Below are positions 1 through 64,000 of a DNA stretch of 64,000 nt, one piece after another. Origin of the DNA: Dictyophora rubrovolvata (Eukaryota > Basidiomycota > Agaricomycetes > Phallales > Phallaceae); assembly GCA_029959195.1 (NCBI GenBank), contig CP114123.1, positions 1,674,001-1,738,000 on the forward strand. The letters run 5' to 3'. Below the pieces are notes generated by a model. That model was not told the origin of the DNA. It saw only the letters and a list, made by a program, of their open reading frames with translations, and did no database searches. The stretch's first letter is position 1, and each line of letters opens with the position of its first letter. The position numbers and the translations under genes are program-made.

Positions 1-2926
1 AACGAGCGGAAACATTCAGTCTCGAATGGCGATCGAGATCGTGATAGACCCAAGTATCGTGACCCCACTAAACACGATCATGATTGGGAGGAGCAGCAGC
101 GCCACCATCCAGTTCTCCCGTCAATCGACCGAGGAGACAGGTATTCTCGTGTCTCACCTATCACGCACGCACCTCCTTCACTACCCCCTCACTGCCATCC
201 TGGTCCTTATCCACCGCAATATGGTTCTGATCATATTAATCGCGACAAGGAGCATTTTGAGCGTGACAGAGGAAGGGAAAAAATTTCACCGTCTATTCGG
301 GGACGCGATATCATCACACCGCCATTGCAGCGTTCTGGGTCTCCTGGCGCATCGGGGACTCCTATCGGAATGCCCACGGGTCAGCACGGGCAAATCTATG
401 GGTCTAATGTGGTGAATCCGAGCGTCAGCCCGACTATAGCTTCTGGTGGTAAGCAATTAGATGTCCATTCGTTGCTGAACCACAATAGTCATCATGGTGC
501 GTATTACGAAATCTGACCGTTTTTTTTTCTTCTAACCGACATTTCAGGTGCTGTCCCAGGCATGATTTCTCAAGGCTTGGAGAAGGAATGGGAACGTAGG
601 GAGAGGGAGCGCGAGCTTTCACCTAATTCTGCTACACTGCAGTCTTCTGGGGTGTCCCTCGGTATGCCGATATCCAATATGCCAATGTCATCAGGACCGC
701 AAGCGGGCAGTGTTGTTGGCCCCGCTGGTTCAGCTAACAATGTTTCTCCTGCCGTACCCAATGTCGGATCTAATTCCATCGGAAGAAAAAGAAAAATTAC
801 CATGGCTTGCAATTTTTGTCGTTGTGAGTGTCAATTCAGAATATTTTTTGGGGGGGAGGGAGTAGAAACATATTTATCGCTGATTATTATTTTTCTTTAG
901 CTCGTAAACTTAAATGTGATGGTCTAAAACCAGCTTGTGGACAATGTACCAAGAGGGGGAACACCTGCGATTACCAGCAGCATGCTGTTGCCCAACAGGG
1001 TCCTTCTGGTGTCCCAAAGGACGCACCTATGAGTTCTTCTTCCCAGTCGCGAGATCACCTCGCAGGTCAACCAAGCGCGATTCTGCCTCCCACGCATGTA
1101 AGCGGCGGTCAACTGACCTCTCCTGGCTTGCGACATAGGGAACGGGGGTACGGGCGCGAAATGGAGAGAGACAGGGATGGTTCGTATTATCATTCAGGTC
1201 GACCTTATTCGCCGCCACCACAACAGCAACAGCAACAACAAGGAGGTCCCGGTCAGTCTCACGCTCATGCTTACCCTCAACAGGGTTATTCCTCTTCCTC
1301 CAATTATCCTCGTATTAGAGAAGGCTCTCCCCAGTCCCAACACCACGTCAACGCTCACGGTGCTACACATACTTGGCGGTATACGTCTCAGTCTCACGCT
1401 CAAGCTCATGCAGCCGCTACTAGAGATTCTGACGTGGACGAACTCATAGAAGACCTTTCTGAGCACGAAGAAAGAAACTCTGACATGCGTTCACGCGGTA
1501 TGAAATCCAGCAGTCATCGAGATTTCGCAACGCATGTAGTTTATGAACAGACTAATGGACCAGGTGGCATGAATTCAACTTCTGCAAATGGGCGTGGACG
1601 CGTCAGCGTTGATATGCTTATTGTCGAAGCTCTTGGTGAGGGAAGTTCATCTAACGGACCTTTAGAAGACGATAATAGGACTGGACCTGCTGCTATTGGT
1701 GCAAACGGAGGCCGAAATAGGGACGGAGTGAAAGACTCTGAGAAGGGACAACAGCATGTCAGCCAACCTCCAAATCAGGCTCAGCCACCTTCTTCTGGTC
1801 AAGGCGGACATTACGAATCTGGAAGTTGGTATGAAATGAGTGTGGGGGTTATCGATGTCGGGAGTGAAGGCGACAAGAAGAAACGGCTGAACAGACAAAG
1901 TGCCAATTATGGAAGCAAAGCTGTTGCATGCGTACATTGTCGAGGTAAGCCAAATATCTAAATTGAAAAATAATATAAAAATTGTTAATATTGGTTTTGT
2001 TTTTGCCTTAATTTTTTTTTTTTGAAACTTTAGCACGTAAAACTCGCTGTGATGCTGTTCGTCCAGCTTGTGGAAATTGCGCGCGTCGATCCCTGGCTTG
2101 TTCGTACAACCACACAACTCCTTCACAGCCTAGGTCGAAAGGAAAGAAGGCGGCCGCGGCAGCAGCAGCCGCGAGTTCCAGCTCCAGCTCGAATAATAAT
2201 AATAGTAATCCCAATTCCGGCTCTGTGCCTGCTATGACGCCCAATGGTGTTATAGACCACGACATGAAACTTCAGCGAGGCAATGTTCCACCTCATCCGA
2301 GTCGCTCTCCAAATCACTCACGCAGTCCCGGTCAAATCGGAACACCACACCCACTCCCCAGCTGGCATCACGCATCTCAATCACGTCAAAATCATCCCCA
2401 CCCCCATCCTCATTCCCATTCTCATCCACATCCGCATTCACGTTCTTCACATTCATCATCTCACTCCCCAATTCGAGTGGATGATCATCGACTTCCCATT
2501 GAGGAAAGTGCTGAGCGGGAACGCCCACTGACGAGAAGTCCTCAACCGCCCATCGCGACATTAAATGTTCCTGAGCGTTCACGGTCGCGCTCCAGTTCAT
2601 CCGGGAGTTTATCAACAAGTTTGATGGAGAACGGAACTCATTCTAATAGTAATAGTAACAATAACGGCGGTGGGGGGAGTATAGCAGTTCCGATTTCTCG
2701 CTCCCGTTCGACGTCTAATTTCACTGGACCCAATTTACCTGAATTTGCGGGTGCAAAACGCAAGTCACCGGACGTCGCTGTTGAATTGATGGATGCCGCC
2801 AGCATAGAACGTGGAATTATACCTGACGAGAGAAGTAGAGAACGACCTGATAAAAGAAGAAAAGCCTGGGTAGAGAATGTCAGTAGCGATGCAGCCCATC
2901 TCTCTAACCAAGTAAGAGTTCAGTAA
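1..2926 (+). CDS. Zn2Cys6 regulator with two zinc clusters (5' end outside window)
   Basis: A nuclear DNA-binding regulator, open from base 1, so its start lies upstream. Exons 1-496, 548-823, 901-1944 and 2034-2926 join in frame to about 902 visible residues. Two complete fungal binuclear zinc clusters are seen: the first near visible residues 253-281 (CNFC, RSRKLK, C, then C-x2-C and a final C), the second near 600-628 (CVHC, RARKTR, C, DAVRPA, C-x2-C, C). Each is split by an intron at the same place. Between and around them lie Arg/Asp-, Gln-, Ser- and Gly-rich stretches, and after the second cluster come poly-Ala, Asn and a His/Pro/Ser tract (about 2390-2470). I see no fungal-specific regulator domain. 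Two clusters in one protein is unusual, since most members have one. The stop at 2926 could be avoided by a donor at the GTAAGA at 2912, so the 3' end is less certain. Confidence 0.85.
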
Positions 2927-5900
2927 ACTGTGATTATTATTTTTGTCGGTTTTTTTTTTTGCTATCTTTTTGTGCTTTTTCTCTTTGTTCGTTTTTTTTT
3001 CTTTCCTTCTCTTCAAAGTTGCTCGTACTTATTTTTCCTGCCTCGTATCTGTTTTTATAAATGATTTATTTCAAGTCTTTTCTCGATGATCTTGTACTTT
3101 TTTCTTTGTTTTTTTAAAATGATAATGTACTATTTTATTGCTTGCATGGACGTCATTGGATCAGGTTCAAAGCTTTCTTTACATTGCTATCGTGTCTCTT
3201 GTTCGATATCTTCTTCGTATATCCTATATTTCCACCCAAATGTACAAATAAATATACCTAAAGAACAATAATGTATGCAGGTACCCGAAAAAAATAAATG
3301 AATCAACAATATATATAAAAAGCAGTCGGGGATCCACTAGGATCTGCCGCAGCCGGCTATGTATATACATAACCTTAGTTGAGTTCCTCCCCCCAAGTTC
3401 TGCAAGGGGTAAGTATGTTGACTTTCGGTAAGTCATTTGACCTCACATGGCGCGGAAGAATTTGTCAAAAAGACTCCCCCAAAAGTGAAAAAAAGAAACA
3501 ACAAGACTTTCGGGTTCCATCAACAACTTCGCGAGGATGATTAAAGCGGGTTCATTTTCGACCTCCGGTCTCCTAATTAATTTTCAATTCAAAAAAGCCT
3601 TCCCTTTCCCCATCTTCCCCTGTTCATCCTCACCGCCAGCCGCTCAAATAAGTAAACTAATTCAAATCACTAATCAGTCGAGGCTTCTCCGAGCGGTGGG
3701 GAGATATCCATCCGAGCGGTGATCCATGTATGCACCTATCCCTGAGCGAGTGGCATGCATTGGTAACATGTCATGCCATGTCATGGGTACATTTTTTTTA
3801 GCTGCTTTTAGTACTACAACTTTTTTTTGAAATTGTGGATTCTTCTTCCCGATAGCATAGTAAAATAAGGTCTTTTGAAGCCTCGGCGATCCGGAGTCGA
3901 TTTGGAATAGTGCCATTTTTCATTTAGTACAGACATGCACTGCAACAATCCATGCCAACTCTATTTTTTAGTGCGCGCATTGCATGCATATGTCCTACAG
4001 TTAACGGAAGGCTGTGCCTGCCGCAAAATATCACTAGGTTAATCACTTAACTCTGGAAAAAAAGAGGGGGGAAAGGGGGGCAGTGGCTTTTGATCGAACA
4101 ATATATAACTACCTTCAGGATAGGTTTTAATATCTGGCTCTCGACTGGATCACGGATGGGAGAATCAGTCTTGAATCGGAATTTCATGGCGAGCATAAAA
4201 GCGGTGCAATGTACAGGAAAAAAATGTTCCGACGACAACTCCCTAATCAAACCTAGTACCTACTAATAGGGCGTACCTGTTGAATCATATGTGGTATTAT
4301 TATTAACGGCGGCGGTCAGCTCAACAGTACATACCAACTTATTCTATTAGGGTGCATGTCGTCAAACGATCTTTCTGTTACGGGAACTGCGGTAATCAAG
4401 GTGAGGTATATAATAAGTACGTTCTCATGGAAGTGACTCGATTCTCTGATAGATTTCCGAGTGCCCGAAAGCCGAGAGAATCAGCTTCTTGATTGCTTAA
4501 CAAGCTGGTCCAGCAGCAGCTGTATGCATGTGTGCATTTGGGGGGAAAAAAATAGAAAGAAAAGAAGAAAAGAACAGGACAGCGCGACGCCCAAATTTGT
4601 GTGCACTGGAGACTAAGAATTTCTCAGGTGAGCGTCATTTGTTTATTTGATATTTTTTTGCATATTCTTTCTCGAATTGAAAGACCCTGAGAGTATGGCT
4701 TTAATAGGAAGAATTTTGATGAAGGGGAGGGGGAGTTCGGATTTCGGGATGTGGATGTGTGAAAACTAAATACAAACAATGTCATCCCATTGCTTACTAC
4801 ATAAACATGCTTACCTTAGTACTTACTTTTCTGTTTCTAAATGGCGTTATGATCAAGCTTGGTAGCGTGCTGGAATTTGATCCAGAAGCGGCGTGTTTAT
4901 GGGGTGGTCTGGGACGACAACTTCCGTCTCCAATCGGAAGCGTAATACTGAGCATGCGATGATGCCAGTTACAACAATATATATAATAATATTTTTCCCT
5001 CTCCTTTCCCTTCCGCTGTGGCAATCATTGGTTAGTCATTTATTTCATTCGGTTGTCACCACGCTGCTCCGGTACCTGAGATTTAGAAGGAAGCACCTGA
5101 AACGAGAAACACTGGAAACAAAAACAAGGGAAAAAAGGCTTTTTTTTTTTTTATTTTATTTTCTTAAGCTGGATTTGAAATTATTAGGGGAATCGCAACT
5201 GTGGCTTCCTTCTGTGAATCGGCGTGTAGAGGATAGGTAGCAACGGTTTTATTTTTCCTTTTTTTCTTCTCGTGTGACGTGTCCGACTCCCGTGGCCCGT
5301 GTCGTGTGTAGAGAGAGCCAAGTTATGTAGCTGTAGCTGTGTGTGCAAGCTTCTTCGTCCTGTGTCGGCTTCCTGTCGGGACGCTCAAAAAGTTCTGACC
5401 TGTTTTCTATTTATTTTTATTTTATTTTTATTTTCTTTCTTTTCAAGATCCGCTTGCTTTAGAGAGTAATATGAACCGGAAGCTTGATGAGCCACTATTT
5501 CCCATTCAAATTATCAAAAAGCGAATTAATTGGTAAAAACAAGAGAATATAATCAAGTCATATGGAGTATACAACCTCCCTTTCATATTACTTCACGTTT
5601 TTGGGTTAATTCCACAACGGGGCGCGGAGACAACGGAAACGGGTCAGAGTTTTACGTAATCGGAACGTATTACATAGATCTTTCGGACAAGTTATAACCC
5701 TTGTCCGCCAACGGCAGTGATGGAAGGGGGTGTTCCGGGTCCCCTGCTTCCCTTTCTCGGAACGCTTCCCTCTAACTGCGATGATGACCGAATTATCGGC
5801 GAGCCAACTATCTTGCCGATCGCCTATTCAATCCCCGTGGCCGTGCCTCCGATGGTACGTCTTTGGCAGTCAGCATAAGCATAATACAGGCGTGTGCGCC

Positions 5901-8900
5901 GTGCTAAAATTCTTTTTTTGTATTGAATTCGAAATTCCCAAGAAAAAATAAAAATTGAGGGTTGAAGAGCTAACCTATTCCCATTCTTCAAATCACCCGG
6001 AAATAAACCTATTATATCCCTTTGCTGAGATCCGTCTCCGGGCCCGGATTCTATGTTCATTTATATGCCAATTCCAAAGCTCTCGTTTGAAAGGAACTCC
6101 TCCAGCCCCACTCCGTTCGACGGGAATTTGGTCAAATTACCTTTCATGTCCTATCTCTCTATTTGTCCAACGCATCGCCCGAACCATCAGGTAGTCTGGC
6201 GCAAACTGACGATTGTGCATGTACAAAAAGCTATGTAGCTCAACGTGTTAGTGAAAAAAAGAAAAGAAAATGTGAATGAAATCAATTTTCTTGTCCCTTT
6301 AGCGAGTTCAAAGATAAGATCACCTTGATTTCATCTCAAGTCGTGGTTAATATGACCTGGTTTATGAATCTTCCCCACGCATATATACAGGCTTGCTTTT
6401 TTTTCTCGATTAAGTGAACCTTACCATGATTTTCCCTCATTTATCGAGTGGCTTGGGCACTGCAGTGCTTGAGAACTGTGGCTGTGTGTGATATACATAA
6501 AAAAAATAATCAATCTTACGCTTCATTATTGGCATGCTCTTCATACAACTTTGAGGACTTTTTCGGGGACTAGCACTCTCGATTCTTCAAGCAGTCGCAA
6601 GGTTGAAACTCGCCTACCCGCCCATGTGCGATTAGTTTCTTTCAAAGGTCATCCTGTTACGTCCAATAGATATGAGCATCATTATTCATCACTGGCACCT
6701 CTTACCTGACTCAGATAACCATAACAATCATTCAATCATCACCACTATGTGATTATTTGGTCAATTCGTTGATCACTGGTATATCGCTCTGTTTTTTTCT
6801 TTTTCGCCGAAATCGTTATTTGTTACGTCTCGTCCGCACTTGAAGATTAGGAGGATCGATCCATCATGTCAATCTCGTCATTGAGAGAACCCAACGCATC
6901 ATGCATCAGATGTGAATCGGCTCACTTGCGGTGGTGGCCTGAAGCCTCCCATCCTTAATCTTCAAGGCCTTTGTATTGATAATGGATCTCAGAAGACAAG
7001 CGGCTTTTTTTTTTTTGACACCAGTGCCAATCAGTCAAAAAGAGTAACGTGACGCTTCCTTACTAGTAGTAGTAGTTTCTTCCACATCAACAGATCAACA
7101 ATTACCAGCTGTAGACTTTGATTTTTTTTTTTTTTGAATATACAACAAGTGAGGGGTACATCCGAACGCGGTGCAGATGTCAATCTGCAGGCAATGATGT
7201 GATTTCCTAACCATGGTTTATGATATAGAGCCTGAACATTATCTCGGTCCGAACAGTATGGGATGGCAGTTGGCAGTAATAACCAGGACCCTCTCGCGCG
7301 TTCACTTGGCTATACACATGTACATGTGCCGCATGAGATTTTACCGCTGCTGCTCTGCCAGTGGGCGAGAATGAGCACATAATTCCATTAAAAAGACCTC
7401 GCCTCAAATAAAACAGAAATGAAAATCGGGATGATCAAGTTGACTGGCTGGACCGCCGGGGATTATTGAGTGATTTTCTTAAAAAAAAAACACAGACACC
7501 TCCGATACTTCCTGTACACGGTACACTTAAGCCGGAAAACGCTATCCGATAGTCGCGATTGAGATGTCCACAGAAAAACCTCTGATACATGCACATGCGT
7601 TCTCGGCGCGCGGGCACCGATCGTCGACAATTGGGCACAACCTGAGCGAATTACCGATCACCAATTATAATAGATTTCAACTTGAACCTTTCTTCTATAC
7701 AAGGCTCAGCTTTCAATTCAAAATTGAAAAAAAAAAAAGGTTTCAAAGCAATTGCGATCCGGGGAGCTTCCATCAGCGCGTCGTTGTTTATATCCGCTAT
7801 ATTCACTTGCATTAAATTCACTGGCAAGCTTCAGAAGCTCATGAGCTCAGATTACGGCGCGGAACGAGACCACCACCAACTTAATTGAGCCGGAATGTCA
7901 GAAAGGAAAAAAAAAGAAGAAAGCCAGATAAAAACAGTAATAGAAAAATCCCAAACTTTGTGTTAGTTCCTGATGGTCTTAAATTCTTGATCAACAGCCA
8001 CCGTGACCGACGTCGTAGCTTCCTTAGACTGTCCATGGTCATTGACGCTGCCAGCATTCAAGATTAGTACTGCCATGCCTTCAAGTTGAACGGTCGAATT
8101 GAAACTACTGCTACTTCAAGTTAGGTCTTGCGCATGCGCTTCTATTCTTCTATCGACACCTAATCTTGACGCCGTAAAAAAAAAGAATCAAGATCGTCGG
8201 TTCATTATGGGGTCCTTTTTGAAAAAGAAAAAAAGAAAAAAAGAAAAAAGACAGACAGAGTCTCAGCTAAGCAAGTGTCTAACTCTCAGTAATCAGTAAC
8301 ATTTGGCAGGCATCACAATGTTATCGCAGATTAAGTCACTGTAATGATTCATCCGTCTTTGGTGGAAGCCTATTAGTACTCTAAAAAAGCTGACGCCACG
8401 TTGTAGAACTCCGAGTCTGTCCTCGACAGCGGAACTGGCGCTGCCACGCTGACTGACATGTTTTGAAAAATGGCATCATTGATATCTACAAGAGGAAAGG
8501 GGGAAAGGGATAGAGGGCAAACAACAACTGCAGGCCTGATCTCGTCCCCCTGCGCACAAGCACAAACTTTAAAAAAATTTACTAGATTGAATGAAACGTA
8601 GCGCTGTAGCGGGGAGCGGGGAAAAAGGAACGCTTAGGACATATATAACAAACAAATAGATGGTACGCCCGCGGCCCCTTGCCTTCTTAGATATCGATCA
8701 TCTTTCAACTCAACTGCAAGCAATTGCAATTGATGTCGATTTGGCTGTCGCGAGAGAGCGTTCCGGTAAGTCGACTGATTATTATTACGCGCGTGAAAGA
8801 AAAATATGTACATGTGTTGCATTGACGAAAATGTCATTTATTATTATTATGACGATTATATTAATACTCATTTTCCAATCGAATGAATCCTTAATTTTCC

Positions 8901-10351
8901 CGCCCTTATTATTATCATTCCTGCAGTGCAGGGAGTGCCAGTGCCGTGCAATGTGCACAGACATAAATATCAAACAAATCATTTCATACATATGACATGT
9001 ATGTACGCACATGCCGCATCGAACCACTGAACAGTGCTCCAACTTCCATCCATCCCAGCCACTACTTCGAGGCATTCCATCTACTTCTTATATTAACAGG
9101 TCTCGAACACCATTGAATAATTTTTAGTAGCCATGTTGTCCGATTCCATTTATCGACATGTTTTGACAAAAAATTAAAAACGTCGAAACGCCCTTTCACA
9201 ACAAGTTTCCTCTTTCATTTTAATTTATCAATGTTACGTTAGTTACCATACATATGTACATAATAATAATAATGTGAAGGGAAGTAAGTGCATTGGTTCG
9301 TTCGTCCGATCACAGCACAACGGCGCGGAAATATCATTCATTTTTGACAGATCCAATGGAATAAGGTCTAAGGTCTTCCGTATATAGCCGAGTCCGGTGC
9401 ATTATGTAAAAAAACAACACGTTGATAACAGATAGGCCGGAAAAGATGAATGGGGATATATGCGGATGTGGTGTGTACGCACATTGATATACATATAATT
9501 GATATTGAGGTGAGGACTACATTTTAGGATCACAGAACGGATCTATAGCCGACGTACGAATAGGGAGAGAACCTCTGTTGCGATCGCTTGTAATTCTCAC
9601 ACAAAGCATAGACGATCCTTGCGCCCAAAAAGAAGAAGAAAAAAGGAAATATGAATTCAATCATCAGATTGGGCAGAGAGCCCAGAAAAACGAAGAAAAA
9701 AGGGAAAGAACCAATGAGATATACCGTCTGCATGAGGATCAAGAATAAGGAGAAGAAATACAAACAAGGTATTTTAAAGTTATGGATAAAAAAAGAGGCG
9801 ACGCGTGATAAGATCGCTTTATAATGCTAGAATTATAACGAAAAAAGAGAGAGAAGGAAAAAAAGGGTAGGTAGGAGGGAGTCGGTAATGAGATGCAATT
9901 TGTTAAACACAGGATCCGGGGAAATGAATGATATAGAATGAATGAATTCACTAATAGTAGTTGCGTAAAGAAAAAAAAATTCCGTGACCTTTTTAAAGAA
10001 AACACTAACAAAGTGGCAACAGGCTGTTTGAATGTTTTCAATGATGTCGCCCATCATACTAACTCGCATCGGAACAAAGACAGGGTATACATACGTCTTA
10101 TCATGTTTTTTTTCGGCCCGTTGTTTCAGAAAAAAGATGAACGATAATGGGAAAAGAAGGAGGGGGAAAAAAGGCATAGAGAAAGGGAGAGAAGGGAACG
10201 TGATTGGTAAATCCCAACGGATTACAGTATAAGCTGCGGGTGGCTACAAGCCGAGATCTAGCCGAAAGAATCCCGTATCAGAGCAAATATCACAAGAAAG
10301 AAGACAAACAAGACGATGGAGGAAGGTGTGGAAAAAAAATTATTTTTTTTC
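2927..10351. other. Long non-coding stretch between two convergent genes
   Basis: No gene could be supported here on either strand. The flanking genes both end here (the zinc-cluster regulator from the left, the septin-like gene from the right), so neither needs this DNA as a promoter. The sequence is AT-rich with many T and A runs of 8-14, short AT repeats (near 9261-9272) and scattered ORFs under 120 codons that lack family motifs and are mostly translated homopolymer runs. I saw no tRNA, no terminal repeats and no transposase motifs. The 3' UTR of the regulator probably occupies the first few hundred bases. The rest could be a non-coding RNA locus or decayed sequence. Confidence 0.6.
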
Positions 10352-12935
10352 TTACTGACCCTGAATCATACGTTTCCGTTCTTCTTCGCTGATACTCGCA
10401 GTTGCTCGCCTTGCCAATAATTTCTCCGTACGGAAGCGCTCATACAACACGTCCTTAGTCGTAGCTTTCAGGGACTAAATAAAAGGAAAAAAAGGAAAAG
10501 AAAGACTGATTAGCTCAAAACTGAATAGAGATTTTGGTTCTTTTTTACCTTCATGTAACTGTGCAAGACGGCAGCACGCAACGCGGCAAAATCACAATGT
10601 TGCGGGTCTAAAACATCAATGGTGCCCCAACGGAACCTCCTCACGAACCTCCCATACACGTTGGGCACATGATACTCCCCATTTTCGGATATAGAACCAT
10701 TTCCATTTCTATTTCCATTGCCTTGCTGCTGCTGCTGCTGTTGTTGTTGTTTAAGCGGTCGTTCTTTCTCCGGTGCGATGATAGCAAACGGCATTCTAGC
10801 TCGCAAATCGGCTCTCGAGAAGATGGCTCCGTAAGGTCCAGCAGCGTCTGTCTTCGCGGAAACTGCGGAGGTCCGACGACTATTGGACATGTTACCACCT
10901 TCTTCTGGCGCACCGTTGTTGTTGATGAGGCTGTTATTGTAATTCCTGTGATTGTGATTATGGATATTAGGTATTGTAATGGGTGCGATAGGATAACCAG
11001 GCGAAGCTTCGATATCCGGTTCCTCAAATTCGGCATCGACCGCGGTTTTGAGCGATTTTCTAGACCGAGATCGAGTTAAGCCCCTCTTCGGACCGCGAAG
11101 CTTAATCACAGGACGCGATTGACGGTCATCATTACTACCACCAACTCCAGCCACAGAGACGTCACCGGCACCAGCACCAGCGCCGGTACCTCCAGCATTC
11201 CCATTTGAAGAAACAGGCGAGGAAGGCATGGTATTATTGTTAATATTTGGGTTCGCGTTGTTCGAAATGGATATCATTCGTCCGGGAACGGTACCTGGCT
11301 CAGCATCCCATATCCCCCAAATTCCTGCGCCATCGGCTGCTTGCAAATCACGACGAATAGCTTGCTTCACACGCTTTAATCGATTATCCGTCAACGTATC
11401 CGCACGTGAAATGACAGGCAAAACGTTGACGCGCTTGCAAAGGCGAGAAATGAGACGGATTTCAATCGGAGACATCCCTAGTCTGTTTCTGTCTCCATCA
11501 GTCGGAAATTCCACTTTCTCCTGGTTGTTGTTGCTGTTGCTGCTGCTAGTAACCGACGGCTGCTTCTGCTTGTGAGACTTTTGAGGCGACGCAGGTGGTG
11601 AAGGTATGTGGCTCTCGCGAGATATAGATGCTCTGGGGGTTTTGTCCTCTCCTGGAGTAGTAGTAGGAGGTATAGGTGAATTCTCGGGCTCGCCATAGTC
11701 ATCGGTAGACTCATCGTCGGTATCCTTTCCTTGATCCGGTTCTTTCTTGGTATAACCATGACCATTTCCTTCGCCTTCGCCTTCGCCCCCAACATCATCA
11801 TCAACAACGTCATCGCCTTCCTCTCCGTTTTCTTCATTATCGTCTGAGCCTGAATCATATTCGGATATTCCTTCTCCAAATTTTGGTGGGTTAAGACCAG
11901 CCGCGGCCCATCGAGATCGGGCTTGACGAGCGGCTGGTGTCATCACAGAATCAGGATCGACAAGATAAATACATCTAAAAACACGTTTTTTTTCAATTGA
12001 TATTCAACGTCTGGTCATAGACGTAAAGAAAAAGAATTTGTCTATCTCTTACAAATGAACATGTTGATCTCCTTTACTCGTTCGGACCACTTTGCTCTCT
12101 TCTCCCATTGTCTCAGCAAACTGTGTATCGAGGTATTTGAGGATATCTGAGAAAGACCGTTCTAGAACAAACTCTTTGCTTTCTGAAAAGTCTAGTCCTG
12201 GGGTATCTATACAAGTCAAGGCAATACGGTCGTCGGTGGTTGGTATGCGATTGGGAGCACTCTGGAGAATCTCGACGCAAGCGGTACTGATAGCTGTTGT
12301 GGGCCCGACATTGGTAGAGCGATACGAGGCTAAAGTGGCTAGTTGCTCTGCAGAGTTGGTTGGGGAGATATTGGAGGTGCCTAGCAAAAGACGAATGAAT
12401 GAGGTTTTGCCGGTCTTTTTAGCCCCAACGACCTAGAATAATATGAAATGATAACAGGATTATGTATCCTTTTCAGCTCTTTATGATCAAAGGCACGAGA
12501 GGCTATTTGTTTTTGACATACCATTACATTGAAATTAGGTGCGTATTTGGCCCTTCTTGTAATGGTGCGAGGATGAGTAGCAGTACGGCCACGAGCCCCA
12601 ACGGCACTGAATGACGAGGGAGGGGGGGGAACACCGGTGCCAAACAAAGCAGAGACGGGGTTCCCTGATTTGGGAGCTGCCTGGTCTGTAGAATCTCTGA
12701 ATGGTCTGTGGAATGGAATAGGACCGCGGATAGACTGAAAGGAAACTTTCGCAGAACCAGTGGAGGGGCGGTCGATTGGGGGTGAAGGGTAGTCTGTTGC
12801 GTAGACCTGGTTAAGATCAACGAGGTTCTCCGGCCATGGAATGCGTTGTTCTTTCAATTGAGGAAGGGAGGGAGAAGGACGGACGACGGGTTCCTCGACG
12901 GGCTTTTTCTTCTTTGAGCCGAAGCCTAAAACCAT
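10352..12935 (-). CDS. Divergent septin-like GTPase
   Basis: Four exons (12522-12935, 12053-12432, 10549-11974, 10352-10474) give 780 residues. Septins are filament-forming GTPases of the cell cortex and septum. Seen: the G1 P-loop GAKKTGKTS directly after the first intron, the G3 motif DTPGLDF, a strand reading CIYLVDPDSV, then RVNVLPVISRADTL (G4, with RAD where septins usually have KAD), and late in the protein PFAII, an Arg-Gly-Trp segment (RFRWGTIDV) and HCDFAALRAAVL, all in septin order. The N-terminal 130 residues are Lys- and Pro-rich with no fold I recognise. Two large low-complexity insertions split the G domain: an acidic one (about residues 295-410) and a Ser/Gly/Asn-rich one with a poly-Gln run before VPNVYGRF. 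The C-terminus ends soon after LHSYMK with a short charged tail and no long coiled coil. Length exceeds ordinary septins (350-500 residues). Confidence 0.88.
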
Positions 12936-13510
12936 CTGTGTTGCGGCAAAAAGAGTATGGTTGTAGTCGTCGTTGTTGCTGTCTCTTTCTCTGACACCTC
13001 TTTTTTTTTGTCACAAGCTAAAATGAACAACACACACGTTCGCGGTGGTTTTCGGGTACAATTTGGAAGACGTCCAGGGAATACACGATTTTGGACGGGA
13101 AATAAAAAGGTGACGAGAAGAGGAAGAAACAGAAGAACAGAAGAACAGAAGAAACAACAAGATTTTGAAACAAAGGAATAGTTTAGAGAGTCCGTAGATG
13201 TGATTGAAAAAGGAACGACGAGGAACGGCAACGAGACAGAGCAACCAATTGAAATTGAAGTCCCGACCCGCCGGACGCTCTCTCCCATTTCAAGAAATTG
13301 TCACATGGCGTGCAGCTGTACGAAAAGAAAGACTGTCGGTCCCTTTCGAGAACAGTGAGCTCGAGTCGCAGTTGTCAACGACAACGGGCAGATGAATTCC
13401 CCTGACACGTAAGGATTAATACTTCATAATTCATTCATTCATTTATTGTCGGCTAAACAGGCAATTGTCTTTCCATTGGTAGCTCATAAATTAACACATA
13501 ATTACACGCT
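12936..13510. other. Upstream region of the septin-like gene
   Basis: Intergenic. It carries the promoter and 5' leader of the septin-like gene (leader rich in purine/pyrimidine runs just above 12935) and, at its lower end, the 3' flank of the DUF6533 relic. No distinct TATA box or gene stands out. Confidence 0.5.
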
Positions 13511-15308
13511 CTACAACGCGTAGCGGGTACTACTATAAAGTTTGAGACTCGTCGGACTGCCAGCATTGCTATATGGCAATTTCGAAAGTCGGTACCTTGC
13601 CAGGTCATCCGAGCCATAGCTACCGACGGGCGTCGACTCGGAGTCTATTTCACTAGGGCAGGGTTCATCTCCAAGAGCTCCTATGAACTGGTCTATTCGC
13701 GACACTTTGTGACTGGCTTCACTATTCCCGCCACACGACCGCGATCCTTGTCCGTGGCCATGTCCATGTCACATGGTTCTCAAGTTCAGGACCAGTCGTG
13801 TCACCATGATTGTAGTCAATACCCGGGAAAAGCTGTACATGTTTTTTGTTTCACAAAGTCGAAACAAAATCAGTGATCTGATGAACGTCCAAGGAATCAG
13901 CCTTCTTACCCAGTGCCAATGGCTTTCGGATCTTCCGTCGCAGCCTATCATTTATGGATGGCGTGAGAGGCTATTCACACTTCACAAAATAGACAGCCCT
14001 CTCACTTACAATGTAGAGCATGGTGTCCAGAAAATTTGCGCTGAAAACACGGAAGAAATACAACGCCCATCTCGAATGAAAATCCTCAAAATTCTAAACA
14101 AAGGCTTTCTCAGTTTTATCACAAGGGCCAAGGAACAAAAAGTCACTTTACGCGTTTGCGTTAGTTTCTTTGGAATACTTGATAACACGCAACAGAGTTA
14201 ACCCAAAAATGACCGAATCCGTGAACAGGGCCCGGGGCATCAACCAGATAGGTGCTACACCATCAAGTGTTCAATCAGCGCGCCTTACCACTAAGATTAC
14301 AGTCTCTTACTAAAAAGGCTATTCTTCCCCGTTAATATACACCCGACCAAGAAAAGTGGCAGCGGAACCCCTTTGATTAAAAAAAAAATAATCACAAACG
14401 TGTTTCACACCAAACTCAAATTACAATTCTTACGTTGACTGAACCCCAACTCCATCCACGTGAACGCAATCTGCAGAGTCCAAAAGAACGATAGGATACA
14501 AAGAATCCGTTTGTCCTTGTGCCAATAGAGCCCATACTCGCAATCCCATTATAACTTTATACGCATATAATAAGCTGCCTGAAGTTCCCAAAATAGAGGT
14601 GAAAACGCACTTTCAACGACTTGAGATTATTAATTAAAATCATATATGACTTTCATTAATTGTAATGAACCAGAACTTACTCCCCACTGTCGCAACCGTT
14701 GATGCCCCTGAGAAACGAACAAAATGGGTACAATGTGATCTGCGTGGCTTTACACTGCGTTAGTACTATCTCCTCATTTCGTATACTATCGAGTGCAACG
14801 CACACCTAGACAGGTTTAAAAACAAGACTGCATAACAGCGTAACCATGGAGAAATGACACAAGAGAAACATATATGACGTGACCAAGCCGCAGACAAAAA
14901 GGCTATTGTGATTATTGGGCATTGCAATTTGTAGAAAAATAGCGCATGGCCTCAAAAAGCAACGTCGCTCCTGTCCACGGTTGACTCCATATTTGATCAA
15001 CTTACAGGGAACGTCTGTCATATAACTCATCGGTAAAAAACACTTGTGGTTTACGCTACCTCTTGACCAAATGTGATCACTGATTCGTTATATCAGAACA
15101 GTTCCGTGGTGAGTGACAAAAATGAAAGTACACAATGGTCATATATCAAAAGCAACTCCGGAGGCCATTCGAAAGTACTTTGAAGCTTGTCTAAATAAAA
15201 GGACATCAATGAGTGTCCACAAAATCCAGTTTCAACTCACAAATGAATGGCAGTTTGAAGTAAGGCAGGCGTAATCTGAGTTGAGGTCGAGCTGGTAGCA
15301 TTAACCAT
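13511..15308 (-). pseudogene. DUF6533 membrane-protein pseudogene (tandem copy)
   Basis: This copy aligns through exons, introns and 5' flank with the gene at 16701-18519. It keeps a good start (ATG at 15306-15308, reading MVNATSSTSTQITPALLQ), the acceptor and donor sites of the first introns, and a well preserved last exon (FIGALGDEPCP, ARYRLSKLPYSN, final TRYAL). It is broken by small indels relative to the sister copy. There is one extra base just before the YDH motif (near 15153). Two extra bases follow the RYFST segment, and one extra base lies in the RVWAL-W motif. One base is lost in the IRDG motif (near 14072). Together these rule out a full-length product. The frame of the last exon is nearly untouched, which points to a fairly recent loss. 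DUF6533 proteins are multi-pass membrane proteins of unknown function expanded in Agaricomycetes. Confidence 0.75.
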
Positions 15309-16700
15309 CGTGCCAAGGATTCCCGTCTCTACTTTTTACAAGCGAGCTGCTTTACTTCTAAGACTCGCAGTCGCCTACGAAGGGAATCAAACCTCGCCCC
15401 GTTAAAACGTAAAGAGAGATTGCAGTCCGAAACCGTCCCTTTTATCAGCTCTTTCCTCTTTTCCATTTGCCCAGAGAGCTTGCTGCTTGACAGTCTAAGG
15501 TTCCTGAATCGCATACTAACCGTAAAATGGGATACCGAGCTGGGAATTGTGCTTATAAGCCATTTATAAACGTAGTAAGACTGTAAGAATTTTTCAAGCT
15601 AAAATGAGTAGACGAGCTTATATAGCCTTTGACATTTTTCACGTTTTCACCGGATCCTTTGAAGCTTATGCGTCAGATATTATTAGTAAGGGCCAATCTT
15701 ACAAGGTTAAACGCAACTTCTTCGTACGTACCTCTATTTTCTCATATGTTTTCTTGAAACTTATAATCCTTACCAGATTTCATAAGTCTAGTCAACCCGC
15801 CTAGGAGATATTCATCCCGCTTATGGATGCCATCCATTCGACCCGTTGTTCACGCAATGTTGAAGTGTTATTTCACACTGTGACGCTGCGTTTGTTTAAG
15901 CGCTCAAAGTTCTTCATCCGCGTCAGTCGTATGTCAGTACTAAAATCTGGCATTGAGCTTGCAGCTCTTTTTCCCTTAACATATTATCGACGAAATTGAA
16001 GTTCCCAGAGAGAATCTCATCGCTACGGATGACGGATCCCTTACAGTCGACAACGATCCCATTAATACGAAGGACGTGAATGAGGAACCCCTGTACACGA
16101 CTCTGCAGACAATTCTTTTGTCGGTTCAATGGCAGGTGAAGGACCAACGATATACATATTTACGACCTCGGATCTCGTGTTCAGCCGACACTTTGTCGCA
16201 AAGCGTCACTCGAGCAATTACCCGAGAACATTCAAGTGTACTAAGTATTACCGTGAGTAAGAAGTCTTCTATATGATAATATCTCTTATACATAAACTTT
16301 AGGTAGATTAGCCTTTCAGTGGGGCGTTTTTCCTCGTGTACATGTTCATTTCTTGCTAGATAACCTCAAAATGGTCCATTGTCATAGAGGACTCTGGTTG
16401 AACACAATACGGTACGGATACCGTATTGACCCCCCTGCCAGCCCGGGTTGGCAAAATATCTCCCTTTTGGAACTTGTTACACGGCGTGTCTACCAGCAAT
16501 AGTGGTGGTGGTACTGCAGGGAGACTGCACCCTTTCGAAAGCAGAGCTTAAATCGCAGCTGCCGGCGGACAACGGGCGAACAAATGAATCCCCTGACACG
16601 TAAGAGTTTCTAATAACCTGATAATTCATTCATTACCGGATAACAGATTTTCGCTGGCAGCTCATAAATTAATCATAAATGTAATTACAAGCATATCGCC
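15309..16700. other. Spacer between the two DUF6533 copies
   Basis: The part next to 15308 (to about 15490) is homologous to the 5' flank of the intact copy (about 18520-18640), so the duplicated unit includes upstream DNA. The remainder, about 15500-16520, has only short ORFs without motifs. The DNA just below 16700 is the 3' flank of the intact copy and resembles 13330-13510. Confidence 0.5.
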
Positions 16701-18519
16701 CTATAACGCGTAGCGAGTATTACTGTAAAATCTGGGACTCGTTGGACTGGCAGCATTACTATACGGCAGTTTCAAAAGGCGGTATCGCGCCAGCTCATTG
16801 CCTTCCAACCATGTCCCATTGGAATCATAGCTACCGATCAGCGTCGGGTCCGTCTCCTCAGGACAGGGTTCATCCCCAAGTGCTCCTATGAAATGATCCA
16901 CTCGCGACGCTTTGTGATTGACTTCATTACTACCACATGGTCGTGATCTGTGTCCGTGTCCATGTCGCATGGTTCTCAAGTTCAGGACCAGTCGTGTCAC
17001 CATGATGGTAGTCAACACCTGGGAAAAACTATTTTTTGTGCCAAAAAAACGGAAACAAAATCAATGATCGCGGATTCTTTGATGACCATCCCAAGAACCA
17101 GCCTTCTTACCCAGCACCAATTGCTTTCAGATCTTCCGTTGCAGCCTATCATGATGGCGTTAGAAGCTATTCATGTTTCACAGAATAGACAGCCTTCTGA
17201 CTTACGATGTAGAGTATGGTGTTGAGAAAGTTCGCGCTGAAAATACAGAAGAAATACAACGCCCCATCTCGAATGAAAATCCTCAATATTCTAAACAGGC
17301 TTCCTCAATTGACAACGGTCCAAGGAACAAAAAGTCACTTTACGCGTTTGCTTTGGTTTCTTTGGAATACTTGACAACGCGCAACAGAGTTAACCCAAAA
17401 ATGACCGAATCCGTGAACAGGGGCATCAACCAGGTAGGTGCTACACCACCATAATCAATCAGTGAGCCTTACCACTAAAATTACAGCCTCTTACTGAAAA
17501 GGCTATTCTTCCCCGTTAATATACACCCGACCAAGAAAGGTGGGAGCGGAACCCCTTTGATAAAAAAAGACTGGTCAGAAACGTGTTTCACACCAAATCG
17601 GATCATAATACCTACGTTGACTGAACCCCAACGCCATCCCCGTGAACGCAATTTGTATGGTCCAAAAGAATAACAGGATACAAAGAATCCGTTTATCCTT
17701 GTGCCATAAAGCCCACACTCGCAAGCTCATTATAACTTTTATACGCATATAATAAACTGTCTGAAGTCCCAGAAATAGAGGTGAAAGACGCACTTTCAGC
17801 AACTTGAAATCATTAATTAAAATCCTCGATAGCTTCCATTAATTATAATGAATTAAAACTTACTCCCCACTATCACGACCGTTGATGCCCCGGCGAAACG
17901 GACGAAATGGGTACAATGCGATCTACGACGGTTTACATGTTAGTGAGTTATGTCACCTCCATTTCGTGTCTTAAAAACGCAACGCACACCTGAATATATG
18001 TAATCAAGTTAAAAAGGGAGTGGTATAATTGTAAACATGAAAAACACACATGATGCGACCAAGCCGCGGACAAAAAGGCTACCGTGATTATTGGGCGTTG
18101 CAACGTGGAAAGATAGCGAATGAGCGCAAACAACCATGTCGCTCCGCTCCACGGTTGACCCCATATTTGCTCAACCTACATAGAACACTCGTCACCTAAA
18201 TCATCGATAATAAGTATTTGTGGTATTTACGCTACCTCTTGACCAAATGTGATCACTAATTCGTTCCATCAAAGCAGTCCTATGACGAGAACGAGGAAAA
18301 TTGAAAGCGTACAGTGATCATATAGCAAAATAACTCCGGAAGCAACTTGAAAATACTTCGAAGCTTGTCTATATCAACCACAAAATTAAATGCACAGTAT
18401 CCGCGAAGCCCAATTTTAACTCACAAATGGGTGGCAGTTTGCCGTAAGGCAGGTGTAATCTGAGTTGAGGCCGAGCCGGTGGTGGCATTAACTATCGTGC
18501 TGAGAATTCTTGTCGCCAT
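16701..18519 (-). CDS. DUF6533 multi-pass membrane protein (intact copy)
   Basis: Family hallmarks appear in order across spliced exons. The start is the ATG at 18517-18519, giving QITPALRQTATHL. Next come QASKYFQVASGVILLYDH and LITFGQEVEQIWGQPW, then FVRFAGASTVVIVG. After these lie SLRVWALWHKDKRIL, VPLPPFLVGCILTG, a segment with LFTDSVIFGLTLLRVVKYS, and FRILRIFIRDG. The gene closes with VLTTIMVTRLVLNLR and a hydrophilic tail ending TRYAL. Exons 18425-18519, 18313-18368, 18236-18255 and the one starting at 18175 are firm; so are the exons from about 17800 down to 16701. The junction between about 18130 and 17935 (third membrane segment) could not be fixed. The homologous start codon of the neighbour copy reads ATA here, and an in-frame ATG 27 bases further upstream serves instead. 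Function is unknown; probably a plasma- or endomembrane protein with about seven helices. Confidence 0.75.
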
Positions 18520-19852
18520 TTTTGAAACTAAAATTCACAGTCGGCTACGAGGAGTCAAGGATCAAACCCCCCTTGAAGGAAAAAGAGGGAGACGCAGCGC
18601 AAAATCGTGCTTTTATCAGCTCTTTCCTCTTCCCCATTTGATCAAGACGATCATACCTCTCATCCCAGGCTAACCGAATGACCTCAAGTCCGTGGGTCCT
18701 TTCCCACCCAACTTAGTTCTCTAACCCTGATTGTTTTGGAAAAAATCATGAGTGGCATCATACGTTATAGAGACGACAAGTATAAGGCGTCATAATTATG
18801 ACAATGGCAAAGACTAGCCTGCCTATAGGAACACTCCGGCGGCTTCGGTCTTCTCTCAAATCTGCCATCTTTGACAACTGTAGATTCATGAATTCGTTTG
18901 ATCTCGAACATTGAAATGTACCGACACTTTTTTATAAAGGGTATGTCCATATGTGCTTCTTGTCTAGCCATGAGAAAGCAAAGCCTATAATCTTGCTCGC
19001 ATTACCTACATTTGATGACGGAAATCCGACCGGGGTGTCGATTTGGGCAACATTGGTGCTGCGCAGGCGGTTTTTTTGTATTGCAGCACTTGGCAAATCA
19101 TTATCAGACTCGAATTTCAGGAAGTTAGCCAGGTTTTACGTGATATCAAGTATCCCCGCCAACAATCAAGGACCATTGCCATAGGTTCAAACTGATTCGT
19201 ACGATGCACACGAATATTATATATATAGTCACGGAACCACCGAACAAGTAAAGATTAGCATAGTAGCCGTCTTCGAACAAAGTAAGCTGGTCATAATTTC
19301 AATACGCTACATGTTTATGAAAACCTGGAAATCCTCACAGCTGCGATCTTTGAGCAGCCGCTCGAAGTACTATGAAATTAAATGATGGGACAGTATCAAC
19401 ACATTAGTCTGACACCGTAGACATGTGAAATATCAGTGCTTCTCTACGAAGTTCAATTAAATCGAATCGGTATGGACGCACGGCGTACTTCTAGAAATTT
19501 ACAACAGCGATCTCATACCGCGTAGTTGGGAAATCGGTGGCTTGATGCATGATCTTTGCATGATGAACCAGTCCTCCTCTGTGAATCGGCTCGAACTCCA
19601 AGCTTCGCGTGTCCATAAAATACCGAGTCAGGGAAGAATGGTGCTCCACGTCCACATTCTCAATCCGTGACGTAGATTTCAGGGTTCCCTACCATGTACA
19701 TTTTCAACTATCCCAGCAGGAGGTCTAATCTAGGCACGCACAACGCAGCTTCAATAATAATCTCACACAGTCTGCTTCCTAAAAGTAATACAATAATTGA
19801 TAATTCAACGTATGGCTTTATTTCATAGTTCTACGTTCAAAACGCGTTTGAT
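18520..19852. other. Intergenic, no gene seen
   Basis: Lies between the start of the intact DUF6533 gene and the end of ARO7. The first 120 bases match the upstream flank of the broken copy. The remainder has only short ORFs in both strands without recognisable motifs. Confidence 0.5.
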
Positions 19853-20951
19853 CTATTTCTTCATCATTTCGTCGATTTCTTCTTTTGAGTAACCATTGAG
19901 ACGTTGCAATAGGTAATCGACCTAAAGGATCATAGAACACCGGTGCTAACCAAGAAAAACGGGCCGCAATACATACCTCAACATCTTTGGTAACTCGGAT
20001 AATATGGTCGGAGTACAAGGAATAGATATGTTCAGGATCAATTCTCAAGGTAGGGTTTTCAACAGGGAGACCATCCGGGCCTAAATCCTGGCCATAAAAC
20101 GCCACCTTTTTCTTCAAACGCTCGAGCAATGCCTTCTCAACAGATGCTACTGTAATAAGCGCATCCAAGGCCTCAGGATTGGGATTCAATATATGGGGAA
20201 TAAAAGCAGCCGGATTCTGAAGGAATTTGGTTTCTGCCACAAATTTGCCTGACGCCAACGTAAAATACACCAAAGGGACAAAACACACGCAAACATACCG
20301 TAATGAATACGTTTGCTGATAGCTTGGAGGATTTCCACATCCAGGGTTGCAGCACTGCCATAATTACCATCATCATTAGGGTCGCCGCCCAATCCTTTGC
20401 TATTCTTTTCAGCGGCTACGCGATCGGAAGTATGTTTGGTTATGTTCGGAACAATGCTTTCAACGTAGAACTTGAGAATTTCGGGGTTAGCGTTTACAGT
20501 GTTCGGATAAAGGCTCTTTGGGAAATCCAAGGGATCCAACACTGGTTTGGGTAAATCTTTTGAGAAAGGATATTCATCAGGGCTATTGTTTTATTTAATA
20601 AGATAATTCAGCGGCCAGAGTAATAAATTCAGTGTCAGACCTTGTGTATCGGCGTGCTTTGGCTGCCGAGGGGTGGGGGCGTCAACGCTTCAGCCAAGAT
20701 CATCATGAGTTCGATATATCTTAGGACATACCATGGAACGTTTCAATCTCTTTCAAAAACCACTGTAACCAACTACCTTCAAAACCAATCCTCTTCAATT
20801 CTTCAAACGCGCCGGGCTGATAAATCTTGGGATTATGCGCGAATTGGGCTCTTTCGATAGAGCCGAAAATGATGGTATCCTCCAGTCTGGTCAAAACTGA
20901 TCTGATGACGCTGAGATTCAGTGGGTTATCATAGAAGAAATTGTTGGCCAT
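19853..20951 (-). CDS. ARO7: Chorismate mutase (AroQ type, eukaryotic)
   Basis: Converts chorismate to prephenate, the branch step to phenylalanine and tyrosine. Five exons (20732-20951, 20641-20662, 20299-20582, 19977-20248, 19853-19921) give 288 residues; yeast Aro7 has 256. The reading follows the yeast enzyme throughout: [20 protein letters not shown] near the N-terminus, ARRYTSPDEYPF, the [21 protein letters not shown] region, KFVAETKF, and [17 protein letters not shown] towards the C-terminus, ending [21 protein letters not shown]. The second exon is only 22 nt; without it the reading frame and the ARR segment are lost. In the yeast protein the allosteric Tyr/Trp site lies between helices of this all-helical dimer; the same regions are present here. 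The ATG at 20949-20951 is preferred over one seven codons upstream because it matches the family start. Divergent from the AA9 gene. Confidence 0.93.
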
Positions 20952-21490
20952 AGCTGCGAGAGAGCGTCGCAAAGAAAAGCTTTGACTCCACTTTTGCTCG
21001 GGCAGGACTCGCCTTGTGACAGATTCCCCGTTGGGTAATTGCTATGCCGGCGGACTTTCCCACCCGGCGGCACGAATTCAACAGCTTTGCATTGGTTTTG
21101 GGACAGCTTTCAATGAACACCGAACAAAGGCTTTCACCAGAGCTAGTATCTTGTTTTATTGATTCAATAAGATACTCATAAGATTCCCCTTTGTGGCGAT
21201 GATCTTCCGAAACCAGCTCTATGCCACATTCCTATTGGTGTCTATTTTTATACCAGCTGGCTCCAATTCAATTTCTCCGTTAATCGCTTCAGAAACAAAT
21301 CCAAAGTAAAGCCTGTCGTTTTCTTCGCCTTATATTCGCTGGTTTTTGGGAGATGGAAAGATATGTCGGTTGAAAATACTCCACTTGAATGAAATTCGAA
21401 GTAAGACATGTACTAGTACGCCAAGTAAACTTGATCAATTCAGTCGTATAAAAAAGCCTTGCATTAAGCTCGTTATTGCTCAGCACCATA
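20952..21490. promoter_or_regulatory. Divergent promoter region ARO7 / AA9 LPMO
   Basis: 539 bases separate the two start codons. On the AA9 side a TATAAAAAA box begins at 21447, 44 bases before its ATG, and a second TATA-like run (TTTTATACC) lies near 21245-21253. On the ARO7 side no clear TATA box is seen. Confidence 0.6.
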
Positions 21491-22681
21491 ATGCTTTCCT
21501 ACGTAGCCTTGTTTTCTGCGTTAATTGTCTCTACGGCTGCTCATGCCACTTGGCAAGAACTGTGGATTAACGGAGTAGACCACGGTGGTTCTTGTGTTCG
21601 ACTACCTCTGAGCAACTCCCCAGTTACCGATGTAACTTCCGATGTATGTTAGACACTACTGTCTTAGTCTTCTTGATTAACGGTCATTCATCTAGGATCT
21701 TGCATGCAATGTCACCCCGTCGCCCTCTCCCGGAACATGCACTGTCAATGGTATGCTGGCACTATTAGCAACTTCTACATAGTTTCCGTAATCGTGTCTT
21801 ATTTGATTCAAAAACAGCTGGTGACACTGTTACCGTTGAAATGCATCAACAAGTATGCATACCTGTACTTTATCACTTTTGGTGCTCAAAAATTTCTCCC
21901 AGCCTGCAGACCGTTCATGCGCAACACAAGCAATTGGTGGCAATCACTACGGTCCAATCAACGTATGTCTTAAACTCTTGTCATCCTTTCAATGACTCAC
22001 CATCTCATCAACAGGTATACATGTAGTGTCCTTCAATCTCATCGAAACATACCACAATACTAAAGCCTTTTCAGGGCTAAAGTAGCTAATGCCAGCACCG
22101 CTGTCGGTTCTTCATCTGCATGGTTCAAAATTTCAGAAATGGGTCTCCCATCCAGTAACCCAGACTACTGGGCTACGGAAGTATTGAATGACAACTGCGG
22201 TCATTTCAGTGCTGTGATTCCCTCGAATATCGAGTCTGGCGACTATCTCCTCCGAGCTGAAGTTATTGCACTGCACGTAGCAAGCACTGTCGGTGGAGCT
22301 CAGTAAGCCGTTTTCTAAAGAACGAGTTTGTTCTGAAACAACACTTATTATTCGCCTGTTTGAAGATTCTACATGTCCTGTTTCCAAATTCATGTCAACG
22401 GTGGGGGCACTGCTACTCCTTCAACCGTCTCTCTTCCCGGAGCATACAGCGCCGAGGTAAGCATCCCATCCAATCTTGATAGAGGAAGACAACACTGACG
22501 ATGTTACGAACAGGATCCCGGAATCTTAATTAATATTTATACCCAGTTGAACACCTACGATATTCCTGGACCGACTGCCTACAACTTGCCTAGCCCTACA
22601 GTCGCAACTACCGCATGGCCAACCACTGCCACATGGAACACGGCCTCGCAACCCACTGCGGACCCCACTAACATCCCCTGA
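21491..22681 (+). CDS. Secreted AA9 lytic polysaccharide monooxygenase
   Basis: Copper enzyme that oxidatively cleaves cellulose or related glucans outside the cell. Eight exons (21491-21643, 21696-21750, 21818-21852, 21903-21962, 22015-22022, 22075-22302, 22366-22456, 22514-22681) give 265 residues. A 17-residue signal peptide ends in STAA, leaving His18 as the mature N-terminus, the first copper ligand. The second histidine is His171 (EVIALHV) and the axial tyrosine Tyr182 (AQFYMSC). Family motifs GTCTVNAGDTVTVEMHQQ, DRSCATQAIGGNHYGPIN, AWFKISEMG and YSAEDPGI are present. The fifth exon is only 8 nt and joins to read INVYMAKV. The protein ends in a Thr/Pro/Ser-rich tail without a CBM1 cellulose-binding module. 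Cys pairs look complete. An AATAAATAAATAAA run about 100 bases past the stop may be the poly(A) region. Confidence 0.95.
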
Positions 22682-22906
22682 AGAGTTAAAGTTGTTTCCA
22701 AAAAAGAAGAAGGCACGACTTGATAGCTCACGAAATCTAATGGCAAACGGATCGCATTTCTGCATGTACAAATCGTTTTTCAAAATAAATAAATAAATGT
22801 TACACTCCTACAAAGTGTTACAATGAACGAATTATTAACAGTAATGCAACCGATACTTAAATAATATATCTATAAGGGCTCGTCTCCGAAAGAAACGAAC
22901 ATGATA

Positions 22907-24510
22907 TCATTGGCTGCTTCCTCGGCCAGACTTCATATACTTCACAATCCAAGGATGAACTGCCACCTCATTCAACGGCAAACGTTTTTCCGCATCATGT
23001 TGCAAAAGCTAGACATAATATCAGTAACTTGACCAACGAAGTATCTCTTTTCATAAGGCACCTTTCTTATCAAGTCTCTTGCTTCAGGACTGACATTATC
23101 GGGGATTTGGAACTCGACCTTGGAAATTTTTTTATATGTAGCTAGCCCCATGTGAGACAAGGTTTGACATAAGAACATATTCTAAAAATCGTACCGCTGT
23201 AGCCCCTTAAATCTTCAAAAGGAGGTACCCCGCAGAGAAACTCATAAGTTAGAACGCCGAGTGCCCAATGATCGACTTTCTCGGTATGCTCTTTACCTTC
23301 AACCATTTCTGGAGGAAGATAATCTAATGTCCCGCAGAGAGTCTTTCGGCTGATACAGCATGAAACCTAAAGCTTAGAAGTACAGAATAGAACTAACCGG
23401 TTGCCTGGAGCATGAACACTCCAGCCAAAATCTCCTATTTTCAATTCGCCATTGATTCCGAGAAGCAGGTTCTCAGGTTTAATATCTCGGTGTATAACAT
23501 GTTTATTATGTAGATAGCTCAGAGCATCGGCCATTTGAGCAATGTACTAAGTTGGTTTTCAGAATAAACTTCGGAAAGACAAGTCTTAAGTGACTTTACC
23601 CGTGAACTCCTTCTCTCGGAGAATTTTCCGTACTTGCTCAATTGCTTATACAATTCGCCTTTGCCAGCAAATTCAAGCATGAGGAATATACGCTTTTCGT
23701 CGTGGAAGTAGCCGTAAAGCCGAAGGACGTTAGGATGTCTGAAGGAAGTCAGCCCTGGGCAATCAACTGAGAGGTAGAAAAACCACCTTAGGTTCTGTTG
23801 GATTTCAATCTCCCTTCGGATTTGCTTCTCAACCTTGCTTTGTACGATCTCCGATTTATACAGGCATTTGAGAGCCAAAATGTACTTGGGTTCACGCTTT
23901 GTTCGAACCATGTAGACGCGCCCAAATTTACCCTTTCCGAGGGGCCGTCCTATGTCGAAATCAGTAAGATGCCACGATGATGTCGGTTGTGGCCTAAAGA
24001 CACGGGAAAAACAGTTAGGAAAAAAGTTAAGTTGACAATAGCACGTTCTTACGCCTGACTAGAATCCAACGCTAATGCTTTCGCAGCCTCCCCATAGACA
24101 AACTCGCCTCGACCTTCAGCATTCTCAGCCTCGAATCCACCGTCGTATCTTCCAATGTCTATGTCTTTACCAGCCAACTTTGTGTCTTCCGCGGGAGATG
24201 ATTTAACTGTGGTTGGCTGGCTGTTAATTAGCAATGCTCCAAGAGGTTGTTGTTGTGAGGTTGGTTGAGCCTGAGCATTCGACGCGAGAGCGAGTCGGAC
24301 AGCATTCGATTGACTGGCAGGAGCGGGCTGAAATGGATTTGGCTTAGCGTATTTTGTGAGAAGTTTTGATACGCTGTTTTGTCTACTGTGGTTGCTTTGT
24401 GAATTTGTCGATTTGTGGGTCGGAATAAATGGTTTCGGTTTGATGTCGTCTTGACTGATGTCCATGGAGGCCACTCCTTTGACTATCGACGCTAGTGAAG
24501 TTTGAGACAT
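22907..24510 (-). CDS. IPL1: Aurora-type serine/threonine kinase
   Basis: Mitotic kinase controlling chromosome attachment and cytokinesis as part of the chromosomal passenger complex. Seven exons (24053-24510, 23787-23993, 23600-23738, 23398-23546, 23195-23349, 23062-23141, 22907-23008) give 429 residues. The first 155 residues are a Ser/Gln/Pro-rich tail. The kinase domain follows: [17 protein letters not shown] (Gly loop), ALKCLYK (ATP lysine), [20 protein letters not shown], and the Aurora-type activation loop [15 protein letters not shown], ending HPWIVKYM. Basidiomycetes generally have a single Aurora kinase, so the ortholog assignment is safe. The start chosen is the ATG at 24508-24510 ([12 protein letters not shown]); the codon four positions upstream is GTG and was rejected. 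The next gene upstream runs in the same direction 354 bases away. Confidence 0.95.
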
Positions 24511-24863
24511 CTTGCCAGTCACCGATGAGAGAGAGGAAAGAGGATGAAGGAGTGCGTGTATATACTACGCCGACTTGGACGACGGAAGAAAAGTCGTGTT
24601 TTGTCACGTGCTGATTGTTCATCATTTTTTTTGCGCGCTTGGACCAAAATTACCGTGGGACTGTATTATCAATCACATCAAAGTAAGGACCAATCAAGAC
24701 ACGGTGTCTTTGCCGTCTTGAGGACGTGTAGTACATGGCGTTATATTTTGTCTTTCTTGTTTAAAAAAACGAAATTTGTAAGTTACATTGCAGCATAACA
24801 AATCATATGAGGAATTTATAAATACTACATTAAGCGAAGTTACAGTCATCCAGACATGTGGCT
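24511..24863. promoter_or_regulatory. Promoter region of the Aurora kinase
   Basis: About 350 bases between the Aurora start and the stop of the upstream regulator, both on the minus strand. It must hold the Aurora promoter and the regulator's 3' end. No clear TATA box seen. Confidence 0.4.
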
Positions 24864-27800
24864 TCAAAATCCGATGTCGGTGTCCGGATAATTCATACCC
24901 AATTGATTCAAATACCCTTGCCAATTCGACTCCCAGCTCATCGCTGTCCCCAAACCACCATGCCCCCCATCTTCGAAAGCGTTCTTACTCACAGTCCACT
25001 GCATACCCTCCGGTTCTGAGCTCAGCGAATCTCGCGTTAATCCTCGGGGCATGCCATTAGGCCCTCCAAGGTTATTCAAATCAAAAGAAGGATTGTACGT
25101 TATACAGTCAGCTTGAATGTTCATGCCTGAAGTTGTACCATCAGCTTGCACAGGGGACCCGCTACCACTGCTCGACATTTCCTGCCAGATCGAGACGTTA
25201 TTGATTCCGGGACGGAACGATTGGGCAGTTACAGGAGGTTGCTGAGTGGCGTGGCGTAGATTGTTCAGGAGAGACGGGTGAGCGGTATGGTACGTCTCAA
25301 AATGACGGAATGCGGGGTGTAAATCCAAGTTTGTAATGGTACTAGATTTTGTAGCAGGAGAAGGTTGACTCGATTGAGTTGACTCAGACGTCTTAGCAGA
25401 TACAAAACGGGCGCGGCCAGAGTAAATCGCTAGCTCATCGAGCTCTTCTTCCTCCTCCTCGCTCTGCTTTTCCTTGGGAGAACGGTCGACAGGACTCATT
25501 CCCGATTGCATCCGAGCTGTGATCTGATGCGCACGCTCCCTGATCTTTGAGACGATAACCTGCGAAAGAAGAAAGTCGTAAGAGTTGATATAAGACAAAG
25601 AGACAGTAAAACAGACTAATGCTTTGGCAGCTCTCCCGCCTCCATACGAGGATGCTTTGTTAAGCAACTCATAGCATTCGTCCAGTTCTTTCAGAGAAGA
25701 CGGTGCGAGTACGCAAGTCGGACATTTCGTAACGATAGAGCCAACAACGATCTTGGAGACCGAAATGAACAGACGCCATTTTCGAAAACAAACTGTGTAA
25801 CATACCGAGGAAGCTAATAAATGATTCCAAAACACACTATAAAGCCAAGCGTTACAGCACATAGCCAAAATAATAGGGCATCCTGTGAACCACGTACATA
25901 AATCGACTGGGGAGTTCCGGCTCAATAGCACACAAGTCGCGCATTAGAGCGATATACATCGAGGCACTGCGGTATGTGGCAAGAACGGATGGCCCAAACT
26001 GACAATGCAAAAGGTTGTCCGGATAATCTGTAACGGCTCGGACAAAATAACGTCGATGCAAGTAACTATGTAGGCGATAACTAACCAGCCCGAGATAAAA
26101 AAAAGCGCACATAAGGACGTACAGCAAAGCTACGGAAGACCTATTATTAATCAATTTACAAATTAAAGAAAATCCTTACTCATTTCTGCAAGAGCCTTCA
26201 ACATGAACCGCTGAAAGGTGAGCATGACCGTCGCTGCACCAAGTTCCGTTGGTCCGGAAGCCCCATTGGGAGGAATCTTGAGAGCTTGATTATCTCTCAC
26301 CTTCCGATCTAATGCTAGAATAGTCGCATATTGCGGTTGCTTGATACCCAAAACAGCTTTGACAACTTGAGAAGTACATTCCGACGCGAACTGTATTTTC
26401 CTGAGATGAACTAAGCGAAGGAATATCGGGATAAAATATTTAGCCTATTGAGGACCGAAGTGAGAACAAAAAAAAATCTACCCACACCCAGGTTTTATTT
26501 CCCCAGGACGGCTTTCTATTCGTTCGTCAGACCGTGGCATCTCACAATCGCAAAATTCTAGCATGAGAGAAGGCGGACGCCCAAAGCTCAGGCACTGAGT
26601 GATAGTCCTTCCATCAAAAGATTTCGGAGCCATTTAGAAATAAAATTTACCTGAGTGATTCCCAACCAATACAACTCCCAGAATAACATTCGTCTCTCTT
26701 GTACACAGTCTTCATCAAGCTTCCACCGGCCACTATCGCGATCTAGGTATGAATGATAATTAATCAGATAAATTTGGGAAATTACGCGCGCGCGTCAGTC
26801 ATGAACATACGCAAACCAATCTATGATGGGTATAAATATCTTTGTTATGCTGAGGGAAAAACAAACTTAGTTCCTGAGACTTACATTCTGTGCCATGTGA
26901 GATGCCAAGCCCATCAATGCCCAACAATGCTGAGGTCCATCCTTATCCCGCAGTAAATGATAAAAAGCCATCAGCAACTTTAAAAAAATATGCATGTCAG
27001 CCAAAGATGAAGAAAAACAAGACTTTTGACACTCAATCACCAAAGTTCTAATGGCGGACATAGTGGGATCGACTAAGACAGCATCACAGCTCATAGCTGT
27101 CTTAGCGAGTTGATGATATTGTTCACAGGAATCCTCCGATTGACTATGAGATAAAAAACACCCGAGAGCGAAAATCATGAACAACAACGCAGCATTGTGT
27201 GGCGTCACGCCGGATAGTTTTCCTTTCTTCTCCCCTGACGTATACACACGATTGAAAACTTGATCAAAAAATTTGCTTCTGGGTATGGGATTATACCTGT
27301 CCAGGAACGGTTATTCTGAATGATATTCGACACGAAAATACTAGTGGCACTCACAGCCATGCTCCATGGTCAAAATAAAAATCAGAGAGACGGTTCGCTA
27401 ACGGTAAATCGGGAAGAAATTGTTCTAGTCGTTCCATGACGGCTTGTTTTGAATTATGCAAATTGGAGAATATCCCTAATGCATGGAGAATATTCGGAGT
27501 TGGTGTTATCGGACGTTCGGGTTGCCTTACTTTCTCCTAAATTAAAATTGAAAATCATCATACACAATGAAATCATCTGGAGGATATACCATGAACAAAC
27601 TCTGTTATAGCGAAAGGAATAAGAGACCATGCGAAAATAAACGTAACATGCAACTTACTTCAACCCCCGCGGTATTGCCCAAGAAAATAGCGCGACCGTC
27701 CTGGTCAATCCTCAATGTCCCTAATGAATCATTTATTTCGTCAACATTTTTCCGGGAATCTTTGGAAAAGGCAGGATCTTTATCATCGCCGTTCTGATTC

Positions 27801-28314
27801 CTTAACAAAAGCGGATGAACCTCGTCTGAGATGTTGGCCTGGATGCTGGCGAGACCCTCTTCAAGCAATCGAATTCTTTCTGTCAACTCGGCATTCTGTC
27901 TTGTCAAACGCTCGGTTTCTTCCATCAGGACCCTTTTTAGATAGTAAATCTGACGATCAAAGCAGTAGTTTTAATTTCCGTACTTGGGTCGGGTTGGTAA
28001 AGAGCCTGTCAAAGAACCATTATGAAACAGCACAACGTTCTTACTTATATCGGCGTACCTTCTGGACATATCGCACCGAGTCCTCTTTTAATGCAATTGT
28101 GGCAAGGAAATTGGCCTGGTTTGGATAGATCCATGAGCACACGATATTAATATGACTTCAAAGAAAACATAAAAACACACGATCACATCGAAGCTTTAGT
28201 CTAGTAAGATCAAAATCAGTATATATAAACTGTTGAGCGTACTCCGAAAACTCACCGACGACATTCTGCGCACGAGACGATTTTGTTGCGGACGGTCTTC
28301 GTCTTCGAAGACAT
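24864..28314 (-). CDS. Zn2Cys6 regulator with fungal-specific domain, 16 exons
   Basis: A nuclear regulator of 834 residues. Exons: 28256-28314, 28181-28200, 28059-28115, 27984-28005, 27659-27932, 27355-27536, 26885-27296, 26811-26820, 26651-26742, 26486-26594, 26180-26410, 26123-26129, 25898-26065, 25806-25836, 25617-25751, 24864-25559; the sum is exactly 835 codons. The zinc cluster is at Cys15, 18, 25, 31, 34 and 43 (CAECRRLKLRC, DRQFPCHNC). A short coiled coil follows (EETERLTRQNAELTERIRLL). The central part carries fungal-specific regulator motifs such as DKDGPQHCWALMGLA, NIGLHRDSGRWKLD, LSFGRPPS and TYRSA. The C-terminal 230 residues are acidic and then Ser/Gly/Asn-rich. Two exons are only 10 nt (encoding the core of IGLHR) and 7 nt (in the segment MTLLYLHRRYF). 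I do not know its target genes. The ATG at 28312-28314 is the first in frame before the cluster. Confidence 0.9.
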
Positions 28315-28776
28315 GCGAGAGAGTCTGAGCTTACATAGGACAACATTTAAACCTGAATTATGTCACAGCCACTCAATCACGCGCCCACAGGCTAACAATA
28401 GCGCTGAGGTTGGCCGTTTTCGCAGCGGGCTCATTTTTCCTTTTTTAGAGTTGCCGAACAGCCGACGAAACGATGCAGCTTAAAGGTGGCAGTCAAAGGA
28501 AAGCTAGCCTTGGCATAACATCTGTCTTTACATACTAAAAGGCACACAAACTACGTGTACATTCAGTCATTTCGGAAATTAAGGAGGATACCATATCATA
28601 TCATTGGCGGGAGGGTACCAAAAAACCACAAATTCTGACGGTGGAGAACGGAAATCGTCCATCAGTCCATCCGCATCACCATGCATCATCACTCGGGCCA
28701 AGTGTGATATGTATGGGAATCTCTTGAGCTTTTTGTCATGAGAAAACTTGCGGATAAAATGTATGGGGTCATTTGT
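28315..28776. promoter_or_regulatory. Promoter region of the 16-exon regulator
   Basis: About 460 bases between its start and the end of the membrane-protein gene on the same strand. No motif stands out. Confidence 0.4.
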
Positions 28777-29538
28777 TCAAGCGCCTTTGGCTTCGTACTT
28801 GAGTTTCTCCAGACTTTCCATCTCACGCTCAGTCTCCTTTATCCATGAAATCACGAGCATCTGGGAGGTGAACACGAAAAGGGGCAAGGCCCACCAGAGG
28901 ATCTGTGGGATATCGACTATGCGTACGATGGCAATTGTTGGCGGAATACATAATAGTAAACCTGACTGCATCTCGGAAAGAGGTAAATGGCGATGAAGTG
29001 CTTGCCGAGTGTGGTGGGGTATCTTCAGGCTGTCTGTGCTCCTGAGAATCCAGTAACGTAATAGGCGAGGGAAAGATAAGTCTTTAGGGAGACGGTATAC
29101 CAAGTTTAAAAGGATCAATGTGTCGAAAAGGGTCCAGAATGTAGCTAATGGTATAAGTGGTGAACGAGGTGTCTTGTGATTTGGAAAGAACATGGAAATT
29201 GGGGTAATTTGTCGTGGAAGCAGCATGAAAATAACTTGACTAAACCATATCAGCATCTCATGAGCTTTTCCAACGGAACCGGTTCACATACAATAGAATA
29301 GTATAACTCAGGCATGCCTGAATGAATCTGTAGTGCTTAAGGTTTTGCCTTTTATTTTCCTCCTGTAGCTTCTCTATTAGCTCGTCCTGCTCTGCAACGA
29401 CGCGTAAGCCACCAAGAGATAAACCATTGAATATTAATATTGAGTAATCTGATAGGCACCTTGTTCATCAAGCACTCTATCCTCATTCAACGGATCATCT
29501 GTCGATTTGAATGGATTACGTCGTCGTAAAGAGTCCAT
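28777..29538 (-). CDS. Small membrane protein, unknown function
   Basis: Three exons (29460-29538, 29292-29391, 28777-29239) give 213 residues. It starts MDSLRRRNPFKSTDD, followed by a charged helix (DELIEKLQEENKRQ) and then about four hydrophobic segments: ACLSYTILFQVIFMLL, LATFWTLFDTLILLNLVY, SGLLLCIPPTIAIVRI and ALPLFVFTSQMLVISWI, ending in a charged tail (ETEREMESLEKLKYEAKGA). The pattern suggests an ER or other endomembrane protein with cytosolic ends. I do not recognise the family. The intron phases agree and the second donor is a canonical GTATGT. Confidence 0.7.
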
Positions 29539-30342
29539 GCAGAGTAAAAGCGGTCACGGTGGTTAACGGCGATGATTGACATACAGATTGCGTAATTTAC
29601 TCCCACGACCGACTGCACCCGGATCAAGTACTTCACGGAATTACTAACCCGCCGCGGCCTGTCTTCAACGCAAAACGATCGTTTAAACCTATTCGTCAAT
29701 AATTTAAAAAAGTAAATTATCTTTTTCGACAACTGTCCGGCTTTCGGAGAGCTGAGAATTTTTTTTCCGGAAGGACAATAAATCAATAAATGGTGTGTAT
29801 GAGGTATCGAACCACGAAGGAAGCTGTACCAACTTCAAAAAACAAAATTTATTCAAATCTAATATATATGTGTGGTTTTCCGATCCCCTTTCGAAGGTGA
29901 TATCTTCTAAGACTTGGGGACAGGAGCGCCACAAAGCTGCTGACTTAGCTGGACAGTAATAGACTTTTTTCATCGCGTGATGAAAAGGTAAAAGTTTCCA
30001 AGGGGTACAAAGACCGAGCTACCTGAGACATGTGTCCGAGATTGGCAGGATCGGTGGGGCTCCGGAGTTTGAGACTACGCCAAAAATAGCTATCACAAAT
30101 TATCTGCTGAACGGACCTGATGTATTGGATGTGGCAGATGAATCCTGTCCAAACCATTTTCAATCCCATCCCATTCGTGTAAAGCGGGAGAAGGGGGAAA
30201 GCCTTTCCGGAGATGGAGACAGCTAGCACTCTTTCGTTCTCTGCAGCTGCCGTATTATGCTTGGTCCCGAGTCGGATTGGCTATGACCTGCGTCAGTAAA
30301 TCATCCGTTTCGTTCCTATCTTCGAATGAGTAGACGAGAAAA
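29539..30342. other. Intergenic with unresolved minus-strand ORFs
   Basis: Separates the minus-strand membrane-protein gene from the plus-strand regulator, so promoters in both directions are expected. Two minus-strand ORFs (about 29704-29973 and 29945-30229) are open but begin at non-ATG codons or lack any motif; I could not build a gene from them. Confidence 0.4.
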
Positions 30343-31900
30343 ATGAACGCTTTTGCTTTAGAATACAGACAACTTTACCAGGTCACTTCTGAAAATGAAC
30401 CGACATATGACTTGTGGACTATCGATGACCCGCATCGAGCTTGGACGAACCCCCTTTCGCTGTCCCTCCGGGTGAAAGGATACAACGGTGCCCCCTATTG
30501 CATACTACTGAGCTCGAAAAAGATCTTCATAGTAATCCAGCTTTGTATCTCTATTGTTTCGTCCGGCCATAATCCATTGGAAGAACAAACGACTGCGGCA
30601 AAATTGTTCTCAATTAACGAAACACTGTTGTTTCATAGCCCAGGCTATGGTATCTTACCTTCAGATACTGTATCTCAAAACTCAGGTCGAGTTTCAGTCA
30701 TGGAATTGCATTTATCCGTAGATCGGAGTGTTCTTCCCTTCCTTGGGTACGCTGAGACATCTATAAGCGTCGTTAATCGTCACTCACCCCAACGCATACC
30801 GACTAACTTGCAGCAACCAGTATGGTTTGACCGACTATTTTGTCCCCAACCCTGGGATTCTTCAAGCCTCGTCCTATCCACCGCCCGAATATTATGGTGG
30901 TGGAGGTGCAGATCCACCAGACAGACCAAGCGGCAGCGGCAAGGACAAAGGACTTCAAAGTCCATGGCAAGATAATGAACAAGATTATCGGCAAGGTAGC
31001 GCAGGAGGAAGTTCCGGTGGAAACAATGAAGACAGTGGGCCGTCAAAACGAAAGAGTTCTAAAAAGACACCTATGGCTTGTCACCATTGCAGAAGTACTA
31101 ATCAAAGTTTCCTTTTTTGTCCCGCAAATTGTTCGGTATTTATGTCATATTGTTCAGGGCGTAAGTTAAAGTGCGACGGCGTACACCCAACATGTCGTCC
31201 GTGTGCCGATAAATCTCTGGTGTGCACGTATGATGTTCGTATTAAACGGCGGGGTCCCGGCAAAAAGAGTCTTCAACAAGAGTCCTCGACGGGACAGTCA
31301 GACACGACAACCCAGCAACCTTCGTCGTCGAGGACAGCGGGGTCATTTAGTGCTCCAATAGCCAATCTTCCTTCACCTCCCATGCCCCAGTACCCATATC
31401 AGCTCGGTGCGCCACCTTCAGGCCTCGAGAGTAGGGTTGTTTCTAGTCGCCTTGCTTCAGAGACTCGACACAGTGGACCGTCAACAGAAAGATACGCTGA
31501 AGACTATTCTTCTCGTGTCCATACGCAACAGCCAAGGCCATCGGGTTCCGCGTACTACCCACAGCAGCAGCAGCCGTCGTCGATGTCGTATCCTGGATAT
31601 CAGGAGTCATCATATAGAGATCAGTACCCGCCATACCGAGATCCGCCTCCATATCGAGATCAGCCCCCACTGCCGCCATTACCGCCTCCAGGCTATCGTC
31701 CAGCTGAACAGTATTATCGACAGGATTATCCGTCTGCGTCGTCGTCGTATACAGCTGAGTATTCCTCTCGACGCCAGCCGTATGCAGAAGAGGAAGAAGA
31801 GTATGCTTCAGAAGACGACAACACTACCTCGTCCCGACGCGAACCTAGTCCAGAATACGAAGGCGATATCAGAGGACGTGGCGCCGACACGCAGCGATAA
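30343..31900 (+). CDS. Zn2Cys6 regulator with Pro/Gln/Tyr-rich tail
   Basis: The firm part is exon 30814-31094 joined to 31158-31900. These give QYGLTDYFVPNPG, a Gly/Asp stretch, then the zinc cluster CHHCRRRKLKC, DGVHPTCRPC, ADKSLVC, a basic segment (IKRRGPGKK) and a long Pro/Gln/Ser/Tyr-rich region with repeats of YRD-P-P, ending in an acidic tail (AEEEEEYASEDD). The upstream exon is less sure. An intron 30747-30813 (branch-like GACTAAC before TTGCAG) joins in frame to an ORF opening at ATG 30343, giving 475 residues; an inner ATG at 30700 would give 356. The upstream ORF shows no family motif. No fungal-specific domain follows the cluster. The cluster intron sits at the same position and phase as in the regulator at 1-2926. 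Confidence 0.75.
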
Positions 31901-32420
31901 CGAAAGAGGTAGTTCGTATCTCGAGGAAGTCATCCTAAGTTCTTTTTAATCGTTATTTATTTCTCTTCTGCGATCATTCTTCATCTAAGTTTAGGTGGGG
32001 CCCGGTGGTAATAGTACCGCTAAAATGGAATCCCAGTTTAATCTCTTTCCACTGTTTCATTAAAATTCTGTGTCGTTATCTTCTAGAGGATGTGCTTCTA
32101 CCAGATGGAAGTCGGGGCTTTAGAAATCATGTAGCCATTCAACATCTGGATGTGTAGTTTGTGGTGGTAGGTACTATACTAGGTATATTATAAAGCGCTT
32201 CGCTTGCTATTCGCCAATAGGCGATGTACGTCTTCCCTCTTGTTTTTTTAAGTCTTCCTAGACCTTATATACTTTATAATTGTTGAACATATATATTATT
32301 CACCTGCAATTTGTCAATTTTCATTGCAAAGGACACAGCACATGCAGGTTATGTTCTATATAGTGGTAATTCAGATAACTTGTGTGTTAATATTGATGCC
32401 AATAATGACAGATATATTAA
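31901..32420. other. 3' flanks of two convergent genes
   Basis: 520 AT-rich bases between the stop codons of the plus-strand regulator and minus-strand ILV3. Only 3' UTR and terminator sequence is expected and no ORF is supported. Confidence 0.5.
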
Positions 32421-34760
32421 CTAGGCATCTGTGACGCAGCCGTGGCTTGCATCTTCAACTACTTTTGCATACTTGAACAAAGTACCCTGAGTGACTTTCA
32501 ATGGTCGAGGCTTCCAAGATTTACGGCGTTCTTCAAGCTCTTCATCGGTGACCATAACATTGATGGTATTGGCCACTGCGTCGATGTGAATCGTATCGCC
32601 ATCTCTAACCAGTGCGATTGGTCCTCCAACCTGAGCTTCTGGAACAACATGGCCCACAACAAAACCATGTGATCTAGGATATTTACAATTAGTGACATGC
32701 AGCGGGCACGACCAAGGTCTTTTTAATATTCACCCTCCACTGAACCGACCATCTGTGAGACAGGCTACATCTTTACCAAGGCCTGCTCCCATTATAAGAC
32801 TGGTTGGTTTGAGCATTTCAGGCATTCCTTCAATAAAGTCAGACAATCAGCTATGATAGAGTACGCATTTGTTTACCAGGTCCGCCTTTAGGCCCGAGAT
32901 ATCGCAAAACCACCACCGTCTTTTCCCCCTTTTTGAGTTCACCATTTTCTACGGCACGGACCATGTCGTCCTCAGAATCGAATGCACGGGCCTTCCCGGT
33001 GAATCTAAGCCCTTCCTTCCCGGTAATTTTTGAGACAGCACCCCCTGGTGCGAGATTACCTCGAAGAATTCTTTAGAAATTGTTGAGATCCAAACTGTCC
33101 TAAGGTTTATTCTTACATTCACCTTACCTTATATGGCCTGTCGTTTTTAGTGGATTGTCTAGAGAACGGATAACGTCTTGGGTTTCTGATAGTTCACCGT
33201 ACTTGGCTGTCCATTGTTCCATATTTTCACCTAGGGTGCGTCCAGTAACAGTCATTGTGTTTCCGTCAATAAGTCCATGTTTCATCAAATAAGCCAAAAT
33301 TTCTAGAAATTATATGGTTCTACCACGGAAGGGAAAAAAAAGAAATGAGGGGACATACTGGGAATTCCCCCAATTTTATGAACGTCCTCCATGACATATT
33401 TCCCACTGGGTTTCAAATCAGCGAGGAAAGGTACACGATCGGACACGGATTGAATTTCGTCGAGAGTAAGCTTGATGCCCACAGAATGCGCGATGGCTAT
33501 AAGGTGAAGGACGGCGTTCGTTGAACCACCGAGGACCATTGTCAATACCTAACATTTAATAAGAATCATTTTATATCCTCAAAACAGAACTTTTTGGTCA
33601 TACCAGCGCATTTTCAAAGGCTGTGCGAGTCATAATATCTCGGGGAAGAATGTTCTTCTCAAGAAGATTCAGCATGACAGAACCAATACTTTCACATTCC
33701 CGTAGCTTTTCCTCAGATTGTGCAGGGAATGATGAAGAACCCGGGAGTGTCATACCCATAACCTCAGCAGCAGACGCCATGGTATTTGCAGTATACATCT
33801 AGTAATTGTGAGTCTGATCTTCCAAGAAAAGTGCCTAGATAATTATAATACTAACGCCCCCACAAGCACCTGGACCGGGACATGAGTGTCGGATGGTATC
33901 ATACCGTTCTTGTTCAGCTTCTTCTGTTTGGCCATCTTGAAGATACTTGCCGTACGCTTGAAAGGCTGATACGACATCTAATTGGGGAGCGCTCGCGCAG
34001 GAGCCTGGTCGAATTGTCCCCCCGTACACCATTAGACCAGGTCGATTCAAACGTCCTACTTGGGAAATATTGTCGAGTAAACTTTTTTGAAAGAGATAGA
34101 ATGAACAACTAAAGGCTTACATGCCATTAGAACTCCAGGCATATTTTTGTCACAACCAGGAACGACAACCATCCCATCAAGCCAATGACCCCCTGCTGCA
34201 GTCTCTACTTGGTCTGCAATAAGATCTCGAGACTGAAGGGAATATGACATCCCAAAAGTTCCCATGGAAATTCCGTCAGATACACCGACAGTGCCGAACT
34301 GATATGGTACAACGGCTTCTGTGGACGCAATAGACTTTTTCACTATTTTTCCAAGATCAAGAAGATGTTTATTGCATCTGAAAATAATCATGTTGATAAA
34401 AAAATATCATAAAGCTGCAAGCACCTTCTTACGGGTTCCCTTCATACCTAACAATGAGGTCAATTCAATGTACAGTACACGTCTATTTTCACCCACCACA
34501 CACTTGCAACACCAACCATAGCTTTGTTGAAGTCCGCATCACTCTCAATACCATCTGTAGCCCATAACATCGCCTGAAAGAGACATTAGCCCAAACTTAC
34601 AACTCTGACGAAAAAAACAATTCACTTGACTTGCACCCTGGGCTTTTGGCTGAGTAACGGTTCGACTATACCTGTTAATCACATGCTTAGAAGATGATTC
34701 AGAGGTACATTGCCTTCTTCCGATATTTTTTGGGGTGGTTGAGCGCAGAATTGCACGCAT
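32421..34760 (-). CDS. ILV3: Dihydroxyacid dehydratase, mitochondrial
   Basis: Iron-sulfur dehydratase, third common step of valine, isoleucine and leucine synthesis. Eleven exons (34626-34760, 34497-34573, 34433-34447, 34121-34377, 33856-34058, 33604-33798, 33359-33548, 33128-33302, 32877-33070, 32734-32827, 32421-32673) give 595 residues. The first 45 residues are rich in Arg, Ser and Thr and fit a mitochondrial presequence. Family motifs in order: [130 protein letters not shown] and GHVVPEA. The Cys residues expected to hold the cluster are present. The third exon is 15 nt and encodes the core of YEGNP. The ATG at 34758-34760 is used; the GTG two codons upstream was rejected. Shares a 266-base divergent promoter with the PNKP gene. 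Confidence 0.95.
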
Positions 34761-35026
34761 CGTCACTGGCGAGGACTGAAGTCAGCGACTCGATCGCGCC
34801 TTGCAAATTCAGTTCAGGGTAATCCGTCTTATGTAAGCAAATGTAACGCACGTAAAGTTTCGTCACGCGCTTTTGAGACGATCTGGAGTTCGCCGTTCGG
34901 TGACGCAGCCCAAATGAGTATGTCTGGACAACTGCGAAACTTTCCTCCTTGATATAACATCTTTTCAGATAAACGGAAGACATTGGATGAGCCGGATGAA
35001 TCTGAGAAGTCGGCCAAGTTGCCCAA
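34761..35026. promoter_or_regulatory. Divergent promoter ILV3 / PNKP
   Basis: 266 bases between the two start codons, so both 5' leaders and promoters overlap or abut. No TATA box is obvious. Confidence 0.55.
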
Positions 35027-36941
35027 ATGTATGGAATTTCATTTAGGACTAGAACCAAGAAGCTTGAGCTCGTTGCAGCCATCCACCCGTTTTTCCTCAG
35101 TGCTTCTTCTTCGCAACAACAACAATCAGGAACTTCAATTTCCTCCTTTTCATGGGTGAAATCAGTCTCTAAGACATGTATTCACGGGACACACTTGGGG
35201 CCGCGTCAATCTTCCAAGGTAGCAGCTTTCGATCTGGATGGTGTCTTGATAAAGACCAAATTAGGCGGTACATTCCCTAAAGACCGCAACGATTGGATAT
35301 GGTGGAGACCGTTTGTCAAGGATAAACTAGTCGAATTAGATAAGGAAGGGTCAGTTGAGCTGCGAGCCGCAGAAACGCGTTGATTATGTCGTTGATATAC
35401 TTATATTATGTTTCCAGGTATACAATCGTCGTATTTTCAAACCAGGCGTCGACAAAACAAAAAACGATAGACGAATGGAAGTCGAAGGTGCCCCTATTCG
35501 CAAAGGAGGTAACAAATCTTTTGGCTGGCTTATAATAATAAGGCACTTTCCTTATGACCTTCCCATGCCAGCTCCCAAACACGCCGTTCCGAATACTTGC
35601 TGCCCAGGGGTATGACTGGTTTCGTAAACCCATGCCAGGAATGTGGCTTGAATTTGAAAAAGTGAACAATATACCAATCGGCAAGTATTCAGATCCTGTG
35701 CCAGTGACAATAAACACAACCAACCTCTTTTTTTTGTACACTGGTGTTTAGACTTGACTACTTCATTTTTCATCGGCGATGCTGCAGGTCGAGCTGGAGA
35801 CCATAGTGACACGGATCGGAAGTTCGCGTTAAACATCGGCCTGCCATTCTTCACTCCAGAAGAGTACTTCTTGAATAAACCCCCAATACCATTCACGTTA
35901 AAGGGAGTCTGCATGAAGGAGTGGCCAACAGATCGTATGTATATATTCAGAGTATAAATTACTATTCCAAACGACATGTTACCAGAACCTTTATTTCTTC
36001 CTACTTCGACACCCCTCATACCCCTACCGGTCTCGAGCAGACAGCCAACTCCGAAAGAAGTGGTTCTATTCGTAGGCTATCCTGCGTCGGGTAAAACTAC
36101 CTTTTACAAGCGGCATTTTGAGCCACAAGGGTATAAGCACATAAATCAAGATACTCTCAAAACACGTTCCAAGTGCTTGAAAATGGTGGAGACCTGTCTA
36201 AGTGCAGGAGAACCATGTATAGTTGGTGAGCTGCTGCTGGCTCGTTGTCCCTAAAGCATCTGACTCCACTTTTCAGATAACACGAATCGTGATGTTGAAA
36301 CGAGAAAGGGGTACATTAATTTATGTAAAAAGTTTGACGTACCCATTCGGTATTTCCTATTCTCTTTTCATTAAAATTCCAATTCAAGCCACGTTTTCCT
36401 CAGATGTTTTCACTTTACAGCACCATTGAAATTGTGCTGGCATAACAATTTATATAGAACATACTCGCAATATGTCGAATCTTACGTATTGACCTCTTCG
36501 ATGCCGTCTGACGAATCGAAAACTATTTCAACTACAATGTCAGAAAACATTGCTTCCGGTAATACAAGCGTCTCTACTTCTGAATCAGTGGCAAAAAAAG
36601 GGAAAGTCAAAACGAAGACTATAGCTTCTTCTGCGACTGCGGTCAAAATAGCTGAGGTAAAAATATCCCGAGTCTTTTCTTTCACAAAACAACTGTTTTC
36701 TTATCATTTCTCACGCCAGCCCCTTCCACCTCTTGCTTTCACTTCATATCGTGCCCGTTTCGAAGAACCATCTATGGAAGAAGGATTTTCCGAAATCAAG
36801 AGAATCAATTTTGTATACGACGATTTTGAAAAGGAACGGGTCCAGCAAAGTCAAAGTCAAGATACCCAAAGCCTATGGACGAAGAGAAGGATATGGGAGC
36901 TGTGGCTAGAGATCGGAAAACTTGAATGGCTATCTCAATGA
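35027..36941 (+). CDS. Polynucleotide kinase 3'-phosphatase (PNKP type)
   Basis: Repairs DNA ends by removing 3' phosphate and adding 5' phosphate; nuclear. Eight exons (35027-35349, 35418-35508, 35572-35680, 35752-35934, 35986-36225, 36277-36349, 36404-36656, 36720-36941) give 497 residues. The phosphatase half comes first: [35 protein letters not shown] and [15 protein letters not shown] Pro-rich linker leads to the kinase half with the P-loop GYPASGKTT and [10 protein letters not shown]. The usual DxDGT nucleophile motif reads DLDGV, Val replacing the common Thr. The third intron (35681-35751) begins GCAAGT, a GC-AG intron; any GT choice breaks the frame. The Ser/Thr/Lys-rich segment around 36500-36650 is an insertion in the kinase half. 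Budding yeast Tpp1 lacks the kinase half; the two-domain form as in animals and fission yeast is present here. Confidence 0.92.
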
Positions 36942-37415
36942 TAATCTTCAATGGTAGGGTGTTTTGACGGACTACAAAAAGGTCAGGGGCACTGAAACTT
37001 TCGCTTAGTTTTCCAAGATTGACCGGATGATGAGCTCCTGAAATACACATTTTCTCTTCCACCTTCAGGGTGTCTGGTTTCTGTCAGTGAGTACTAATTG
37101 CCGACTCGAAGGACACGCAGAAACTCAAAAGTGTGGGAAGACTTGCTGTTACCTAAATTTTTTGTGAAAAATGGACTATTCTACGAGCCAAGATTAGCAA
37201 AGTTGTATTTACGCGCAAAATCGTCAATCTAAAATTAATGTGGAACTACATATAAAGCGACTATTGATACAAAGTAGTTGACTTGAAAGAGACTGTAATA
37301 GATACATGGACCGAGAAGTTTTGAATACATAATACGAGTGTATGACGGAAAACCAAATAGAGATGCAGATACAACTTAACCCTTATCAAAGAAAATTAAC
37401 ACATTTCGCGCGCGT
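36942..37415. other. 3' flanks of two convergent genes
   Basis: Between the PNKP stop and the receptor-like gene stop. No gene seen. Confidence 0.45.
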
Positions 37416-38857
37416 TTACTCTGTATCCGGAACTGAAGGCAAGGGTTTCTCACTGTCTACAGGCACAGACAAAACGGAGAAAACCTTCCCTTTAATAGCC
37501 TGGATCGTGCTTCTATTGTGTTTTCCGGTAATCACTCCCAGCCATGTACGATATACGTCAGGCTGAGACACCAGAACAAGAGCGTAAGAAGGTCCAATCG
37601 AAGCAGCGAACAGATCTGGAAAGGGGCTGTGAGGACCAAACACCGATATGACACTGACGCTAATTGACGACATTAGGACAGTGATAGGAAAAAGGTTTTA
37701 TTCGAATTAGGCTCACCTAAACGCTATAATGACATATATACCAAATATAGCTAACCGGAAGAGTAGCTGAAGGTCAGAAGGAGCTACACCCTCGCCATTT
37801 TGCCAATGTCGGTGAAGCCAGAGAGAAATCGCGACTTTGAGGAAAAAAGGAAGGAAAGAAGGAAATGAATATATGTAAGTGGATATTTCAAGTGTCGACT
37901 TGACATACTTGCAAAGCCGATAGCCAGGAAAAGTACTATCGCAGTGTAAATCAAAAACACGTTCGAACTATAATCCCGACTGAGAATGAAATGTCAAAGC
38001 AAAACGGGGCGAAAAAACACGTACAATGAACTCCCTGTGGAACAGTAAAAAAACAGACGATCGCGACTGACGGTCTGTGGCGAGTGTGAAGCTGAAATTG
38101 CGCCTAAGGCAACAAAGCAGGCGAAGGCAATATACGGCGCGATGATAAACTATAGGTACGATAAATTTGAATGAGTGATACTAGAAGAAGAAAAAGGGAT
38201 GACAAGCACCATTGCTGTCCTAATAGAACTATTTTTGACTCCAGGTTTCATTATATTGAGATATAACTATCGATAGAATAAGTCTTCCGTTTAAAAGGCA
38301 ATTAGAGAATATTCGACGAACTTGGCAGGTAAAAGCAAGGATGCCTGTTGATCCCCTATTCCATGTCAGCATGTTCGTTTGATTGTAGAGATTATAAGAT
38401 TTGACGCACAGTGGAAAGACGCCATCAAGCAATGAAGCCTGTATGGCACAAAGTTTCCAGGAAGGTTCCGGGCCAGAAGCCTTACCAGCATAAAATCTAT
38501 ATTCAAAAGCACACATTGGTTAACGAGAGAATATCCGCCCATAACAACTTACAATAAAGAAGAGAGTATTGCTATTATAATCCAAATAATACAGGCGTTT
38601 ATGACGGTCGGATGACGCTTGACCGATTTTCCAAAGATAAAAGTAAGAATGAGGAGAGACAAAGATGCTTGATTGATGATTTGAAGGGCAAGGAAAAGTC
38701 GGAGAAGGGAGATTGAATGTGTTCCGACTTGAGAATACTCTGGTTCTACCTGCTGAGGCGCACCGATATTGATATTGTTATCATTGCCCAGCAGAATCGG
38801 TCTTGCTAGCGCCGTGGAGACAGAGAGTATGGGAATAAGAGAAATAGCGATATTCAT
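37416..38857 (-). CDS. Receptor-like multi-pass membrane protein
   Basis: Resembles the seven-helix receptor-like proteins common in mushroom fungi. It begins with a signal-like segment (MNIAISLIPILSVSTALA). Next come a short outer stretch, a helix (LALQIINQASLSLLILTFIFG) and then PTVINACIIWIIIAILSSLL. That segment is spliced to FYAGKASGPEPSWKLCAIQASLLDG, a stretch typical of the family. Later exons give FIIAPYIAFACFVALGAISA, SRDRLFFYC, NVFLIYTAIVLFLAIGF, LFRLAIFGIYVIIAFSVSVI and a last helix LVLVSQPDVYRTWLGV, with a short tail. Exons near 38230-38460 (the fourth and fifth helices) and the small donor choices are not fixed, so the coordinates mark only the outer ends. Ligand and G-protein coupling are unknown. 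It is not of the STE3 pheromone-receptor type by sequence. Confidence 0.7.
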
Positions 38858-39823
38858 ACCAAGCAGGGATAATGTGTTCAGAGCTAAACGGCCTGCGTCT
38901 TTCACTTGACCAGAAGGAAGTTTTAATAGGAGCTTTGGAGGTTGATCGATTCCAAAACGTAACGATAAATAAGTACAACACTCAGCCTCACTGAGATAAT
39001 CTCGTTGTCGCCTGACAACATGGAAGCGATGGGGGTAGCCAAGTTCGTGACGTGAAGCAACAGGCGAGTTTGGCGGAAAGTCTTCCGAAGAGGCTTCACT
39101 GCTCGTCGTCCAATGACGCTTGAGAACGCCGACTAATTGCCAATAGCAGATCGTTATTAAAAGGGTAGCGCTGCGCCAGTTGATCTCAATTAGCAGGAAC
39201 CTGCAGGAACCTGAATAATCGCGGATCAAAATGCAACACAGAATCACTGGATGTCAAAAAACAATTGGGCGCCGCTGCCGGGTTAACCACAGGTTAACCT
39301 CATTGTCGACCTCATCAGCGGGAAAATCAGAGTTTCGTCACTAGAACTTAAGGACTGGCTCAGTTGCCTGTGAAAACATAGTGACAGGTTTATAGAAACC
39401 TGATGAATTTGCAAGAGACGTAGTAAGAGTTATGTAATCCAGCATTATGTAAGAGTGGCAGATGACAAATGCAGTTTCGGGTGTTGATATAAAGCCGCGA
39501 TTGTCATCCAAGGGACGCCATGCGTCAATCAGGCGCCTTGCCATCAAACTATCCGTAAATCGTACACCCATATATTGAAGAGGCAATGCTGTAGACATGA
39601 ATCAAACACGCGATCATTCTGAGCCGAACTTGGGAGTCATTCCGTACTGAGTAGTAGGTAATTGGCCCCAAAGACTCCGAAAACACATAGCTGATACACT
39701 GCTTGTAAACATTTTATTTGAAAATCGTTTGATGCAATCTGAAAGTTGGATTATAAATACGTTGATCCTGAGAGTGTATTTATATATACATACATACATG
39801 AACAATTTAGAAGTAATCACTGA
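38858..39823. other. Upstream region of the receptor-like gene
   Basis: Holds the promoter and leader of the receptor-like gene; the frame stays open upstream to 39247 but has no earlier matching start. An 85-codon minus-strand ORF with ATG at 39598 has no recognisable motif. Confidence 0.4.
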
Positions 39824-40252
39824 TTACTTTCCTGATTCACGGATTTCTCCTTCCTCACGCAACTTTTTATTTAGAGAGACTTTGCCTGCTATCTAACCCT
39901 TATATGAGAGGCGATGTATTTTGACTTTTGGGGTATTATTCACCTTTTGGGCTCCTCCTTGAAGTTTGTCGGACAGTGAAGGATCACTATTCGTCGACGT
40001 TGGAGAAGCTGGCAATTCAGATCCATCTGCGCGTCGAAGAGTAAGCAATGCGTGGCAGAAATAGTAATTAACCTCACCTCGTGAATTTCGACGAGGATCA
40101 ATTGGATCGCGTAAAGATTCTACGGTTGGGACATCACCGCCAGCCGTTGTGGTTGTGGAAACATTATCCAAATTCATAGACGGGCGACTCGTGTCCGGGC
40201 TGCGAGTCCGTTTTCCGCGGGATGGTTGGGTTTCCATTGAAGCTTTTTCCAT
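39824..40252 (-). CDS. Small hydrophilic protein, possibly CsbD-like
   Basis: Exons 40078-40252, 39944-40026 and 39824-39892 join to 108 residues from the ATG at 40252. The N-terminal half is a Ser/Thr/Pro/Arg-rich disordered region (SRGKRTRSPDTSRPSM). The C-terminus reads DKLQGGAQKIAGKVSL, then NKKLREEGEIRESGK. This Gly/Lys/Glu pattern recalls short CsbD-like stress proteins, which I offer only as a resemblance. All intron sites are canonical and phases agree. An in-frame stretch upstream to 40276 starts with GTG and follows a good acceptor (TTTTCAG), so a further 5' exon near 40300-40380 is possible. Confidence 0.5.
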
Positions 40253-40276
40253 TTCTTTGAGATAGGGAGACACCAC

Positions 40277-40950
40277 TGAAAAGAATTGAATTAAATCTCG
40301 TGTGACCCAAAGGCGTATACTATATAGTTGCCCGTCATATTGCGGTGGATCAGTCTAATGGATGACATCATACCTGTGGGGCCTTGACGCTTTTGAGCGT
40401 TGGACGCTCAAATACTACAAACAACGGCACCTATTTATTCGTACTAAGAAACATGCGCGGAAGCGTATTTACGCAATTCTGAGGAAATAATTGCAGCGCA
40501 TAGGGCAAATGCCAAAACCGAATGGCTCGACCCGGTTGACGAAAAAAGAGTTGCTTTAGATGGAAATCTCAGCCCGATAGAAGTCTGAAGTTGAAAAACA
40601 GTGTAGGGATTATTAAGGAGGCGCAAAAGAGATAGAGAAAGAATATGTGGTCGATGTCATACTTCAAGCTTCAAGTTTTGCCGGTACACTTACATAATAC
40701 ATGTTCCTCGCTTCAGTCACGCGCCTGTCACGGTGCACGTGTATACAGTGCACTTTCTCTTCCCCTTGAGCTTTCTCGTAGCCATTATTCAAAAGGCCTT
40801 CAATACAGATCGCTGTATTCATATCCAATGCGAACTACCCATACAATTAATTTATCATAAAGTTCACTCCTTCATCAGATATACGTGATAGATATCGTCA
40901 GACAAGGTATTCCTCATCAGTACAGATAAGAAGAAGACCAAACTCACTAT
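40277..40950. other. Intergenic, no gene seen
   Basis: Contains the upstream region, and perhaps a first exon, of the small hydrophilic protein. Otherwise only short ORFs without motifs. Confidence 0.35.
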
Positions 40951-41226
40951 TTATGTTTCTTCACATTCCTCGTTGCAAAACAAAGGGTAGATTTTTGGAG
41001 CAACGACTTTCTCTTTCAAAGATGCTCGACAGGTGGGGTGCACATCACAAACAGCGACGGTATTGATACAGCTGGGACATGAAGAACAGCCTGCGGTGCA
41101 GTGTTCCTGGTGTTCGCTGCTATGTCTGCAATGGGAGTCTTTGCAACGAACGAATCGCTCAAATCCACCCAATTTATGTCCGCACGCCATGTAACAGGTG
41201 GCCCCTTCAATAAAAATGTAGCACAT
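40951..41226 (-). CDS. Small Cys/His-rich protein (copy 1)
   Basis: A 91-residue single-exon reading frame starting MCYIFIEGATCYMACGHK and ending FCNEECEET. It has 16 Cys and many His, in an order shared with the protein at 44984-45268: MC, a short hydrophobic stretch, GAT-x-Y, CGH, a Gly-rich turn, RF-x-RC, C-R-x-S, a His/Cys cluster, C-x2-C and a final C-x3-C. The CGH and paired Cys suggest metal-binding knuckles in the cytosol or nucleus; no signal peptide is seen. Function is unknown. Similar short proteins beginning MC and carrying a CGH motif are, as far as I recall, frequent in mushroom fungi. Confidence 0.6.
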   Translation of the reverse strand: MCYIFIEGATCYMACGHKLGGFERFVRCKDSHCRHSSEHQEHCTAGCSSCPSCINTVAVCDVHPTCRASLKEKVVAPKIYPLFCNEECEET

Positions 41227-44200
41227 CTACCAGCGGAACACTTCAGTTAGGTCCGTTCAAACCAATCGTTCTCCACAAAACTGATTGAGGCGCACCTTAT
41301 AAAATCTTAGTGTGCCAGATGATATGAAGATACAGCGAGGTAGAAGAAGCCAACCAATTATGCCGTGAAAGAAAGGGGAAATTTACCGCCTCCCTCCCTC
41401 GTTTTTATGCAGTGGGTTTAAATGCGTCGAAGCTCTCGTCGCCTAAAAAACTATACACCACGTTCACCTTATTGTACACATGATTTTAAAGTGAATCAAC
41501 AGCTAGTGGTTCATTTGCGATAGTTCCGGCTTATGTGATATGATTGAAATGAAAAGGACAACACCAGCGCATCCATGATAGGTTGTCAAAAAAGATGGTA
41601 CAAATCTGCCCGTCGATCGATATAAATACTATGACCCATCGGCGTGCAGTTGCGCACATCATATCTCTTCAAATCGCTCCGTTTCCGAGAATATAACGCA
41701 AAACCTTTCTGATCGATGGGGAACCTTTTGTTGTCATTTTCACGAGGTCCAGGCCTGATTTTCCCCGACGTTTGTTGAGGAACATCACACTTTCCCAGGA
41801 TGAAGATAACTAATTATAAATTAAACAGCTTTCTGAGGAAAAAAACCATCACTCCAGTAATCTACGCCCGTCTCTGCTAATGATCATGTAATTCATTAAC
41901 AGTTTGAGATCTAGAAGACTCATACCTGTCAGATTTAGTCGACGTACTTCATTGATGATGCCTACTCTCGGACGTTGCTTGCACGTGGGTGAAAGTTATC
42001 TGAGGGTACTTGTTTTTTGTTGTAAAAATTTGGAAGCGAATTGATGCCATTGGTTTTTGATAGGCATTCCGTCTTTCTAGACTTGAAGAACATCGCCATC
42101 CTTCGATCCGAGCAGTGCCTGGCCTACTATCAACACTGTCTCTTTTTAAGCACCGATGATTTATGTGCATTTTTTTTTCACAAACTTGAAACAACCTTTT
42201 CTCAAAGCAATGCAAATTAAGAATCATTTTCCATGATTCTCTCAAATATGGACGTAACATATTATCGATTGGATACAGATCTCCGGTATTCCAAACAAAC
42301 TCCGTCTTTTTAATTCGAAGACGATACTTTCATCATTCGCCGGCGGAGACTTCCGGCATATACTGTTTTCTGACGCCTTATTGTGAATGCCTCAAATTTC
42401 GCTAGTTAGGCCCTTCTCAATTCACTTAGAATAACTCGCTAGATCTCAGAGATCTAGTGTTGTATCTAAAATAAGGAAAAATGTCGCCACGAATGGAAGA
42501 TGCTAATAGCTATGCGGCTTTTAATTGTATTATCCACGAAGTGATCAACGCTTTATCCACTGGCTCCTATTTCTCCGGTAGTCCTCGAAGCTTCAATCAA
42601 GGTGTTAAAAAAAGAGATGGCAGTAGACGCATAGTTATGAGTGCGGGAGATATTTCGCAATTTCAGAAGAAGCGCCATAATAAGAGTTTACAAATGTGGA
42701 ACAAGCTAGTTGTTTATCTGATTTTAGAAACATTGCAACATTCAATCCTCACGCTTCTTAATTGAAACGAAAAATCGCTTTGTTTCGACGAATCGGCTCA
42801 TTATTATTAGGGCCTAGTAGCAACGGACGATAATCACCCCGCCGTGCACGTTGAAGGAGAGCCAGCCCTCGTGCGAATTTGAAAACTAGTTGGTACTATC
42901 CTGCCATCATACTGTCTTCTTTCCTTTCGTTTGAATTCCTCGAGTCCTCCAAGGATGCGCTACAGCTATTGTAACTTTTGGTACCTTCAGTGTATATCGG
43001 CCTGTATTGTATGCAGAAAGCCAAGGACACATGTGTAGTACACATGCTGGTAATAGCATGTATGATTAAAGATTGTCTTCCTGCCATTCAAATTCTATAC
43101 CGTTACAGTTCAAACTTCAGAAGAATGGGTTTAGGTGCAATAAAATTGAGTGATCCATCTAATCGGTGTTATCATTGAGCTTCTGTCTTATACTCACTCG
43201 TCTTCAGTAAATTTTCACACAGCGACTATGTATATATCTCAGTGCGCCGTCAAGTTCAATCGTCATGGAATTTCACTGGTCGTTTAGTGAAAGACCCCAG
43301 TGTGGTAGTGAAAATCACATGCTATTTTTCCAAGAAGAAGGTCGTTAACGTTTAAATGAAGGATTTGATAACGCGTAGACCCTTGGTGAATCGTTTAGAT
43401 TCAGACTACGGAAAAATGGCACTTGGTGAATGATAGATTCACCATAGTGAGAAAATATTGGCATCAAAGGCATAAACATTATAGGGGGAATTAGCAAGGA
43501 GAATAATGGCGATTCAGATGATTTATGATTCCGATCAAACAGGCTTTCAATGCACCAGCGGAACCTGGCATACTACATATGTGCGGTGGCGGAGGTTTCG
43601 GAACGTTAACTGTTCATTGCTTCTCTCGGGTATTCGTTGACGGAAAATCACATCTCTCATCGATCTGGAGAGATGCCTATATCCTAAGTAAACAACCACT
43701 TTTTAACTTCGTCGGTTGGAGGCCCATTGAATTCGGGAATCGCAATTGATTCGCGGTATTCGCCTCATTGCCCAATGGTGATCGGGGGATCCGGCCTCAC
43801 TCGGGCCTCTGTGTGCGTCATATAGCTGCTGTGAGTATGAAGTTAGGAAAAGCTTTAGAATTTACCCATCGGACTGAATCCTGGTCCGCAGCTTCAAGTC
43901 ATTCGACTTAGCCACCCGACGGACTCAGGAGTCTAAGTGCTCCGTCGCCGGGGAGCTGTCAAGGAAGTCCAGAACAGTATGAGGATTGTATTTTATTTGT
44001 GAAGTTGACCGCTGGATTTGGCAACATGCCAGCTTCTCAATTTAGTTGAAGGGTTATGTCACTTATTGACAAAAATAACTTGATAGTAAGCGCACTACTG
44101 GCAGTGCCGGGCCCGGGAACTTTAATATTTTTCCCTACATTCATTCGGCTTGTGAAGACATGGAAAAGAAGACAAGTTGTCATTGGAGAATCGAATAAAG

Positions 44201-44422
44201 AGCACCGTCTGCAGCGTATCACCGGCTGCGCATCAACAAGTCGAAGCTATCAATTGAAGCAATACCACACTCTCCTCCCCAACTTGAAGACTATCTCAAA
44301 ACTTGTTTCATGAATAAACCGTGACCAAGAAATGCAAGAATTCTCAATTATGTTCGGAAATTTGAAGGACTGTATGGCAGATGAGGGCACGAGTAATAAT
44401 ACTAATTTGGATACGGGAACCC
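41227..44422. other. Gene-poor region
   Basis: About 3.2 kb with no supported gene. Isolated ORFs (42481-42765, 43525-43749 and 44056-44313, plus strand) begin with ATG, but none carries motifs or flanking introns. A TATA-like ATATAAATACTATG lies at 41620-41633, a possible leader of the minus-strand region below only if read in the other direction, so I assign it nothing. Confidence 0.4.
42481..42765 (+). CDS. Hypothetical 94-residue ORF
   Basis: Open from ATG to stop, with AAAA before the start. The sequence (MSPRMEDANSYAAFNCII at the start, two short hydrophobic stretches, a basic middle) matches nothing I know. It may be chance or a fragment of a decayed gene. Confidence 0.2.
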   Translation: MSPRMEDANSYAAFNCIIHEVINALSTGSYFSGSPRSFNQGVKKRDGSRRIVMSAGDISQFQKKRHNKSLQMWNKLVVYLILETLQHSILTLLN

Positions 44423-44574
44423 ATGTCGCAAAAATCGATTTCAGTATTTTTTGATTAATTAACTGATCAAGACATTTTTATGGATTTTTTATGGTTTATT
44501 AAAGGTTCATAAACCATAAAAAATGTCTTGATCAGTTAATTAATCAAAAACACTGAAATCAATTTTTGCGACAT
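44423..44574. repeat. 152-bp near-perfect fold-back repeat
   Basis: Two arms of about 60-70 bases are near-perfect reverse complements: the left arm begins ATGTCGCAAAAATCGATTTC and the right arm ends GAAATCAATTTTTGCGACAT. A loop of about 10 bases (TAAAGGTTC) lies between. The only sizeable mismatch is an extra copy of about 10 bases (ATGGATTTTT-like) in the left arm. Flanking bases show no clear target-site duplication. It could be a fold-back miniature element or a locus giving a hairpin RNA. Very AT-rich apart from the GCGACAT ends. Confidence 0.85.
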
Positions 44575-44983
44575 CACACGGTTCGCAGCTTCGGACCATG
44601 GCACGAAGTTCTTCCCTTTCAGTTTAAGTTCATCATTAGCATAATGAAAATTGATACTGAGCTGTTTCTCGTCTATATAGATAATAAAATAGTAGATTAC
44701 GGCGCTGGACCTTTTAGCTTCTACCGGCGAGACCTTAAACCTATAAACGATAGAGTCTGCTATTCCAAATTTCAACATTATAACTATTGATTGACACGGT
44801 TTTTTGAAAATAAATACATCAACATAATGTGGCACCAATAGAAAGATAAAAATATCTATTAATTTCAAAACAACTGTCGTTGGCAGGTGTCATAATCTGC
44901 AGCCAACTGTTACTGTTGTGTTGAGTTAGTTCACTGTTCGCTGTGATGAAGGTATGTAAATTGTAGCCTCACTGTTGGAGATT
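44575..44983. other. Intergenic between fold-back repeat and Cys-rich gene
   Basis: An open minus-strand frame (44536-44868) runs across the end of the repeat and is not a credible gene. Nothing else seen. Confidence 0.4.
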
Positions 44984-45268
44984 TTACTGCGTTGCTGCAG
45001 GGCACCTAGGACCGCAGAAGCCCATAGTGTAATCATCGTTAACGCATACTTCTGAAACGCTATCTCGACAAGCGTGATGATTCGAGCAAGCAGCATCGGT
45101 GGAGCAGTTGGAACAAACTCTGGGTCGTGTGCCATTGTTGCAAGGGCTGGAATGAGCGGGGCTCCTTCTGCAGTTGGGCTGGTTACATCGCTCGAAGTGC
45201 CTAACTCCACCAGCCCTATGTCCACATACGGCGTATTTAGTAGCTCCAGCAATGATTATGCGACACAT
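44984..45268 (-). CDS. Small Cys/His-rich protein (copy 2)
   Basis: A 94-residue single-exon frame starting MCRIIIAGATKYAVCGHRAGG and ending GFCGPRCPAATQ. It shares its whole Cys/His spacing with the protein at 40951-41226, with about one third identical residues by eye. The two lie 3.8 kb apart in the same orientation, which suggests an old tandem duplication. It has no signal peptide or membrane helix; metal binding is inferred from the CGH and C-x2-C pairs. Confidence 0.6.
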   Translation of the reverse strand: MCRIIIAGATKYAVCGHRAGGVRHFERCNQPNCRRSPAHSSPCNNGTRPRVCSNCSTDAACSNHHACRDSVSEVCVNDDYTMGFCGPRCPAATQ

Positions 45269-47821
45269 CTATAAGATTTTAAAATCATTGTTAAACAAAT
45301 CAGTGGAAAGACATACCTTTGTGGAACGTTAAGTTTGAGGACTACTAACACGTACAGGCGAGAAAATATTAGATTTGGTTGAGTCCGAGTATATCAGAAA
45401 AGAGTGAAGAACCTTGCACTCATCTATGAGCTGTTTTTATACATTTAAAGGATCGAACGCGATGCCTCATACTTCGAGCCCTGGCGTTAAACCAGTAACA
45501 TCAAGATGTAAAACCACAAAGGCGAGAACCAAGAACTTCAGGGGAATGGTAGGTATCAGAATCAGAGCCACTGGCATCGTGAAGTCCACCCCAGGCTTTC
45601 TGTTTAAGTTGCCAATAATTACTATAAGTATAGCCATCAGCCTGATAATATAGACACGGACACGGTCGCCTGAAGCCACAGAAAAAAAAAAGGGGGGGGG
45701 GGCACAATAGAATTTGGACATATCCTACACTTACAAAATTGCCTTGACATACATATAGTTCTTCTTGACATATGGTTCTTTCACCGGTGCGTTACTTCGT
45801 AAATAGCAGTGACCCGAAATCATGAAAATCGGTCGTCTTATCGAGTTTAGTTGAGTGGATATGGCCATCAAATAGCTCTCATAATCAGTCTTCGATACGA
45901 ATTTCTTTGAACTTTATTAATAACAAATGGTGGGTCAGAGAAAAATAAAATATCTACTGGTAATCACACGGCAGTTGGTAGTGCAACGTCCGATTCTGAT
46001 TTGAACTAGGTACCAGCTGCACGACGTCATCAAGCTTGTTTTGTAGCGTCTCTGTTGATTTAATTGTTTTTTTACGGACGATTTTTGCCATGATGAGCCT
46101 AGGAGTTGCAGACCATACGAGATCCTCGGAAAGACTGAGCTTTCACGAAAGCGTCAATCTAATCCAAGTTGGACTTCCGGGTGGAGCTAAAAGCGAAATT
46201 TTCGATTGTGATATGATAATTATATAGAGTGTCACACTGCGGTGTTTTGGTCACTCCGACTCACCGGTCCAACGTTGGAAAGACGTGCCAGAGCAAACGC
46301 AAGTGCAGTGCAATGGTCCTTCTGATTCAAGCTTAAACACAAATATCCGGTGATAAATCTCGCCTTGGTTTGAAAAGTTCCCGCTATTCTAATCCCAGTG
46401 TGGCAAAGAATCGGACGGTCGGACTGTTGAAGATCGGACCCTAGTCTCCATTCGAACCATTACAATCATTAGTGAATTGTAAGTTATGAACCATGCCTCA
46501 ATACTAGTTTTCTGAATTTTTTTTCAGCCACCGCCGAGAGTCGAGACCATGGTAGATATCACGAAGGCTCCTATGCGCTTCTTGTTGTATTCCGTATTTC
46601 CCCGGCTCAATTTATCTCATATGCGGATTTCACTTGTCTTGATTTGTTTTGACATCAAATATCAATCATACTGATTCGATGCTTGTTCTCGAAGTGGTAC
46701 CTCGACCTTATTCTAGGTAAGCGATCTATGAATCATTCAGATTCAATCAAGCCGTAATTGTCAACTTGGAACCTGACACTAAAATCCTGACCGATATAAC
46801 AATTACGTCTTTACCATCTCAGGAACATTGATATCCATATGGTAGGCGGAACAGTTGAGATCCAATCCTAGTCGTGTCGACCTTTCCAAGACCATTAATA
46901 TCATATTCTTTGAACACCTTTCTTTTTTTTAAGGTTTCCTATCAAAAGACACGTCGAATTGCCAATGATTACCCTCCTAGTTCTGATTCCGATTTCCAAT
47001 CATCACCCCGTCACTAGTTATGGTGCATCACTGGCATTTTTCTGGAGATCTTGAGATTATGTACTGTCATTAACTCGCGAGCTCTTGAACTTCAAGTTCC
47101 CGGGCTCAGTCATCAGCATTCACCTCCAGTGAAACTTAACCTGCAAATGACTTCTGGGCTAGGTACTGGTAGATCGGAAGATGTATGTATTTTTTGGGCT
47201 ATCGTCAAGCAAGGAAGTATATATGTACATCAATGAACGTGCTCCGAAGTGAAAGTGATGCTGAAAAAGGCGGGGATCTGGCAGCTGCCAGTGTTTGATC
47301 CAATGTAGTTCGCAATTCTAATGAGAGCTTATCCTTATCAAAGGGGTCAATTCATCGTACAGTACAGCAAGAAAAATTAAAAGATGGGGGCTGTCAAAGT
47401 ATACGACGTCTGTTTGGATCAAAGCTTCCAAACCGCTGAAGCATATCCAATTTTTGTCAATGGTTTATCGGGTTAGTCATGAATAAAGAGTTTTTATTAC
47501 CGAAAAAAAACTTCCAAATTATTGAAACGGAATGATAGTTATAATTCCTATATAATCTTGAAAGCATTACATGTTAACGTTATATTGGGCGTGCGCCTAC
47601 CTATTTGAAGGTTATTTATGCGAAGATTTAATATAAAATCTGTATGAATTTCTTTTCGCAGATGCTCTAGATTTGTTAGCTTGTCGCATAACAATTCGCA
47701 TCATCCCATTGTATCATTGAGAGACTCGGAACCGACCTCGGCAATTCCCGATATCCTGACTTTCTTTTGACGCCGTCAGCTCAAAACCAGAAAAAAAAAA
47801 TACCGACGCAACCAGCAAACC
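45269..47821. other. Gene-poor region upstream of TIF34
   Basis: About 2.5 kb with no supported gene. Short ORFs (for example 45414-45653, 46036-46227) lack motifs. An A9 G9-like run is at about 45685-45703. The last few hundred bases must hold the TIF34 promoter; a purine-rich run precedes its start. Confidence 0.4.
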
Positions 47822-49346
47822 ATGGCAAGTTGTGGATTAATTTTCTCTTGTATTGTTTTTAAAACTTGTCATCTGAATAGCGTCCAATTCTATTACAAGG
47901 TAATTCCTGCCAAGTGTCGAAAAAAAGGAAACGACTAACGGGTTTTCATCACATTCTTCCTACTGTCGCCTCCTTTGTTGTGCCGTATTCAATATTCGAT
48001 ACAACCTCTATCATCAATTATTGTTCTTTGTAACGGAAATCTTTTATGCCTGCGACTTGGCGCAATCGCTCAAACAGGCCATCAGCGGTCGTTAACACAA
48101 ATTAAGTACAATGCCGATGGCGACTTACTATTCAGTGTCTCAAAAGACCAGCTTATCAACGTTTGGTATTCACATAATGGCGAGAGACTAGGAACATATG
48201 ATAATCATAACGGAGCAGTATGGACAATTGACGTGGACAGTGTGTATCCAATTTGGCTCCTTTGCGTGATTTCAATTTGAATTCCTCGCAGGTGAAACTC
48301 GCTTCTTGGTATCTGGATCCGCCGATAATACTATGATGTTATGGGAAGTATCGACCGGAAAATGTCTTTACACTTGGGAATTCCCTACAGCCGTAAAACG
48401 AGTAGCTTTCAGTGAAGATAACACCCAGATTGTTTGCGTTACAGAGCAACGTATGGGTCATCAGTCTGCAATTCGTGTGTTTGACATTAACAGAGAGGAT
48501 GGTGAAAACCGTATGTTTGATCTGCGTCATACGCGTCAATTAAGCTGATTTCTTTTTTACTACGGCAAACGTAGAGTCATCAACACCGGTTTTCCACTTC
48601 AACCCTGTCGGCTCAAAAGCAACCGTAGTTGCATTCGCACTTGAACCAACATTGATTTTAACAGGTCATGAATCGGGAAAAGTCGCTTTATGGGATGCTA
48701 AAACTGGCGAAGAAGTCCTGAGCAATGAACACGCCCACAGGGACGTTGTTACCGACCTGCAATTAAACCCCGACCGGACCTACTTCATCACAAGCAGCAA
48801 GGACAAGACTGCTCGAGTAAGTTCGAGGATTATCTTCCAGTTTGTCTAGAACGGTTCTTAACGACATTCCGTTTGCAGCTACATGACTCGCGGACATTGA
48901 ATGTCATCAAAACGTATCCTACCGAAACGCCATTGAACAGTGCTTCCATCGCCCCATTACGACCATATGTGCGTTTCTCTCTTCTCCATCTAAACACCAA
49001 TTCTTCTTACCATTCGCTCCAAAGATTCTCCTTGGCGGTGGTCAAGAAGCGATGAGTGTAACAACCACATCTCTCCGTCAAGGTAAATTCGAAACTCGGT
49101 TCTGGCACAAAATATTTGAAGAGGAAGTCGGACGTGTAAAAGGTCATTTTGGTCCTATTAACACGTGCGTTGGTTTTGCTACATTTCATTTCCATCGTGT
49201 ATTCTCATTTTTTTTTAAGTCTGGCTGTTCATCCCAGTGGCCAGAGCTTTGCCTCAGGTGGTGAAGATGGCTTTGTACGCGTACACGAATTCGATGATAG
49301 TTACTTCAAAACCAAACTGTACGGTGATCTAGAGCCAGAGGATTAG
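47822..49346 (+). CDS. TIF34: Translation initiation factor eIF3 subunit I
   Basis: WD40 propeller subunit of eIF3, which helps recruit mRNA to the 40S ribosome. Eight exons (47822-47824, 47881-47899, 48078-48239, 48292-48510, 48575-48816, 48879-48968, 49025-49164, 49220-49346) give 333 residues, the usual family length. Exon 1 is just the ATG: intron 47825-47880 starts GCAAGT and ends ATAG, and splicing yields the conserved start [19 protein letters not shown]. Repeats are seen with [59 protein letters not shown] and [16 protein letters not shown]. The second intron is long for this genome (178 nt). The assignment to eIF3i, not another WD40 protein, rests on the start, the [14 protein letters not shown] segment and the length. 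Confidence 0.95.
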
Positions 49347-49620
49347 GTTTATGATAAATATGTGTATTGTTTGTTTCTGATCGTGGCTGACATCAATATA
49401 AGTTTGAAGCTCGGCTCAGATCTGGTACAGACTTTGATATCACTGACACGAGATGTATATGGAGAACAAAAAGGGAAGCCAAGATCCCAGAGCTCAGAAT
49501 ATATCACATCATATATTAAATTGAACCAGCCACGACATATTATTTATTATTGTACAGTCTTTTATACACTATTAATAAGTTCCTTGAATGACATCCAGTA
49601 ACCACAACAACACATCCGTC

Positions 49621-50944
49621 TCAGGACAATTCCATGAAATTGGACGCCAAGTTCATTTTAGCTTCTGAGTGCATAGTGCGGACAGTAACAACAGCCCGGC
49701 TCCTGCATTCCTGATGCATGTCCATTATACCGGTGTACGAATATAATTGCGATAGAACCATCTCCAAACGACCTAGCACATCCGCTGGGAACTTTGCCAT
49801 GATATGATCATCTTTCGTCAGATCCTTCCAATACGTCTGCCAGCGTTGTCGGCAATTGTGTCCATAGTGAGTGCAGGCGGGTATAACTGGCGGCATCGTC
49901 CGGTATTTCTCCCACAGCGACACTAGGGCGTAGTATCCATTGTGTAGTTTTGCCATCTGGGAGCTTGAGAGCGTGCCTTCCTTTCTCAAAGCAATCCAGC
50001 GACCCCGTCCTTGAATCATCAAAGCATAATAACTCGTTCCCGTAAGAGAAGAGATACCGTAATGCTCGCCTAGCATGATAAACCACGGCAAATCAGCATT
50101 CGGGTGTCCTAACTCCTCTTGCAGTCGCTGGACCACTGCATTGTGAAGCGTTTGTTCGTCACATAGGACAGCAAGCTCGAGGATGCGTCGAAGACGGTCC
50201 AGAAGGGCTTTATCAGTTGTTGGAGCACGTCCTGAAGAATTTGAGGGGGACAGTGCAGCAGCAGCACCGGACGAAGCGTTTACATTCCCGACTGTTGTGA
50301 TTGGTGTGATTTTGGGTGGCGTCAACCGCATGCCAGGATTGAGCCAGTTCAGAAAGGTTGTCAGCGCCCATAGTTCAAGGTTTTGAAAATTGTACTTGTG
50401 TGCTATTTGCACGAGATCGTAGAAAGTGTTGAATGCGGACCACTCAGGTCCTGTGGTGCTTGCCTCGACGATTTCGTGAGGCCTTTAAATCTGAACAGCG
50501 TGCTTTGAGTCTCCGGTCAACCCACTCACAAAGCATAAAGAGCCCATAACAAACTTCTGAATTGTTCTGGTGTATCTCCTTTCAAAACAATAGGATGTTC
50601 ATCATCAGCACCCTCGACTGGTGTTCCTGGTACGGGGGACAGCCTGAACATCGTCTCAAAAGTAGACGAATCTTTGGAAAGAAGCGTTTTATGGACCTGA
50701 AAATAAAAAACAAAGAATGGTTCATCAACAAAACGGAGAAAAGAACACAATCATATGTGGACTTTACTCGAAAGAGGACGTTTTCAATAAGGACCACGAC
50801 ACTCCCATCTTCGAAGTAGTACTCAAGGTCGTGTTGCCTGGCCGGTAGTCCCGAGTTAGATTCGAATGGCATTGGCGATAAAGTCACTTCGGGAAAGGAC
50901 GACATGGTGTCTCTCATTGTAGAATCGACGTCAGTATCCGACAT
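49621..50944 (-). CDS. BTB/POZ domain protein
   Basis: Three exons (50768-50944, 50530-50696, 49621-50482) give 401 residues. The BTB fold occupies about residues 35-150: EYYFEDGSVVVLIENVLFRV, HKTLLSKDSSTFETMF, EHPIVLKGDTPEQFRSLLWALY and QIAHKYNFQNLELWAL. A Ser/Ala-rich loop follows (AAAALSPSNSSG), then a helical region with LDRLRRILELAVLCDEQ and several aromatic and His residues around MPPVIPACTHYGHNCRQRW. This architecture is typical of large mushroom BTB families; most are uncharacterised, and some act as substrate adaptors for cullin ligases. No Kelch repeat or MATH domain is present. The start is ATG 50942-50944; a GTG two codons upstream is rejected. Confidence 0.85.
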
Positions 50945-51396
50945 CGTCACTCGGCAGACTTGAGTGACGATGACAGTGTGAATGTGACGTCTGCTGACAC
51001 GAAGATCTGTACACGTTGTCGCAGTGGATATGAAGTGCAGAATATGTTATTTAAGACAAGTAGATACTAAGCAGGTAAAAAAATGTCCACAGCTAGAGCG
51101 GAAACTTAAAGAGAAATTTTATTGTTGGAATTCAATTGTACTCGTATTTGTGATCAAAAAAATGGATATATATGAGACTGTGATCTCAACGAGAAAGGTC
51201 GGGTCTCAGAAGCTAAGATTTAGACAGGTCAGATAGTGAAAGAACCTGGGATAATTATGCTGAAGTTGAGATGAGATGGTGTTAATTTCATAAATTCCAG
51301 ATTTGACTAATCCAACCTATTCCCATTAACGTCTTCTCCGACCGTCAAGACCAAATATGATCCTACAGACACTACAGCACCTTCGTCAGGTTCAAG
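50945..51396. promoter_or_regulatory. Region upstream of the BTB gene
   Basis: Between the BTB start and the VMA3 stop, both minus-strand. It should hold the BTB promoter and the VMA3 3' end. A TGACGATG / CATCGTCA-type inverted pair lies near 50940-50973. Confidence 0.4.
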
Positions 51397-52604
51397 TCAA
51401 TCAGAGAAAAAAGAAAGACATACGATCTCCGGGCCGACCGGAGAACTCGTCATGAGAAGTGCGACGATAAGGCCTTCAAAGAATATCAGGAATGACATTC
51501 TTGAAGCGCAAGTCAAGAAGAAACACGCACCGTAGAGACCCAAAACTTCAGCGAAAATCAAAATAAGGATCTACGCAGAAATAGTTAATCTCAAACATTT
51601 GAACCACTGCTACTCATGATTGACTTACCATCCCAACAAACAACCTAGGCTGTTGTGCTGTCCCACGCACACCAGCATCTCCAACAATTCCAATTGCGAA
51701 TCCAGCTGCGAGACCGGCAAGACCGACAGATAACCCTGCTCCAAGATGGATAAATCCCGTGAAAAGGGGCATACGCGGTGCAACTAGGCAAAAAAAAGTA
51801 TGCTTCAGTGGAACAATAGGTACGACAGGCAAATACGACATACGATTTCCCGAAATTAACACAGAAACGACAAGACCGTAGATCTGTGCACAAAGCACAA
51901 AGACGTTATTTTGAGAGGAAATACTAGAAGTAATCGAAGTACATACGGCAATGATACCAGCCATGACAACGGGAATACAACATTTAATCATCAAATCAGG
52001 TCGAAGCACTGACATCGCTGAGATGCCTACACCGGATTTCGCAGTTCCATAACTATATTACCGTAATCGATTACACGGGTGATGCGCTTTATGAGTAACG
52101 GATGTAAAGACGAACCTGGCTCCGAGACCTATGCAGCGTTGTATGGTGGGACTTGTCAGTGATGGTGTTCAATATTTGGCAGGAAAAAAATGAAAAAAAT
52201 GACATAGAAGAGAATCCGAGTGAAGGACAAAACAAAATATCTCAAAACGCAGGAAAAAAAGGCCAACCACAAAAACGTAACCGCGACTCTTAACATGATG
52301 CGTCATCCGACTCAAAATTTGACACAACATTAAATGCCAAGCATGTGATGCAAGAAAGGCGGAAAACGTTTATTGAACCAACACAGTCCCATGACGGAAT
52401 AAAAGAAAGGGCGGAAAGAAAAATGCGACACGTATGAAGCAATCCGAATTCACTCACATGTAAAGACAATGGCACAAGTGCATCCCTGCATAATGACAAA
52501 ACCAAAAAGAGAGTTAGTACGCCTGGACGATCTCCTTAGTCCACACCTAAAAGACGCACCAAGGAGCTGAAAAATGGGGCATAAACAGGGCATAATTCCG
52601 ACAT
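51397..52604 (-). CDS. VMA3: V-type ATPase proteolipid subunit c
   Basis: Rotor-ring subunit of the vacuolar proton pump. Eight exons (52560-52604, 52458-52485, 52116-52128, 51947-52052, 51844-51883, 51629-51783, 51531-51570, 51397-51473) give 167 residues. It starts [16 protein letters not shown] like yeast Vma3, then [88 protein letters not shown] and [20 protein letters not shown]. Four membrane helices are clear, and the proton-carrying glutamate falls at residue 137 as in yeast. The third exon is only 13 nt, after an intron of about 330 nt. The segment AMSVLRPDL and the [12 protein letters not shown] start point to c rather than c'. The C-terminal tail after GLIVALL is longer and less conserved. 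Confidence 0.95.
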
Positions 52605-53299
52605 TTTTTGAAGCAGATGTTTTGGTGAAGATGAATTGATGTATTATATGTGAACAAATTTACGATGAACGGGTGGACAGAGACAGCGAGTAAGAAGACA
52701 GCGACAAGGACGTGGACGATGAGCGACCGGTCTAAAAGGAAGAAATAAGTCAGCTCTACAACAATATGAGCAAGAGTAAGAAATAAAATCATCAAATCAT
52801 CAAAACGGGGAACAAAAATGACGGAATAACGGAACGGAATATGAGAAGGAAAATCCGAAATCTGTGTTCGAAACTACACCAGCGGGGATACCTGAAAGAA
52901 GGAAGAAAGACACCAAAAAAAAGCGGCCATTTGGAATTTCCAGAACGTTTCACAAAATGAAAGAAGAAGAAAAAGTGTGAACAAAGAAACGAAGAACGTA
53001 CGTTTTCAAACTTTCACAAATGTTACACAGAAACCGCCGCCGAGTTTGAAGAGACAAGACGCAAGCAAAATGATGACACCACAACGCCCAACAACTCCGT
53101 GCCGCAGCCGCGGCTCCAATCCGCCCTCTACTTAGACCTTCGGGCGGCGATTGAAAGAAGAAGAAGAAGGTGTATGACAAATTGCCATTACCTAATACAG
53201 AATTGGTATTTTACGATTCAATCCATTCGAGTACTTACTCTTATACATTATCCAAATATAAAAATCAAAGCAACAACGTATTGTTTGCTCCTACTATAA
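52605..53299. other. Upstream of VMA3 and 3' flank of TRR1
   Basis: Purine-rich on the plus strand with many GAA and AAG runs, so pyrimidine-rich in the VMA3 sense, as expected for a strong housekeeping promoter. No gene is seen. Confidence 0.45.
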
Positions 53300-54719
<1,420 letters not shown>

Positions 54720-55922
54720 ACACCAAGAACGAGATCGGTGTTGGTTCGTGGAAAATGAGAGATGATGTGGATTAGTTGAGGAAATACGAGAAGAGTTGGG
54801 TAAAGCCGAAGGTAATAAACCAAAAGCAGAAAAAGAAAATATACACGATACTCTCTCAAGAGTATGAGAAGAACGTATGAGAGATCTAATACTGAGAATC
54901 CGCTTCGAGATGGGAGTAGGAGTTGCAACGATGCGACGATTGGATTCCCTTCTAGAACAATCCTAAAGAAATCCGATGTCGCAAGAAAAACGCAATGGAC
55001 GCTAACCCTGATGATAGTTGACTGATTTCTTTTCTGATATGATAGCAGTTGCGATGTGCTTACAAACGACGGCTTACTAAAGTAGCTTACAAAGAATTCT
55101 GGTCCGGCGCTCAAACAAGCCAATCACGAGTGGCAAAACCAGTACTGACTTTGCACAAAGTGGCAGGATCTTTGACGGATAGTGCACTGATTAATTTGCC
55201 AACCTGTTCCCGGCGCCATGACCATTAGTCTGGCACAACACAGCATATACGTACATATGTATACATGTATGTATAGTACACGCCTATCATCACCTTCGAA
55301 GATATCTTCTTCACACGTAACATTTAGTTCACATTGCACATACACACACCCCAACCCAATACAATTTCCCACAGCAAGACATGCTATGCAGCCAGTGCAC
55401 CAAAATCAGGTTCCTCCACGGCGCATCACCTGTTAAATGTAATTCATTGCCACAATGTACTATGAAACCACCCATATGAAAGCGGCTGATGCTCAGTATC
55501 CCACCGACACAGCATTACACCGCATTCATACCGCCGACTACGACAAACCAATTGAAACTCCCACAAAGCAATCACGTCACCATTGAACCATGGGCCCACT
55601 CAAACGGCATGTAATGTGTCGTTGACTAACAAAATTAAGTCCAAAGCGAGATGGATATCCCAAGATTAAGATAGTTGCCATTACTTCTGAAACGAATAAC
55701 AATAAATTAAATTCCATACCCCGGACAGCGGCCATCCAGAACTAATCACATCTGCCACGTTCCAAACATACGCCATGCCATATATGCGCATTCTTTCTCT
55801 CACTTTAGAATATAAAAACCCCTCACCTCGACGGGACCCTTTCCCTAGCTTCTTTGCTTCTCAGTTCACCACCCCCCAAACTCTAACATGCTCAGCTGAC
55901 ACTTGTTATTTGACCTCATTCG
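54720..55922. other. Upstream region of TRR1, no gene seen
   Basis: 1.2 kb with short ORFs only. The stretch next to 54719 must hold the TRR1 promoter. An alternating Tyr/Cys-coding run near 55240-55300 is a TATG/CATA-type repeat, not a gene. Confidence 0.4.
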
Positions 55923-56559
55923 TCATCCACCCCACTTCCATCCCCCCTCCCACCCCTTTATAAACTCTTCCTCCGAAAATACTTCGACCGCCCGACGTCT
56001 CGCTCGTGTTCTGATAGCCAAATCTTCGTCCACGCCGAGCGACAACGCTTCATGCATAGCCGACGCGAACAGTTCGGGTGTTTTAGCGTGGTAACCTGAG
56101 ATAGAAAATGGGGAAGTGAGATGAGCGGGTGAATGGGTTTGTGGGTGACAAAGGGAGAAGGGAGGTAAAGGCTGAAAGGAGATGATGGAGAGGGAGAGAG
56201 AATGTAGAGAGAGTCGGGGGGGCGGCAAGTTGTTGACTATTAGGATATCCTTATCAAATATACATCATAACCCAATGATCTCGCCTCCGCAGCATGAAAC
56301 GAAACGATGACGAGATAACATGAAAGAACAAAAACGCACCGGTAATGCCTCCTTCATGGAGTGCAACGATATCATATAGAGGCCCACCAGAGGCATGAAC
56401 AATGGGTATCAAACCGGCCGCCTATGAGAAGAAGGAAGGATGCAGTGCAAAAAGTGTGAGGGTGAAGGAACAGCGAGCTCAGCAAAAGGACAACGCCGAG
56501 AATAAACGCGAACGTACCATAAACTCAACAATATTAATCCCAAAATGTTCATCTATCGT
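55923..56559 (-). pseudogene. ALG11: 5'-truncated ALG11 mannosyltransferase fragment
   Basis: Three consecutive pieces match the C-terminus of the ER alpha-1,2-mannosyltransferase Alg11. Exon 56518-56559 reads TIDEHFGINIVEFM. Exon 56340-56421 reads AAGLIPIVHASGGPLYDIV, and exon 55923-56095 has GYHAKTPELFASAMHEALSL and FSEEEFIKGW before the stop. Introns are canonical and in phase, so this part could still splice to 98 residues. The preceding 300 or so residues of the enzyme are absent: the DNA above 56560 has an acceptor (CAACATAG) but no upstream exon before the kinase gene. Alternatively more exons lie within the kinase gene's 3' flank and escaped me. The acceptor-like splice and intact motifs suggest a recent partial duplication or a local deletion. 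Confidence 0.6.
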
Positions 56560-57109
56560 CTATGTTGTTAGGGTTGGCAAAACTTCTTCGTTCTTACACT
56601 TATAGGTAACATATTCAAAGATAACATTTAGTTTAATCCTTACATCTTTGGTAGGGTATCTCTTCACCCGCGATCACACAACTCCGCCTGCGTCATAATC
56701 TTGCGGAACAACACTCGGTGCATGATTCAGTCGTGTTGGTTGGAAGAATCGGAAAGGACGGACAGGGAGATATAAATTGTACCTAAAAAAATTGTAACTA
56801 GACACTTCGTTCACCATGAATAATAATTACAGACAAATGTTGACATGTGAAGGCAGTGTACAATATGGGGAAGAAAGACAAGAAAGAAGAAAAAAATTAA
56901 ACAGCGATGAGAAGAATACACCTGTTTTGCCCTTAACATTGCATCTAGCTTTGCTACCTTTTTGCTTTAAACATCTATGCCTCTCTCCAAAGATGCGTTT
57001 GTTTCTGTCCGTGTTCAATTTGAAAGTTCTCAACTTAATACTGAAATATGATTTGTCAAAAAACATGAATCGCTTCAAGCTTTGTTGGGAAAAGACTAGC
57101 GAACGGCTT
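56560..57109. other. Region between ALG11 fragment and kinase gene
   Basis: No exon of ALG11 or of the kinase could be confirmed here. A further kinase 3' exon is possible, since a donor-like GTATGT lies at the end of the kinase reading near 57150. Confidence 0.35.
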
Positions 57110-59863
57110 TTAGGAAGATCTCAGAGAGGAAGAATGAAAACATAACACATACGGAGTTTTCTGCAAATCGCTACTATTTTTTCCTCCGGCAACACCAGTA
57201 CTCCCGTCTGAGACATCTCTCGTCCATTGCAGGATCTCCAACAAGGCAGGTCGCAGATTAGGATCCTGCTGCATTAATTGACCAGCCATCGTCAGTATCA
57301 GAGATCGCTGAGGGAACTCTCCAGCTGCCTCGCATAGTTGTTTAAGTACCATTCCGAAACTCCACAGATCTGCTTTGAACGGGTTATACGGACCCGACCC
57401 AATCTCAGGTGCCATATATCCATCTGTGCCCACCACGCTGGTTATCATAGTCGACTGATTCGTGACGCGCACAGCGCAGCTGAAGTCGATAATCGTCAGC
57501 TTCGGATCGCTTGGGTCGGTTGTTGAAGCAAGAAGATTTTCGGGCTTCAGATCTAAATGCGCGACGAGATTTTCATGAAGGAATTGAACTCCTTCTAATA
57601 ACTGAAGAACCAAATCCGGCAAATGAATGGCCAAGTCCTGGATATTCTTCATCCACCTTCCCGCTCCGAGCATAGCCATCAGTGAACCGCCCGAGAACGT
57701 GGAAGATCCAATAGGACGAATGATATAACTCGAAGGCGGTTTCAGGCCATTCAGGTATGTAATTATCTGCAGTTCTTTCGAGTATTCCGGGATGAATTTC
57801 ACGTAGTGTTTCGTTTCAGGATCGTTCCTTGGCTGCACAACAGCGAGATTGGGATTCTACAAATGTGAACGGAAATTAATTCCATAATCAATTTGAGAGA
57901 TAGATAGATATTACGAAATACGGGGAATATAAAATCTCATAGTCCAGCTTGTCTAGTTCATTTCGAAGTTCGGGTGCCTCAAATACACCATACATATCTC
58001 CGTATCCTCCGTCGCCGAGGCCTCTGTTACGCGCAACGGTGTTTGCGTTGTTGTTCGATGAATTGAAATTGTTGCTTTGTCCACCATCTTCAGGATTGTT
58101 TCCTCTACTAGCTGGTCTGTCCTTTGAATGGAGTGATTTTAGACCCTTGGCGTCCTCGGTTAATAATTGCAGCGTTCCTTCGTACTCTCTTCCTAAATTC
58201 TCGGACAAGGATTTAGTCCTGTCTCTAAGGTTGAGCATCTCTAGGAAAAATTGATTCGCTGCGTCATCGTTTTTCAAGTTAAAAGTCTTCAACACAATGT
58301 GAACCTATAAAGAAAGAAAGCGTTGGGTATTCATAACTACATGTTTGACTGAGCGTCACCTCACCTTTGGATCCGATCCACCTTCGGAAACCAGAATGTA
58401 TCTTTGTGCTTTCAGGTCCGCAGTAAGGTAAATCGCGACCATGAAGAACCACTTCTTTGGCTGGGCACTTGCATCGGTAAAGTGTTGCCCGATACGAACG
58501 GCCGCGATGGCTTGCATGAGCATGCGTTGCTTATCCTCTTCGTTCTTTTGTGAAACAATTTCCGAAATAACAAGCGGGCATAGAGTCCCGTTGTCCATTA
58601 CGGACCAGTCACTTTTCGGCGTATATTTGACGGTAGTATCATCATGCAATGCCAAAAAAATTGGGAACTCCCACGACTGATCTCTGAAAGACATTCAGAT
58701 ATTTGATGGCGATGTCATAAAAAATGAAACACGTACTGCTTGTAATTCAAACGAGGACCTGAGTTTATATAAAGGAAAGGAGTGTGTACGAAAAAATGGC
58801 AAAAAATGGCAGCTTTGAAATTGGAAGCATGTTGATTTGCCGAAACGGAATCTTTGAGAAAAGTATGATTGAGGACAAGGAATGAGAAGTATTCCCGTGG
58901 ATTTGGTGAGGACAAATTTGGCGTGTTGACGAATACGTTGTCAAATTGGTGTTTATAACGGGCCTTGGCTAACAACAAATCGACATTCCTATCGCCGTCC
59001 TGTTTGACAAGCAATAGGTAAATAATAATTTGGAAAAAAAGCGTGAACTTGAACAATCACAGAATATGGCCGACGCTGAGATAAATTAACTTCAAATTCA
59101 CGTAAAGCTTTTAGGGCAGGTATCTCCGAATGGATGCTTCCATCGGGAGGATGCACGATGCAGTTGTTGAGTTGTATGTCATTTTCTTTCCATTGATTCC
59201 AGGCCGAGACTCTGAGGACGAGCGAACGATAGACTGAATCGTAACGTAATTGGAGTGTTGCTAATGCCTGTGTGTGGATGTCATTCTGCAACACCGCTGG
59301 GGATTTTACTTAGCAACTGTTACGATTCAGACTATCAAATACATACTTAAACGACGTGTGTTGTCAAAGTTGCCATTTTTCCAGTCGCTGACCAACACAT
59401 CATATATCCCAGGATATTTGTTTAACAAATCCATTGCTGCATGGAGAGCGCTGTAATCTTGGTTTAGTGCATGTGGGGCGCTGTGAATGATCATCCCAAG
59501 AAAAACGTAAGCATATTCTCTGGTGGGCGCGTGCGGACAAAGTATCCGAATTTTAGAATCGGCGTTGTGTTCTGCCTCGGAGATTTCACGTTGAATAATT
59601 CTTAGTTGACCGCCTTCCTGTTGACCAATATGAAATGTGTGCATCCCTTCCTCTTGACTTCGAGGTGGTGGAACCTCGTCTGTGTGTTGAAGGTTGACTC
59701 TGAACTGAGGCATTCCTTGGGCCTCTGTGGATTGTGGTACTTGTAAGTACTGACGTTGCTGCGCTGGGAGCTGAGTGTCTTGTTGTCCTTGCGGGTGACC
59801 TTGTCCAGCCCAGGAACGACCTTGTTGGTGAGATCTATAATCGCTTGGAGATCGATGAGACAT
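57110..59863 (-). CDS. Large atypical protein kinase
   Basis: Six exons (59347-59863, 59061-59296, 58737-58999, 58365-58683, 57915-58304, 57110-57856) give about 823 residues. The N-terminal 100 residues are Gln/Pro-rich. A middle region (residues about 130-450) has regular helices and strands that match nothing I know. The kinase domain is C-terminal: a weak N-lobe (HYVKFIPEYSKELQIITYLN), then LLEGVQFLHENLVAHLDLKPENLL, TIIDFSCAVRV, GTDGYMAPEI, FKADLWSFGMVLKQL and DPNLRPALLEIL. HLD replaces HRD and DFS replaces DFG, while the lysine, the catalytic Asp and the APE-type motif are there. So activity is possible but non-standard. The 3' end is uncertain because a GTATGT donor near 57150 could lead to another exon. 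Not the FunK1 family by motif order. Confidence 0.75.
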
Positions 59864-60510
59864 AAGAGTAGTTCACTTACAAGAAGCGAAGTCAGTCTGG
59901 CACGTCTTTTATGGCCTCGTGGGTCGGTCAATCAGCAAAAGACCAAGACCGACGAAGAAAGCAAGTTGTCGTTATTACGTCATCCGTGTTTGCCCTCATA
60001 CACGCCCGGGCGGAAAAAGTACAATTTCGAGGCAATTTAATCACCTTAAAATTTTCTACTGAAATTGTGATGAAATTCCACTTGTTTTAGTACTGATTTC
60101 GTGGATTCGCCGCTTAAAAATTTTCTAATAGATTACCAGAAATTTTCCACGTCAGCACAGGGTCCGGAATTTGAGAATCGGCACGGCAAAAATAATTCCG
60201 TTCACGGCGAGATTCGCTACTAACGGCACGGCGGAAGCAAAAAAGGAAACAAAATGCGATCGACGTGGTACACAAAAATGAAAGCCACAGGCGGAGTTGA
60301 ACGAACAACTTATTGACAGGCTAGAACCCTAGCTAACCTCTGAGCCACAACACCCTATGACATGCCCTCCAACTATTGGTAATATGAAAGTATTAATAAA
60401 GAATGTATAATTACATTACTGCGGAATCTCCCACTGGGCCACTTGGTATTAGGAATATACATAAATTACACTCATACGCACAGACCCAAAGCAATGCTGA
60501 ACGAATATAT
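59864..60510. other. Upstream region of the atypical kinase
   Basis: Holds the kinase promoter, with no clear gene. AT-rich, with repeated AAATTTTC/GAAAATTT-type words near 60045-60140 and CACGGC repeats near 60180-60230. Confidence 0.4.
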
Positions 60511-60786
60511 TTAGAGTTCATTCGCAACTATTTTGCATTGAAACTCTTTAACATCCACCCCCTTGAGGATCCAAGTTTCCCGCAGCTTCAACCATTCGAC
60601 TAAGCGAGCAACAAGTTCTGGATTTGTGTTGGGCGACACATATTTACTGAGGAAAACCAATTCCGTGCGAGTGTGAAGGTATTCGCCATGCAAGGGTGTG
60701 ATATCAGGATCCCAATCAATCAATAGATTTCGGACTACAGGCGAGTTTGCCAACATATCCAAAAGAAATTGACACCCCAGTGCCAT
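60511..60786 (-). CDS. Hypothetical 91-residue ORF
   Basis: ATG at 60784-60786, open to a stop at 60511. It reads MALGCQFLLDMLANSPVVRN, then WDPDITPLHGEYLHTRTE and ELVARLVEWLKLRETW, a pattern of regular helices with good codon use, unlike chance. I do not recognise it; it may be a C-terminal exon of a larger or broken gene, since it lies at the edge of repeat DNA. Confidence 0.3.
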   Translation of the reverse strand: MALGCQFLLDMLANSPVVRNLLIDWDPDITPLHGEYLHTRTELVFLSKYVSPNTNPELVARLVEWLKLRETWILKGVDVKEFQCKIVANEL

Positions 60787-61345
60787 TCATCACTAGAACA
60801 GCTGTTGGTGTTCAGTTTTAGCCATTTGTCATGAGCCGATTTTCTCATGACACTTGTTTTACCGAACTAACGTTTTCATAACGATTTACCGATATACGAT
60901 TTACGACCAAACTTTACTGTGACGACCGTTTTCTATATTTACTTTGATTGGTAAAGTTCCCATGATATATATAGAACATTTCTATCTCGTTCTATCTCTT
61001 TCTAACAAAAACACGTTGTAGTCGAGAACTGTTAAGTACTATTCTATTTCTGTCCTTTCTTTGTTCTTGACCCTGCACGACTTAACTAGTATTTAAACGC
61101 CTTGTAAATATGTAGTTATGGTCGTCTTGAAATCGAACTTTCATTCGATTAAATACCTTTTTCAATTAAGACTTCTTTTGTCCATAAACTGTCTTTATTC
61201 TTGAACCTTCGTTCTACACAAATTCTCGTTTTACTCGTCTTTGACGACTTCGTCGTCAAAGGCCTCGTTTCATTTGAACTCCGTATTCGTGAGTGTACGT
61301 TCGTCACGATCTAAATTGAGGAACAATTATCAGGCCTTTGGAACA

Positions 61346-62088
61346 GGCGCAACATATAAGTTGAAGCCAGGTTCCTCGTTCTCCGAATTATCGTATTCTC
61401 AAACTCGAATGTTTTCGGATCTTGACACCATTGGTAAACATTTAATGTCAAGCTCATCCAATCATCTTGAGTCGCAGGGGAATCGGTGAGGCGGTTGAAA
61501 GGAAATGGAGGGGAGGCAAAGGTAAAAGGGCGCTGTTGGTCTGTGTCACGCTCTGCGTGCCCCAGAGTCCAAACCCAGACTATTCCAAATCCTGTACTAC
61601 ATACCCCGTATTTCCCCTTAACTCCGAGACCCGTACTCAATCTGTACTCTGTATCAGACACCTTCCTTAAGGGGATGTGTATTCCGGTCACTTAGTAATA
61701 AGGTACCTGGTTGTCATCTTGGCTTGCACTAGTCGGTTCCCACCTTCCCTTATTTGTCATTATCCCCATTTACATAGTTCTGCTCCCTCCTGTATTTAAA
61801 CCCCAGCTCCCTCAGCTGTGGATCCTCAGTCTGAATATCAGCTTAATCAGTTATTTCTCTCATCTCTAGTCCATCTCGTACTCTTAATCCGTATTGTGTA
61901 GTTGGCTTGGACTTAACATTCAAGTCAACTCATACTTGTCATTCACATCATCTTTGACAATGTGGACTTGTACTCCGTCGTCATATCACATGTTGTCGGA
62001 ATAGTGTGTACTTGCATACTTCCTCGTATTCTGAAATTGAGGGATATCGTAAGCTGGGCAAGTGGGCGCAACATATAAGTTGAAGCCA
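61346..62088. repeat. Two copies of a 24-base motif, candidate LTR relics
   Basis: An identical 24-base motif containing GCAACATATAAGTTGAAG occurs at 61346-61369 and 62065-62088, 719 bases apart and in the same orientation, each followed by a similar CCTCGTTCTCC/TCCCTCACCC stretch. The AT-rich core fits a promoter of an old LTR. Pyrimidine-rich blocks and a second TATA-like run (TATTTAAACC near 61795) support mobile-element origin, but no ends or target duplications were found. Confidence 0.4.
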
Positions 62089-63129
62089 AGTCCCTCACCC
62101 TGTACTTCAGTACTCCACCTCCCGTCTGACCCTGTGGTCTGGACTTCTTCGGAACTATCCGGAATAGCTTTGGGCCACTGTACATAACAGTCTGTTATTG
62201 AAACAAGTTATAATCTGAGATAACTTTTCCCTTACCCTGGGATTATGCTGCTGAGCTATACTGCAATTAGAGCAGTGTAATGGAACTACAATCTTAACAG
62301 GTTCCTATGAAATTGGCTAAGTAGCGGAAAAAGGTTTAGGGGCCTTAGGCTTACATTGGGTCCCATGAATATGAATTTTAAATGAGAAAAGTTCTCAGTG
62401 GAGACATTGGATGATGAAAGCTGATGGGGAATGACAATGGTTAATGAAGATGCTGGCGATGACATGGTTGGATGCAAAAAGAACTTGCGTGTTTGGTTAG
62501 CACATGATGTACATGTGATACCCGTCTGTTGTTTAAACTTGGTTTGAACTCTCAACAAACTTCAACAAACTTCAACACACAGCTGCCAATGTTAGGCTCC
62601 AAACTTAAATCTTCAGGTAAATGACTCGTTTATTAAACGGATCCAGCAATTTCAAGATCACTATCTATTTGACAGGTGAATCCTCACAGGATGTCAACAT
62701 ATTTTGAATGGTCAGAGTGTAGAAGCTGCTTCTATAATTGTAAGTCAAGCTCGGGCACTATTACTTCCCCCATGAAACTAATTCTTTGTTATATAACCTT
62801 GATCTTGTTTTCTATAGGATTAGTGTCAAGATGTTTGAACAGGAAAGAACTGTGTGTAAAGTTATTAAGTACCGATTCTTGGGTGTTGACGACGAATGTA
62901 TATATGTTAATAATCGTATCTAATGATAATACAAATGTCACCGTAATGTCATAGAGCGCGGTCTCAACCTGAGTGGGTTGTACCATGACAGTCCTCTGGA
63001 CGTTGGCTCTACTTGTCTTGTCGTCAGAGAATATCATTGAGGTGAAGCTCTAAGAAGTCTAAAGTGATCTGGAAGAATAGATCGTCGACTAGAAAGCAGA
63101 AGAACAGGAGATGGAAGAAGTAGCGGATC

Positions 63130-63536
63130 TGTCAGGGTACGCTAGCGTCATCCCCTTATTTTCCTCCATTTATCTTCGGTTCTGGTTTATTTTATTCATT
63201 TCCATATTTCCCGTATTTTATCCCATCTCTTGCTTTCCCTTTTCCTTCCGTATTCCCTTCTTTCCCTCCAATGGGCGCTGAGCGCCCGTTCCCATCAGAG
63301 CCATGGCCTAGGCCCCGGCTAAAAGTCTGGGACTGGTGCGTATCCGCGCCCAGTCCATGAACCGAAGGCCACATATGACCTTTGCCATTTTTCATAGTAT
63401 ATAGTTAGTAGCCCTAGAGGAAGGATCCCTAAGTTTGTTCTCTTAGGATCCCCTCCCTCTAGGTGAGTTAGTATTATTCCTAGAATATATTTTGCTTAGG
63501 ATCCCCTCCCTCTAGTCTGAGTGAGTAGCCCTGACA
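63130..63536 (+). repeat. LTR of an LTR retrotransposon
   Basis: A 407-base block begins TGTCAGGGTAC and ends GTAGCCCTGACA, so its two ends are near-perfect inverse copies with TG...CA termini, as LTRs have. Inside lie a TATATAG-type promoter near 63400 and two copies of CTTAGGATCCCCTCCCTCTA (63443 and 63496). Only one LTR is visible; its partner would lie beyond 64000. Confidence 0.65.
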
Positions 63537-64000
63537 GTAGAACAAACTTCTCCCCTGGACCAGTCATTTCTATCGACATTCACCTTCGGAAAATTGTCCT
63601 TGACAACAACTCGTTCCATCTCAAGTCCCTCCTCATGCTCTGTCTATAACTTGACCCTTCCCCTCCTTCTTACTGTGCACCTAGGCTATTTTTACTATCA
63701 TGGAACCCAACCAGGCTACTCTGAATCTGGAGCAACACCTCGCGGTGTCGCGCACCAAAATCTTCCCCATTTGGTATTTAGGTTGTCCTTCCTAAAGTGG
63801 ACATTCAAATTCCCCTTCCTGGATAAATGACTTCCAACTACCCAAATTCCTTCATTCAGAAATAATAAAATGTTCAAATTTCGTCTATCATCCTCTCTTT
63901 CCCTCAAAAATCCTACTTCTCCCTCTATTCCCCGAGAACCATCCCCAGAAGAAGATGTCACTCCTCCGTTATTTCGTTATACTCACGATAGTCCTCGCAC
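63130..64000 (+). mobile_element. LTR retrotransposon, left part only
   Basis: The LTR described above is followed by internal DNA to the window edge, including an ATG at 63700 with a short leading frame. The element continues past 64000, so family (Ty3/gypsy more likely than copia by LTR length and the pyrimidine-rich leader, but unproven), completeness and age cannot be judged. Confidence 0.5.

Follow-up and report, generated by a model that had tools for sequence, protein, structure and literature searches.

The window (the whole stretch of DNA analysed, 64,000 nucleotides, G000:C7:1674001-1738000) opens at positions 1-2926 with the 3' part of one predicted gene, G000:C7:1671745-1676926 (+). 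Its product is very probably not simply a transcription factor with a doubled zinc cluster: the predicted architecture is that of a septin-like GTPase domain joined to two Zn2Cys6 clusters. We read this protein as a putative DNA-binding regulator that would be paired or tethered through its septin-like domain, and give this architecture and a loosely read mechanism, taken jointly, a probability of roughly 0.6.

The genome examined amounts to 28.2 Mb in 11 contigs. Positions upstream of the window are given on the stretch L009 (C7:1668001-1678000), a window position being the L009 position minus 6000. The frame of the fusion gene starts at window -2255 (L009 3745), exon 3 contains window base 1, and the six predicted exons (Table 1) encode 1602 aa with a single stop in the joined frame. 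The initial annotation, which had the gene run from 1 to 2926, had placed its 3' end correctly and its start 2255 bases too late. It had also taken the product for one regulator: a single chain with two clusters stands, with no in-frame stop between them in the spliced frame and the best frame of six, but a plain regulator does not, since the septin-like domain encoded before the window makes of it a septin/zinc-cluster fusion. The three introns that it had proposed in this region all show GT..AG borders and leave the reading frame intact. All splice sites of the fusion gene are predicted, and the donor of intron 2 is weak (GTACTT). A consensus-like splice donor, GTAAGA, is present at window 2912, 12 bases 5' of the stop codon; an extra 3' exon after this point is possible, though the DNA beyond appears non-coding. 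Upstream of the fusion gene lies a gene that resembles, by eye, a 26S proteasome ATPase subunit of the Rpt5 type (L010 from 2612 to near L009 326).

Table 1. Predicted features of the fusion gene and of the neighbouring septin-like gene; positions are those of the window unless L009 is named.
Feature	Position	Strand	Description
Exon 1	L009 3745-4265	+	Upstream of window; septin-like G domain, with exon 2
Exon 2	L009 4364-5441	+	Upstream of window; septin-like G domain, with exon 1
Exon 3	L009 5500-6496 = window -500 to 496	+	First codons complete the septin-unique element (SUE)
Exon 3, 3' part	1-496	+	Linker rich in proline and charged residues
Intron 3	497-547	+	GTGCGT..CAG, 51 nt; predicted from sequence only
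Exon 4	548-823	+	End of linker, basic patch RKRK, cluster 1 Cys 1-2
Zinc cluster 1 (Zn2Cys6)	808-968, split by intron 824-900	+	aa 953-980, CNFCRSRKLKCDGLKPACGQCTKRGNTC
Intron 4	824-900	+	Phase 1; interrupts cluster 1 after CxxCR
Exon 5	901-1944	+	Remainder of cluster 1, most of 320-residue spacer, cluster 2 Cys 1-2
Zinc cluster 2 (Zn2Cys6)	1929-2101, split by intron 1945-2033	+	aa 1301-1328, CVHCRARKTRCDAVRPACGNCARRSLAC
Intron 5	1945-2033	+	Phase 1; interrupts cluster 2 at the codon equivalent to intron 4 in cluster 1
Exon 6	2034-2926	+	Remainder of cluster 2, tail of low hydrophobicity carrying basic patches, stop TAA 2924-2926
Second divergent septin-like gene	12935-10352	-	780 aa, four exons: 12935-12522, 12432-12053, 11974-10549, 10474-10352

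The septin-like part is recognised by several searches. On the spliced protein, the Pfam Septin profile scores 74.8 bits (cut-off 26.2, E 8.9e-21) over two stretches, the best at aa 21-192, and in the search of the own genome the same profile found exon 1 alone with 42.6 bits. The domain covers aa ~20-245 and 494-558, separated by a 248-residue insert that precedes the septin-unique element (SUE). When aa 1-574 were compared with the PDB by phmmer (E<=10), 43 of the 45 matching sequences were septins, with septin-9 as the best (4.7e-11) and the SUE as the best stretch in Cdc11; the remaining two were SLX4 (E 0.28). Five canonical septins of the own genome, two Cdc10-like, two Cdc3-like and one Cdc11-like (motif-named and spliced by eye), share with the domain the P-loop GQRCVGKS, the VH-CLYL strand, RVNVLP, RWG, SDF-LR and the SUE (aa 501-552), the latter being aligned with these five septins as well as with a second septin-like gene. 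On the septin criteria quoted from Pan et al. (PMC1931588), namely G1 GxxxxGK[S/T], G3 DxxG and G4 xKxD, the fusion protein has G1 in GQRCVGKS but DTPP at G3 and ARSD at G4, and with one of the three motifs present we classed it as septin-like, not as a septin. With G3 and G4 altered, the protein may no longer bind nucleotide or pair in a nucleotide-dependent way.

Compared with septins of the Cdc3, Cdc10, Cdc11, Cdc12 and AspE groups, the fusion protein thus has the P-loop, VH-CLYL, RVNVLP, RWG, the SUE and a score over the Pfam cut-off in common, whereas it differs by the broken G3 and G4, the insert before the SUE and the zinc clusters attached. The own genome apparently encodes two Cdc10-like and two Cdc3-like septins (L037, L038, L040, L041; motif-named), and no Cdc12 or AspE type could be made out among its at least 24 Septin matches. 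Hydrophobic residues (AILMFVWC) make up 20-24% of the insert, linker, spacer and tail of the fusion protein versus 42% of its septin part; we take these regions, which by composition fill about three quarters of the protein, as disordered. The linker from the septin part to cluster 1 has ~390 residues and the spacer between the clusters 320.

Both zinc clusters are complete, as had been claimed from the window alone: after splicing of introns 4 and 5, all six Cys of each fall into CX2CX6CX6CX2CX6C, and the distance first put at about 345 residues is 348 from first Cys to first Cys. Pfam Zn_clus (PF00172) scores 66.7 bits on the spliced protein (cut-off 21, E 2e-18, two stretches), and when the own genome is searched in six frames, the clusters score 30.9 and 31.7 bits separately, both above the same cut-off. 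This search, in which 33 candidates were scored, gave at least 17 matches, among which no other pair lies within one gene as judged by place and strand. Cluster 1 is located in the middle third of the 1602 residues and cluster 2 in the last third. Both clusters of the fusion gene carry R/K residues in the loop by which clusters of the Gal4 class contact DNA; basic patches (RKRK, KKKR, KRK, KRRK) are also present in the protein. Pfam recognised no family besides Septin and Zn_clus at E<=1 on the spliced protein, Fungal_trans (PF04082, the middle-homology domain) being absent at this threshold, and no coiled coil was seen by eye after cluster 1 or cluster 2. The fusion protein is thus like Gal4-type Zn2Cys6 factors in the canonical spacing, found twice, and unlike them in having two clusters, in their C-terminal location, in the lack of Fungal_trans and in the septin-like N-terminus.

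Recent internal duplication of a cluster was considered as the main account of the pair and rejected. Clusters 1 and 2 are identical at 10 of 25 non-Cys positions, whereas with the best of four other clusters of the genome (L003, L005, L033 and window 31148, picked from 15 others for equal Cys spacing) cluster 1 shares 13 and cluster 2 shares 12 of the 25. Each cluster being nearer to another cluster of the genome, a recent duplication is not supported, and with so few positions the argument holds only against a recent one. The intron position common to clusters 1 and 2 is no proof of duplication either, since by eye an equivalent phase-1 intron is also seen in the clusters of L005 and window 31148. 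The latter cluster (window 31148-31249, +) belongs to a separate gene, in which it is followed by a RRGPGKK stretch, and a similar one occurs in L005.

About 7.4 kb downstream of the end of the fusion gene, the second divergent septin-like gene scores 154.5 bits with Pfam Septin over three stretches and has no zinc cluster. It keeps G1 (GAKKTGKT) and G3 (DTPG), reads SRAD at G4 with R in the place of K, and has three inserts, one of them at the place equivalent to the 248-residue insert of the fusion gene. The SUEs of the two genes match at 43% over 53 columns (BLASTP 2e-11), across the junction of exons 2 and 3, and a phase-0 intron falls at the equal aligned point in both, between RK and EL in the fusion gene and between MK and SL in the second gene. 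By eye, the introns of the own Cdc11-like and Cdc10-like genes lie elsewhere in the SUE region, and no intron was seen there in the Cdc3-like genes. A search of the own genome with the G-domain part ranks the second gene (E 6.2e-7) slightly ahead of a Cdc10-like septin (4.5e-6), so that among the own-genome sequences compared the second gene is the closest septin relative of the predicted fusion gene, by a small margin. The common intron, the equivalent insert place and a tree of seven septins suggest the same kinship; this tree joins both divergent genes with 100% support, and its long branches and few sequences give it little weight. A reasonable course of events would be a local duplication of a divergent septin-like gene, with one of the copies capturing a zinc-cluster gene.

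Since the splicing of the fusion gene is a prediction, one has to ask whether two neighbouring genes were mis-joined, the first septin-like and terminating in exon 3, the second coding for a two-cluster factor under a promoter of its own in or after exon 3. Mis-joined septin models exist, A. nidulans aspE being described as erroneously fused with its neighbour (PMC11238149), and the second septin-like gene stops 24 residues past the SUE match. However, intron 2 splits the coding sequence of the SUE, and the second gene has a matching intron, which indicates that exon 3 begins within the septin fold. From the SUE to window 496, the last base before intron 3, exon 3 has no in-frame stop; among 20,000 sequences of like make-up drawn from a first-order Markov model, only 5 were stop-free (mean 8.4 stops). 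For the last part of exon 3 and for exons 4 to 6, the proposed frame ranks first of six with 0.20-0.26 bits per codon, and two non-coding control stretches give -0.25 to 0.03 in all frames. This test is not fully independent: its small codon model used the second gene and the septin part of the fusion gene itself as training data, and its background stretch includes one of the two controls. With a frame of coding type throughout, with no intergenic space and with an equal layout reported in P. ostreatus (PMC7295025), we regard a mis-joining as very unlikely.

The protein concerned, PoZCP55 of Pleurotus ostreatus, is described with three septin domains (PF00735) followed by two C-terminal zinc clusters (Hou et al., 2020, PMC7295025), and the septin/two-cluster layout was therefore already known, briefly, from another genome. 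According to this description, PoZCP55 forms a separate clade in a tree of 66 zinc-cluster proteins and is one of four PoZCPs with C-terminal clusters; the 66 proteins, deposited in GenBank as MN652925-MN652990, span 195-1386 aa, and Fungal_trans, found in 43 of them, is not required of the whole Zn2Cys6 family. Compared by description only, our fusion protein similarly has a septin domain and then two clusters, whereas it has two PF00735 stretches instead of three domains and, with 1602 aa, exceeds the PoZCP maximum, although gene models may differ. Among the matches listed, no other septin/zinc-cluster fusion was found in the literature. In two scans of the viral contigs of IMG/VR, 5 and 600 stretches respectively matched the patterns, none being confirmed as a relative by tblastn.

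Other observations concern the genome at large. For two of the nine peroxidase matches (exons L045 and L047), the nearest PDB entries are long manganese peroxidases (1mnp with its variants, followed by 4czn), with versatile peroxidases and manganese peroxidase 4 ranking behind them; 1mnp is from Phanerochaete and 4bm1 from P. ostreatus. As P. ostreatus is not known to have manganese peroxidases other than short ones, the genome examined probably belongs to another species. Such exons, apparently of the long manganese peroxidase type, point to a white-rot fungus. DUF6534, a basidiomycete family, has nine matches in the genome.

As to function, each cluster would contact its own CGG-type half-site, and the 320-residue spacer, presumably flexible, would let both reach independent half-sites. 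With neither a middle-homology domain nor a visible coiled coil, the septin-like domain is the most likely source of oligomerisation or tethering: it would let the protein oligomerise by septin G or NC contacts, or would tether it to the septin cytoskeleton. Taken alone, this mechanism of a putative regulator paired or tethered by its septin-like domain is tentative, and we would put it at slightly less than an even chance.

The canonical spacing of both clusters would also suit an ordinary Zn2Cys6 activator, the view of the initial annotation, in which one chain binds two half-sites and the septin part, off the G3 and G4 motifs, would be a passive remnant. Yet the septin fold is alignable from the P-loop to the SUE and PoZCP55 too is reported with septin domains (PMC7295025), which suggests selection on the septin part. 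Pfam at E<=1 also found no middle-homology domain, and we consider such an activator somewhat unlikely. A cytoskeletal septin-like protein, with clusters serving in protein contacts or zinc binding and not in DNA binding, would be in line with the N-terminal position of the septin domain and with the large share of insert, linker, spacer and tail, but the intact state of both clusters, their R/K residues in the DNA-contacting loop of the Gal4 type and the four basic patches speak against it, and it appears quite improbable. Returning to the regulator paired or tethered by its septin-like domain, a bolder form of it would be a conserved mushroom regulator linking gene expression directly to the septin cytoskeleton. 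Its septin-like domain would keep the protein parked in septin assemblies located at septa or hyphal tips; once it is released, the two linked clusters would act within a single chain on half-sites that are either paired or distant. We hold this extended form to be unlikely.

Zinc-cluster gene calls made from one window, or from cluster matches alone, may miss an entire N-terminal domain. Septins are cytoskeletal proteins and Zn2Cys6 clusters are DNA readers; a protein with both, probably present in two mushroom species, would be a candidate for a direct link of septation or hyphal growth to transcription.
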